In this document: in pieces, positions 1-45,455 of the stretch
How positions within the stretch are numbered: position 1 is the first letter of the stretch
How the letters are laid out: each line of letters starts with the position of its first letter
Assembly (NCBI GenBank): GCA_012517255.1
Contig: JAAYVH010000285.1
Span: forward strand, 1 to 45,455
Direction of reading: 5' to 3'
DNA: 45,455 bases
From: Chthonomonadales bacterium
Lineage (GTDB): Bacteria; Armatimonadota; Chthonomonadetes; Chthonomonadales; CAJBBX01
The notes under the pieces: generated by a model
What the model saw: only the letters and a program-made list of their open reading frames with translations
Databases searched by the model: none
What the model was told of the DNA's origin: nothing
Translations under genes and position numbers: made by a program

Positions 1-1
1 C

Positions 2-640
2 CGCCGGCGCGAGTTGCTTTCGGCGCTCGGTGTTGCGTTCGACGTGATCCCGGGAGCGGTGGAGGAGCTCTTTGATGCCGGCATGCCTGCGCACCAGATC
101 GCTCACGACCTAGCCCTGGCCAAAGCCCTGGCTGTCGCCCGAAGCCATCGAGAGGCCGTTGTGCTCGCTGCCGACACGTTGGTGGTGTTGGGGGAGGGGC
201 CTCATGAGACGATACTGGGCAAGCCCGAGACCGATGATGAAGCGCAGCGCATGCTGCGGATGCTGTCAGGGGTAACGCACAGGGTCATAACAGGCGTGGC
301 GGTGGTCTGGTCGGAGTCTCCTGGCGATGTGCCCGGTGTTGACGCGGATGCGTTGGATGGCCGGCGGCATCGCGTCGAAGTGGTCACAACCCGGGTCCGT
401 TTTCGCTGTCTCGATGATTCCGAGATCGCCCGCTATGTGGCGTCGGGCGAGCCGATGGACAAAGCGGGCGCGTATGGCATCCAGGGCGGCGCTGCCTCCT
501 TTGTGGAGAAGATCGAGGGCGATTACTATAACGTGGTCGGTCTCAGTCTGCGAACGGCGGCCGCGCTGCTGGACGGGCTGGTGCGCGTACCGGGGCGGGC
601 GCCGGATCCGCCGCCGACACCGTTCCCGATCGTTCCATAA
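2..640 (+). CDS. maf: Maf-family nucleotide pyrophosphatase (5' truncated)
   Basis: Maf proteins hydrolyse non-canonical or modified nucleoside triphosphates to monophosphates in the cytoplasm, as house-cleaning enzymes. The reading frame is open from base 2 and begins RRRELLSALG, which matches the family's N-terminal SPRRRELL motif, so only about ten residues lie outside the window; the TTG at 14 is an internal leucine codon, not the start. Further family motifs are AADTLVV, LGKP, and the C-terminal block SGEPMDKAGAYGIQG followed by IEGDYYNVVGLSL. The last 20 or so residues are a proline-rich tail beyond the usual end. That tail is encoded in the 98 bases that overlap the 3' end of the convergent dnaE2. 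The identification is firm; the exact substrate is unknown. Confidence 0.93.
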   Translation, partial: RRRELLSALGVAFDVIPGAVEELFDAGMPAHQIAHDLALAKALAVARSHREAVVLAADTLVVLGEGPHETILGKPETDDEAQRMLRMLSGVTHRVITGVAVVWSESPGDVPGVDADALDGRRHRVEVVTTRVRFRCLDDSEIARYVASGEPMDKAGAYGIQGGAASFVEKIEGDYYNVVGLSLRTAAALLDGLVRVPGRAPDPPPTPFPIVP

Positions 641-3600
641 TCTGCGTCGGCAATGCGGTGGCGTCTCTCAGCCGTAACGATGCGACGCGCTCGACGTACA
701 GAGTGGCTCCCCTCCCGCGGCGTTGCAGAACGCCCTCAACGACTACTGCCGGTGACGTGAGGAAGCCTGCTGTGCACGTGGCGATGGCCTTCCCCGAAAC
801 CGTCACAGGCAGCAGTCCCGTTTCGTCCTCGACCTGGGAGAAAAGGACGGGTTCGCCCGATCGCGTGGGCGGACGATGCGGCCGGACATTGAGGCCCGCC
901 ACGCGTATGCGAACGCCAGGTTTCATCTCCTGGGCGGCGCGCACGGTAACGATTCGATGGGCATCGAGCCAGTCGCGCATGTAGGCCAGCACATGACATT
1001 CGGCGCAGACGCCGACGATGCGCCATGTCCATACGAACTTGTCCCAGGGCGAGAAGTCGTCGAGGTCCCATGCTGTGGGCGTCGCCATGAACTTCGGGCT
1101 CTCCAACGGTAGCTGATCGGATGTCTGGGACATATGGGATCTATAGGATCGTGCGATCTGGAGCGTCTCACCCAGACGCCAGAGGATGCCGCGACGATGC
1201 TCGTGAAGACGATCGAAAGCGCCGCACAGGACGAGGTTTTCAATGAGGTCATGCGACAGCACGGTGCGCATGCAGAAATCGAGCAGCGACCGGAAGGGTC
1301 CAGCGCTCCGAGCCTGCAGCAAGGCCTCGATATCTCTGGAGCCCATTCCAGCGACGAGTCGGAAGCCCAGACGGATGGTCTGGTGATCCGCCGCATAGCA
1401 CTTATCGTCGCTTTCGTTGATGTCTACCGGCCTGATGGTAACCCCGCGGCGGCGCGCCTCGGCAGCCAGCGTGTTGGCGCTGTAGAAGCCCATGGGCTGA
1501 TGGTTCATCATGCCGGCGAAGTACTCGGCGGGATGATGAACCGACAGATAGGCCGTCTTGTAGCCCGTCAATGAGAACGCCGCCGCATGCCCTTCGATGA
1601 AGCCGTAGCCGCTCCAGCCTTCGATCTGGTCGAAGAGACGATCGAGACGTTCGCGCGTGATCTCGGGGCGATGGCGGAGCGATGCTTCAACAAACCAGTT
1701 GCGCGCCTCGGCGAGGGTATCGAGCTTCGCATGACGCTTGAGACTCTTGCGAAACCGATCGGCCTCGGCATCCGAGCATCCGGTCATGGCGGCCACGACT
1801 TCGTTGACCTGCTCTTGAAACACGATACACCCGTAGGTCTTGGCGAGTATGGGCTTGAGGCATGGATGAGCCCAGTCGGCGCACGTCCATCCGTTGCGGC
1901 AGCTTACGAATCGGCGCACCACGTCGCCCCTGATGGGCCCCGGCCGTATGAGCGCCACAGAGGCGACGAGGTCCTCGAAGTGGCGAGGATCGAGGACGAC
2001 AGCCAGGGCCATCTGAGCGGCGCTCTCGAACTGAAATGTGCCAACTGCGGAGCCGGAGCGGATCATGCGGTAGGTCTCGCGGTCATCGAGCGGCAAGCGA
2101 TCATAGCGGAACGATGGGTCGCTCGCCGCGATCTCTCGTTCCGCATCGCCTACGGCAGACAGTGCGCACAACGACAGCACGTCGAACTTGATGGCGCCGA
2201 CGATCTCGGCATCGTCCTTGTCGAGCGTCCATATCTCCGTGATGCCGCGTGCCGACGGCTGAATGGGGGCGATGGAGGAGAGCGGTGCGGCGCTGATCAC
2301 AATCCCCGACGAATGCGTGCCGATATGCCTCGGGAAGCCGGCGATGCGCCCGCAGAGATCGAAGAGCAGGCGAAAACGGGGGACCAGATGGATGTGCGGC
2401 TTCAGTTCGGCGAATCGCTCAAACGCTGCCTCGATCCGGTTGGCGCGAATGCTATGGTGCATGCGTTTGGCCAGAAAATCCACAGCATCGGTTGGAAGGT
2501 CCAGCGCCTTGCCGACGTCTCGTATCGCTGAGCGCGCCCAGAAGGTGAAGAACGTGCACACCATGCCCACATGGCCGGCGCCGTACTTCTCGATGATGTG
2601 GCGGAATATGTCGTCGCGACGTTCCGAGGGAAAATCCATATCAATGTCGGGCGTGCGGCCCGGCGAGAGAAATCGCGCAAAGGGCAGATTGCGGGCGATA
2701 ACGTCTACGTCGGTGAGGAAGAGACAGTAGGCCACGCAACTGTCGGCCGCAGATCCGCGGCCGGTGCATCGAATCTTCTGCTTGCGCGCCCAGCGCACGA
2801 TGTCCCATACCATGAGGAAGTAATCGGCATAGCCCATCTCGGATATAACCGACAGCTCGTGCTCGATGCGTTGGGTGATGTGAGATGGGAGGTCGCCGTA
2901 ACGGGCTTTTGCGCCTCGATAGGTGAGCTGGCGGAGATACTCGGAAGCCGTCAAACCATCAGGCACGGCATACTTCGGCGTGATGTCTTCGCTGCGCGGC
3001 AGGCATGGCCGGCATTCGCGAGCGATGCGCAGCGTGTTGGCGATGGCATCTGGTCGCCATTGGAAGAGCGCGGCCATCTCGGCTGGCGATTTGAGGCAGC
3101 GCTCTGCATTGAGGGGACGAAGGGGATGCGCCTCTTCGATCTTCGTCTTTGTGGCGATACAGCGGAGTATGTCGTGTGCCATGAAATCGGCGCGGCCCGC
3201 ATGGTGCACGTTGTTGGTCGCGACCACAGGCGCGCCGATGGCATCGGCCAGCTCGGCGAGCTCCCGGCACATGCGGAGGGCGTCGGGCGTCAGATCATCC
3301 TGAAGCTCGATGAAAAACGAATCCGGACCGAAACATCGCTGTAAGCGAAGGGCTTCTGTGCGGGCATCGTCATATCGGCGCTCGCGGATAAGCGAGGCGA
3401 TCATGCCGCGTCGGCATCCCGAGAGGCAGATCGGAGGAGAGGACGAATCGGATGCCAGGATGCTGAAGAATCGCTCCCGTGTGATGCAGGGCGTGCGTCG
3501 CCCTCCGTCGGCATAGGCGGCGCTGACAATGCGGCAGATCGTCGCATAGTCGTCACGATTGCGGGCCAGCAAGGTGAGATGGGATTGGGCTGATGGGTGA

Positions 3601-3827
3601 TGGCTGAGGGCTGAGGGGGTGGCGATGGTGATCTCAACGCCGAGAATGGGCTGGATGCCGTACGAGTCGCACGCTTCGACGAACTTGACAACCCCGCAGA
3701 GATTGTCGTGGTCGGTCATGGCCAGCGCCGGGCATCCATGCTCAGCCGCGGCGCGCACCAGGGCTTCAATGTCGCTGCCTCCGTCGAGGAAGCTATAGGG
3801 CGTGTGGACGTGGAGATGGACGAACAT
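543..3827 (-). CDS. dnaE2: error-prone DNA polymerase III alpha subunit, DnaE2/ImuC type
   Basis: A C-family replicative-type polymerase of 1094 residues, the length of DnaE2 (about 1050-1100) rather than DnaE1. It should carry out mutagenic translesion synthesis after DNA damage. The N-terminal PHP domain shows HLHVHT (residues 4-9), TDHDN (38-42) and a NNVHHAG stretch near 205. The palm has the acidic triplet PDIDMDF (D394, D396, D398) and IKFD (D549). A helix-hairpin-helix region follows, and an OB fold near the C terminus contains the VEDETG signature typical of this subfamily. The last 30 residues are a low-complexity Ala/Pro/Arg tail overlapping maf. The start is the ATG 9 bases after the imuB stop, so the two are an operon. 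The DnaE2 rather than DnaE1 assignment rests on length, partner and C-terminal form. Confidence 0.92.
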   Translation of the reverse strand: MFVHLHVHTPYSFLDGGSDIEALVRAAAEHGCPALAMTDHDNLCGVVKFVEACDSYGIQPILGVEITIATPSALSHHPSAQSHLTLLARNRDDYATICRIVSAAYADGGRRTPCITRERFFSILASDSSSPPICLSGCRRGMIASLIRERRYDDARTEALRLQRCFGPDSFFIELQDDLTPDALRMCRELAELADAIGAPVVATNNVHHAGRADFMAHDILRCIATKTKIEEAHPLRPLNAERCLKSPAEMAALFQWRPDAIANTLRIARECRPCLPRSEDITPKYAVPDGLTASEYLRQLTYRGAKARYGDLPSHITQRIEHELSVISEMGYADYFLMVWDIVRWARKQKIRCTGRGSAADSCVAYCLFLTDVDVIARNLPFARFLSPGRTPDIDMDFPSERRDDIFRHIIEKYGAGHVGMVCTFFTFWARSAIRDVGKALDLPTDAVDFLAKRMHHSIRANRIEAAFERFAELKPHIHLVPRFRLLFDLCGRIAGFPRHIGTHSSGIVISAAPLSSIAPIQPSARGITEIWTLDKDDAEIVGAIKFDVLSLCALSAVGDAEREIAASDPSFRYDRLPLDDRETYRMIRSGSAVGTFQFESAAQMALAVVLDPRHFEDLVASVALIRPGPIRGDVVRRFVSCRNGWTCADWAHPCLKPILAKTYGCIVFQEQVNEVVAAMTGCSDAEADRFRKSLKRHAKLDTLAEARNWFVEASLRHRPEITRERLDRLFDQIEGWSGYGFIEGHAAAFSLTGYKTAYLSVHHPAEYFAGMMNHQPMGFYSANTLAAEARRRGVTIRPVDINESDDKCYAADHQTIRLGFRLVAGMGSRDIEALLQARSAGPFRSLLDFCMRTVLSHDLIENLVLCGAFDRLHEHRRGILWRLGETLQIARSYRSHMSQTSDQLPLESPKFMATPTAWDLDDFSPWDKFVWTWRIVGVCAECHVLAYMRDWLDAHRIVTVRAAQEMKPGVRIRVAGLNVRPHRPPTRSGEPVLFSQVEDETGLLPVTVSGKAIATCTAGFLTSPAVVVEGVLQRRGRGATLYVERVASLRLRDATALPTQIMERSGTVSAADPAPAPVRAPARPAARPPFAD

Positions 3828-3836
3828 GGCAGACCG

Positions 3837-5300
3837 CTAATCTGCAACCGCGGTGATACGCCAGCGGTCGCCGGAACGGTGAAGTTCCAGAAAACTGCTC
3901 GATGCAGCTTCGACGCGAAAAACCATCCGTTCTTCGAGCCGCCCCGTGCGCCCGTCGGCTTCCGACCACCGGTTCTGAACCCGGGTGATATCCCACCAGC
4001 GGCCTTGACGGGCGTATCGAACCGGGTTGCCCATCGAATCGGTCACCACCTCGATCGGTTCATTCATGCGACGAGAGAGGGGATAGGTCCAGAGCCGGAA
4101 GGGGCGTGACCGATCATGCCAGTGGGTGGCCGGCGCGACTTTGTCGGGGCCGAAGCGCTCGTGCACCAGGCGCATGGCGGTGTCGAGCCGTTCCTGTCGT
4201 TCGTGGGGCAGTCCGCGCAGAAACTCGTTGTCGTCCAGCAAAGCGGGTTGTATGCCTCTGGCTATGCCGATCGCCGAGGCCCGGAGAGACACTTCTCTGC
4301 AGGAGAGCATGATCGGCGGGATGCGGCTGAAAAGACGCTGGGCAGCTCGCAGCAGCGCCGCAGCCTGATCTTCCGGTGTGCGAAGCCGCTCGCTCTTGGA
4401 TTGGGTCAGGCCGTTCTCATAGCCGACAGTCAGCGTCAAGAGACGACAATGCTTTCGTTCGCGCTTCAGTCCGGCCGAGACCTTGTCTGCGCACATGCGC
4501 ATGGCGGTGTCGAGCATCATCGTGTCGGCGATCCCTTCATCCTGGCGAACGGAATGCTCGATGACCATCGGAGGCCACAGCGCGCGTACCGGCTCTCGAT
4601 CGAGCCCTCGGGCAAGGTGGCGCAGGACAAAGGCTTTCTCATGGAAGAGGCGGTACAGGTCGCGCTCTTCGACGGAGAGCAAGTCCCCGAGAACGCGCAC
4701 GCCAAGGCGGCTCAGACGTTCCATCTCCGATGCATCGAGGACCTCTTGTCGCTTGCCGTTTGCCCCTTGCCGCTCGAACGAAGCAATGCATTCGATGGGG
4801 CAGGAGGCAAGAAACTCCGTCTCATGGCCTGGCGCGACAACCACGGGATGATTGCCGACATCCCTCGCAGCGGCGACGCGAGCGGTGAAGCGAGATGTGG
4901 CCATGCCGGCGTAGACTGTTGTTTCGGCGATACGGTGAATGTCGGCAGCCGATGGAAGAAGCCGATCGTCGGCGCCCGGGCCGGATAACATCGCGAAACA
5001 GACTTCGGGCGATAGGGGTTCGACGCATGAGCTGTCCTGAGCGATGCGGTTCCACACCGCCTCGGCCATCTCTTCGTAGGCCGGAAGGTCGTAGGGCTTG
5101 ACCGTAAGTTCCGGACAGAAGATGCGTGCTGCAGAAACCGCCATCCCGTCCCGGACGCCCGAGCGCACAGCCTCTTCCGACGCGACGCGGATGAGACTAT
5201 CGGACGTGGCCAGAGCAAGAGGCTGGCCGCGCAACTCGGTCTGGCGCTTACGCTCGCATGCGAGGCCGAAGTAAGGGAGGTGATAGCAGACGATCCACAT
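3837..5300 (-). CDS. imuB: ImuB-like inactive Y-family polymerase with C-terminal DUF6504-like domain
   Basis: This 487-residue protein has the Y-family polymerase layout but degenerate catalytic positions. The N terminus reads MWIVCYHLPYFG, where active family members have an aspartate. The usual S-x-D-E-A-Y motif appears as SPEVCF (97-102), so the paired Asp-Glu is lost. That pattern defines ImuB, a non-catalytic adaptor linking DnaE2 to the sliding clamp. Residues about 406-487 (starting YPLSRRMNEPIEV, ending GDRWRITAVAD) look like the small DUF6504 family, normally a separate gene near dnaE2 in other phyla; this match is from memory. The gene lies 9 bases upstream of dnaE2. A promoter with a dyad symmetry lies about 40-75 bases upstream of the ATG. 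No imuA-like gene is visible nearby. Confidence 0.85.
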   Translation of the reverse strand: MWIVCYHLPYFGLACERKRQTELRGQPLALATSDSLIRVASEEAVRSGVRDGMAVSAARIFCPELTVKPYDLPAYEEMAEAVWNRIAQDSSCVEPLSPEVCFAMLSGPGADDRLLPSAADIHRIAETTVYAGMATSRFTARVAAARDVGNHPVVVAPGHETEFLASCPIECIASFERQGANGKRQEVLDASEMERLSRLGVRVLGDLLSVEERDLYRLFHEKAFVLRHLARGLDREPVRALWPPMVIEHSVRQDEGIADTMMLDTAMRMCADKVSAGLKRERKHCRLLTLTVGYENGLTQSKSERLRTPEDQAAALLRAAQRLFSRIPPIMLSCREVSLRASAIGIARGIQPALLDDNEFLRGLPHERQERLDTAMRLVHERFGPDKVAPATHWHDRSRPFRLWTYPLSRRMNEPIEVVTDSMGNPVRYARQGRWWDITRVQNRWSEADGRTGRLEERMVFRVEAASSSFLELHRSGDRWRITAVAD

Positions 5301-5340
5301 CTATGCGGTCCATCATGAATGTCTGTGCGTTAACACTAAC

Positions 5341-5376
5341 GTCTATATATGTACACTATAGACCGTCAGATGTCAA
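5341..5376 (-). promoter_or_regulatory. imuB-dnaE2 promoter with overlapping inverted repeat (candidate SOS operator)
   Basis: Reading leftward, a consensus -35 TTGACA (5371-5376) is followed after 17 bases by TACATA (5348-5353), a weak -10. The core is overlapped by a 23-base odd-centred dyad, GTCTATA-N9-TATAGAC (5341-5363). The surrounding 120 bases are far richer in A+T than the genes. The position between ppk2 and imuB, and the damage-response role expected for the operon, make this a candidate repressor site. No LexA is encoded here and the motif is not one I recognise. Confidence 0.5.
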
Positions 5377-5455
5377 CTATAAACTTCATGATGACCGAAA
5401 ATATAGTCGTCGTATGTTCGTCAGTGGCTTCCCCGATAATGTAGATGGGCGTGCG

Positions 5456-6292
5456 CTAGGCGTGCTTCAGAGACGCCCGGAAGGCCTCCAGTTCGCGACG
5501 CCTGGTCTGGCCCATGTCCGACAGGAACTCCAGCCATTCGGCGCCGTGGGGCTCCAGCGCCGAAACGATGCACTCTAGAGCCGCTACGTCTCGAAACCAC
5601 TTGTGGTTGGAGGGAATGACGAACCACGGGGCACGCTTGGTGCTGCATCGTCGAAAGACCTCTTCATAGGCCTCGGTGTAGGCATCCCAGAATTCCCGCT
5701 CTTTCCAGTCACCTATGTTGAGCTTCCAGGACTTCTCAATCTCGCGCTCCCGCTCCAGCAGTCTCTCCTCCTGCTCATCTTTGCTGATGTGCAGCATGAG
5801 TTTCACGATGATCGTGTCGCTGTCGAGGAGCAGATCCTCGAAGGCATTGATGTGATCATAACGCCGTTCCCAGACGGCTTTCGGAACGAGATCATGCACG
5901 CGCACCACCAGCACGTCCTCGTAGTGCGATCGGTTGAACAGCGCTATCTCGCCGCGGCCGGGAACGCGGGCATGGACACGCCATAGGAAGTCGTGCTGGA
6001 GCTCCGGCTCTGTGGGAACCTTGAACGGAACGACGCGGCAGCTCTGGGCGTTGACATAGCCGAGCAGGCGACGGATGATGCCGTCCTTGCCGGCTGTGTC
6101 GCGCCCCTGAATGACCACAAGGAGCCCATGCTTGCCCGCGGCAAATAGAAGATCCGCAAGATCAGCCAGTTGGTCTCCGAGGGTACGGCTGATATCGGCG
6201 GCCTCCTCACGGCTGAGGCCGCAATGCTCTGACGGATCAATGTCGGCGAGCCGGACGCTCGCTCCCCGATGGATGCATCTGGCGTAGCGCAT
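5456..6292 (-). CDS. ppk2: polyphosphate kinase 2 (PPK2) family phosphotransferase
   Basis: PPK2 enzymes transfer phosphate between polyphosphate and nucleotides in the cytoplasm. The 278-residue, single-domain protein carries the family's Walker A loop GRDTAGKDG (63-71), the Walker B-like FNRSHYEDV (119-127), and the lid-type basic region rich in Arg/Glu near 180 (LEREREIEKSW). The length fits one-domain PPK2. The start at 6292 is backed by an AAGGAG site 7 bases upstream. It lies directly upstream of imuB with 155 bases between, and that gap has its own promoter, so co-transcription is not required. Sub-class (AMP versus ADP phosphorylating) cannot be set by eye. Confidence 0.92.
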   Translation of the reverse strand: MRYARCIHRGASVRLADIDPSEHCGLSREEAADISRTLGDQLADLADLLFAAGKHGLLVVIQGRDTAGKDGIIRRLLGYVNAQSCRVVPFKVPTEPELQHDFLWRVHARVPGRGEIALFNRSHYEDVLVVRVHDLVPKAVWERRYDHINAFEDLLLDSDTIIVKLMLHISKDEQEERLLEREREIEKSWKLNIGDWKEREFWDAYTEAYEEVFRRCSTKRAPWFVIPSNHKWFRDVAALECIVSALEPHGAEWLEFLSDMGQTRRRELEAFRASLKHA

Positions 6293-6380
6293 GGTTCAAC
6301 TCCTTCGGTCTGGGGCCGCCCATCTGCACAGGGTAGGTTCGGCGGCGGTGGAAGCCGGACCTCCCGCGCATGCGCCTATG

Positions 6381-6389
6381 TGCTAGAAT
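6381..6389 (+). promoter_or_regulatory. extended -10 promoter for the small membrane protein gene
   Basis: TGCTAGAAT is an extended -10 element (TGn plus TAGAAT) about 33 bases upstream of the ATG at 6423. No good -35 is present, as expected for extended -10 promoters. The ribosome binding site AAGGAG follows it. Confidence 0.4.
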
Positions 6390-6422
6390 CCACGACGATG
6401 CACGCGCAAGGAGAACGCTCTC

Positions 6423-6746
6423 ATGTCTGATCGGAGAAGGCCCGACCTCCTTGCGCGTCTGGTGGGCATGCTAACCTTTCTTGCGGGCCTTCTGGTCATC
6501 GCCGTCGTTCTCAAGCTCGCCTACGGCCTATTCCTCGATCCCACGATGGGGCGCGGCACCGAAGTCGCCAGCGCCGGCGATCCTCTCTGGGCCACCATGC
6601 TGCGCAGCTTCGGGGCTCTCCTTCTGCGCGTGCTGTTGCTTCTGTTGGGCAGCATCTCGGGGTCGCTCATCGCCAACAAGGGCATGCGACTGTACGTCGG
6701 AGCTCTGGAGGCGCAACGCGACCATACGGACGCCGAGCCCAACTAG
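6423..6746 (+). CDS. small two-helix membrane protein of unknown function
   Basis: I do not recognise this 107-residue protein. It has a short basic N terminus (MSDRRRPDLLARLVG), a hydrophobic helix at about 13-37, a polar loop of about 25 residues, and a second very Leu-rich helix at about 62-80 ending GSISGSLIANKG. The C terminus is charged. This predicts a two-pass inner-membrane protein. An AAGGAG site sits just upstream of the ATG. It converges with gpsA, with only 21 bases between the stops, and has no co-directional neighbour, so context offers no clue to function. Confidence 0.75.
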   Translation: MSDRRRPDLLARLVGMLTFLAGLLVIAVVLKLAYGLFLDPTMGRGTEVASAGDPLWATMLRSFGALLLRVLLLLLGSISGSLIANKGMRLYVGALEAQRDHTDAEPN

Positions 6747-6767
6747 GAGCGCTCGGCCATCTCGGGA

Positions 6768-7820
6768 TCAGCGCTCATCACGGGGCGGACGACGCATGAG
6801 CGCATCAATCGTGGCTATCACCGGAGCGCCCTCGAACAGCACCGCATGTATGGCCTGGCTCACGGGCATGTCGGTGCCGGTCATTTCAGCCAGACGACAC
6901 ATCGCTCTCGTCGTTGGCACGCCTTCGGCAACCTGACCGATCTCCGCCAGGATGGTCTCCAGCGACTTGCCGCGCCCAAGCCCGAGACCCACGCGATAGT
7001 TCCTGCTGAGCCGACTGCCGCCGGTCGCGATGAGGTCGCCAACCCCCGCAAGCCCGAGGAACGTGGCCTGTTCGGCGCCCAGCCTTGTACCGAGGCGCGT
7101 GATCTCGGCAAGCCCCCTGGTCATGAGCGCCGCTCTGCTGTTGTCACCGTAGCCCATCCCTTCGCAGACACCGGCGCCAATGGCGATCACGTTCTTCATG
7201 GCCCCTGCCAGCTCGACGCCCACTATGTCTGCGCTGGTGTACACGCGCAGGGACGGACCCATCCACAGGCGGCGGCATGCCTCGGCGCATGCCTGAGTGG
7301 CCGAGGCGCAGACTGTCGCTGTGGGAAGGCCGCGCGCGACCTCCATGGCCAGGTTGGGGCCGGAGAGAGCCACGATTCGGTCGGGATCAAGGTTCGTGCA
7401 CTCGCGGGCAATGATCTCCGACATGCGCTGCCCGGACTCCTCCTCGATGCCTTTCGCGGCGCTCACAATGAGTGCCCCGGCGTCCAACAGGGGCGCCGCG
7501 CGTCCAGCGACCGCGGCCATGCCTGACGACGGGACGGCGAACACAACCACAGCAGCGTCGGCGAGGGCTGAAGCGAGATCATGCGTGACCGTGAGCCGGT
7601 CCGGCAGCGGGATGCCCGGGAGGTATCGGGCGTTTTCACCATCGGTGCGGATACGGTCGGCGAGCGTCCGGTCGCGAGCCCATAGGCGAATGGGGCCGGA
7701 ATGCTGAAGCACCGAGGCAAGCGCCGTTCCCCAGCTTCCGGCTCCGAGAATCGCTACGGGAGCCGACGGCTCGATCACGAAGCTATCGCTCGTCCCGCCG
7801 CTGACCGCACCGGTCTTCAC
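6768..7820 (-). CDS. gpsA: glycerol-3-phosphate dehydrogenase [NAD(P)+]
   Basis: GpsA reduces dihydroxyacetone phosphate to sn-glycerol 3-phosphate, the backbone for membrane phospholipids. The Rossmann loop GAGSWG (26-31), the LSGPNLAMEVARG block (about 153-164) and the catalytic lysine in GAMKNVIAIGAG (K209) are all present, and the C-terminal helical domain is complete. At 350 residues it is slightly longer than usual (about 330-340) because of a 20-residue N-terminal lead. The listed GTG directly abuts the stop of the upstream peptidase gene and lacks a clear ribosome binding site. A GTG 14 codons further in (FVIEPSAP) would give a more typical N terminus. Confidence 0.94.
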   Translation of the reverse strand: MKTGAVSGGTSDSFVIEPSAPVAILGAGSWGTALASVLQHSGPIRLWARDRTLADRIRTDGENARYLPGIPLPDRLTVTHDLASALADAAVVVFAVPSSGMAAVAGRAAPLLDAGALIVSAAKGIEEESGQRMSEIIARECTNLDPDRIVALSGPNLAMEVARGLPTATVCASATQACAEACRRLWMGPSLRVYTSADIVGVELAGAMKNVIAIGAGVCEGMGYGDNSRAALMTRGLAEITRLGTRLGAEQATFLGLAGVGDLIATGGSRLSRNYRVGLGLGRGKSLETILAEIGQVAEGVPTTRAMCRLAEMTGTDMPVSQAIHAVLFEGAPVIATIDALMRRPPRDER

Positions 7821-8882
7821 CTAGGAGGCCGCCTCGTCGTAGCCGTACGAGCGCGAGTGAGCGTCTTCGAGGTAGCGAGCGAGCAGCGCAGCCGAGGCAT
7901 CAATGTCGTCGGCGCTCGCCATCTCGTTGACTGTATGGACGTAGCGACAGGGGATGGAGAGCGTGATGCTGGGCACGCCGCCGCGCGAACGCTGGATAGC
8001 GCCCGCATCGGTGCCTCCTCGCGGCAGAATCTCCATCTGATACTTGATGGCGTTGGCCTCTCCCACATCGCGGAAGTGACGCACGAGCTTGGGATGGCAC
8101 AGCAGCGACGAATCCATGATCTTGATGGCCGCTCCACCACCCAGCTTCGTCACCTGCATGTGTTCCTCCATGCCGGGGAAGTCGTTGGCGAGCGTGGAAT
8201 CGATGGCGATGCCGACGTCCGGACGCATGGCGTAGGCAGATGTAGTGGCGCCTCGCAGGCCGACCTCTTCCTGCGTCGTTGCGACGGCCACAATCTCCGC
8301 CTCGTGCTTGCCAAGCTGGCGGAGCGCGGCGATCATGACGTACACCGCGACCCTAGCGTCCAGGGTCTTGCTGAGCACGTTGTGCCCCACCATCTCCGCA
8401 GTGCGCGCCATGGTGACGGGATCGCCGATCTCGATCTTAGCGCGAACCTCTTCTCCGGTCAGTCCGAGGTCCACGAAGAACTCCTCGATCTTGGGAGCCT
8501 TGTTGGCTTCGTCCGGCGTGAGCATGTGGATGGGCTTCGAGGCCGGCATGAGCGCACCGAGGAGCACGTCGCCTGAGCGAGCATGCACAAAGACACGCTG
8601 GGACGTCATGTTGCGGGGATCCCATCCGCCCATCGGCTGCAGGCGGACAAACCCCTTGTCGTCTATGTGCTTCACGACAAAGCCGATCTCGTCAATGTGG
8701 GCCGCCAGCATGACTCGCGGTCCGCCAGAGCCCTTCTTGACGGCGATGACATTGCCCATCACGTCAACATGCAGCTCATCGGTGAGCTTCTTGAGCTCCT
8801 CGATCACCACCCTGCGGATGGGGTCCTCGTACCCGGGCACACCGGGGGTCTCACACAGCAGCTTGAGCAGGGGAAAGTCCAT
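7821..8882 (-). CDS. M42-family metallo-aminopeptidase (glutamyl aminopeptidase-like)
   Basis: M42 peptidases are cytosolic, tetrahedral, di-metal aminopeptidases that trim peptides left by proteasome-like proteases; some members act as endoglucanases. The metal and catalytic residues are visible: H62 in AAHIDEIG, D175 in TLDARV, E205/E206 in TTQEEVGLRG, D228 in AIDST and H316 in RYVHT. The length, 353 residues, is typical. A GAGGAG site lies 7 bases upstream of the ATG. The stop codon directly abuts the gpsA start, so the two are almost certainly cotranscribed, and possibly with the sigma factor gene 89 bases upstream. Substrate specificity cannot be read from the sequence. Confidence 0.92.
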   Translation of the reverse strand: MDFPLLKLLCETPGVPGYEDPIRRVVIEELKKLTDELHVDVMGNVIAVKKGSGGPRVMLAAHIDEIGFVVKHIDDKGFVRLQPMGGWDPRNMTSQRVFVHARSGDVLLGALMPASKPIHMLTPDEANKAPKIEEFFVDLGLTGEEVRAKIEIGDPVTMARTAEMVGHNVLSKTLDARVAVYVMIAALRQLGKHEAEIVAVATTQEEVGLRGATTSAYAMRPDVGIAIDSTLANDFPGMEEHMQVTKLGGGAAIKIMDSSLLCHPKLVRHFRDVGEANAIKYQMEILPRGGTDAGAIQRSRGGVPSITLSIPCRYVHTVNEMASADDIDASAALLARYLEDAHSRSYGYDEAAS

Positions 8883-8971
8883 GGTTCACTCCTCGTGCGG
8901 CTTTGGGCGCAGGCTCTACAGCCTCGGCACGCGTTGCAGGCGCGACGGCCTGGATGCGCGATTCCGGCGCA

Positions 8972-9658
8972 TCAGTTGCGGCTGAGCGTTTCGCAAGGCG
9001 TTCGTTCGACGGGAGCCGGCTGCTTGTTGCACACGGAAGCCTTGCGACGGATCCGAGCCAGCGCATTGTCCACGGACTTTACCTTGCAGCCGAGGCGCGA
9101 GGCAATCTCATGGTAGGACAAGCCGGCCTTGTAGTCCGCAAGGACCCGCCATTCGAAATCAGACAGCAGACCGCGGAGATCGCGCTGCAGGTTGAGCAAG
9201 TACTCGTTCCATATCAACTGCGTCTCAGGGTCTCCGGTTGCTGCAGCAGCAGGCGAAACATGCGCCAGCGCATGAACGCGGGAGGGCGAAGTGTCCTCCA
9301 GCGGCATGGATGCGTTGAGAGGCAGTCGCTTGAGTCTGCTTGCAGCCTTTATGGCCGTCAGGAGGTGACGCCGCACGCACACTCTGGCAAACGCGGGGAA
9401 GGAGTGCGACCTCTCGCATCGAAAATCCACAATGGCCTGCCATAGACCGATCATGCCGATCTGGAGGAGGTCTTCGCGCTCGGCGCCCGGAATGAAGAAG
9501 GAGCGAACGGTGGTCTTGACGAGGTTGCGGTACCTGTACAGCAGGCACTCGGCGGCACGCTTGTCGCCGAGTTGGGCGCATGCCACGGCGTCATGGTCGG
9601 GCATGTTGGCGTAGGGGCCGAAAACCGGCGCCAGATGGCGGGGCAAACTAGTATCCAC
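8972..9658 (-). CDS. SigH-like alternative RNA polymerase sigma factor
   Basis: A 228-residue sigma70-family protein closely resembling Bacillus SigH (Spo0H). Region 2 contains RYRNLVKTTVRSFFIPGAEREDLLQ and IGMIGLWQAIVDF, then FPAFARVCVRRHLLTAIKAA, which parallels SigH's core-binding and -10 recognition segments. The PLNASMPLED linker also parallels SigH. Region 4 is the helix-turn-helix YHEIASRLGCKVKSVDNALARIRRK. Region 1.1 is absent. The GTG start has a GGAG site 8 bases upstream. In Bacillus SigH drives early stationary-phase genes; whether that holds here is unknown. It is probably transcribed from a TATAAT promoter about 100 bases upstream and may read through into the M42 peptidase and gpsA. 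Confidence 0.88.
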   Translation of the reverse strand: MDTSLPRHLAPVFGPYANMPDHDAVACAQLGDKRAAECLLYRYRNLVKTTVRSFFIPGAEREDLLQIGMIGLWQAIVDFRCERSHSFPAFARVCVRRHLLTAIKAASRLKRLPLNASMPLEDTSPSRVHALAHVSPAAAATGDPETQLIWNEYLLNLQRDLRGLLSDFEWRVLADYKAGLSYHEIASRLGCKVKSVDNALARIRRKASVCNKQPAPVERTPCETLSRN

Positions 9659-9761
9659 AGCCCACTCCGACTGAGCTCGGCAAGACGGTGCGCACTACAC
9701 AACGCTGGCAGCCCCGGCGCGGGGGCAAATACGTGCAAGATGCCAAGCATCAGCTACGAGC

Positions 9762-9796
9762 ATTATACAGCAGGGTGGGGCGTCACGCAAGCGTGA
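9762..9796 (-). promoter_or_regulatory. promoter of the SigH-like gene with overlapping 14-base palindrome
   Basis: Leftward, TTGCGT (9785-9790) and a perfect TATAAT (9762-9767) are separated by 17 bases, a good vegetative promoter giving a 5' leader of about 95 bases. A near-perfect inverted repeat TCACGC-AA-GCGTGA (9783-9796) covers the -35 element, which would suit a repressor or activator. It also lies about 35 bases upstream of the rightward glycosidase gene. Confidence 0.55.
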
Positions 9797-9828
9797 GCGG
9801 ACACTCAGGCAGGAGGAGGCACGACAGA

Positions 9829-12021
9829 ATGAGGCATTGGGCAGCGCTGGGATGCCGATTCCTGGCGGTCATCGGCCTCGCAGCGGTTGGCGGCAGAGCG
9901 GCATGCCAGGAGATTCGAGCGTTCTGGGCCGACGCGTTCAGCCCTGCGATCAAGTCGCGGCAGGAAGTGGATGATCTGCTTCGGCGGCTTCGGCTGGCGA
10001 ACTGCAATGCCGTGTTCGTTCAGGTTCGCAAGGGGGGCGACGCCTACTACGTGTCGCGGTACGAGCCCTGGGCAGCGGACAATCCCGAGCGCTTCGACGG
10101 TCTGCAGTACCTGATCCAGCAGGCACATGCTGGCCAGCCCCGCATCGCCGTCCACGCCTGGATCAACACCTGCGCCGTTGGCAGGAGCCACGGCAACCCT
10201 CACCATGTGGCGATCGCGCATCCCGACTGGCTGAGCCTGTCGGACGCAGGCGCCGACTACGATGGAGAAGCCACCAAGATAGATCCGGGTCATCCTGCCG
10301 CGGCCGATCACACGTTCCGGATATACCTCGACGTTGCTCGACGCTACGACGTTGACGGGATTCACTTCGACTTCGTCCGGTACGGGGGCGCCCAGTGGGG
10401 CTACAGCCCGCTGAGCGTTGCGCGCTTCAATGCGCGCCATGGCCGCAGCGGCATTCCCAGGGCAGACGATCCGCTATGGACGCAGTGGCGGCGGGATCAG
10501 GTCACCCAGCTCGTGCGCAAGGTCTATGCCATGGCTGTGTCGGTCAAGCCGAAGATCGTGGTTTCTGCAGCGACGATCACATGGGGCCAGGGACCGTCCA
10601 CCATGCAGGAGTGGAACACCAAATCGGCAGCCATGACCCGCGTGTTTCAGGATTGGCGGTCCTGGATGGAAGAGGGAATCCTCGATCTGAACTGCCTCAT
10701 GTCGTACTATCGTGAGGCACGGCATGCTGAATGGTTTCGCCTGTGGATTGACTGGGCCAAGGACCATCAGTATGGCCGATGGGCCGTGCCGTCGAGCGGC
10801 ATCTGGCTGAACCCGATCAAGGACAGCCTCACCCAGATCGAGGCCATTCGAGCGCCGTCGAAGAAGGGCAGCACTGCTCGCGGTGTCCTGTTGTACTGCT
10901 ACGGCTCGACCAACGTCGGGTCTGATGGAACGGAGCAACGGTACAACGAGGAGTTCTATCGTGCGCTCTCCCAGCAGTCGCGGTATGGAATGCCTCCCTT
11001 CGCGACGCCGGCGTCTGAACCGGAGATGCCCTGGAAGACGCATCCGAAGACCGGACACATCAAAGGGTTTGTGCTCGATGCGAACAGCCTGGAGCCCGTA
11101 GACGGCGCCGTGGTGCTGCTGAGGCGTCCTGTTCGGCGGAGGATCGAGACCGACGGCACCGGGTTCTACGCGTTTGTGGACCTGCCTCCGGGGAGAGCGG
11201 AGCTGACCGTCTCGGCGAAGGGCTATGCGCCGGTTGCTGCACGGGCTGAGGTGAGGGCAGGCGTCGTTCAGACGACTACGCTCATGGTCGGACAGTCGCC
11301 AACTCCGTTTGCGCCGAGCCTGGCGGCGGCCATCGCCGAGCGTGATGGCGCACCGGTAAGGCTGCGGAGGGTGATAGTGGTCGGAGGAACCGATCACTTC
11401 GTCGGCAGGCTGTTCGTTGCGGAGCCTGGCTTGAGCCATGCCGTTCAGGTCATTCCCGCGGATGAGGTCCGGCCCCCGCTCCAGGCGGGTGACGTGGTTG
11501 CGCTGACAGGAGTGATGGCAACCGACGAGGGCGAGCGTCTCATTCGGGATGCGCGCCTGCGTCTCGTCGACATGCAGATGCCGAGCCCCGAGACCGGCAC
11601 CGGCGTATGGGAGTTGCCGAACCGTGACGGAGCGCTGGGGGTGGCCGTCGCGCCGGGGATGATGCGCATCGCGGGCCTGGTGAGCTCCGTATCCTCGGAT
11701 GAGGTTTCCCTGCGCGCGGCAGCGCCCGTCGAGGTTCGGCTGAGCGAGAGGAAAGGGTGTGGTGTGGAGGACGAGGAAGCGCCCCTGCCGCCTCCGCCGC
11801 TCGCAGCGAAGGTCGAGGTCACGGGCGTCGTCACCATGGCTGCGCGGGATGGGCAGACAACCCTACGCCTGTGGCCGAGAACCCCCGACGACCTGAGCGT
11901 TGTCGAGGGGCCAGGCGCGCTGATTGCTCGCATTGCGTCGGCCATCGTGGCGCCGCCGGCCGTCATGTACGGCGCCTATATACTCTGGAGGTTTCGCAAT
12001 GAGCGTGTTGTGCGGCGTTGA
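9829..12021 (+). CDS. secreted GHL10-family glycoside hydrolase-like protein with carboxypeptidase-regulatory-like domain
   Basis: The 730-residue protein starts with a signal peptide (MRHWAALGCRFLAVIGLAAV, cleavage probably near AAC/QE). Residues about 28-345 match the GHL10 (DUF187) TIM barrel: EIRAFWADAF at the first strand, NAVFVQVRKGGDAYY, AWINTCAVG, and DGIHFDFVRYGG. About 409-480 is a carboxypeptidase-regulatory-like beta sandwich (GHIKGFVLDANSLEPVDGA). About 510-690 holds two OB-like repeats (GDVVALTGVM, VEVTGVVTMA). A C-terminal hydrophobic helix (about 694-722) ending RNERVVRR could anchor it. The ATG at 9829 is preceded by AGGAGGAGG and gives a proper signal peptide, so the upstream in-frame ATG at 9688 is not used. 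It overlaps namZ by 23 bases. Glycan substrate unknown. Confidence 0.85.
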   Translation: MRHWAALGCRFLAVIGLAAVGGRAACQEIRAFWADAFSPAIKSRQEVDDLLRRLRLANCNAVFVQVRKGGDAYYVSRYEPWAADNPERFDGLQYLIQQAHAGQPRIAVHAWINTCAVGRSHGNPHHVAIAHPDWLSLSDAGADYDGEATKIDPGHPAAADHTFRIYLDVARRYDVDGIHFDFVRYGGAQWGYSPLSVARFNARHGRSGIPRADDPLWTQWRRDQVTQLVRKVYAMAVSVKPKIVVSAATITWGQGPSTMQEWNTKSAAMTRVFQDWRSWMEEGILDLNCLMSYYREARHAEWFRLWIDWAKDHQYGRWAVPSSGIWLNPIKDSLTQIEAIRAPSKKGSTARGVLLYCYGSTNVGSDGTEQRYNEEFYRALSQQSRYGMPPFATPASEPEMPWKTHPKTGHIKGFVLDANSLEPVDGAVVLLRRPVRRRIETDGTGFYAFVDLPPGRAELTVSAKGYAPVAARAEVRAGVVQTTTLMVGQSPTPFAPSLAAAIAERDGAPVRLRRVIVVGGTDHFVGRLFVAEPGLSHAVQVIPADEVRPPLQAGDVVALTGVMATDEGERLIRDARLRLVDMQMPSPETGTGVWELPNRDGALGVAVAPGMMRIAGLVSSVSSDEVSLRAAAPVEVRLSERKGCGVEDEEAPLPPPPLAAKVEVTGVVTMAARDGQTTLRLWPRTPDDLSVVEGPGALIARIASAIVAPPAVMYGAYILWRFRNERVVRR

Positions 12022-13129
12022 CGTGCTTGTTCGCGACGGCTTCGCGCCGTTGCGAGGTCAGCGGGTCGGGCTTGTCACGAACCACACGGGGTTGACATGC
12101 GATCTGCGCTCTACCATTGACGTGCTGCACGCGGCGCCCGGCGTGAAGCTTGTTGCGCTCTTTGGACCTGAGCATGGCCTTCGCGGCGACCGCGACGAGA
12201 AGGTCGCCGACGGCAAAGACGAGGCTACGGGCCTTCCCGTATACAGCCTCTACGGGCAGTCGTTTCGGCCCAAGCCCGAAGCGCTGCGCGACCTGGACGC
12301 TTTGGTCTTCGACATTCAGGACATTGGCTGCCGTTTCTACACCTACATCAGCACCATGGGACACTGCATGGAGGCCTGCGCCGAAGTCGGCATCCACTTC
12401 GTGGTACTCGATCGTCCGAACCCCATCACGGGAACCCGCGTGGAGGGCCCCACCGCCGATCAAGACAGCCTATCGTTCACGGCGTGGCATCCGATACCCG
12501 TGCAGCATGGCATGACCGTGGGAGAACTGGCGCGCATGTTCAATGAGGAACGCAGGATCGGCGCCGGGCTCATCGTTATCCCATGCGAGGGTTGGAGGCG
12601 GTCCGACTGGTTCGATGCGACGGGGCTCACGTGGACGAACCCTTCCCCGAACATGCGCTGCCTGAACCAGGCGACACTGTATCCGGGGATCGGCCTGCTC
12701 GAGACAACCAATGTGAGTGTCGGTCGAGGAACCGACACCCCATTTGAGCATTTCGGCGCGCCGTGGATGGATGGTCGTCGCGTGGCCTCGGCCCTCAACG
12801 AGATCGGACTGCCGGGCGTCCGGTTCGTGCCCGTACGCTTCGTTCCAGATGCCAGCGTTTTCAAGGGGGCTTCGTGCGGCGGAGTGAACGTCGTCATCAC
12901 CAACCGCAGTCAGTTTAGGGCGGTGCGAACCGGTCTGGAGATTGCGGGCGTCCTGCTAGCCGTGCACAGGAGCGAATGGTCGTTCGACCGCTATAACCGG
13001 CTCCTCGTGCATAGAGCCACGATGGAGGCGCTCAGACGTGGCGACAGGCCTGCGGACATCGAGCGCGGCTGGGCGTCGGGGCTCCGTCGTTTCGGGAGAA
13101 TACGCTCCTCGTACCTTCTCTACAGGTAG
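11999..13129 (+). CDS. namZ: NamZ-like exo-beta-N-acetylmuramidase (DUF1343 family)
   Basis: DUF1343 proteins include NamZ, which removes N-acetylmuramic acid from the non-reducing ends of peptidoglycan fragments. The 376-residue protein shows the family's blocks: GLVTNHTG, LFGPEHGLRGD, LPVYSLYG, LDALVFDIQDIGCRFYTYI, VLDRPNPITG, EGP, PSPNM and a GLLE-TNVSVGRGTDTPFE block. The ATG at 11999 has GGAGGT 8 bases upstream and overlaps the preceding glycosidase gene by 23 bases, showing translational coupling. Longer in-frame extension upstream encodes only the other gene's antiframe. No signal peptide is visible, so it may act in the cytosol on imported muropeptides or use another export route. Confidence 0.9.
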   Translation: MSVLCGVDVLVRDGFAPLRGQRVGLVTNHTGLTCDLRSTIDVLHAAPGVKLVALFGPEHGLRGDRDEKVADGKDEATGLPVYSLYGQSFRPKPEALRDLDALVFDIQDIGCRFYTYISTMGHCMEACAEVGIHFVVLDRPNPITGTRVEGPTADQDSLSFTAWHPIPVQHGMTVGELARMFNEERRIGAGLIVIPCEGWRRSDWFDATGLTWTNPSPNMRCLNQATLYPGIGLLETTNVSVGRGTDTPFEHFGAPWMDGRRVASALNEIGLPGVRFVPVRFVPDASVFKGASCGGVNVVITNRSQFRAVRTGLEIAGVLLAVHRSEWSFDRYNRLLVHRATMEALRRGDRPADIERGWASGLRRFGRIRSSYLLYR

Positions 13130-13173
13130 TCAACGAAAAAAAACCGAGAATCTTGATCGGCAAGAAGGAATCC

Positions 13174-13200
13174 ACTCACGTTCGGCGTACTCGTGAGTAC
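13174..13200 (+). other. hairpin upstream of the DUF5679 gene
   Basis: ACTCACG (13174-13180) pairs with CGTGAGT (13192-13198) around an 11-base loop. An overlapping short repeat GTACTC-GT-GAGTAC (13187-13200) offers an alternative fold. It lies about 35 bases ahead of the start codon and has no T tract, so a regulatory or protein-binding role is as likely as termination of namZ. Confidence 0.35.
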
Positions 13201-13232
13201 ATCCACACTTCAGGAAGGGGGGACGCATCTCG

Positions 13233-13370
13233 ATGGAAGCCTATTGTGTCAAGTGCAAGGCCAAGAGGGAGATGAAGAACGCCACAGCCATCACGATGAA
13301 GAACGGCAAGCCCTCGATGACCGGCACTTGCGTCACGTGTGGCACCAAGATGTTCAAGATCGGGAAGTAG
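13233..13370 (+). CDS. DUF5679-like 45-residue zinc-ribbon protein
   Basis: This tiny protein has two CxxC knuckles (C5/C8 in YCVKCKAK and C33/C36 in GTCVTCGTK) around a basic, Met/Lys-rich middle (KREMKNATAITMKNGKPSM). The pattern and length match DUF5679, small zinc-ribbon proteins of unknown function found in many bacteria and archaea. AGGAAGGGGGG lies about 10 bases upstream of the ATG. It stands alone between namZ and an isomerase gene, with a hairpin before it and a likely terminator after it, suggesting its own transcript. A nucleic-acid or ribosome-binding role is plausible from the charge and zinc knuckles but is unproven. Confidence 0.82.
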   Translation: MEAYCVKCKAKREMKNATAITMKNGKPSMTGTCVTCGTKMFKIGK

Positions 13371-13407
13371 GCGCTCGATCTCCTCTGCTTGACCAAGCGT
13401 GCGGAAT

Positions 13408-13438
13408 GGGCCTGACCGGCCGTACAGGCAGGCCCTTC
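13408..13438 (+). terminator. probable terminator after the DUF5679 gene
   Basis: GGGCCTG (13408-13414) pairs with CAGGCCC (13429-13435), followed by TTCT. An alternative inner pairing GCCTG/CAGGC gives a tighter loop. The T tract is short, so efficiency is uncertain. Confidence 0.5.
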
Positions 13439-13537
13439 TGTCACCGTTGACAACGGCGGGAGTCCTGCGGCACGGCTATCAGCGCCGCGAGGATATCCTG
13501 CCGTGAGCACGTCTGGGAACCGATGGAGGTATTCCCC

Positions 13538-14305
13538 ATGAAGTTGCCACGCGCCGCCGTACAGTTGATCGTGTTCGGCGAGCGCAACAGGAGTGACATT
13601 GCCGGCGTGCTGTCGGACGTACGCACGGCGGGATTTGACGCGATCGAAGCGGGCAATCTATTCGCGGCGCATGGCGAGGACGCTGTGCGGTCGCTTCTCG
13701 GTCACCATGCCGTCACTGTATGCGGAGCCCACTTCGGATACGGCGACTATGCCGATTCCTCGAAGCTGGCTCAGAACATCGCCTACTGCAAGGCGCTCGG
13801 CGTCCAGCATATGATGTGCTCGGGAGTGTCGGACACCAAGTCCGTCGCGGGGTATGTGGAGTCGGCGAAGCTCTTCAACACGGTGGGGACGCGTCTGCGG
13901 GACGAGGGGCTCGTCTTCAACTATCACAACCATGCCTGGGAGTTTGAGGATCTCGGCGGCACGAATGGAATGGCGATACTGGATGCCGAGACCGATCCAG
14001 CCGTGGTCAAGTTCAACATTGACGTGTTCTGGGTGACGATCGGCGGAGCGTCACCCGCGGAGTTCATCCGCCAGCATGCCGAGCGGGCCGGGTACTTCCA
14101 TTTCAAGGATGGCCGACGGACCGCAGACGGAGGAGTGGAGTTTCTCGAGCTCGGCGCCGGAGAAGTGGATCTAGAGGGCTCGATGGCGGCAGCCCGCGAG
14201 GCTGGCGCCACGTGGATTGTGGCCGAACAGGACAGCACAAAGCTGCCGCATCTGGAGTCGGTGACGGTTAGCAGGCGGTACTTGAGCGAGCGTCTCGGCA
14301 TCTGA
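13538..14305 (+). CDS. sugar phosphate isomerase/epimerase-like TIM-barrel protein
   Basis: A 255-residue xylose-isomerase-like TIM barrel (AP endonuclease 2 fold; IolE, hydroxypyruvate isomerase and related enzymes). Recognisable elements are FDAIEAGN after the first strand, CGAHFGYGDY, the metal-site strand LVFNYHNHAWEF, KFNIDVFWVTIGG, GYFHFKDGR and the closing WIVAEQDST. The likely metal ligands are the glutamate of DAIEAGN, the His residues of NYHNH, the Asp of NIDVFW, the His of YFHFKD and the Glu of VAEQD. The ATG at 13538 has GGAGGT 7 bases upstream; an ATG at 13523 lies before that site and is rejected. The true substrate cannot be assigned. It converges on fmdB across a strong hairpin. 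Confidence 0.85.
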   Translation: MKLPRAAVQLIVFGERNRSDIAGVLSDVRTAGFDAIEAGNLFAAHGEDAVRSLLGHHAVTVCGAHFGYGDYADSSKLAQNIAYCKALGVQHMMCSGVSDTKSVAGYVESAKLFNTVGTRLRDEGLVFNYHNHAWEFEDLGGTNGMAILDAETDPAVVKFNIDVFWVTIGGASPAEFIRQHAERAGYFHFKDGRRTADGGVEFLELGAGEVDLEGSMAAAREAGATWIVAEQDSTKLPHLESVTVSRRYLSERLGI

Positions 14306-14329
14306 AGAGCGCTCAGGCCGGAGTCAGAA

Positions 14330-14359
14330 CAACAGGGCGCCCATGTGAGCGCCCTGTTG
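14330..14359. terminator. bidirectional hairpin between convergent genes
   Basis: A perfect 11-base-pair stem, CAACAGGGCGC (14330-14340) with GCGCCCTGTTG (14349-14359), encloses an 8-base loop between the isomerase and fmdB stops. There is no T tract on either side, but the position fits a shared terminator or mRNA-end stabiliser. Confidence 0.65.
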
Positions 14360-14380
14360 CCGTGAGTCTGTGGCGGAGGT

Positions 14381-14659
14381 TCAGGATTTGGCGGCAGCCT
14401 CAGCCGGCTTGGCCTCGGTCTTGGTGTCCGACTTGGCCGATGTGTCCTCTGAGGATGGCTTGCTCCCGTTGCCGTTGCGCTTCGAGCCATAGTCATTCAC
14501 ATGGAAGCCGGGACCCTTGAAGACGATGCCTGCCGGGTACACCCGGCGCCGCAGCGCGCCGCCGCAGCCTTCGTGACGCTGCAGAGGCTCCTCGGTTATT
14601 CGCTGCCACACCTCAAACTCCGCGTTGCATAGCGTACACTCATAGCCGTACGTTGGCAC
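14381..14659 (-). CDS. FmdB-type zinc-ribbon protein
   Basis: The N terminus MPTYGYECTLCNAEFEVWQ is the hallmark of the FmdB/CxxC putative regulatory family, small zinc ribbons of unclear role named after a gene beside formamidase in methylotrophs. C8 and C11 form the first knuckle. The second, usually CPxCG, is here RHEGCGG, so H29 and C32 would complete a Cys3His site. Residues 45-92 are a low-complexity tail rich in Ser, Lys, Ala and Glu, probably disordered. The GTG start has GAGGTGG upstream. A perfect TATAAT lies about 40 bases before the start. Confidence 0.85.
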   Translation of the reverse strand: MPTYGYECTLCNAEFEVWQRITEEPLQRHEGCGGALRRRVYPAGIVFKGPGFHVNDYGSKRNGNGSKPSSEDTSAKSDTKTEAKPAEAAAKS

Positions 14660-14696
14660 TGGTCCACCTCACTGAACATGCGATCACTTGAGTCAC

Positions 14697-14702
14697 ATTA
14701 TA
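14697..14702 (-). promoter_or_regulatory. -10 element for fmdB
   Basis: Leftward TATAAT, about 40 bases upstream of the fmdB GTG, in the 86-base divergent gap shared with anmK. No convincing -35 is present, so support is limited to the perfect -10 and its placement. Confidence 0.4.
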
Positions 14703-14745
14703 TCCGATCACGTTATGCGGTCGCAGCACATGGGACAAAGCGCGA

Positions 14746-15954
14746 ATGCTGATCATCGGTCTTATGTCCGGCACCTCAGCGGACGGCGTGGATGCCGCCC
14801 TCGTGGACATTCGCGGCGCTAACCGCGCGGAAGTCGTGCGGTGCGTTGCGTTCCGCTGCGTGCCCTTCCCTGAGCGGCTCCGACAAGCCATCCTTGATCA
14901 ATGCGATCGCGAGCGATCGAGCGTTGACGTCCTCTGTGTGCTGGCAACGGCTCTCGCTCATCAGTACGCATCGGCAGCGCAGGCAGTTGCGGATCAGGCG
15001 GGCATTTCGCTCGAGGACGTCGCAGCGATCGCATGCCACGGACAGACTGTATGGCATCAGCCGGAGCCGATGGAAGGGCTCGAAGGATCATACAGGGCCA
15101 CCATGAAGATCGGGTCCGCCGCTGCAATCGCGGCCGCAACCGGCTGTGCAGTGATCTCCGATTTTCGATCAGCCGACATGGCGGCAGGAGGCCAGGGAGC
15201 TCCGCTCGTTCCGTATGCGGATTGGGCGCTGCTGACACGTATCGGCGAGCCCAGGGCCGTCCAGAACATCGGCGGCATCGCCAACGTTACCTATCTGCCC
15301 GCTGACGGAGCCCTTGAGGGCGTCATGGCGTTCGATACCGGCCCGGGCAACATGGTGATTGACCAGGTTGCGGCAATCCTGAGCCACGGCACGATGGCAT
15401 TCGACAGGTCGGGCTCGTGGGCTGCTCAGGGCGAACCTGCCGAGGATGTTGTGCAGCGCATCCTGTCCGACGAGCCGTTCTTCTCATGCCCTCCGCCGAA
15501 GAGCACGGGGCGGGAGCTATTCGGGCGGGAGTTCGTGGAACGGCGCTTCTTGCCGCAGTGCTCTGCCAGGGGTCTGTCTGATGCCGACACGATGGCAACC
15601 GCGACGGCGCTGACAGCTCGTTCGATCGAGATCGCATACCGACGCTGGCTGGCTCCGCGCGGCATGCCAGGGACCGCCATCGTCGGAGGCGGCGGAGTCC
15701 ATAACCTGACGCTGATGCGCATGCTGGGGAACGCGCTGTCGCCGATCCGGCTGACGACGCACGAGGAGTTCGGCATACATAACGATGCAAAAGAGGCCAT
15801 TGCATTTGCTGTACTCGGCTATGAGACGCTGCACGGGCGTCCATCCAACGTCCCGGGGGCAACCGGTGCGTCCTATCCGTGCGTCCTCGGATCGGTGACA
15901 CTCCCTCCTCGAGGTAAGGGCAAGGTGCGTCTGCAGGTCGTCGAAGATGACTAG
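14746..15954 (+). CDS. anmK: anhydro-N-acetylmuramic acid kinase
   Basis: AnmK opens the 1,6-anhydro ring of anhydro-MurNAc and phosphorylates it to MurNAc-6-phosphate, a cytosolic step of peptidoglycan recycling. The ASKHA-fold signature motifs are present: IGLMSGTSADGVDAALVD at the N terminus, ACHGQTVWHQP, VISDFRSADMAAGGQGAPLVPYAD, QNIGGIANVTYL, AFDTGPGNMVID, and IVGGGGVHN near the end. At 402 residues it is a little longer than the usual 370-390. Its 3' end overlaps murJ by 8 bases (ATGACTAG), coupling recycling to lipid II export. No murQ is in the window. Confidence 0.94.
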   Translation: MLIIGLMSGTSADGVDAALVDIRGANRAEVVRCVAFRCVPFPERLRQAILDQCDRERSSVDVLCVLATALAHQYASAAQAVADQAGISLEDVAAIACHGQTVWHQPEPMEGLEGSYRATMKIGSAAAIAAATGCAVISDFRSADMAAGGQGAPLVPYADWALLTRIGEPRAVQNIGGIANVTYLPADGALEGVMAFDTGPGNMVIDQVAAILSHGTMAFDRSGSWAAQGEPAEDVVQRILSDEPFFSCPPPKSTGRELFGREFVERRFLPQCSARGLSDADTMATATALTARSIEIAYRRWLAPRGMPGTAIVGGGGVHNLTLMRMLGNALSPIRLTTHEEFGIHNDAKEAIAFAVLGYETLHGRPSNVPGATGASYPCVLGSVTLPPRGKGKVRLQVVEDD

Positions 15955-17584
15955 CGGTTCGCAGCCACGCGACTCGGCTGGCGTCGGCTCGGCGAGCCCT
16001 CGCCGATTGGCTGGAGCTGCCGGCATCATGATGGCTTCTCTGCTCCTCAGCCGCGTGCTCGGACTGCTGCGCGAGGCCGTGATATCGGGGAAGCTGGGGC
16101 AAGGGGCTCAGTCCGATGTCTACATGGCGGCGTTCCTCCTTCCCGATACGCTGTTCTTCCTCATTGCCGGCGGCGCCCTGTCGTCTGCGTTCATCCCGGT
16201 ATTCACGGAACTGATCACGCACGGCGAGGAATCTCGCGCCAACGCGCTGTTCAGCACTGTGGCCACGCTCATGTTCGTCATCGTGTCGGCCTTCATACTG
16301 GCCGGCATGGCCTTCACCGAGCCGCTGGTCAGGCTCCTGGCGTATGGCTTCGGGCCCGAACTGATCCGTCAGGTTGTTCCGTTGACGCGCATTGTGCTGC
16401 CTGCCCAGCTGTGCTTTTTCCTCGGTGGTCTGATGATGGGGGTTCAGCAGGCGCGCGGCAAGTTCTTGCTTCCGGGCATGGGTCCGAACATCTACAACCT
16501 CGGAATCATTGCCGGCGGGCTCATTCTTGCCCATCGAATCGGACCCGCGGGCTTTTGCTGGGGCGCGCTGGTCGGCGCGGTGATCGGCAACTTCCTGCTG
16601 CAGGCTTGGGGCGCGCGCAAGCAAGGCCTGCGATACCGGCCAACGCTGAACTGGCGCAACCCGGACGCCGCCAGAGTCTGGAAGCTCATGCTGCCCGTAA
16701 TACTGGGCCTCGCGCTGCCGCAGGTCAGCATTCTACTCAACCGCGTCTTCGCCAGCACGCTCGGAGAGGGTCCGATGTCCGCGCTGACCCGCGCGAACAC
16801 GCTCATGCAGGCGCCCCTGGCGATCTTCGGGCAGTCGCTCTCCATCGCCGTCTTTCCCACGCTCTCGGCGCAGGCCGCGCTGGCTGACTGGGGACGCATG
16901 CGCGAGACCATTGGCCTGGGCCTGCGCTTCGTTGGGTTTCTGACCATACCGGCCACCGGACTGCTCATCGTGCTGGGCAAGCCGATTACGGCGGTCTTGC
17001 TTCAGCATGGCCGTTTCACGGCGGCCGACACGAGTCTGACGGCTATGGCGCTCGCCTACTACGCCATAGGCCTGTCAGCATGGTCGGCTCAGGCGCTCCT
17101 GGCCCGGTCATTCTATGCCATGCAGGACACGAAGACCCCTGTCATCATCGGGACAGCTGTGACGGCCCTGTTCGTGCCGATGAACTTCCTGTTCATGCAT
17201 CAGCTGGGTCTGGGTCTCGCTGGCCTCGCCCTGGCGACGAGCATCGCGGCTGGCCTGAATGCCGTTGCCATGGCGCTGGTGCTTCGTCGCCGCACAGGCG
17301 GGTTGGGTCTGAGGTCTCTGGGAAGTACCTGGCTGCGAATGGCAGTCTCGGCGACCGGCGCGTCGCTGGTATCCATGCTCGCGGCCAACGCCATTGCCAC
17401 GGCATTCCCTGCAGGCGCTTATCCCGGCAGCGTGAAGCTCTCGGGCATCGCGGTACTCGCGGTCGCCGGCGGTCTGGGCTGCGTGGTCTACCTCGGGTTG
17501 GCACGACTGCTGGGAGTCGCGGAGTTGTCCGAGCTGATCGGGATGCTGCGTCGTCGTCGAAGGTCCCGCGAAGCGACCGGCTAA
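15947..17584 (+). CDS. murJ: lipid II flippase MurJ
   Basis: MurJ moves lipid II, the peptidoglycan precursor, across the inner membrane. The 545-residue polytopic protein shows the MOP-superfamily MurJ pattern: SLLLSRVLGLLREAVIS, DVYMAAFLLPDTLFFL, the GGALSSAFIPVFTE motif, and later RVFASTLGEGPMSALTRA and FYAMQDTKTPVIIG. About 14 hydrophobic segments can be traced, and the essential arginines in the first loops are kept. The ATG lies inside the end of anmK (8-base overlap), indicating translational coupling. Its stop overlaps the convergent sigma factor gene's stop by 4 bases. Confidence 0.94.
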   Translation: MTSGSQPRDSAGVGSASPRRLAGAAGIMMASLLLSRVLGLLREAVISGKLGQGAQSDVYMAAFLLPDTLFFLIAGGALSSAFIPVFTELITHGEESRANALFSTVATLMFVIVSAFILAGMAFTEPLVRLLAYGFGPELIRQVVPLTRIVLPAQLCFFLGGLMMGVQQARGKFLLPGMGPNIYNLGIIAGGLILAHRIGPAGFCWGALVGAVIGNFLLQAWGARKQGLRYRPTLNWRNPDAARVWKLMLPVILGLALPQVSILLNRVFASTLGEGPMSALTRANTLMQAPLAIFGQSLSIAVFPTLSAQAALADWGRMRETIGLGLRFVGFLTIPATGLLIVLGKPITAVLLQHGRFTAADTSLTAMALAYYAIGLSAWSAQALLARSFYAMQDTKTPVIIGTAVTALFVPMNFLFMHQLGLGLAGLALATSIAAGLNAVAMALVLRRRTGGLGLRSLGSTWLRMAVSATGASLVSMLAANAIATAFPAGAYPGSVKLSGIAVLAVAGGLGCVVYLGLARLLGVAELSELIGMLRRRRRSREATG

Positions 17585-18465
17585 CGGAGCAGGTACTCCC
17601 GCAGCCGCCTGCGTCGTGCAGCCGCGCGCACGCGCCTGAGCGCTGAGGCCTCTATCTGCCGAACACGTTCGCGGGATATGCCGAACTCGGCGCCGATGTC
17701 GCTCAGCACATGCCCGTCGTCCCCGTCGAAGCCGAATCGCATGCGCATGATTGCGCGCTCTCGCTCACTCAGGCTGTCGAGGATCGAGGCGATTTCCCGT
17801 TGCAGCTCGGCGTCGAGCACCTCCTCCTCGGGGTCGAGGGCGGTCGGATCCCCGATCAGCCTGCTCAAGGGGATCCTCTCCTCCTTGCCGACGAGATCGT
17901 CCAGCGAGATCGGCTCCTGAATGATCCCGACGTAGGCGCGCACGCGCCGGACGCTGATGCCGCTTCGTTCCGCTATCTGCTCGGCAGACGGTTCGCAGCC
18001 CAGCTCCTTGCGGAGTTCGTGCCGACATCGCTCTATGCGGCGCAATCCGTCGGAAACGTGCGACGGTATCCGGATGGTACGAGCCTTCGTGTCGATGGCG
18101 CGACTGATGGCCTGTCGGATCCAGTGCGTCGCATAGGTGCTGAAGCGGTAGCCGCGGCTCGGATCGAAACGAGAGCACGCGGTCACCAGACCAATGGCGC
18201 CCTCTTGCACCAGGTCCTCAAATGGGACCTCCGAGTTCTCGTACCGCCTGGCGATACTGATCACGAGGCGCATGTTGGCCTCGATAAGGCGATCGCGTGC
18301 ATCTTCGTCGCCGTTGCGAGCAGCCAGCGACAGTGCACGTTCTTCCTCCGGGGATAGCAGCCTCTCTCGTGTGAGCGGCGCCAGGCTCGAACAGATGCGC
18401 TCGGACCCGTCACCGTGTTCGCACTGGGCTGACTCCATCGTGTGGCCTTCGGGAATGTATTCCAT
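17581..18465 (-). CDS. RpoD-like group 2 sigma factor
   Basis: A 294-residue sigma70-family protein. Region 1.2-like LLSPEEERALSLAARNGD leads into region 2 (RLIEANMRLVISIARRYE, FEDLVQEGAIGLVTACSRFDPSRGYRFSTYATHWIRQAI), region 3 and a region 4 helix-turn-helix, SDIGAEFGISRERVRQIEASALRRVR. Region 1.1 and the non-conserved insert of primary sigma factors are missing, and the length is typical of group 2 (SigB/HrdB-like, RpoS-like) factors. Such factors use near-consensus promoters in stress or stationary phase. It is the last gene of a leftward lysS-pcm-hydrolase series, 111 bases after the hydrolase, and shares a 4-base overlap with the murJ stop. Confidence 0.9.
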   Translation of the reverse strand: MEYIPEGHTMESAQCEHGDGSERICSSLAPLTRERLLSPEEERALSLAARNGDEDARDRLIEANMRLVISIARRYENSEVPFEDLVQEGAIGLVTACSRFDPSRGYRFSTYATHWIRQAISRAIDTKARTIRIPSHVSDGLRRIERCRHELRKELGCEPSAEQIAERSGISVRRVRAYVGIIQEPISLDDLVGKEERIPLSRLIGDPTALDPEEEVLDAELQREIASILDSLSERERAIMRMRFGFDGDDGHVLSDIGAEFGISRERVRQIEASALRRVRAAARRRRLREYLLR

Positions 18466-18509
18466 CTCTCCGCATGATGTCTGGATCAGGATAGCTCACT
18501 CATTGGAAG

Positions 18510-18527
18510 GGCCACGATCACGTGGCC
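18510..18527 (-). terminator. hairpin between the hydrolase and sigma factor genes
   Basis: GGCCACG-ATCA-CGTGGCC forms a 7-base-pair stem with a 4-base loop in the 111-base gap. The bases downstream in the leftward direction are not T-rich (CTTCC follows), so it may only attenuate or protect the mRNA. Confidence 0.35.
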
Positions 18528-18576
18528 TGCCGCACATCTTCGACGCCGGCAGCGCAAGATTGTTCCGCTCGAAGGT

Positions 18577-21108
18577 TCATTCGGGCGCAACCGAAAGGAC
18601 AAGATGCGTTCCCGCCGGTAGCTGAAGGGCAATGCCTTCGACCATCTGGGATCCGGAGAACGTGCGCGGGCCTCCTGGAAGGCCCATGACTCGGTAGCGT
18701 CTGGCGGGTTCGACGGTGAACCACTCGGGCCAGGAGTTCAGTCTCGGATAGTCCGTTGCCAGCGCCAGCACGCTTCTGTGGCGCTGGGTGTCAAAGACGA
18801 AACGGCCATCCCAGGAGACATCCGTGCTCAGCGTGAGGCGCAACGAGCGCCCGGACGGCACGGCTCCCAGTCGAAGCCCCTGCACCCACGGGCGGCAGCT
18901 TGCACCTTGGGTCATATATAGCGCCACCATCATGGCAGTGCGCGCATAGTTGCCGTCACCGTACCAGCCCTCAACGATCCCGTCGTCGCGCTGCCAGGCG
19001 AGGAAGATGGGCAGGACGGTGTTCAGCCAGCCGTCTATCGCTGGGGATCGGACTCGGCGGCGCAGCAGGATGGCCCCTTCAATGGAGTCGGCGTAGGCGT
19101 CGGCGCCGACCCAGTGGGTATAGCGAGGGTGGCGCAAGGCCTGGATCATGGCCTCGGCGCTCTCTCGCAGTGAGACGTCGCCGCTTGCATCGGCGAAGGC
19201 GAGCATGCCCGCCAGCGTGTAGCCCCAGGTGTCCGGAGGCTGCGGGTCCCGCACCTGTCCCGAGGAAGCCGTGACCTGATTGACCCACAGGCCTTCCGGA
19301 CCTCGGCATGCCGCCAGGAGCCGCCTCAGCATGAGCGCGATTGGCTCGCGCCACCTGTCGGCAGCCGACGGGCTATAACTGCGAGCGCAGATGTAGGCCT
19401 CGGCGAGCCCTAGGACGATCTCGTTGCCATGGTCGTTCAGGTTGAACGTGTCGGCAACCGCTCTGTGGGCTGTGAAGTCCCAGCGATGGGCGGGTATGCC
19501 GCCCGAACTCGGAATCACCTCGAGACAGTAGGCGTCGGCGATGCGCGTAAGCATTTCCAGGTAGTGTGCCTTGCGCGTAATGCTGTAAGCTCGGCCGAGC
19601 ACCTGGAGCATGTCGCCGTTCACTTCGGTGTCGGAGGCGGGTATGGTCCCGAATGCCGTCTTCACGGGCGCACGCTCGATGATCGTGTCGAGCAACTGCA
19701 GCATCCTATCCGTCCACGGTCCCTTACCCATGATCTCCGTCATCGGCATGAGGCCGTCCTTGCAGTACTCGGCGGCACCGAAGATCAAGCGGTTCAGATC
19801 CGCTGCCGGATGAACCCACGTCCCGGTCTCCATGGAGAACCAGTCCGGCAGGACGCCGTCGCGATTGGTGAGCCGCACCTCGCTGGTGAGCAGCTCGAGG
19901 AGCCGATCTCGATAGCCGGCCTGAGCGAGATGGTCAGTGATGAACAGGAAGGGCATGAGGTCGGCGGCGTTGTCGTTCGGAGCCCAGACGTTCTCTTTGA
20001 GCGTCCGCGGCAGCAGGCCGAACCTCGGGTCGCGAGCCGACCACCATCCCTGCAGAACGCCGATGGATCTGCCGACGCAGCGTGCGGCGATGGCTCCGCG
20101 CCGGTCACATTCCCGGATGGGATCTGACAATGACCGCCATGGGTCCGGGGCGCCGAGCGCTGCACGGAGCGGCTCCCAGAAGTCGTAGCCGACCAACACG
20201 TGGCCACCGGGATGGGCCGTCAGGACGACCTTCTCAGTCGCGCCGAATAGGCGATAGACGGCCTTGATTTCCTCATACGCTCCACGGGCTATGGAGAGGG
20301 GGAAGCCGCCCGGCGCTCGCTCGCGCTCGCCGATTTCCATGACAAGAGGTCGAGGCGCGAGACATCCGAAGATGTCGGCGAAGTCAAAGTGCTCGGCGAG
20401 ACCCGGGAAGTCGTAACAGGTGCAATGCCCGTTCCGCATGTTGTCCACGGTTGTCAGCCAACCCGAGGAGTCCACCACCTTGAGCCGCTCATCCAGCGCG
20501 GCGACGTACATCGTCGTCTCGCCGCCCAGCGATAGCCCGCACACGCCGAGGCGTCGGGGATCCACTTCGGGCCGCGTGCAGGCATAGTCGAGGGCGCGGA
20601 TGCAGTCCCAGGTGCGTTCGCCCATGAGCGACCAGTTCGGGTGCTGCAGCGTGTGCTGGCCGACGTCGGGAGCGATCACAACGTAGCCCATCTCCGCGAG
20701 GGCACGGCCATACCAGTAGAGGCCCTCGCCGCGCACGATCTGCTCGCCGGTCCCTCCATGGCCGTGGATGGCCAGCACGGCGGGTCCGCGCCGGTTTGAC
20801 CGAGGCACCGCCATCCACAGGTGGGCCCGGCGATCGGGCAGCGACTGAATGGTCAGCTCCTCGAGAACATAGGGAGCGTTGGGCACCTCGATGCGACGGA
20901 CGATCTCCGGCTTCAGGGGAACTCGTTGTGGCCTGCCGCCGCCCATCATCAGCTCGTAGAGCTTCGATCGGACCGACGATTGCCACCGCAGCGCCTCCGT
21001 TCGGCCAGTCGCCTGGAAACGCATGGAGCGTCTGCCCTGACCCTCAGCGGCCGGGGCGATGGCGATAACTGCAGTCAGCACAAGCAGGACGGGCATCGGG
21101 TAGACCAT
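18577..21108 (-). CDS. secreted alpha/beta-hydrolase (acetyl-xylan-esterase-like) fused to an alpha-helical toroid domain
   Basis: The 843-residue protein begins with a signal peptide (MVYPMPVLLVLTAVIAIAPAAEG). Residues about 80-320 are an alpha/beta hydrolase of the dienelactone hydrolase/acetyl xylan esterase group: AIHGHGGTG (oxyanion region), APDVGQHT, the nucleophile elbow GLSLGG (S193) and AHPGGHVL (H303). The acid residue is not certain. Residues about 380-730 contain repeated helix pairs with aromatic-rich motifs (DGVLPDWFSMETGTWVHP, PDTWGYTLAGMLAFAD, AWQRDDGIVEGWYGDGNY), resembling six-hairpin glycosidase or lyase folds. A C-terminal beta-rich region follows. GAGGAGGT lies 11 bases before the ATG. 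It likely removes acyl groups and cleaves or binds a plant or microbial glycan. Both activities are inferred. Confidence 0.72.
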   Translation of the reverse strand: MVYPMPVLLVLTAVIAIAPAAEGQGRRSMRFQATGRTEALRWQSSVRSKLYELMMGGGRPQRVPLKPEIVRRIEVPNAPYVLEELTIQSLPDRRAHLWMAVPRSNRRGPAVLAIHGHGGTGEQIVRGEGLYWYGRALAEMGYVVIAPDVGQHTLQHPNWSLMGERTWDCIRALDYACTRPEVDPRRLGVCGLSLGGETTMYVAALDERLKVVDSSGWLTTVDNMRNGHCTCYDFPGLAEHFDFADIFGCLAPRPLVMEIGERERAPGGFPLSIARGAYEEIKAVYRLFGATEKVVLTAHPGGHVLVGYDFWEPLRAALGAPDPWRSLSDPIRECDRRGAIAARCVGRSIGVLQGWWSARDPRFGLLPRTLKENVWAPNDNAADLMPFLFITDHLAQAGYRDRLLELLTSEVRLTNRDGVLPDWFSMETGTWVHPAADLNRLIFGAAEYCKDGLMPMTEIMGKGPWTDRMLQLLDTIIERAPVKTAFGTIPASDTEVNGDMLQVLGRAYSITRKAHYLEMLTRIADAYCLEVIPSSGGIPAHRWDFTAHRAVADTFNLNDHGNEIVLGLAEAYICARSYSPSAADRWREPIALMLRRLLAACRGPEGLWVNQVTASSGQVRDPQPPDTWGYTLAGMLAFADASGDVSLRESAEAMIQALRHPRYTHWVGADAYADSIEGAILLRRRVRSPAIDGWLNTVLPIFLAWQRDDGIVEGWYGDGNYARTAMMVALYMTQGASCRPWVQGLRLGAVPSGRSLRLTLSTDVSWDGRFVFDTQRHRSVLALATDYPRLNSWPEWFTVEPARRYRVMGLPGGPRTFSGSQMVEGIALQLPAGTHLVLSVAPE

Positions 21109-21141
21109 CCAGGGTCTGTACCTCCTCGCGCGGAGTGCCTC

Positions 21142-21810
21142 TCAGTGCTTCCATCCGTGCTCGCCGATAAGCGGCACGAACACACACGGGCCGTGCGTTT
21201 CGGTCATCCGTGTGCCATCAGGCAGAGTTTGAACCGCGGTGAGCACTTGCGTTCCGCCGCTCCCCACAGGCACGACCAGACGTCCACCGGGAGCGAGCTG
21301 AGCGATCAATGGCTCCGGTATGTCCGGCGCTCCGGCCGCCACCAGAATCGCATGGTAGGGAGCGCTCTCTGGCCACCCGGCGGAACCGTCCGCGACGACG
21401 ACCTCGACATTCGTGAAGCCCAGAGCAGCGAGCCGTTCTGCGGCCGTCCGGGCCAGCTCCGGGATCCGCTCGATGCTGACCACGCGCCGCGCCAGTTGCG
21501 CCAGTATGGCCGCCTGATAGCCCGAACCCGTGCCGACATCGAGCACTGTTTCATCGCCGGTCAGACGCAGGAGCTCGGTCATGAGCGCCACCATGTAGGG
21601 CTGGGATATGGTCTGTCCGTGCTCGATCGGGACGGGCATGTCCCAGTATGCCGAATCCCGGCGATCATCGGGCACGAACGCGTGCCGCGGGGTGTCGCGC
21701 ATGACCTTGAGCAGGCGCCGGTCGCGGATTCCGCGGCTCTCGATTTGCTCTTGCACCATCCGGTCCCGCAGGACCTCGTAGGCAATCGTACCGGCCTCCT
21801 TGGCGGCCAA
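21142..21810 (-). CDS. pcm: protein-L-isoaspartate O-methyltransferase
   Basis: Pcm methylates isoaspartyl residues in damaged proteins using S-adenosylmethionine so they can return to aspartate. Family signatures are clear: RMVQEQIESRGIRD, DTPRHAFVPDD, IEHGQTISQPYMVALMTELL and the SAM loop LDVGTGSGYQAAIL. Length, 222 residues, is slightly long for the family. The start is uncertain. The listed TTG has no ribosome binding site before it; an AAGGAGG lies within the first codons, 8 bases upstream of an ATT codon (21784-21786) that would give IAYEVLRDRMVQEQ as the N terminus. It lies 11 bases after lysS and 33 before the hydrolase. Confidence 0.92.
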   Translation of the reverse strand: MAAKEAGTIAYEVLRDRMVQEQIESRGIRDRRLLKVMRDTPRHAFVPDDRRDSAYWDMPVPIEHGQTISQPYMVALMTELLRLTGDETVLDVGTGSGYQAAILAQLARRVVSIERIPELARTAAERLAALGFTNVEVVVADGSAGWPESAPYHAILVAAGAPDIPEPLIAQLAPGGRLVVPVGSGGTQVLTAVQTLPDGTRMTETHGPCVFVPLIGEHGWKH

Positions 21811-21821
21811 ACGCCGCCGAG

Positions 21822-23324
21822 TCAGTGATCGGGACGCACCAGCGGGAAGGCGATCACCTCTTTGATCGAGGTGATGCCTGTCAAAACCATGGCGAGGCGA
21901 TCCATGCCCACTCCGAGGCCGCCCGTGGGAGGCATCCCGTACTCCAGGGCCATCAGAAAGTCCTCGTCCATCGGGTGCGCTTCCTCATTGCCCAGCGCAT
22001 GCTGACGCACCTGATCCTCGAAGCGTGCTCGTTGCTCGATGGGATCATTCATCTCTGAGAACGCGTTGCCGAGTTCCTGCGTGGCCATGTAGACCTCAAA
22101 TCGCCGGGTGAGGTGCGGACAGCCCGGCTTGCGCTTGGCCAGCGGCGAGGTCTCGACGGGGAAGTCGGTGATAAATGTCGGCTGCACCAGATGAGGCTGC
22201 ACGCACTGCTCATGCAACTTCTCAATGATGCCGCCCAGCGAAGGCTCGCGCGCAGGATCTATGCCGAAGCGCTCGCACACGCGATGCGCCGAGGACAGAT
22301 CGGCGAGGTCATCGGGCTCAACGCCGCCATACTCGTGAATGCCGTCCAGTATGCTCAGACGCCTCCACGGTCTCGCCGAAAGGTCTATTTCAGCTTCGTG
22401 CCCGTCTGCCATACGAGCGCGGAACACCGGCGAGCCGTGCACGGCGATGCAGGCTGCTTCGTACATGCGCTCGACCAGGTCCATCATGTCGTCGAGATCG
22501 GCGTAGGCCTGGTAGAGCTCCATGAGAGTGAACTCAGGGTTGTGGCGCGGTGACACGCCCTCGTTGCGGAACACGCGTCCGATCTCATACACGCGAGGGA
22601 AGCCGCCGACAATCAGGCGCTTGAGCGGCAGCTCGAGGGATATGCGCAACTTGAAGTCGGCATCCAGGGCATTGTGGTGCGTGACGAACGGTCTGGCGGC
22701 CGCACCTCCCGCGACGGCCTGCAGCACGGGAGTTTCCACCTCGACGAAGCCACTGTCATCAAGGAACCGACGCACAGCGGTGATCAGCCTGGAGCGTTTG
22801 ACCAGCAGGTCCCTCGATTCCGGGTTAACGATGAAGTCGAGATAGCGGTGTCGATGCCGAACCTCAACATCCGTAAGCGCGGCATGCTTCACGCCGTCAA
22901 CATCCTTGCCCATCGGTATCGGGCGCAAGCACTTGGCCAGGAGCGCGATCTCGCCGGCATGGATGCTCGTCTCTCCGGTGCGCGTCTGAAACACGTGGCC
23001 GCCGACACCGACTATGTCACCGATGTCGAAGCTCTTGACGCGCGCATAGGCCTGCTCGCCGAGGTCGTCTCTCCGAACATACACCTGTATCTTGCCGGTC
23101 TCGTCGGTGACGTCGAGGAACATGGCCTTGCCCATGGCTCGCGTTGCCGTGATGCGCCCCGCAATCCGCACCTGCTGGTCCATATGCCTCGGCGCGTTCT
23201 CAACGATGGAACCGGCGAAGTGCGTTCGGTCATAGCGCTCGATGGCAAACGGGTCGTATCCCTCGGATCGGAGGGCTTCCAGCTTCTGGATGCGCACTGC
23301 GCGTTGCTCGGATTCAGGGTTCAT
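21822..23324 (-). CDS. lysS: lysyl-tRNA synthetase (class II)
   Basis: LysS attaches lysine to tRNA(Lys). The 500-residue protein has the N-terminal OB-fold anticodon-binding domain (VRIAGRITATRAMGKAMFLDVTD), motif 2 (VFRNEGVSPRHNPEFTLMELY) and motif 3 (GLGVGMDRLAMVLTG) of class II enzymes. The frame stays open upstream for 262 further codons, but that part is antisense to infC; MNPESEQRAV at 23324 is the sensible start and matches the family's N terminus. No clear ribosome binding site precedes it. A leader with a hairpin and an extended -10 promoter lies upstream. It heads a leftward set with pcm, a secreted hydrolase and a sigma factor. Confidence 0.95.
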   Translation of the reverse strand: MNPESEQRAVRIQKLEALRSEGYDPFAIERYDRTHFAGSIVENAPRHMDQQVRIAGRITATRAMGKAMFLDVTDETGKIQVYVRRDDLGEQAYARVKSFDIGDIVGVGGHVFQTRTGETSIHAGEIALLAKCLRPIPMGKDVDGVKHAALTDVEVRHRHRYLDFIVNPESRDLLVKRSRLITAVRRFLDDSGFVEVETPVLQAVAGGAAARPFVTHHNALDADFKLRISLELPLKRLIVGGFPRVYEIGRVFRNEGVSPRHNPEFTLMELYQAYADLDDMMDLVERMYEAACIAVHGSPVFRARMADGHEAEIDLSARPWRRLSILDGIHEYGGVEPDDLADLSSAHRVCERFGIDPAREPSLGGIIEKLHEQCVQPHLVQPTFITDFPVETSPLAKRKPGCPHLTRRFEVYMATQELGNAFSEMNDPIEQRARFEDQVRQHALGNEEAHPMDEDFLMALEYGMPPTGGLGVGMDRLAMVLTGITSIKEVIAFPLVRPDH

Positions 23325-23370
23325 CCCATGGGTACCGTAGATAGTGCCTTGATGCCCAGGCCCGCCCGAT

Positions 23371-23405
23371 CGCTCGGATGGCGGATCTATGCAGATTCCC
23401 GAGCG
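23371..23405 (-). promoter_or_regulatory. nested hairpin in the lysS leader
   Basis: CGCTCGG (23371-23377) and CCGAGCG (23399-23405) can form a 7-base-pair stem enclosing a second short stem (ATCT with AGAT, 23385-23388 and 23393-23396). It lies in the middle of the roughly 110-base lysS 5' leader. It has no T-box sequence and is too short for a lysine riboswitch. Confidence 0.35.
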
Positions 23406-23439
23406 TGCGGCGGCGTCTCTTGCCTGAGCGAAGGACCGC

Positions 23440-23448
23440 ATTATATCA
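23440..23448 (-). promoter_or_regulatory. extended -10 promoter of lysS
   Basis: Leftward TGATATAAT is an extended -10 (TGn followed by perfect TATAAT). It lies about 115 bases upstream of the lysS ATG and about 30 bases from the -35 of the divergent infC promoter, so the two promoters sit back to back. Confidence 0.6.
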
Positions 23449-23478
23449 CACATTCTGGCGGTGTGGGCGAGGCTTGCG

Positions 23479-23507
23479 TTGACTTGCGATAAGGCGTCTG
23501 GTATACT
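23479..23507 (+). promoter_or_regulatory. infC operon promoter
   Basis: TTGACT (23479-23484), a 17-base spacer and TATACT (23502-23507), with a TG one base ahead of the -10. This is the best promoter match in the window. The expected start point near 23514 leaves a leader of only about 36 bases before infC, so no long attenuation leader exists. Confidence 0.8.
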
Positions 23508-23549
23508 GCGCCGTCGTTCGATCGTCCGATTGCTTCGAGGGAAAAGCCC

Positions 23550-24080
23550 ATAAACAAAGAATTCCGTGTTAACGAGCAGATTCTGCGCTACCACCGCGAC
23601 TATCCGCGCGTTCGTGACGTGCGCGTGATAGATGAGAACGGTGAACAGCTCGGGATCATGGACGTGCGAGATGCGATCGCGGTCGCCAAGGAACGCATGC
23701 TCGATCTCATCGAGGTGGCTCCACAGGCCACGCCGCCGGTCTGTCGGATCATGGACTATGGCCGGTACAAGTATGAGCAGTCCAAGCGCGATAGGGAGTC
23801 CCAGAAGAAGCAAAAGGCCGGTGACCTGAAGGGTGTCTACCTGCGCCCGCGCACCGACGATCACGATCTCGCGTTCAAGCTGAAGAACGCCGCCAAGTTC
23901 CTCAAGGATGGGGACAAGGTGAAGTTCACCGTGCGATTTCGAAGCCGGGAGATCACCCATCCGGAGTTCGCGCAACGGTTGCTGGACGAGGTTGCGACGG
24001 CGCTGGTTGATGTGGCGACGGTCGAGAAGCCGCCGGCCATGGAAGGGCGGACCATGACCATGATCATGGCCCCGAAGTAG
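23550..24080 (+). CDS. infC: translation initiation factor IF-3 with apparent ATA start codon
   Basis: IF-3 binds the 30S subunit and checks start-codon pairing. The product of 176 residues begins NKEFRVNEQI after the initiator, the usual IF-3 N terminus, then VRVIDENGEQLGI, ATPPVCRIMDYGRYKYEQ, the lysine-rich linker, and the C-terminal domain (VKFTVRFRSREITHPE). The codon at 23550 is ATA. No ATG, GTG or TTG occurs in frame between the upstream stop at 23490 and this point, and a GAGGG site lies about 8 bases before it. The first standard start, GTG at 23619, would remove 23 conserved residues. Rare infC start codons (AUU in Escherichia coli) permit autoregulation. Confidence 0.93.
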   Translation: MNKEFRVNEQILRYHRDYPRVRDVRVIDENGEQLGIMDVRDAIAVAKERMLDLIEVAPQATPPVCRIMDYGRYKYEQSKRDRESQKKQKAGDLKGVYLRPRTDDHDLAFKLKNAAKFLKDGDKVKFTVRFRSREITHPEFAQRLLDEVATALVDVATVEKPPAMEGRTMTMIMAPK

Positions 24081-24120
24081 GCTCACGGCGCGTCGGTAGC
24101 GCGGCACCAAAGGTCGTTAG

Positions 24121-24142
24121 GAAGCCGGGGAAGCCCGGCTTC
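24121..24142 (+). promoter_or_regulatory. hairpin between infC and rpmI
   Basis: GAAGCCGGG (24121-24129) pairs perfectly with CCCGGCTTC (24134-24142) around a GAAG loop, ending 8 bases before the rpmI ribosome binding site (GAGGAA). No T tract follows. It could be an L20-controlled translational element, an attenuator or a processing site. Confidence 0.5.
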
Positions 24143-24160
24143 ATCATGTGAGGAAGTAGA

Positions 24161-24358
24161 ATGCCGAAGATTAGAACAAGCAAGACAGTGGCGAAGCGGT
24201 TCAAGCTTTCCGCAGGGGGGAAGCTGATGCGGAGATGCGTGGGCCTCAACCACCTCATGCGCAAGAAGAGCAAGTCCCGGCGCCGGTCGCTGCTGAACGG
24301 TTCCGAGCTTCACCCCGGCGATGTGCAGCGCATCGTGCGCATGATGGGGGGGCAGTGA
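24161..24358 (+). CDS. rpmI: 50S ribosomal protein L35
   Basis: A 65-residue, strongly basic protein with the L35 pattern MPKIRTSKTVAKRFKLSAGGKLMRR and LNHLMRKKSKSRRR. The size is normal. GAGGAAG lies 5-6 bases ahead of the ATG. It sits in the canonical infC-rpmI-rplT order, with a hairpin in its upstream gap that may mediate control by L20. Confidence 0.97.
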   Translation: MPKIRTSKTVAKRFKLSAGGKLMRRCVGLNHLMRKKSKSRRRSLLNGSELHPGDVQRIVRMMGGQ

Positions 24359-24414
24359 GGATCGTCCTCATCTGCGGGCACGACCTCATGCTTTCAATGG
24401 TCTAGGAGATCGCA

Positions 24415-24792
24415 ATGCCAAGAGTCAAACGTGGCACGCTCGTAAAGAAGCGCCATCGGAAAATCCTGGAGGCCGCCAGCGGCTATTTTGGCGGCAAGCA
24501 TCGCCTGTTCAAGACGGCAAACGAGCAGGTGATGAAGAGCGGTGCGTATGCCTACCGCGACCGCCGCAACAAGAAGCGCGAGTTCCGGCGACTGTGGATC
24601 ACGCGCATCAGCGCCGCCTGTCGGGCCGAAGGCCATTCGTACAACCGGTTCATGGAAGGTTTACGGAAGGCCGGCATCGAGGTGGATCGCAAGATACTCG
24701 CGGATATGGCCATCCACGACGGCGGAGCCTTTCGCGTTCTGCTCGTCCAGGCGGCCGAAGCGCTACGCCCTGCAGAACAGCCTGCTGCCTGA
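24415..24792 (+). CDS. rplT: 50S ribosomal protein L20
   Basis: L20 is an early assembly protein of the large subunit and, in several bacteria, the repressor of its own operon. The 125-residue sequence shows [50 protein letters not shown] and the C-terminal [21 protein letters not shown] block. A GGAGAT-like site precedes the ATG. It lies 56 bases after rpmI and 87 before pheS. Confidence 0.97.
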
Positions 24793-24817
24793 TCGCCGAG
24801 CCAGAGCGTTCGACGTC

Positions 24818-24869
24818 ACGCCCCGTTAGCGGCATCCTCTTCTGTAGGATGAAGGCGCTGGCGGGGCGT
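24818..24869 (+). promoter_or_regulatory. structured RNA element in the rplT-pheS gap
   Basis: A 13-base segment at 24818-24830 (ACGCCCCGTTAGC) pairs with 24857-24869 (GCTGGCGGGGCGT) at all positions, two of them G-U wobbles. Inside it, CATCCT (24833-24838) pairs with AGGATG (24846-24851) around a 7-base loop. The element ends 10 bases before the pheS ATG, where a ribosome binding site is expected but is not otherwise obvious. No T tract follows, so it is not a standard terminator. Confidence 0.55.
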
Positions 24870-24879
24870 ACTCACATGG

Positions 24880-25872
24880 ATGGGTGTCATCATGGACGAC
24901 ATTTCCGCTCTCGTTGAGGCGGCCATAGCCGAACTTGCGCAGGCACGCAGCACGGCGGACGTGCAGGCCGTCGAAGTGCGCTATCTGGGCAGCAAGGGCA
25001 GCCTGCAGGCGCTGCTGCGCACGGTCGGATCACTGCCCCGAGAGGAGCGCCCGGCCTTCGGTGCACGTGTGAACGCGGCACGCGACGAGTTGACGCGGCG
25101 AGTGGCGGAGCGGCGCGCTGAGCTTCTGCGCACAGAGCGCGATCGCCAGCTCGAGACCGAGACGGTGGACGTGACTCTGCCCGGCGTGCCCATACCCGCA
25201 GGGCGAGTGCACCCGCTATCCGCCACGGTGCGCCGCCTGAAGTCCGTTCTCATCGGGCTCGGCTTCGCGTTCGTGGACGGCCCTGAGCTCGAGGACTACG
25301 AGCACAACTTCGCCGCGCTCAACTATCCCGAGGAGCACCCGGCGCTCGACGAGCAAATGACCTTCTACATAGATGATCACCGGCTGCTTCGCACCCAGAC
25401 GACGGCCTTGCAGGGGCGCATCATGGACCACCGCAAGCCGCCGTTTCGGATCGCCACGGTGGGCCGATGCTTTCGCTACGAAGCCGTTGATGCCACCCAT
25501 CACCACACATTTCATCAGGTGGACGCGTTCATGGTGGACCAGGGCGTGTCGCTGGCAGACCTGAAGGGGACCCTCAAGCAGTTTGCGAGCGCGATGTTCG
25601 GCGGCGACGTGCACGTGCGCTTCCGTCCGGACTATTTCCCCTTCGTCGAGCCCGGCGTAGACTACGCCGTCCACTGGAGCGGTCGATGGCTGGAGCTTGG
25701 CGGCGCCGGTCTGATCCATCCGAACATACTGGAGAACTTCGGCATAGACTCGGAGATCTACTCGGGTTTCGCGTTCGGGCTGGGCCTGGAGCGCATCCAC
25801 ATGATTCAGCAGGGAGTGACGGACCTCAGGCTCTACCTCGAGAACGATCTGCGCTTCCTGAGACAGGGCTGA
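24880..25872 (+). CDS. pheS: phenylalanyl-tRNA synthetase alpha subunit
   Basis: PheS carries the class II active site of the alpha2-beta2 enzyme. The 330-residue protein has an N-terminal coiled-coil (QAVEVRYLGSKGSLQALLR onward), HPLSATVRRLKSVLIGLGF, the LLRTQTTALQGR motif, motif 2 (ATVGRCFRYEAVDATHHHTFHQVDAFMVDQ) and motif 3 (GFAFGLGLERIHMIQQGVTDLR). The size is close to normal. Two starts are possible, 24880 and an ATG four codons later (MDDISALVE, 24892), the latter resembling family N termini. A structured RNA lies just ahead. It is followed by pheT after 4 bases. Confidence 0.96.
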   Translation: MGVIMDDISALVEAAIAELAQARSTADVQAVEVRYLGSKGSLQALLRTVGSLPREERPAFGARVNAARDELTRRVAERRAELLRTERDRQLETETVDVTLPGVPIPAGRVHPLSATVRRLKSVLIGLGFAFVDGPELEDYEHNFAALNYPEEHPALDEQMTFYIDDHRLLRTQTTALQGRIMDHRKPPFRIATVGRCFRYEAVDATHHHTFHQVDAFMVDQGVSLADLKGTLKQFASAMFGGDVHVRFRPDYFPFVEPGVDYAVHWSGRWLELGGAGLIHPNILENFGIDSEIYSGFAFGLGLERIHMIQQGVTDLRLYLENDLRFLRQG

Positions 25873-25876
25873 CACG

Positions 25877-27934
25877 ATGCGATTGCCTGTGGAATGGATA
25901 ACGGAGCTTGCTCCGGTGGAGGCCTCGGCTCCCGAGATCGCCCATGCGCTGACCATGGCGGGACTGGAGGTCGAAGCGACCGAACAGACCGATCACGGTA
26001 CCGTGCTCGACATCAAGGTGACACCGAACCGTGGTGACTGCCTGTCGGTCATCGGCGTGGCGCGTGAGCTGGCCGCGGTCTATGGTGTCGCCCTGCGGTT
26101 GCCGGCGGGCATCCGGTCATCGGAGGACGAGCCGCCTGATGCGGCGGCATTCACTGCCGTTGAGATCGAGGACCCTGCGCTGTGTCCACGGTATGCGGCA
26201 CGTATCGTCGAGGGGATCCAGCACGGCCCGTCGCCCGAGTGGATGCAGGAGCGCTTGCTGGCGGCGGGTATGCGTCCGATCAGCGCCATCGTGGACATCA
26301 CCAACTATGTCATGCTCGAGATGGGGCAGCCTCTGCACGCCTTTGACTATCACACGTTGCGCGAGCGTCGCATCGTTGTCCGCCGTGCGCGCCAGGGCGA
26401 GACCCTCACGACGCTCGACGGCGTTGCCCGGGACCTCACTCCCGAAGCGCTCGTTATCGCCGACGCAGAACGACCGGTCGCCCTGGCTGGCGTCATGGGC
26501 GGGGCCAATACCGAGATCACCGAAAACACGACGGTCATGCTTCTCGAATCGGCTCACTTCGATTGGCGCAGCATCCGGCGGACCTCGAAACGTCTGGGAC
26601 TGACGACCGAGGCCTCCTACCGCTTTGAACGCATCGTGGACCCTGCCGGTGTGGTGGTTGCCGCGGATCGCGTGTGCGCGTTGCTCGAGCAGCTAGGCAT
26701 CGGGTCGCCGGTGGCCGGAGTAGTGGATGAGTATCCTGCGCCGCCCCAGACTAGATGCCTGTCGCTCAGGCCCGTGCGGGTGTCGCGCCTTCTCGGCTAT
26801 GACGTCAGCGCAGAGGAGGTCACCGGGTCTCTGAGTCGCCTCGGCTTCGGCGTCAAGGACAGCAACGGCGGGACGCTTTCGGTCACCGTACCCACGTGGC
26901 GTCCCGACATCCAGCGTGAGGTGGATCTCGTCGAAGAGGTCGGGCGCGTGCTGGGCTATGACAGGATCCCCGAGGGTCTCCCCGTTGGCGCTACGACTCA
27001 AGGGGCCGACTCGGAGATCGCGGGACTGGCGGAAGTGCTCCGAGATCGCCTCGTAGGTGCCGGCCTGCAGGAGGTCGTCACGCACAGTCTCATGGCCGTC
27101 AGCCCGTTCGACGATCCCGCCACTGCGCATGAGCGCATCGCGATCCGCAGCGCCCTCTCTGAGGAGCTCTCCGGGCTTCGACGCTCCCTCGTGCCGGGTC
27201 TGCTCGATGTGCTCGATCGCAACGCGCGGCGCGGGCAAGCCCCCTTGGCGTTCTTCGAGATAGGGCGAATCTTTGTCGCCCGTGGCGAGACGCACCATGA
27301 CGAGACGCTGGCGGTCGGAGGAGCTGTGTCAGGGCCGATCAGCCCTCGATCGTGGCACGCCTCAGGTCCCGCGCCGGTGCCGTTCTTCGTCGTGCGCGGT
27401 CTGGTCGACGCTGTGCTGGGCGCGTTGGGATGCGCCTACCGGGTCGTTCGATCGTCCGATGCGCGGCTTCATCCGGGCCGCCAAGCGGCGGTCCTCGTGG
27501 AGGGACGCTCGGTTGGCGTGGTTGGTGAACTCCATCCTGAGCTGGCGGAGCGGCTGCATGTGCGTGATCGCATAGGGATCTTCGAGCTGAACTGCGGCGA
27601 GCTCCTGCGCGTGTGGTCCTCGGGGCGAGCGTTTGTCGGTCTCAGTCCGTATCCCGCCGTCATGCGCGACATCGCGCCCCGGGTCCCATCCTCGGTGCCC
27701 TACGCCGACGTGCTGCAGATCGTTCGGGATGCGGGCGGGCCCATCCTCGAGGATGCGTCCCTCGTGGACGTGTTCATGGGGCCGCCGCTTCCGGAGGGCG
27801 TTCGGAGCCTTACGCTCTCGCTGACGCTGCGTGCCTCCGATCGGACGCTGACGGACGCCGAGGCCGAACGGACTCTGGAAGCTATCCGGACCAGCCTCAA
27901 GCAGAACTGCGGTGCCGAGTTCCCCGGAACGTGA
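25877..27934 (+). CDS. pheT: phenylalanyl-tRNA synthetase beta subunit lacking the EMAP/OB domain
   Basis: PheT supplies the editing and tRNA-binding parts of the enzyme. This copy is 685 residues, against about 790-810 for the usual bacterial form. After MRLPVEWITELAP and ALTMAGLEVEATEQT, the sequence passes straight to VLDIKVTPNRGDCLSVIGVARE; the roughly 110-residue EMAPII-like OB domain that normally lies between these blocks is absent. The B3/B4 editing module (PRYAARIVEGI, DITNYVMLEMGQPLHAFD, VMGGANTEI), B5 and catalytic-like domain are present, and the ferredoxin-fold anticodon-binding domain (SPYPAVMRDIAPRVP to the end) is intact. The frame shows no sign of decay, so the loss looks natural. 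Confidence 0.94.
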   Translation: MRLPVEWITELAPVEASAPEIAHALTMAGLEVEATEQTDHGTVLDIKVTPNRGDCLSVIGVARELAAVYGVALRLPAGIRSSEDEPPDAAAFTAVEIEDPALCPRYAARIVEGIQHGPSPEWMQERLLAAGMRPISAIVDITNYVMLEMGQPLHAFDYHTLRERRIVVRRARQGETLTTLDGVARDLTPEALVIADAERPVALAGVMGGANTEITENTTVMLLESAHFDWRSIRRTSKRLGLTTEASYRFERIVDPAGVVVAADRVCALLEQLGIGSPVAGVVDEYPAPPQTRCLSLRPVRVSRLLGYDVSAEEVTGSLSRLGFGVKDSNGGTLSVTVPTWRPDIQREVDLVEEVGRVLGYDRIPEGLPVGATTQGADSEIAGLAEVLRDRLVGAGLQEVVTHSLMAVSPFDDPATAHERIAIRSALSEELSGLRRSLVPGLLDVLDRNARRGQAPLAFFEIGRIFVARGETHHDETLAVGGAVSGPISPRSWHASGPAPVPFFVVRGLVDAVLGALGCAYRVVRSSDARLHPGRQAAVLVEGRSVGVVGELHPELAERLHVRDRIGIFELNCGELLRVWSSGRAFVGLSPYPAVMRDIAPRVPSSVPYADVLQIVRDAGGPILEDASLVDVFMGPPLPEGVRSLTLSLTLRASDRTLTDAEAERTLEAIRTSLKQNCGAEFPGT

Positions 27935-27951
27935 CGGGATCTAGCTGACCG

Positions 27952-29718
27952 ATGCGCGCACGGTCCCGACCATCAGACAGTGCCCGGGACAAGCGTGTTC
28001 GGGTAGCCCTCGACCAAGAGGACGCGAGCCGGGGTGCAGATCGTCACCTTCGGCGCGATCTTCTGCTCGTCTCTCTCCTCACGCTGGCCGCGCTCGGCCT
28101 CCGGCTGTGGGGCATTGCGTGGGGACTCCCCAACAGCGAGCGCATGTGCTCCTATCATCCGGATGAGGGCGTCAACCTGATCAACGGCGTTCTCGATAGA
28201 GGCGTCCTGCGGCCTCACCTCGACATCGGGTTCTACAACTACGGTTCGCTCTACTTTCTGCTGTGGCAGGCAGCCGGGGCAGTGAACAGCGCCTACGGCA
28301 TCATCGGGCTGCCTCCAGCGTCGGCCCCCAACGCGCCGCTGACGGAGTCTCTTGCTAGCCTGACCCTCGTCGGGCGCATCGTCTCGGTCATTCTGGGGGC
28401 GGCAACCGTCTTCGTCGTGGCCTGGAAGGCCCGGCGCATCGGCGGCATGCGCAGCGCGCTCCTGGCGGGAACGATGCAGACGGTCGCTCCGCTGGCGGTG
28501 ATCCACAGCCGGTTTGCCACGGTGGACTCGACGGCGACCTTGCTGACTGCGCTGACGCTCTATGCGAGTCTTGTGCTCTTGCGTGTCAAGAGGGCGAGCG
28601 TGGCGATCGTCGCCGGGACGCTTGCAGGCCTCGCGGCAGCAACCCGCTACAACGCGGTCCTTGTGGTTCTGTCGGCTGTGACGGCTGCATTTCTCGCACG
28701 TGGGCTCGATCACCGCCAGACCGCTTCGGCGGGCCTGCGACTTGCAGCGCTCGTCGGCGTGGGCTGCATCGTCGGGTTTCTGATCGGATGTCCCGGCGCT
28801 GTGCTGAACTGGGATCGGTTCACGGCGGACCTCGCCTTCGAAGCGAGCAAGTCCGCTCAGGGGATGGGCTTGCTGTTCCAGGGTACCGGCAATGGGTTCG
28901 TGTATCACTGGCTTAGTTCGCTGCGCCTTGGTCTCGGACTGCCGCTCTTGCTGTTGGTTACTGCCGCAGCGGTGGTCGCCCTCAAGCGGCGCGAACCCGA
29001 GTACATTGTGCTTCTGGTGTTTGCCGCGGCGTACTACGGCATGATGGGTGCGGCGAAAGTCCGGTTCATGCGCTACATGCTGCCTCTGCTGCCGGCGCTC
29101 TTTGTGTGCACGGCCGTCATCATTGCCTCAACAGGCTCGCGGCTGCGAAGCCTCTGGTCGAAGGGCGGCCTCGTGGTCGCATGCTGCGGGGCGTTGGTTT
29201 GGGCGGCAGGTATTGCGGTGGCGTTCAGTGTGTGCATGACACAACCCGACGCGCGGGACCTCGCATTGTCCCATCTGCGGGCCAAGCTCCATCGGGGCGA
29301 CTCGATTGCGTTCGCTACCACTCCCTGGTACTGGACGCCGCCCATGCTGTCGGAGTTCACGGCGCCGGTTCCCGGCACAGTGCGGCGCAAAATGATCCTG
29401 GACAGTGCATCGGAGTACCGACTGCGGCTGCCCGGAGAGGACCGTGAATGGGATCCGGCCGTGCTGGAAGCTCCGCTTCCCGAAGCCGTCGTGATCTCAG
29501 ACCTGGAGAGCCAGGATGCTGTGCGGGTCAAGCACCCGGCAGCGATGGCGTTTCTGGAGCGGCTTGCGCAACGGTACCGCGTGACGGAGTTCGGGAGTCG
29601 GCCGACCTTGTTTGGCATCTCTGTGGTCGGCGACGGGTATCTTCCGGTAGACATGCTGTATGTCTGTCCCATTGTCCGTGTCTATCAGCTTCAAGACGGG
29701 CGCCATGAGCATCCATGA
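27952..29718 (+). CDS. GT-C fold (family 39-like) membrane glycosyltransferase
   Basis: A 588-residue polytopic protein resembling the dolichyl-phosphate-mannose/ArnT type glycosyltransferases. After a 35-residue basic N terminus come about ten hydrophobic segments. The first periplasmic loop contains the acidic motif YHPDEGVN, which fits the catalytic Asp-Glu of GT-C enzymes, then FYNYGSLYFLLWQ. The region from about 440 is a soluble domain with no clear match. It would transfer a sugar from a polyprenyl phosphate carrier to a lipid or protein outside the membrane. It follows pheT by 17 bases and its end overlaps the recombinase gene by 14 bases. No strong ribosome binding site is seen, so the start is uncertain. 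Confidence 0.75.
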   Translation: MRARSRPSDSARDKRVRVALDQEDASRGADRHLRRDLLLVSLLTLAALGLRLWGIAWGLPNSERMCSYHPDEGVNLINGVLDRGVLRPHLDIGFYNYGSLYFLLWQAAGAVNSAYGIIGLPPASAPNAPLTESLASLTLVGRIVSVILGAATVFVVAWKARRIGGMRSALLAGTMQTVAPLAVIHSRFATVDSTATLLTALTLYASLVLLRVKRASVAIVAGTLAGLAAATRYNAVLVVLSAVTAAFLARGLDHRQTASAGLRLAALVGVGCIVGFLIGCPGAVLNWDRFTADLAFEASKSAQGMGLLFQGTGNGFVYHWLSSLRLGLGLPLLLLVTAAAVVALKRREPEYIVLLVFAAAYYGMMGAAKVRFMRYMLPLLPALFVCTAVIIASTGSRLRSLWSKGGLVVACCGALVWAAGIAVAFSVCMTQPDARDLALSHLRAKLHRGDSIAFATTPWYWTPPMLSEFTAPVPGTVRRKMILDSASEYRLRLPGEDREWDPAVLEAPLPEAVVISDLESQDAVRVKHPAAMAFLERLAQRYRVTEFGSRPTLFGISVVGDGYLPVDMLYVCPIVRVYQLQDGRHEHP

Positions 29719-30604
29719 CCTCATCCGTGCCTTCCTGGCGCACTTGAAACTCGAACGCGGGGCAGCGGCCAATACGGTCGCCGCGTACGGGATCGATCTG
29801 GCGCAGTTCGCCGACTTCACGCTCGACCGCGAGCCGGAGCTGTCCGCTTCATCGCTCACCCAACGCCATGCCGTGAGGTTCATCGAGTCGTTGCTTCGCA
29901 ACGGGTACGCGTCGTCCAGTATCGCGCGGAAGACCGCGGCCTTGCGGACCTTCGCGCGATTTGCCCATGCGGAAGGCTATCTTGCGGCCAACTTCGCCGA
30001 AGACCTCGAAGTTCGTCGGGTTCCCCAGCGCCTACCCAGGTCGCTTACGGCCCAGCGCATGGAGAGGATCCTCGAGGCGACGACGGGCCGGCGGCTTTGC
30101 GACGTTCGAGACCGGGCCATTCTGGAGTTGCTGTATTCGAGCGGCATGAGAGTATCTGAGCTGGCCGCCCTGACTCCGGCCGATGTGGACCTTGATGCTG
30201 GACTCGTGCGATGTATCGGCAAGGGCAATAAGGAGCGGCTGGTTCCGATCGGCGAGCCGGCCGTTCGGTGGCTGCGCACGTATCTGACGCGTCGCCGTGC
30301 AAGGGCGGCACGCCGCACGGCAGCTCACGAGCCGCTCTTCACGGGTGCCGGGGCGCATCGGCTAACGCGTGCTGCCATCTGGGGGATTGTGCGGCGAGCG
30401 GCGCTCAGGGCCGGTATTGATCAGCGCGTGACCCCGCATATGTTGCGGCACACGTTCGCAACGCACATGCTCGCAGGCGGGGCGGATCTGCGCGTCATTC
30501 AGGAGATACTGGGCCACGCGCAGGTGGCCACCACGCAGATCTATACGCCCGTGGACCGCGAACGCCTGCGCCGGGTCTACGATCAGGCCCATCCGAGAGC
30601 ATAG
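29705..30604 (+). CDS. XerC/XerD-type tyrosine recombinase
   Basis: Xer recombinases resolve chromosome dimers at dif. The 299-residue protein has the N-terminal SAM-like core-binding domain and a C-terminal catalytic domain with all active residues: R149 (GMRVSEL), K173 (GKGNKER), H245 and R248 (HMLRHTFATH), H271 (LGHAQ) and Y280 (TQIYTPV). Length is exactly that of XerC/XerD. MSIHDLIRAFLAHLKLERG at 29705 is the natural start, 15 codons into the open frame, and it overlaps the glycosyltransferase gene by 14 bases. XerC and XerD cannot be separated without a second copy; it may be the only one. No dif-like site was recognised. Confidence 0.92.
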   Translation: MSIHDLIRAFLAHLKLERGAAANTVAAYGIDLAQFADFTLDREPELSASSLTQRHAVRFIESLLRNGYASSSIARKTAALRTFARFAHAEGYLAANFAEDLEVRRVPQRLPRSLTAQRMERILEATTGRRLCDVRDRAILELLYSSGMRVSELAALTPADVDLDAGLVRCIGKGNKERLVPIGEPAVRWLRTYLTRRRARAARRTAAHEPLFTGAGAHRLTRAAIWGIVRRAALRAGIDQRVTPHMLRHTFATHMLAGGADLRVIQEILGHAQVATTQIYTPVDRERLRRVYDQAHPRA

Positions 30605-30769
30605 AGCGGCCTATGGACTTCGACGGTACCATCGTTGCCGAGCGCCGAGCCGCGGGTATCGTGCGCAATGACGAATCGGTGAAGTCAGGAGAAGGGTTCT
30701 GGCCCTGGTAACCTTGAGCGTTCGAAGCTACCGCCAAGCCGCCGATAGGGCACGAGGCGTGAGCGCGAC

Positions 30770-30786
30770 GCGCAGAGTATCTGCGC
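30770..30786 (+). other. hairpin in the xer-radC gap
   Basis: GCGCAG-AGTAT-CTGCGC forms a perfect 6-base-pair stem. The 231-base gap (30605-30835) shows no tRNA, small RNA or coding signal that I can recognise; this hairpin, about 50 bases before radC, is its only clear structure. No T tract follows. Confidence 0.35.
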
Positions 30787-30835
30787 ACAGTCCTATGCAT
30801 CAGCCCATCCCGTTGGACAGAGACCGATCCGCGGG

Positions 30836-31543
30836 ATGATCTCTAGGAGACAGGCATTGGAGCTATACAGCGCCATTCGGGAACTTCCTGCGGACGAGAG
30901 GCCGCGTGAGAAGCTGGTTCGCTATGGACCTGAGCGGCTATCAGCTCAGGAGCTGTTGGCCATCGTGCTGCGCACCGGCACCCGCAACGTCAGTGCGCTC
31001 TTGCTCGCCGATCGGTTGTTGCACTGTCACGCGGGACTGAGGGGCCTCGCGGGCGCGAGCCTCGCAGACCTCCAGCGCACGCCGGGGGTCGGCGCCGTCA
31101 AGGCCATCCAGATTGCCGCATGCTTCGAACTGGGCAAGAGGCTCATGGCCTTGCCGGAGGAGCACCGAAGGGCCATCACGACCCCTGAAGAGGCTGCCGC
31201 GCTGCTCAGTCCGGAGATGCGTCACCTCGATGTGGAGGTCTTTCGAGCGCTGCTCCTCGACACGAAGTCCCGCCTCATCCGTATAGAGACCATAACCAAG
31301 GGTACGCTGGACTCCAGTCTCGTGCATCCGCGTGAGGTGTTCAAGTGCGCGATGGCGGTATCGGCTGCCTCGTTGGTTGTCTGCCACAATCACCCAACAG
31401 GCGACCCGAGGCCCAGCCCCGATGACCTGAAGGTGACCCGGAGGTTGCGCGATGCCGGCGAGGTCGTGGGCATCGAGCTGGTCGACCATATCATCATTGG
31501 GGGGAGCAAATGGGTGAGTCTGAAGCGCGAAGGACTGATCTAG
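30836..31543 (+). CDS. radC: RadC-family JAB/MPN-domain protein
   Basis: RadC proteins are widespread; the old DNA-repair link in Escherichia coli was withdrawn, and the function is not settled. The 235-residue protein has an N-terminal helix-hairpin-helix domain (TPGVGAVKAIQI) and a JAMM metalloprotease-like domain with H184, H186 and D197 in HNHPTGDPRPSPDD. The ATG at 30836 has no upstream ribosome binding site. A TTG at 30857, 7 bases after an AGGAG inside the reading frame, is a strong alternative start. The 3' end overlaps the translin-like gene by 34 bases. Confidence 0.92.
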   Translation: MISRRQALELYSAIRELPADERPREKLVRYGPERLSAQELLAIVLRTGTRNVSALLLADRLLHCHAGLRGLAGASLADLQRTPGVGAVKAIQIAACFELGKRLMALPEEHRRAITTPEEAAALLSPEMRHLDVEVFRALLLDTKSRLIRIETITKGTLDSSLVHPREVFKCAMAVSAASLVVCHNHPTGDPRPSPDDLKVTRRLRDAGEVVGIELVDHIIIGGSKWVSLKREGLI

Positions 31544-32187
31544 ACAGAACCGGACTGGAGCCGATAGCTGCGCGTATCCGGGCGGGTCTCGAGGCAAAGA
31601 ACAGCGCGCGTGAACTCGCCCTGCGCCAGTGTCGCGAGATCATTCAGGCGTCGGCGCGCGCCATTCGTTCAGTGCATCGCGGCGACTTCTCCGAGGCGGA
31701 CCGATGGATCGCCAGGGCGCGCGAGATTGTCGCCCAGTTGCGTCTGATGCTCCCGGACTTCCCGGACATCTACTATGCCGGGTATGTAAACGACGCGCAG
31801 AAGGAGTATGTCGAGGCCGAAGCGGTGCGGGCTCTGGTTCTGGGGCGCACGGTGCCCGATCCCGAGCAGCTCGGCGTGGAGCCCGCTGCCTATCTGAACG
31901 GTCTGGCCGAAGCGGGCAGCGAATGTCGGCGCTACGTGCTGGATCGTCTGCGGGACGGCGACATTGCAGTCGGCGAGCGGCTGATGGAGGCGATGGACGA
32001 CATCTACTTCGAGCTGATGACGTTCGACTTTCCGGATGCCATCACGGGGGGGCTCCGCCGCACGGTGGATGCCTTCCGGGCCGTGCTGGAACGCACGCGA
32101 GGCGATGTCACTCTGACGCATCAGCAGAAGGCGCTGTATGATGCTCTTGCGCAGGCCGGGGCAGGCGGCGCCTCTGACGATGGTTGA
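31510..32187 (+). CDS. translin-family (TRAX-like) protein
   Basis: Translin and TRAX are helical, ring-forming nucleic-acid-binding proteins; some act as RNases. The 225-residue protein is all-helical, with conserved-looking stretches AQKEYVEAEAVRALVLG, ECRRYVLDRLRDGDIAVGERLMEAMDDIYFELM, and VLERTRGDVTLTHQQKALYDAL, which resemble archaeal translin-like proteins. The paired acids in the EYVEAEA and MDDIYFEL helices could be the metal sites seen in TRAX. GGGGGGAG precedes the ATG, which lies inside radC. It overlaps the next glycosyltransferase gene by 8 bases. Family assignment is from memory of motifs. Confidence 0.68.
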   Translation: MGESEARRTDLDRTGLEPIAARIRAGLEAKNSARELALRQCREIIQASARAIRSVHRGDFSEADRWIARAREIVAQLRLMLPDFPDIYYAGYVNDAQKEYVEAEAVRALVLGRTVPDPEQLGVEPAAYLNGLAEAGSECRRYVLDRLRDGDIAVGERLMEAMDDIYFELMTFDFPDAITGGLRRTVDAFRAVLERTRGDVTLTHQQKALYDALAQAGAGGASDDG

Positions 32188-32926
32188 GCACGTGCCCCAG
32201 AAGAGCGGAGAGCCCGGCGCCGAACCAACGGAGGAGGGGCTCCTGACGGTGCTGATGCCTGTCTTCAACGAGCGTGCCTCGTTGGACGCTATTCTGGAAC
32301 GCGTGCTGGCATCACCTGTGAAGAAAGAAGTGCTCATCGTGGACGATGGCTCGACTGGCGGCACCACCGAGTACCTGAAGGAACAGGTCGAGGGCAAGGT
32401 CGCAAACGTCCGCGTGGTCTACCTGAAGGAGAACCGCGGGAAAGGCGCTGCAATCCGGTCTGGCATACCGTTGGTTCGCGGTGAGTATGTCGTGGTACAG
32501 GACGGTGACCTCGAATACGATCCCGGAGACTACGTGAAGCTGATGGAGCCGCTCGTCGCGGGCCGTTCGGAAATCGTGTATGGAACCCGTTTCCGGTTTG
32601 GCTATCCTCCGATGCGCTGGGCAAATCGGCTGATCAACATCATTCTGGCGGGTATGGTGCGTATTCTCTATGGTGCGCCGATGACGGATGAGGCGACATG
32701 CTATAAGGCGTTCCGAACCGAAACGCTGCGCAGCATTCCGCTAACGTGCCGGAGGTTCGAGTTCTGCCCGGAAGTGACGGCCAAGGCCCTGCGTCGCGGC
32801 CACACGATCCTGGAGGTGCCGATCACGTATCAGGCTCGAACGCACAGAGAAGGCAAAAAGATACGCTGGACCGATGGCGTCGCGGCGATCTGGACGCTGC
32901 TGAAGTATCGGTTCTGGCGCGGATAA
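32180..32926 (+). CDS. family 2 glycosyltransferase (dolichyl-phosphate mannosyltransferase-like)
   Basis: A GT-A fold enzyme of about 248 residues: LTVLMPVFNERASLDAIL, the nucleotide-binding VLIVDDGSTGGT, KENRGKGAAIR, and the metal-binding VVQDGDLEYDP. This pattern is typical of polyprenyl-phosphate sugar synthases. No trailing membrane helices are present, so it is a soluble or peripheral enzyme. It may make the lipid-linked sugar used by the GT-C enzyme encoded 2.5 kb upstream; this is inference. The ATG at 32180 overlaps the preceding gene by 8 bases; an ATG at 32138 with an AAGG upstream would add 14 residues. Confidence 0.88.
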   Translation: MVEHVPQKSGEPGAEPTEEGLLTVLMPVFNERASLDAILERVLASPVKKEVLIVDDGSTGGTTEYLKEQVEGKVANVRVVYLKENRGKGAAIRSGIPLVRGEYVVVQDGDLEYDPGDYVKLMEPLVAGRSEIVYGTRFRFGYPPMRWANRLINIILAGMVRILYGAPMTDEATCYKAFRTETLRSIPLTCRRFEFCPEVTAKALRRGHTILEVPITYQARTHREGKKIRWTDGVAAIWTLLKYRFWRG

Positions 32927-32945
32927 CATCAGAGAGGACGGAAAC

Positions 32946-33158
32946 ATGGCTACAGAGACGGTCGCCTTCGTGGCGCCGGACATCCATTGCGACGGCTGTG
33001 CGACATCGATTCGTCGCTCGCTGGGCAAGATGGCGGGCGTCCAGGCGGTGGACGTTCATGTTGGAGATCGGACGGTCACAGTAAGCTTCGATCCGGGCGT
33101 GATTTCGCCCGCATCGTTGCGCGAGCGGCTGGAGCAGGCAGGCTTTCCAGCCGAGTGA
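32946..33158 (+). CDS. heavy-metal-associated (HMA) domain protein, CopZ-like
   Basis: A 70-residue single HMA domain with the metal-binding loop DIHCDGCAT (C15 and C18), then the usual VDVHVGDRTVTVSFDP strand and ISPASLRERLEQAGF helix. Such proteins carry Cu(I) or other soft metals to P-type ATPases or sensors, but no metal transporter is in the window. AGAGAGGACGG precedes the ATG. It follows the GT2 gene by 19 bases. Confidence 0.92.
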   Translation: MATETVAFVAPDIHCDGCATSIRRSLGKMAGVQAVDVHVGDRTVTVSFDPGVISPASLRERLEQAGFPAE

Positions 33159-33191
33159 CGTGTCGCGCGTAAGGAAAGGAATACCACGCTG

Positions 33192-34286
33192 ATGGTGACA
33201 CCAGGCATGCGACGGAACTGGCGGTCTGCCGCATTGGCGGCGCTCGCGGGGATTATGTGGGCGTTTTCCGTAGACGCCCGGGCGATGAGCGCCGATATCT
33301 CGCCCGACGGCAAGCAGATACTTGCCACGTGGAGTCCGCGAGGCGAATCGGGACGGGACCTTGTGATCGTAGATGTCGCCTCGGGCAGCATCCGGGTCAT
33401 CGGATCCACCACGGATTCGGGCGGCGCGTTGTGGTCTCCGGACGGCAACTGGATTGTGTACCAGGGCGCAGACGGGGGAGACCTCGCCACGCGCATCTAT
33501 GACGTTCGTCAGGGATCCTCGAGAACCGTCAGCCGGCAGTTCGGCCCGCCGTACGCATGGCGCGAGGACAGCCGCCGCCTGGCGGGGGTGGCGCATGACG
33601 AGGACGTGGGTCTGCAGGTGGTCTTCTACAACCTGAGCGAGAGAGGCGAGTCGCTCCGTACCAACATCCCCGTGCGCCAGGTGCGCAGCATGGCCTGGAT
33701 ACCGAACACCGACGATGTGGCGTATCTGGGCACATCGGACAGCGGAACCGATGTCTATACGGTGGAAGGCGGTGAGGGGCGTCGCATCTCCACAAGCGGC
33801 GACGTCCTAATGCTGCGGCTCGTTCGTTCGCGCAACGAGCTAGTGTGGGCGAGATCAAGCAAGAACACGCGGTACATCCTCTTGAGCCTGTATGCCTACG
33901 ATCTCAAGACCCGATCGGTCAGGCGCATGGGCTTCCCCGAGCGCGTGGCGGAGATCAATCCGGCGCCTGCCCGCTCGCCCGTCGCCGTTGATGACGTGGT
34001 CATCTCGCCTCTGGGTGACCGTCTCGCGGTCGTCGTGGCGGACGTAAAGCGAGGCCCCGGCGCCGCGACAACGCGCATGCAGCGGCTGTTCACGGTCCGC
34101 TCCAATGGTTCATCGGCGCGCCTGGTCCGCACGATACCCCAGGCGGGACCGACGAACGCGATGGCGTCGATCTGGTCGCGAGACGGGCGTCAACTGGGCG
34201 TGCTCCATCGCGAAGGCTCTCGCTTAACCCTGGCGGTGTTCGGCGCCGACGGCTCGGGCGGTCGGGTGGTGGCACGATCGGAGTGA
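33192..34286 (+). CDS. secreted TolB/PD40-like beta-propeller protein
   Basis: The 364-residue protein has an N-terminal signal sequence (WRSAALAALAGIMWAFSVDARA). It is followed by PD40/TolB-type beta-propeller blades: SADISPDGKQILATWSPRG, GGALWSPDGNWIVYQGADGG, PYAWREDSRRLAGVA, SMAWIPNTDDVAYLG, VVISPLGDRLAVVVADV and ASIWSRDGRQLGVLHREG. Five or six blades can be counted. The function is probably protein or ligand binding in the cell envelope; no catalytic motif is seen. Its stop overlaps the ldcA GTG by 4 bases, suggesting a common envelope role. Specific partners are unknown. Confidence 0.82.
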   Translation: MVTPGMRRNWRSAALAALAGIMWAFSVDARAMSADISPDGKQILATWSPRGESGRDLVIVDVASGSIRVIGSTTDSGGALWSPDGNWIVYQGADGGDLATRIYDVRQGSSRTVSRQFGPPYAWREDSRRLAGVAHDEDVGLQVVFYNLSERGESLRTNIPVRQVRSMAWIPNTDDVAYLGTSDSGTDVYTVEGGEGRRISTSGDVLMLRLVRSRNELVWARSSKNTRYILLSLYAYDLKTRSVRRMGFPERVAEINPAPARSPVAVDDVVISPLGDRLAVVVADVKRGPGAATTRMQRLFTVRSNGSSARLVRTIPQAGPTNAMASIWSRDGRQLGVLHREGSRLTLAVFGADGSGGRVVARSE

Positions 34287-35221
34287 CCGCCTCGTTCATA
34301 CGTCCGCCGAGGCTCAGCGCCGGATGCACGCTGGGTGTCGTTGCTCCGTCGAGCCCGATTCGCGGTGATCGGCTCGACCGTGGGCTCGAGGCGCTGCGCG
34401 CCATGGGCTTCCGCGTCGTCGTCGCGGACCATGTGCATGATCGTTGGGGCTATCTGGCCGGGCTGGATGAATGTCGGGCCGCCGACCTCTCGCAGTTCTT
34501 CGCGCGTTCCGACATTGATGGCATTGTGTGCGCCCGCGGCGGTTACGGCGCCGCCCGAATGCTCGAGCACGTTGACTGGGACTCCGTCCGCGCACGCCCA
34601 AAGGTGTTCATTGGCTTCAGCGACATCACCACCCTGCACGTCGCGATGGAGCGGAGGGCCGGGCTCATCACGTTTCACGGTCCCATGGTGACGACGCTGG
34701 CCGATCCCTGTTCAGAAGCGTGCCTCCAAACGCTTTTCCGGGCGGTGACCGGGCCGGAGCCGATGGGAGAAGTGAACGACCCTGATCGCCCAACGCAGAC
34801 TCTGGTCGGCGGATGTGCGCGCGGCCGGCTGGCCGGCGGATGCCTTACGCTCCTCTGTTCGGCTGTTGGAACGGCCGATCCGCAGGACTTTGCCGATCGG
34901 ATCGTCGTTCTGGAGGACACCGACGAGCCCCTATATCGAGTGGATCGGTTCCTCACCCAGTTGCGCGGGAGCGGGCTGCTTCAGCGAGCGGCAGGGTTCG
35001 TGGTCGGCACATCGTCTCACTGGGATCGGTACCCGGAAGCTAACCACGGATTCACGCTCCGCGATATCTGGGAGCAGTTGCTGGCCCCGCTGGGCAAGCC
35101 CACGGTGCTGGGTTTCCCCATCGGCCATGTCGAGAGTCCGCTGACGTTGCCCCTGGGCTGCATGGCGGAGCTCGACGCCGACCATGGCACGCTCGTCATC
35201 ACCGAGCCGGCCGTGGCCTGA
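34283..35221 (+). CDS. ldcA: LD-carboxypeptidase (peptidase family S66)
   Basis: LdcA removes the terminal D-alanine from murein tetrapeptides in the cytoplasm during peptidoglycan recycling. The catalytic triad is visible: S113 in GFSDIT, E211 in VLEDTDEP and H282 in GHVESPLTLPLG. The N terminus SAGCTLGVVAPSSPI and the ARGGYGAARML block are typical. Length, 312 residues, is normal. The GTG start overlaps the previous stop (GTGA). With namZ and anmK elsewhere in the window it points to active recycling of cell-wall fragments. Confidence 0.93.
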   Translation: MTASFIRPPRLSAGCTLGVVAPSSPIRGDRLDRGLEALRAMGFRVVVADHVHDRWGYLAGLDECRAADLSQFFARSDIDGIVCARGGYGAARMLEHVDWDSVRARPKVFIGFSDITTLHVAMERRAGLITFHGPMVTTLADPCSEACLQTLFRAVTGPEPMGEVNDPDRPTQTLVGGCARGRLAGGCLTLLCSAVGTADPQDFADRIVVLEDTDEPLYRVDRFLTQLRGSGLLQRAAGFVVGTSSHWDRYPEANHGFTLRDIWEQLLAPLGKPTVLGFPIGHVESPLTLPLGCMAELDADHGTLVITEPAVA

Positions 35222-35247
35222 CGGAGCGGCACAGGCACGAACTGGGC

Positions 35248-36264
35248 CTAGTCGCTCTCGGCGATGAATGCGTTGCGGTAGTGACGGATCTCGGGTACCC
35301 GTGAGCTGCGTCGCACGACCTCAACGACGTCGAAGCGGCACGGCCGGTCCTGGATGGCCATCTCGGCAAGGTAGGCCAGAGCAGCCTCAACGATGCGCCC
35401 GCATTGGGCCCGGGTCAGGCGCTCTGCCGGCGACCCGATGTCCCGCCCCCCGCTTGCCTTCACTTCCGTGAACACGATCGTGCCGCTATCGTCGCTGATG
35501 ATGTCTATCTCGGCTCGACCCGACCGGTAGTGTGTCGCCAGAATGCGATGGCCGAGCCGCTCGAGATATGATCGTGCCCACGCTTCGCCTGTCTCGCCGA
35601 CTGCCCGCGACAGGGCGCTGGATGAGCCAGGATCGAACAGGCTAGAGCTGCATTCCCGAACGGGCGCAAACGAGCGTCGGTGGATGGGGCAGGGGCCGTG
35701 GGCACGCAGGGCGCGGAGATGATCGGGCGTAGGATAGCCCTTGTTCCGACCGAACCCGTAGATCGGATACGCCGCGTCCAGCCGGGCCATCATGCGGTCG
35801 CGGGTGACCTTCGCCACGATGGACGCTGCGGCGACGGACATGCAGAGCGCGTCGCCTCGCACGATGGCCTCGTTGCTTACCGGAAGGAGCGGCACAGGCA
35901 GCCCGTCAACGAGCACATGCTCAGGCGTCGGGACGCAGCGCTCCACAGCGCGCCGCATGGCCAGGTGCGTCGCCCGCAGGATGTTGTGCTGATCAATCTC
36001 AGCCGGCGACGCCTCGCCGACGCCTATCGCCACGGCGTTCGCCATGATGGCATCGCAAGCTCGGTTGCGCGCGGCTTCCGTGAGAAGCTTGGAATCGCGT
36101 ACCTCGGGTAGTTCGGCGTTGCGCGAGAGCACCACGCAGGCGGCCACCACCGGCCCGGCAATCGGCCCCCGTCCGACCTCGTCCATGCCGCCAATGAGGG
36201 AGAAGCCGCGCAGACGCGCGGCTTCTTCGAAGCGCCAGGATGGCCGGTTCTTCTCGGGGCTCAC
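35248..36264 (-). CDS. ribonuclease HII fused to YraN (UPF0102) endonuclease-like domain
   Basis: A single open frame of 338 residues joins two proteins normally encoded by neighbouring genes. Residues about 20-205 are RNase HII, which removes RNA from RNA-DNA hybrids: GMDEVGRGPIAGP (D28, E29), DSKLL, VLVDGLP (D120), SIVAKVTRDRMM (D156), and the usual end HRRSFAPVRE. After a roughly 20-residue serine-rich linker, residues about 222-338 are YraN, a PD-(D/E)xK nuclease-like domain: GETGEAWARSYLERLGHRIL, RAEIDII (E252, D254), FTEVK (E267, K269), IRHYRNAF. No ATG, GTG or TTG occurs in the linker. The GTG start at 36264 follows the lepB stop by 26 bases; the longer open frame overlaps lepB and is rejected. 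Confidence 0.88.
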   Translation of the reverse strand: MSPEKNRPSWRFEEAARLRGFSLIGGMDEVGRGPIAGPVVAACVVLSRNAELPEVRDSKLLTEAARNRACDAIMANAVAIGVGEASPAEIDQHNILRATHLAMRRAVERCVPTPEHVLVDGLPVPLLPVSNEAIVRGDALCMSVAAASIVAKVTRDRMMARLDAAYPIYGFGRNKGYPTPDHLRALRAHGPCPIHRRSFAPVRECSSSLFDPGSSSALSRAVGETGEAWARSYLERLGHRILATHYRSGRAEIDIISDDSGTIVFTEVKASGGRDIGSPAERLTRAQCGRIVEAALAYLAEMAIQDRPCRFDVVEVVRRSSRVPEIRHYRNAFIAESD

Positions 36265-36290
36265 CGCACCAGACGTATCCTGCGGAGCGG

Positions 36291-36995
36291 TCAGAACACC
36301 GCCGTAGCCTTGCCGATGATGCGTTCCCTCGGGACCGTGCCCCAGAATCGGCTGTCGTTGCTGTTGTTCCTGTTGTCGCCCATTACGAAGTACTGACCGC
36401 GTCCCAGAGTGAGGGGACCCTGCGTCCCATAGGCGGCCTGTAACCGCTCTTCCATAGGCTCCATCGTATAGGGTTCGTGGACAGCCTTGCCGTTGATGAA
36501 GAGGCGCACGTCGCCGGCGTCGTCCCGCTTGATCTCCACGGTGTCTCCCGGTATGGCGACACATCGCTTGATCAATACGTTCTCGTTCTGGTGGAACTCA
36601 GCGTCGGCTTTCTTCTCCGCGCGGAAGACGATGATGTCACCCCTCGAGGGGTCGCCCAGACGATAGATGAGCTTGTTGACGAATATGTGATCGTGGCAGG
36701 TGTCCGAATACGTCACGCCGGTTCTCGAGACGCCACGGTCATGTCCGCACAGCGTCGGCTCCATGGACTCCGTGGGGATGTAGAAGGCCTGCAGAAAGAA
36801 GGGTCGGATGATCAGGAACACGAGGACGCCTGCCACGATGAGCGACTCGGCCAGTTCGGCAACAGCACGCGCCAGTCCATGGCGAATGGGCACGAGAGCC
36901 GCTCGCACCACGGTCAGCACCGCCGCCACGATAACGATGGTGGTGGTGCTCAGGTTGGCCAGGTACTCAGTAACGCCGACTTCTTGCGGTTGCAT
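36291..36995 (-). CDS. lepB: signal peptidase I
   Basis: LepB cleaves signal peptides from secreted proteins at the outer face of the membrane. The 234-residue protein has two N-terminal hydrophobic segments (about 17-36 and 50-70), the catalytic serine in IPTESMEPT (S77) and lysine in LIKRCVAIPGD (K143), and the GDNRNNSNDSRFWGTV box. Length is normal. It lies between rplS and the rnhB-yraN fusion in the order common to many Firmicutes-like operons. An AGAAGGA lies upstream of the ATG. Confidence 0.96.
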   Translation of the reverse strand: MQPQEVGVTEYLANLSTTTIVIVAAVLTVVRAALVPIRHGLARAVAELAESLIVAGVLVFLIIRPFFLQAFYIPTESMEPTLCGHDRGVSRTGVTYSDTCHDHIFVNKLIYRLGDPSRGDIIVFRAEKKADAEFHQNENVLIKRCVAIPGDTVEIKRDDAGDVRLFINGKAVHEPYTMEPMEERLQAAYGTQGPLTLGRGQYFVMGDNRNNSNDSRFWGTVPRERIIGKATAVF

Positions 36996-37052
36996 CCGAT
37001 CCTTCTGTCCTCCAAGCGGGCGGCGCTCGTCACAGGCTGCCGCCGCTCAGTG

Positions 37053-37415
37053 TTACTGTGATTGCGATGCCGACCGATCCTCCTTGATCCGAGCCTTCTT
37101 GCCCACGACACCGCGCAGGTAATAGAGCTTCGCGCGGCGCACGCGTCCGCGTCGGATGACCTCGATCCTCTCCACGCGCGGCGAATGGACCAGGAACGTG
37201 CGCTCCACGCCGATCTGATGGGAGATCTTCCGGACCGTGAATGCCGAGCGGCTCAGCGTCCCGCGGCGGGCAATGACGACGCCTTCGAAGACCTGGATGC
37301 GCTCCTTGCCGCCTTCGATAACCTTTGCATGAACGCGGACGGTGTCGCCTGCTCGGAACTCGGGCACTTCGGCCTTGATCTGAGCGCGCTCAATGTCCTG
37401 TATGACTGTGCTCAT
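37053..37415 (-). CDS. rplS: 50S ribosomal protein L19
   Basis: The 120-residue basic protein shows the L19 pattern: [59 protein letters not shown] and [20 protein letters not shown] lies 9 bases upstream of the ATG. It follows trmD by 62 bases, the usual order. Confidence 0.97.
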
Positions 37416-37477
37416 CTATGCAATACCTCCTTGAAAAGTCCCTATCAATGCCTGTCCTGACGTCTCCGGCTGTCGTC

Positions 37478-38218
37478 TCATGAAGCAGCGGCAGCGGCCT
37501 CCGCCTCTGCCAGCAGCCGCATGTCTTCTGTTGACGGCCGGTACCGCTCCCACAAGTCCGGCCGGCGCTCGCGTGTTCTGAGGAGCTGCTGGCCGCGGCG
37601 CCATCGCGCGATGTCTGCATGGTTCCCGTTGAGAAGCACCTCTGGTACCGTCCAACCGCGGAACGATCGGGGTCGTGTGTACTGCGGGTAGTCGAGAAGG
37701 CCGTCCGAGAACGATTCCTGCTCGGCAGAGACGGCATTGCCCAGAGCCCCGGGCAAGAGCCGTACGATCGCATCCAGCATGACCATGGCGGGTAGCTCGC
37801 CGCCCGATACGACGTAGTCGCCGATAGAGTAGAGATGGGTGACGAGGTGTTCTTTGACCCGTTCATCCACCCCCTCGTACCGACCGCACACGAATACCAG
37901 GTGCTCCTCGGCAGATAGCTCACGGGCGATCGGCTGCGAGAAGACCTCGCCCTGAGGATCGGTCAAGATGACCCGATCCGGGCGATGGTCTGCGGCAATG
38001 GCATCGAGCGCGCGAGCGATGGGCTCGGGCTTCATCACCATGCCGCCGCCGCCGCCGCACGGCGTATCGTCGGTGGTTCGGTGGCTGTCCTCCGTGTAGT
38101 CGCGCAGATCAACAACGCGCACGTCCGCGATGCCTGACGAGATCGCGCGACCCACGACGCTGTGCATCAGTGCGCCGCGGACCATCTCTGGCAGGATCGT
38201 AATGACGTCAATGCGCAT
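37478..38218 (-). CDS. trmD: tRNA (guanine-N1)-methyltransferase TrmD
   Basis: TrmD makes m1G37 in tRNAs and prevents frameshifting. It is a SPOUT-fold enzyme with a trefoil knot. Seen here: [77 protein letters not shown] and the C-terminal [17 protein letters not shown]. Length is 246 residues, as usual, with a short Ala-rich tail. It follows rimM by 8 bases. Confidence 0.97.
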
Positions 38219-38226
38219 GGTAGTGC

Positions 38227-38778
38227 TCAGGCTCCACCGTCACGGCCCGCGCATGGACTGATTGTCTGCAGCATACTCTCAGGCAATAGGCCGTCCGGCG
38301 GATCTATGGTGATTACCGCGTTCTTCGTGTCTACGTCCGTGACGATCGCCCGGACCGCAGGGATCAGCGCTTCTCCCACGACCAGCAGGTCCTGTGCAGG
38401 GTAGCGCAGCACCTCGGAGACGCACCCAATCTCGCTTCCGTCCGCGAGCCGCACCCTCATTCCGACGAGATCCATCGTGTAGTAGGTGTTGGCATCCGTG
38501 GGCTGTCGGTCCGTCGCCGGGACCCGCACTTCGGCGCCGCGCAGGGTCTCGGCAGTCTCCACCGAGTCCACCCCCCGAAGCCTGAGAAGCACGTGGCCCT
38601 GGTGATGACGTACGCCGGCAATCGCGATCTCTTCGCGAGAACCGTCTGGACGAGCCAGCGTGGCGACAGCAAGACTCTCGAAGCGCTCGGGCACGTCGGT
38701 GAGCACCTTCACCTTGAGCTCGCCTCGTATGCCGAACGGTCGAACGACGACGCCGATCACGGTCTCTGCCATACCCAT
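38227..38778 (-). CDS. rimM: 16S rRNA processing protein RimM
   Basis: RimM helps mature the 30S head by binding S19. The 183-residue protein starts [27 protein letters not shown], then has the N-terminal beta barrel, an [11 protein letters not shown] linker and the PRC-barrel domain from [20 protein letters not shown]. The start may be this ATG or the next ATG two codons on. It lies 12 bases after khpA and 8 before trmD. Confidence 0.94.
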
Positions 38779-38790
38779 GTGCCGTCGGCC

Positions 38791-39036
38791 TCAGGGGCCG
38801 AACTCAACCTGTATCTTGCGGTGCGACTTCATCGCGACAGCTCGCGCGACGAGCCGCATGGCCGCAGCGACACGGCCCTGCCGTCCGATCACCTTGCCCA
38901 CGTCGTCATCAGCGACGTGCACATCATACACGGTGGTGCCACGGTCATCCAAGCATGAGACCGAGACGGCTGCCGGGTCATCCACGAGACCTTCCGCGAG
39001 ATACTGCAAGGTGCGGGCGACCGAGTCCTGACTCAT
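38791..39036 (-). CDS. khpA: KH-domain RNA-binding protein KhpA
   Basis: An 81-residue single KH domain with the GKVIGRQGR loop (a GxxG motif) that binds single-stranded RNA. KhpA acts with KhpB/Jag in cell-wall and RNA regulation in Gram-positive bacteria. It is placed between rpsP and rimM, its standard location. It follows rpsP by 2 bases. Confidence 0.95.
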   Translation of the reverse strand: MSQDSVARTLQYLAEGLVDDPAAVSVSCLDDRGTTVYDVHVADDDVGKVIGRQGRVAAAMRLVARAVAMKSHRKIQVEFGP

Positions 39037-39038
39037 GG

Positions 39039-39320
39039 CTATTCGGCTTCGCCGGCGGCATCAGATGCCTGCGGCGCATTCAGGACACCCGCCTTCTTCA
39101 GCAGGGCGCGGGCGGTGTCGGTGGGTTGGGCGCCGGTTCCCAGCCAGTATGCAACCCGGTCTCCGCTGATCTTGACGGTCGGCGGATCGGTGCGTGGGTC
39201 GTAGTAGCCGACGGTCTCGATGAAGCGTCCATCGCGTGGACTGCGGCTGTCGGCCACGACTACACGGTAGAATGGGCGTCCACGTGCCCCCATGCGGCGA
39301 AGCCGTATCTTGGTTGCCAA
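39039..39320 (-). CDS. rpsP: 30S ribosomal protein S16
   Basis: The 93-residue protein shows [40 protein letters not shown], the S16 signature, then a short acidic tail. The start is TTG, with GAGGAG 7 bases upstream. It follows ffh by 80 bases in the classic ffh-rpsP-khpA-rimM-trmD-rplS order. Confidence 0.97.
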
Positions 39321-39400
39321 AGCGTCTCTCCTCTTGCCATGCCTCTCGCAGTTGTCATTCGAGCCATGGCACGTTGTGCTGTTGCTGCAATACGTGATTG

Positions 39401-40738
39401 TCAGTGATGCATCGGAAGGCGCAGCGACGGGCGGCGCTTCTTGCCGCGAGCCTGACCTCCCATCATCTGGCGCACCATCTGGCGCATGGTCTCGAACTGG
39501 TTGAGGAACTGGTTGATGGCCTGCACCGACTGGCCGCAGCCCACAGCAATGCGACGCTTGCGGCTGCCATTCAGTATGGAGGGATCTGCCCGTTCCTCCG
39601 GCGTCATCGAACGCACGATGGCTTCCTGACGCGCCAGTTGGTGCTCGCCCACCTTCATGTTGCGCATATTCCCCATGCCGGGGATCATGCCCAGGACCTG
39701 TTCCAGAGGACCCATGCGCCGCACCTGCTGCATCTGCTCCAGAAAATCGTTGAGATCGAAGCGGCTCTCGCGGAGCTTGCGCTCCATCTCCACCGCCTTC
39801 TTCTGGTCAAACGTCTCCTCGGCCTTCTCGATGAGCGACATGACATCGCCCATGCCCAGGATGCGCGAGGCCATGCGGTCGGGATGGAAAGCTTCGAGAC
39901 TGTCGAGTTTCTCCCCCATGCCGACGAACTTCACCGGCACGCCCGTAACGTTCCGAATCGAGAGAGCGGCACCGCCGCGCGCGTCGCCGTCCATCTTCGT
40001 CAGAACGAAGCCGCTGACCTCAAGCCGCTCGTGAAACTGAGAGGCGAATGTGACCGAATCCTGGCCGGTCATCGCATCCACGACGAGAAGGATCTCGTTG
40101 GGCGACACCCTCTGCTTCACCATATCCAGCTCGGACATCATGGCTTCATCAATGTGGAGGCGGCCTGCGGTGTCCACGATGACGACATCCTGTCCGTTGC
40201 GCGCGGCGTGGCGCACAGCCTCCGCTGCGATATCGGGCGGAGCGGTTCCTTCATTGCCGACGTAGACGGGCACCTTAAGCTGCTCGCCAAGGACCTGCAA
40301 CTGGCGGATGGCTGCCGGACGGTATGTGTCGCACGCGACGAGAAGCGCGTGGCGGCCCTGCTTACGCATCCATGCGGCGAGCTTGCCGCACGTGGTGGTC
40401 TTGCCCGATCCCTGGAGGCCGCAGAGCATGATGACGGTCGGCGGACGCGGCGCGAAGTTCAGGCGCGCATCGGCGCCGCCCAACAGGCGCGTGAGCTCGG
40501 CATGCACGATGCGAACCACTGTCTGAGCGCCGCTGAGGCTCTCGAAGACCTCCTGGCCTACAGCCTGCTCCCGAACGTGCTGAACGAACTCCTTGACGAC
40601 GCGGAAGTTGACGTCGGCCTCGAGCAGGGCGAGCCGAACTTCGCGGAGCGCCTCGTTGACGTCCTGTTCGGTCAATCGGCCTCGGCCGCGAAGGCGGCTG
40701 AACACAGCTTGCAGTTTGTCGGTCAGGTTCTCAAACAC
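39401..40738 (-). CDS. ffh: signal recognition particle protein Ffh
   Basis: Ffh binds 4.5S RNA and nascent signal peptides, targeting them to FtsY and the translocon. The 445-residue protein has the N domain, the G domain with P-loop [36 protein letters not shown], and the methionine-rich M domain ([14 protein letters not shown]). The start is GTG; the ribosome binding site is weak (CAGGCG). Its promoter lies across the glnD stop about 150 bases upstream. Confidence 0.97.
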
Positions 40739-40898
40739 GTGTCGCCTGCTGGAGTGTCTTGTTCGCGATTCGTCTGGACCACAGCAAAGCCCGCCGTGCC
40801 GAGCCGGTCCGTAACCGGGGCGACACGATCGGGCGAAAGGTCAGCGGCAGACCGCATGCCTGCACGCTGAGCTCGATGTTCCGGATTGGTACGCCATC

Positions 40899-40928
40899 AG
40901 TCTACCGCCCCGGCACCACCCATGTCAA
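40899..40928 (-). promoter_or_regulatory. ffh operon promoter overlapping the glnD stop
   Basis: Leftward TTGACA (40923-40928) and TAGACT (40899-40904) are 18 bases apart. The -35 overlaps the last codon of glnD. Transcription near 40892 would give a leader of about 155 bases before ffh, in which I see no clear known element. Confidence 0.6.
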
Positions 40929-43645
40929 CCGGCGGCGGGACCCTGCTCGGCGGGCAGGAGTTTCTTCAGAGCGCTGAGCGCCGCGCGGTCGGTCTCCTCA
41001 ACGCCAGAGACATAGAATGTTGCCATAGACTGGCCTCGGAACATGGAGAGGCGCGCAGAATGAATGTCCCATCCGAGAGCCGAGAGCGCCCGTGACACGC
41101 TGTACAGCGTGGACTTGGGCTCCTGAGACGCCACCTCGATCATCGTATATCGCGGCGAAGCATCGCTCCTGAGACTCACTCGCAAGACAGGGCCGTCCAG
41201 AGCGCCATGTTTCTTCCGTTTCTCGAGGATGGCCTCGACGGTCGCCTGACCGGTCAGCACCGCGCCGAGGTTCGCGGCTATCTCGCTGCGCTTACCCGGG
41301 GTCAACTGCTTCCCTCGAAAGTCCACGCACAGCGTGTCGATGGCTATGCGTTCGTTTGCGTCAATCCTGGTGAACACCTGCGCGGAATGGACATTGAGAT
41401 CGGCGGCGTACAGGACGCCGGCTATCTTGGCCAGTAGGCCAGGCCTTGGGTCGTCGAGTGTGCACACGGTTACCTCGGTGAACGTGGCAAAGCGGTCGTC
41501 GTGAAAGCTGACAGCCGGCTTGCCCTTGCGCGCTTCGCGTACGAAACCGATGTGCAGCGCGATCTCTTCCATGGAGGTATTCAGCACATACTGGGCGGGG
41601 AGACCCTCAAGGTGCGCGGCGACCTCTTCCGCAGGCAGGTTCTCGACGGCGAGTTCCTTCGCGAGACGCTTGCGGGTTCGCATGAGGGCGGCATCATCGA
41701 GCGTCTCTTCAACCCCCACCGCCAGAACGCGCTCTGCCTTGCGGTAGAGGTCGCTCAGGTACCGAGCTTTGATCTGTGTCCACAGACCCTGTCCAACCGC
41801 TCGCGTGTCGGCGTAGGTCAGCAGGTACAGCATCCTCAGCCGTTCGGGATCGTCAACGACGGCCGTGAACTCACGAATGGTCTCTTCCAGGCCCAGGTCG
41901 CGGAGGCGCGACGTCTCAGCCATGAGCAAGTGATGGCGCACGAGGAATGCCACATTCGCCGTCGCCTCATCGGACCAACCCAGAACGCGGCATGCGTTTT
42001 CGGCCATCTCCTGACCCGACAGCCAGTGCGGCCGATCGTCGGCAGCCTTTCCTGCGTCGTGCAGAAGGGCTGCGAGATAGAGTTGCTCGGGCGCCGTGAG
42101 TTCGGCCATCAGCGTCTGCAGTTCGCGCAGGTCCTCCTGAATGCCCGGCTGCCGCAACTGGTCGAGGTTGCGGATCACGTACAGCATATGCTGGCCGACG
42201 GTGAAATCGTGGGAAGCGTCGTAGGGTATCAGATCCATAGTCTCGCCGAAGTCCGGCAGGATCCATCCGAGGACGCCAAGCTCGGCCAGCTCCTGCAGGA
42301 TCGGGTAGATGGGCTTGCGCGACGAGAGAATGGTCGTCAGACACTCCGCCACTCGTCGGTGGTCGAATCGAGCCGGCGGATCACGCAGAACTGCGAGGAT
42401 CGCGTTGCGCAACTCGTAGCTGATGCAGAGATCGAAACGCTGGGCGAGCTCGCCCGCGTGAACGACCCATGCAGGTTCCTCGGTCGCCAGGAGCTGCTTC
42501 TCCGGCATGAGCTGACGCCCCACACAGTCGAGGCCAATGCCCATGACCAGTCGGCCCATCTCGACGCGCTGAAGGATCTCCGCACAGACCCTGTCAACGG
42601 TTGCCATGTTCCGGTAGACATCACGCATGAAGCGCTCCACCGGCGGCGCCCCATCATCCGCGGATGGTTGGCCGGCGGCCAGACCCGCATCATAGCCAAG
42701 CGCACCGGCAACAGCCTCCTGACGGGTCACCACAAGCTGGTCGCGTTCCTGGCCCACGATGGCGTGGAGAGCATTGCGGACGCGGAACAGATACTCCTTG
42801 GCATTGCGCAGAGCCTCTGCCTGTTCCTGAGTGATTCCGCCGTGCCGCGTCAGGACCTCCCAGCATCGTTCGCCGCGCACCGCAGCCGCATCGAGCCCGT
42901 CGCGAGCCTGTATGAGCCAGACGGCGGCCTGAATGTCGCGCAGACCTCCGGGGCCGGTCTTGAGGTTGGGTTCCACCACCCGGAGCGTTCCGCCAGCGGA
43001 CTGACGCTGCGTCCTCCGTTCGTCAAGCTTCGTGAAGATGAATTCCGCGGGATTGACGCTCGGTCCGAACTCGTTCTCGAATCGTACGAACACGCGGCTG
43101 TTGCCGACCACCAGGCGGGCGTCGAGCAGGCCGGAGAGCGTCTGATGGTCGAGGTTGCCGCAATCGCCGATCAAACGGTAGGCGTAGCCGACTTCCATCC
43201 CTCCGGCGTCCATCAGAACGCGCATCAGGGCCGCGAACATGGCCTTGACAAGGGGGTCGAGCCGGTGGTCGCCGTCGTAGGCGGGTATGAACGTGATGTC
43301 AATGTCGCTGTGCAGACACATTTCGCGGCGACCATAGCCGCCGGTCGCCACAACGGCTAGCGCCGCCGAATCATCGCGATTTGCAATGCCGCACGATGAG
43401 CACGCCATGGCGAACATGCGCTGGACGACTGCATCCACATAGTCGCTGTAACGTTGCGCTGTGGCCAGTCCGCCCTGTCCGGCCAACGAAAGATCCCGGA
43501 TTTCAGCCTGAGCTTCGATCAGATAGTTGGCCAGACCCTCGATATCCTGGCAGTCGTCCGGCAGCGGCCGTATCGGCGCTTCGAAGGTGGTCTGGTCGCG
43601 GGTGCCTGTGGCCATTGGGTGGTGTTCCGTACCTGCCCGGCTCAT
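40925..43645 (-). CDS. glnD: bifunctional uridylyltransferase/uridylyl-removing enzyme GlnD
   Basis: GlnD senses glutamine and adds or removes UMP on PII proteins, controlling nitrogen assimilation. The 906-residue protein has the nucleotidyltransferase domain (TGGYGRREMCLHSDIDITF with D114 and D116), a GlnD helical linker (LRVVEPNLKTGPGGLRDIQ), an HD hydrolase domain (LHDAGK) and two C-terminal ACT domains (VCTLDDPRPGLLAKIAGVLY and MIEVASQEPKSTLYSVSRAL). Length is typical. The start could be the first ATG at 43645 or one ten codons on (MATGTRDQ). No glnB or glnK is adjacent. Confidence 0.94.
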   Translation of the reverse strand: MSRAGTEHHPMATGTRDQTTFEAPIRPLPDDCQDIEGLANYLIEAQAEIRDLSLAGQGGLATAQRYSDYVDAVVQRMFAMACSSCGIANRDDSAALAVVATGGYGRREMCLHSDIDITFIPAYDGDHRLDPLVKAMFAALMRVLMDAGGMEVGYAYRLIGDCGNLDHQTLSGLLDARLVVGNSRVFVRFENEFGPSVNPAEFIFTKLDERRTQRQSAGGTLRVVEPNLKTGPGGLRDIQAAVWLIQARDGLDAAAVRGERCWEVLTRHGGITQEQAEALRNAKEYLFRVRNALHAIVGQERDQLVVTRQEAVAGALGYDAGLAAGQPSADDGAPPVERFMRDVYRNMATVDRVCAEILQRVEMGRLVMGIGLDCVGRQLMPEKQLLATEEPAWVVHAGELAQRFDLCISYELRNAILAVLRDPPARFDHRRVAECLTTILSSRKPIYPILQELAELGVLGWILPDFGETMDLIPYDASHDFTVGQHMLYVIRNLDQLRQPGIQEDLRELQTLMAELTAPEQLYLAALLHDAGKAADDRPHWLSGQEMAENACRVLGWSDEATANVAFLVRHHLLMAETSRLRDLGLEETIREFTAVVDDPERLRMLYLLTYADTRAVGQGLWTQIKARYLSDLYRKAERVLAVGVEETLDDAALMRTRKRLAKELAVENLPAEEVAAHLEGLPAQYVLNTSMEEIALHIGFVREARKGKPAVSFHDDRFATFTEVTVCTLDDPRPGLLAKIAGVLYAADLNVHSAQVFTRIDANERIAIDTLCVDFRGKQLTPGKRSEIAANLGAVLTGQATVEAILEKRKKHGALDGPVLRVSLRSDASPRYTMIEVASQEPKSTLYSVSRALSALGWDIHSARLSMFRGQSMATFYVSGVEETDRAALSALKKLLPAEQGPAAG

Positions 43646-43736
43646 AGCCAGGGCATTTTGTCGGCGCTATTGTAGCCCGTAAGGTCACTTAAGCGACTGA
43701 GAGGCCGACGATGGAACTGTTGCGTGCGTGCAGAGG

Positions 43737-43742
43737 TATACT
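43737..43742 (+). promoter_or_regulatory. -10 element for the 55-residue zinc-ribbon gene
   Basis: TATACT lies 48 bases upstream of the GTG start in the 145-base divergent gap with glnD. A good -35 is not seen. A leftward TACAAT (43669-43674) on the other side could serve glnD. Confidence 0.3.
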
Positions 43743-43790
43743 CTCCGGTGCAGGTTCAACCTGATCGGAATATGATGGGGGACTCATACG

Positions 43791-43958
43791 GTGGCCGGTG
43801 AAGGCAAGAAGAGCAAGACCAACGTCGCGGCTCGCCAGGAGGCGAAGGCTGCGGGCAACAAGTGCCGCGTCTGCGGCAACAAGATCGAAGTTGTGATGAC
43901 GCTCACGGCGACGGGACGCAAGCAGATGATCCGCAAGTGCTGCGGAACGCCCGTCTAG
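43791..43958 (+). CDS. small basic zinc-ribbon-like protein, 55 residues
   Basis: I do not recognise a named family. The protein is strongly basic, with MAGEGKKSKTNVAARQEAKA, a knuckle CRVC (C25, C28), a short strand-rich stretch (KIEVVMTLTATGRKQMI) and a final pair C50-C51 (RKCCGTPV). This could bind one zinc, and the layout resembles a shrunken zinc ribbon or ribosomal-type protein. The GTG start has GGGGGA upstream. The gene is monocistronic: a -10 lies upstream and a strong terminator follows 26 bases after the stop. Codon use matches its neighbours, and the coding pattern of lysine and cysteine codons is convincing. Confidence 0.78.
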   Translation: MAGEGKKSKTNVAARQEAKAAGNKCRVCGNKIEVVMTLTATGRKQMIRKCCGTPV

Positions 43959-43983
43959 CGTTCGCTTGGACGTTCGACCGGAG

Positions 43984-44017
43984 CGAGGGCGCAGTTCGTT
44001 GCGCCCTCGTTTTGTTG
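43984..44017 (+). terminator. rho-independent terminator
   Basis: CGAGGGCGCA (43984-43993) pairs with TGCGCCCTCG (44000-44009) around GTTCGT, followed by TTTTGTTG. This is the clearest intrinsic terminator in the window and ends the small zinc-ribbon transcript. Confidence 0.88.
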
Positions 44018-44105
44018 TCGGTGCAGGTTCCCGGCAGGAGCGACGGCGGGACATGCCGAATATCGGGCGCGTCTCATCAGCATCGTTGACAAGGACTGCG
44101 ACCTG

Positions 44106-45455
44106 ATGCTTGCCTATGTTCGATCCAGCGCCGTACTGGGTATCAACGCGTACATCGTCGTGGTTGAGACGGATATCTCTACCAGTGTCCCTTCATGGGC
44201 GATTGTTGGACTTCCCGATGCGGCGGTTCAGGAGAGCCGCGAGCGGGTGCGATCGGCGATCCGCAACACAGGTTTCGAGTTTCCGCAGCGCAGGATCACC
44301 ATCAATCTCGCACCGGCGGACATCCGCAAGGAGGGGCCTAGCTTCGATCTGCCGATAGCGCTGGGCATACTCATTGGTTCGGGGCAGATCAACGGCGACG
44401 CGCTGCCGGACTCCCTCATCGTGGGCGAGTTGTCGCTGGACGGCGCTGTGCGAGGCGTTGCGGGAGTCCTGCCCATTACCCTGGCGGCGCGAGCGGCCGG
44501 ACTTCGTCGGGTGCTTGTGCCCGAAGCGAACACTCGTGAGGCTGCCATAGTCGAAGGCATTGACGTGTTTCCTGTGGGGTCTCTTGCCGATGCCGCGCGT
44601 CTGCTCAACGACCGTGATGGCATCGAGCCGGCGCGGATCAACCCTGCGGATCTGATGCCTGAGCATCCACCCTACGAGGCGGACTTCTCGGATGTTAAGG
44701 GACAGACGCATGTGAAGCGCGCGCTGGAGGTGGCTGCGGCCGGGGGGCACAACGTGCTGATGATCGGGCCGCCGGGCAGCGGCAAGACCATGCTCGCTCG
44801 GCGTTTGCCCTCAATACTGCCGCCGATGTCGATACCGGAGGCGTTGGAGACCACGAAGGTCTACAGCGTCTGCGGGATGCTGCCCGCGGGGTCAGCGCTT
44901 ATCACGACGCGGCCCTTCCGCGCGCCGCACCATTCGTTGTCGAACGCCGCGCTTGTGGGGGGCGGCTCGGTTCCGCGTCCCGGCGAGGTTAGCCTGGCGC
45001 ACAACGGCGTGCTGTTTCTGGACGAACTGCCGGAGTTCAATCGCGATGCTCTGGAGGTGCTCAGGCAGCCCCTGGAAGATCGCGTGGTGACCATCGCGCG
45101 CGTGCAGGCGTCGCTCCAGTACCCGGCAAGCTTCGTGCTTGCCGCAGCCATGAACCCTTGCGTGTGCGGATACTATGGCGACATCTTCCGCCGATGCACG
45201 TGCACAGAGACCATGGTGCGGAAATACCAGCAGAGGATATCCGGACCGCTGCTCGACCGGATAGACCTGCACATCGAGGTTCGTCGGCTCAGCGAGGACG
45301 AGCTGGTCCACCATCGCAAGTCGGAGTCGAGCGCGACCATTCGCAGCAGAGTATGCGCCGCGCGTGAGCGGCAGATCGAGCGCTTCAAGGCGAGGCGCAT
45401 CCACTGCAACGCAGAGATGAGCGCGCGCGACATTCGCGACCTGTGTCACGTCAGC
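44106..45455 (+). CDS. YifB/ComM-family Mg-chelatase-like AAA+ ATPase (3' truncated)
   Basis: YifB/ComM proteins are AAA+ ATPases; ComM is a branch-migration helicase that helps natural transformation. The frame is open to the end of the window, 450 codons of about 505. Visible are the N-terminal LonC-like domain ([70 protein letters not shown]), the Walker [11 protein letters not shown], the Walker B-like [32 protein letters not shown] and sensor-region [11 protein letters not shown]. The ATG at 44106 is preceded by AAGGA. Many such genes lie beside dprA; that region is beyond the window. Confidence 0.93.

Follow-up and report, generated by a model that had tools for sequence, protein, structure and literature searches.

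The genes for ribonuclease HII (rnhB) and YraN have long been known to lie next to each other, and a locus on contig JAAYVH010000285.1 of a Chthonomonadales bacterium, where both appear to be read as one protein, raises the question of whether this joining is real and whether it reflects shared work or shared transcription only. RNase HII starts ribonucleotide excision repair, and YraN is a widespread protein on whose role the first reports are recent. A natural fusion that recurs offers a test of these two meanings of the adjacency: joint action, if true, would tie bacterial ribonucleotide removal to recombination; for now, the fusion stands as a domain architecture with good support, found in bacteria that have been little studied. 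We refer to the whole analysed stretch (45,455 nucleotides) as the window, and its features are collected in Table 1.

Table 1. Coordinates of the fused gene, its parts and its neighbours in the window
Feature	Position	Strand	Remarks
rnhB-yraN fusion gene	35248..36264	-	GTG start; only PF01351 and only PF02021 match in the genome
RNase HII domain (PF01351), residues 26-201	35662..36189	-	D28, E29, D120, D138
Linker, ~20 residues (RECSSSLFDPGSSSALSRAV)	35599..35658	-	no in-frame ATG/GTG/TTG; pLDDT 64 at residues 211-220
YraN/UPF0102 domain (PF02021), PD-(D/E)XK fold	35317..35589	-	E227, E252, D254, E267, K269
lepB, signal peptidase I, directly upstream of the fusion	36291..36995	-	PF10502, 5.5e-43
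rplS, ribosomal protein L19	37053..37415	-	PF01245, 1.8e-47
trmD	37478..38218	-	order trmD-rplS-lepB-rnhB-yraN
comM/yifB helicase gene, running off the contig end	44106..45455	+	~9 kb from the fusion; reported YraN partner elsewhere

On the minus strand, one frame runs from the GTG at 36264 through 338 codons to the stop at 35248 (the plus strand of the same interval is interrupted by stops). The earlier note, which gave no strand, had proposed that this single 338-residue frame passes from RNase HII into YraN, which the profile searches bore out: Pfam recovered both domains complete within it, RNase_HII at 1.7e-36 (126.5 bits against a curated cut-off of 25.8) and UPF0102/YraN at 1.3e-19 (70.7 bits against 23.6, with positions 1-80 of the 80-position profile covered). 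In NCBIfam the RNase HII and YraN halves matched separate models, and no model of the joined form was among the matches listed. The 20 residues that follow HRRSFAPV contain, as had been claimed, neither a stop nor an ATG, GTG or TTG (two CTG codons are all that lie in frame), while the description of this linker as serine-rich holds for the window species and not for the other fusions. Within the genome (4.77 Mb, 327 contigs) there is one PF02021 and one PF01351 match, both in the fusion gene; since RNase HI is encoded elsewhere, the fusion is the sole RNase HII but not the sole RNase H.

Of the RNase HII residues named earlier, D28, E29 and D120 were retained, and the fourth carboxylate is judged to be D138 (GD motif) in place of D156, D120 and D138 being counted among the catalytic carboxylates of the RNase H2 site. 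Aligned with Thermotoga RNase H2 (3o3g), D120 and D138 fall on active-site positions, and D156 is the conserved RD of VTRDR. D28, E29, D120 and D138 are invariant in 17/17 fusions and in all 42 alignment rows covering them, and D156 is likewise invariant in the 17 fusions. The YraN half carries the PD-(D/E)XK core (E, E-x-D, E-x-K) as E227, E252, D254, E267 and K269, and the residues to which the earlier note had pointed (E252, D254 and E267-x-K269) agree with the alignment: the first three do not vary among the fusions long enough to include them, and position 269 is K in every fusion reaching it but one, which has R. Between close species, dN/dS ranged from 0.075 to 0.10 for RNase HII and from 0.075 to 0.13 for YraN, and stayed at or below 0.16 for the linker (on 18-25 codons only). 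Both putative active sites, as read from these alignments, are intact and under purifying selection.

The AlphaFold prediction of the full protein (87 sequences) reached a mean pLDDT of 93.2 and a pTM of 0.69, with pLDDT 64 at residues 211-220; the model is one of two well-folded domains on a low-confidence linker, without fixed relative placement. As alignment rows that hold one domain only carry no inter-domain signal, the prediction leaves room for a domain interface. Searched with Foldseek, the full model ranked E. coli RNase HII (7uwe) first and also found the UPF0102 protein 3fov. Modelled alone, the YraN half (pLDDT 90.9, pTM 0.86) matched 3fov with a Z of 17.2 over 101 residues and the archaeal Holliday junction resolvase Hjc (1gef) with a Z of 9.5.

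These likenesses place the fusion close to familiar proteins. As in bacterial RNase HII (RnhB; E. coli 7uwe, Thermotoga maritima 3o3g), the full domain and all active-site carboxylates are present, the identity to the E. coli fold match is 47%, and the operon place after rplS-lepB is the same; ordinary RNase HII, however, ends after HRRSFxPV, where the fusion continues into the C-terminal YraN domain. Likewise, the full PD-(D/E)XK domain and the motif residues of YraN (UPF0102/COG0792; 3fov) are kept, whereas the fused YraN has no start of its own and is tethered behind RNase HII. The fold and the E-D-ExK core are shared with Hjc at only 14% identity, and the other catalytic and dimer residues of Hjc are reported to be missing in UPF0102 (PMC10140301). 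In archaeal RNase HII-PCNA (3p83) and in the E. coli complex (7uwe, titled as a transcription-coupled ribonucleotide excision repair complex) a partner also brings RNase HII to DNA, but there the partners are separate proteins, while in the fusion the partner is a joined nuclease-fold domain.

That the window belongs to Armatimonadota is borne out by locus L118 from a genome of the same phylum, which over 3612 bases is 100% identical to a contig of a named Capsulimonas MAG. The fusion was present without a stop in all 12 genomes analysed from the window's family (the window and 11 others, 8 genera, separate assemblies), that is, in the close relatives whose lack of it the earlier note had linked to assembly error; in a genome of the same genus (G001) the fusion gene is broken by contig ends (C31/C338). 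With a draft of 327 contigs one might suspect that faulty assembly or sequencing had erased a stop or moved the frame, yet the same single frame recurs in the separately assembled family genomes and in other lineages, so that this explanation is refuted by the relatives and keeps a vanishingly small probability. The fusion is real and inherited, and it is fixed in one Armatimonadota family. In the two other families of the same order rnhB and yraN are two genes, abutting or overlapping. Across 291 Armatimonadota genomes two more were fused (G032 and G219), each in another family whose other genera are unfused, and the best 80 matches in the named genome collection supplied three further true fusions, two in Marinimicrobiota MAGs and one in a Latescibacterota MAG. 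Many of the remaining matches were neighbouring rnhB and yraN genes with a stop between them, in line with the claim that the two are neighbours in many genomes; apparent full-length matches from Geomonas, Lachnospiraceae, Desulfobacterales and others were rejected as adjacent genes separated by at least one stop. Within the library of papers searched, none on a joined RNase HII-YraN protein was found, and to that extent the earlier remark that the fusion was not known to be described stands (protein databases may already list the architecture).

When the two domains were combined for a single tree, the fusions of the family formed one group (support 78), and the AU test rejected holding all fusions together (p = 0.008), which implies more than one fusion event; a single shared origin spread by transfer was rejected on the same test. 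The separate RNase HII and YraN gene trees were too poorly resolved for counting origins, and the splitting of an old fusion in many lineages remains, formally, an alternative to repeated fusion. In the gene tree, the RNase HII of an Akkermansiaceae MAG (L048) grouped near Armatimonadota (support 82), perhaps owing to a mis-binned contig or to transfer.

The gene order trmD-rplS-lepB-rnhB-yraN is common to the window and its relatives. In unfused members of this order yraN probably starts between -56 and +20 nt around the rnhB stop, so that the loss of the stop or a small frame change suffices for fusion, and genes that abut or overlap in this way can become joined by chance. For the other adjacent gene pairs of this operon that were tested, fusions numbered 0/41, 0/56 and 0/54 against 17/71 for rnhB-yraN, a control that is weak evidence for selection, because the loci had been sampled for their resemblance to the fusion and lepB encodes a membrane protein. 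Linkers differ in length and sequence between lineages: ATG, GTG or TTG codons are absent from those of the window and of L002, L004, L007, L008, L009, L011 and L044, and present in those of L003, L006, L010, L012, L014, L037 and L055. The linker of the independent fusion in G032 (L009, 2083-2196) is repeat-like (SSFEFRVPSSELSVSSSEFRVPSQPSRNSEPGTRNPR) and resembles translated intergenic repeat DNA. In many Lachnospiraceae (L071, L072, L085, L101, L106, L112 and others) rnhB and yraN lie ~2.2 kb apart with near-constant spacing, on either side of a stretch of fixed length.

Bioinformatic work has grouped YraN with the Hjc-like PD-(D/E)XK nucleases (PMC1189080, PMC1913061), its coupling with YifB (another name for ComM) emerged from a study of coevolution (PMC6822775), and in a 2024 preprint it is reported to be a helicase-associated nuclease that takes part, together with ComM, in natural transformation (doi 10.1101/2024.02.06.579203, cited in PMC12455585). 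For one purified UPF0102 protein, strong binding to single- and double-stranded DNA was reported and no nuclease activity on any substrate tried, and the five UPF0102 genes of a metagenome were all flanked by RNase HII (PMC10140301). In our data, YraN (PF02021) and the ComM C-terminal domain (PF13335) picked out one identical set of genomes, 8 of the 14 well-known controls (B. subtilis and L. lactis keep RNase HII and have no YraN), and ComM is retained by all fused genomes that are at least 95% complete. A phyletic link between the two within Armatimonadota gave no signal, as both are near universal (present in 151/156 and 152/156 genomes) and their absences do not coincide. Among the related loci, many of them with short flanks, comM adjoins yraN in one only (L126).

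We consider it probable, with moderate confidence, that two largely independent enzymes were merged by the loss of a stop codon in a tightly packed gene pair. The N-terminal half would act as an ordinary RNase HII, which nicks DNA at RNA-DNA junctions and 5' of ribonucleotides embedded in a DNA strand, and the C-terminal half as an ordinary YraN, a PD-(D/E)XK nuclease or DNA binder that assists the helicase ComM in handling recombination intermediates. The stop codon of rnhB would have been lost from a pair of genes that touched and were probably coupled in translation, and we propose that the cell tolerates the join since each domain can fold by itself and the linker between them is loose. 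The main consequence would be equal amounts of the two enzymes, perhaps with a shared residence on DNA, and no new catalytic step. The reading draws on the sole domain copies, the 12/12 occurrence in the family, the abutting genes of relatives, the conserved sites and the low dN/dS, together with the AlphaFold and fold matches, the low-confidence linker, its variability between lineages and the YraN-ComM links. Against it, the multiple origins and the contrast with the other operon pairs could mean selection for the joined enzyme; the UPF0102 protein that bound DNA without cutting, from genes beside RNase HII (PMC10140301), and the non-coinciding absences of YraN and ComM within the phylum likewise fit it less well.

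Functional tethering, in which the two enzymes would work one after the other on a single structure (for example, a nick made by RNase HII at a ribonucleotide or an RNA primer, after which YraN would trim or cut the resulting flap, D-loop or junction), is a reading that we hold to be rather unlikely, even though the fusion is recurrent, the adjacency widespread (and found for all five metagenomic UPF0102 genes, PMC10140301) and the linker conserved between close species. The model has no fixed domain placement, an old shared operon explains the adjacency, and the documented partner of YraN is ComM (PMC6822775, and reportedly the 2024 preprint); moreover, some 2 kb separate rnhB from yraN in several Lachnospiraceae, and RNase HII occurs with no YraN in B. 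subtilis and L. lactis. In the earlier interpretation of YraN and RNase HII, the two-domain fusion and the adjacency were upheld; joint action on RNA-DNA junctions, which was deduced from the fusion, may occur, and is set against a pTM of 0.69 and genes that abut or overlap in relatives. That selection has produced a bifunctional repair enzyme, whose RNase HII would open DNA at ribonucleotides or RNA-DNA junctions and whose tethered YraN would process the flap or D-loop, thereby linking ribonucleotide excision with ComM-driven recombination, seems to us unlikely.

The DNA binding without nuclease activity of the purified UPF0102 protein (PMC10140301) would also suit a YraN half that serves as a non-cutting module raising the affinity of RNase HII for DNA. 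A pure binder would not need the PD-(D/E)XK residues, and the presence of E252, D254 and E267 in all fusions reaching them, with K269 replaced once (by R), counts against such a module, as does the title of the 2024 preprint, which names YraN a nuclease; we deem it improbable. Nor do we expect, save as a very slim chance, that the cell still makes two proteins through internal initiation or proteolysis in a loose linker: the low model confidence of the linker and the ATG, GTG or TTG codons in seven of the linkers listed above would allow it, but that of the window and seven others have no standard start codon.

A radC-like gene (UPF0758; 30836-31543, plus strand) shares the window with comM and yraN, and beside it (31510-32187, plus strand) a protein of 225 residues, without a Pfam match, appears translin-like by eye.
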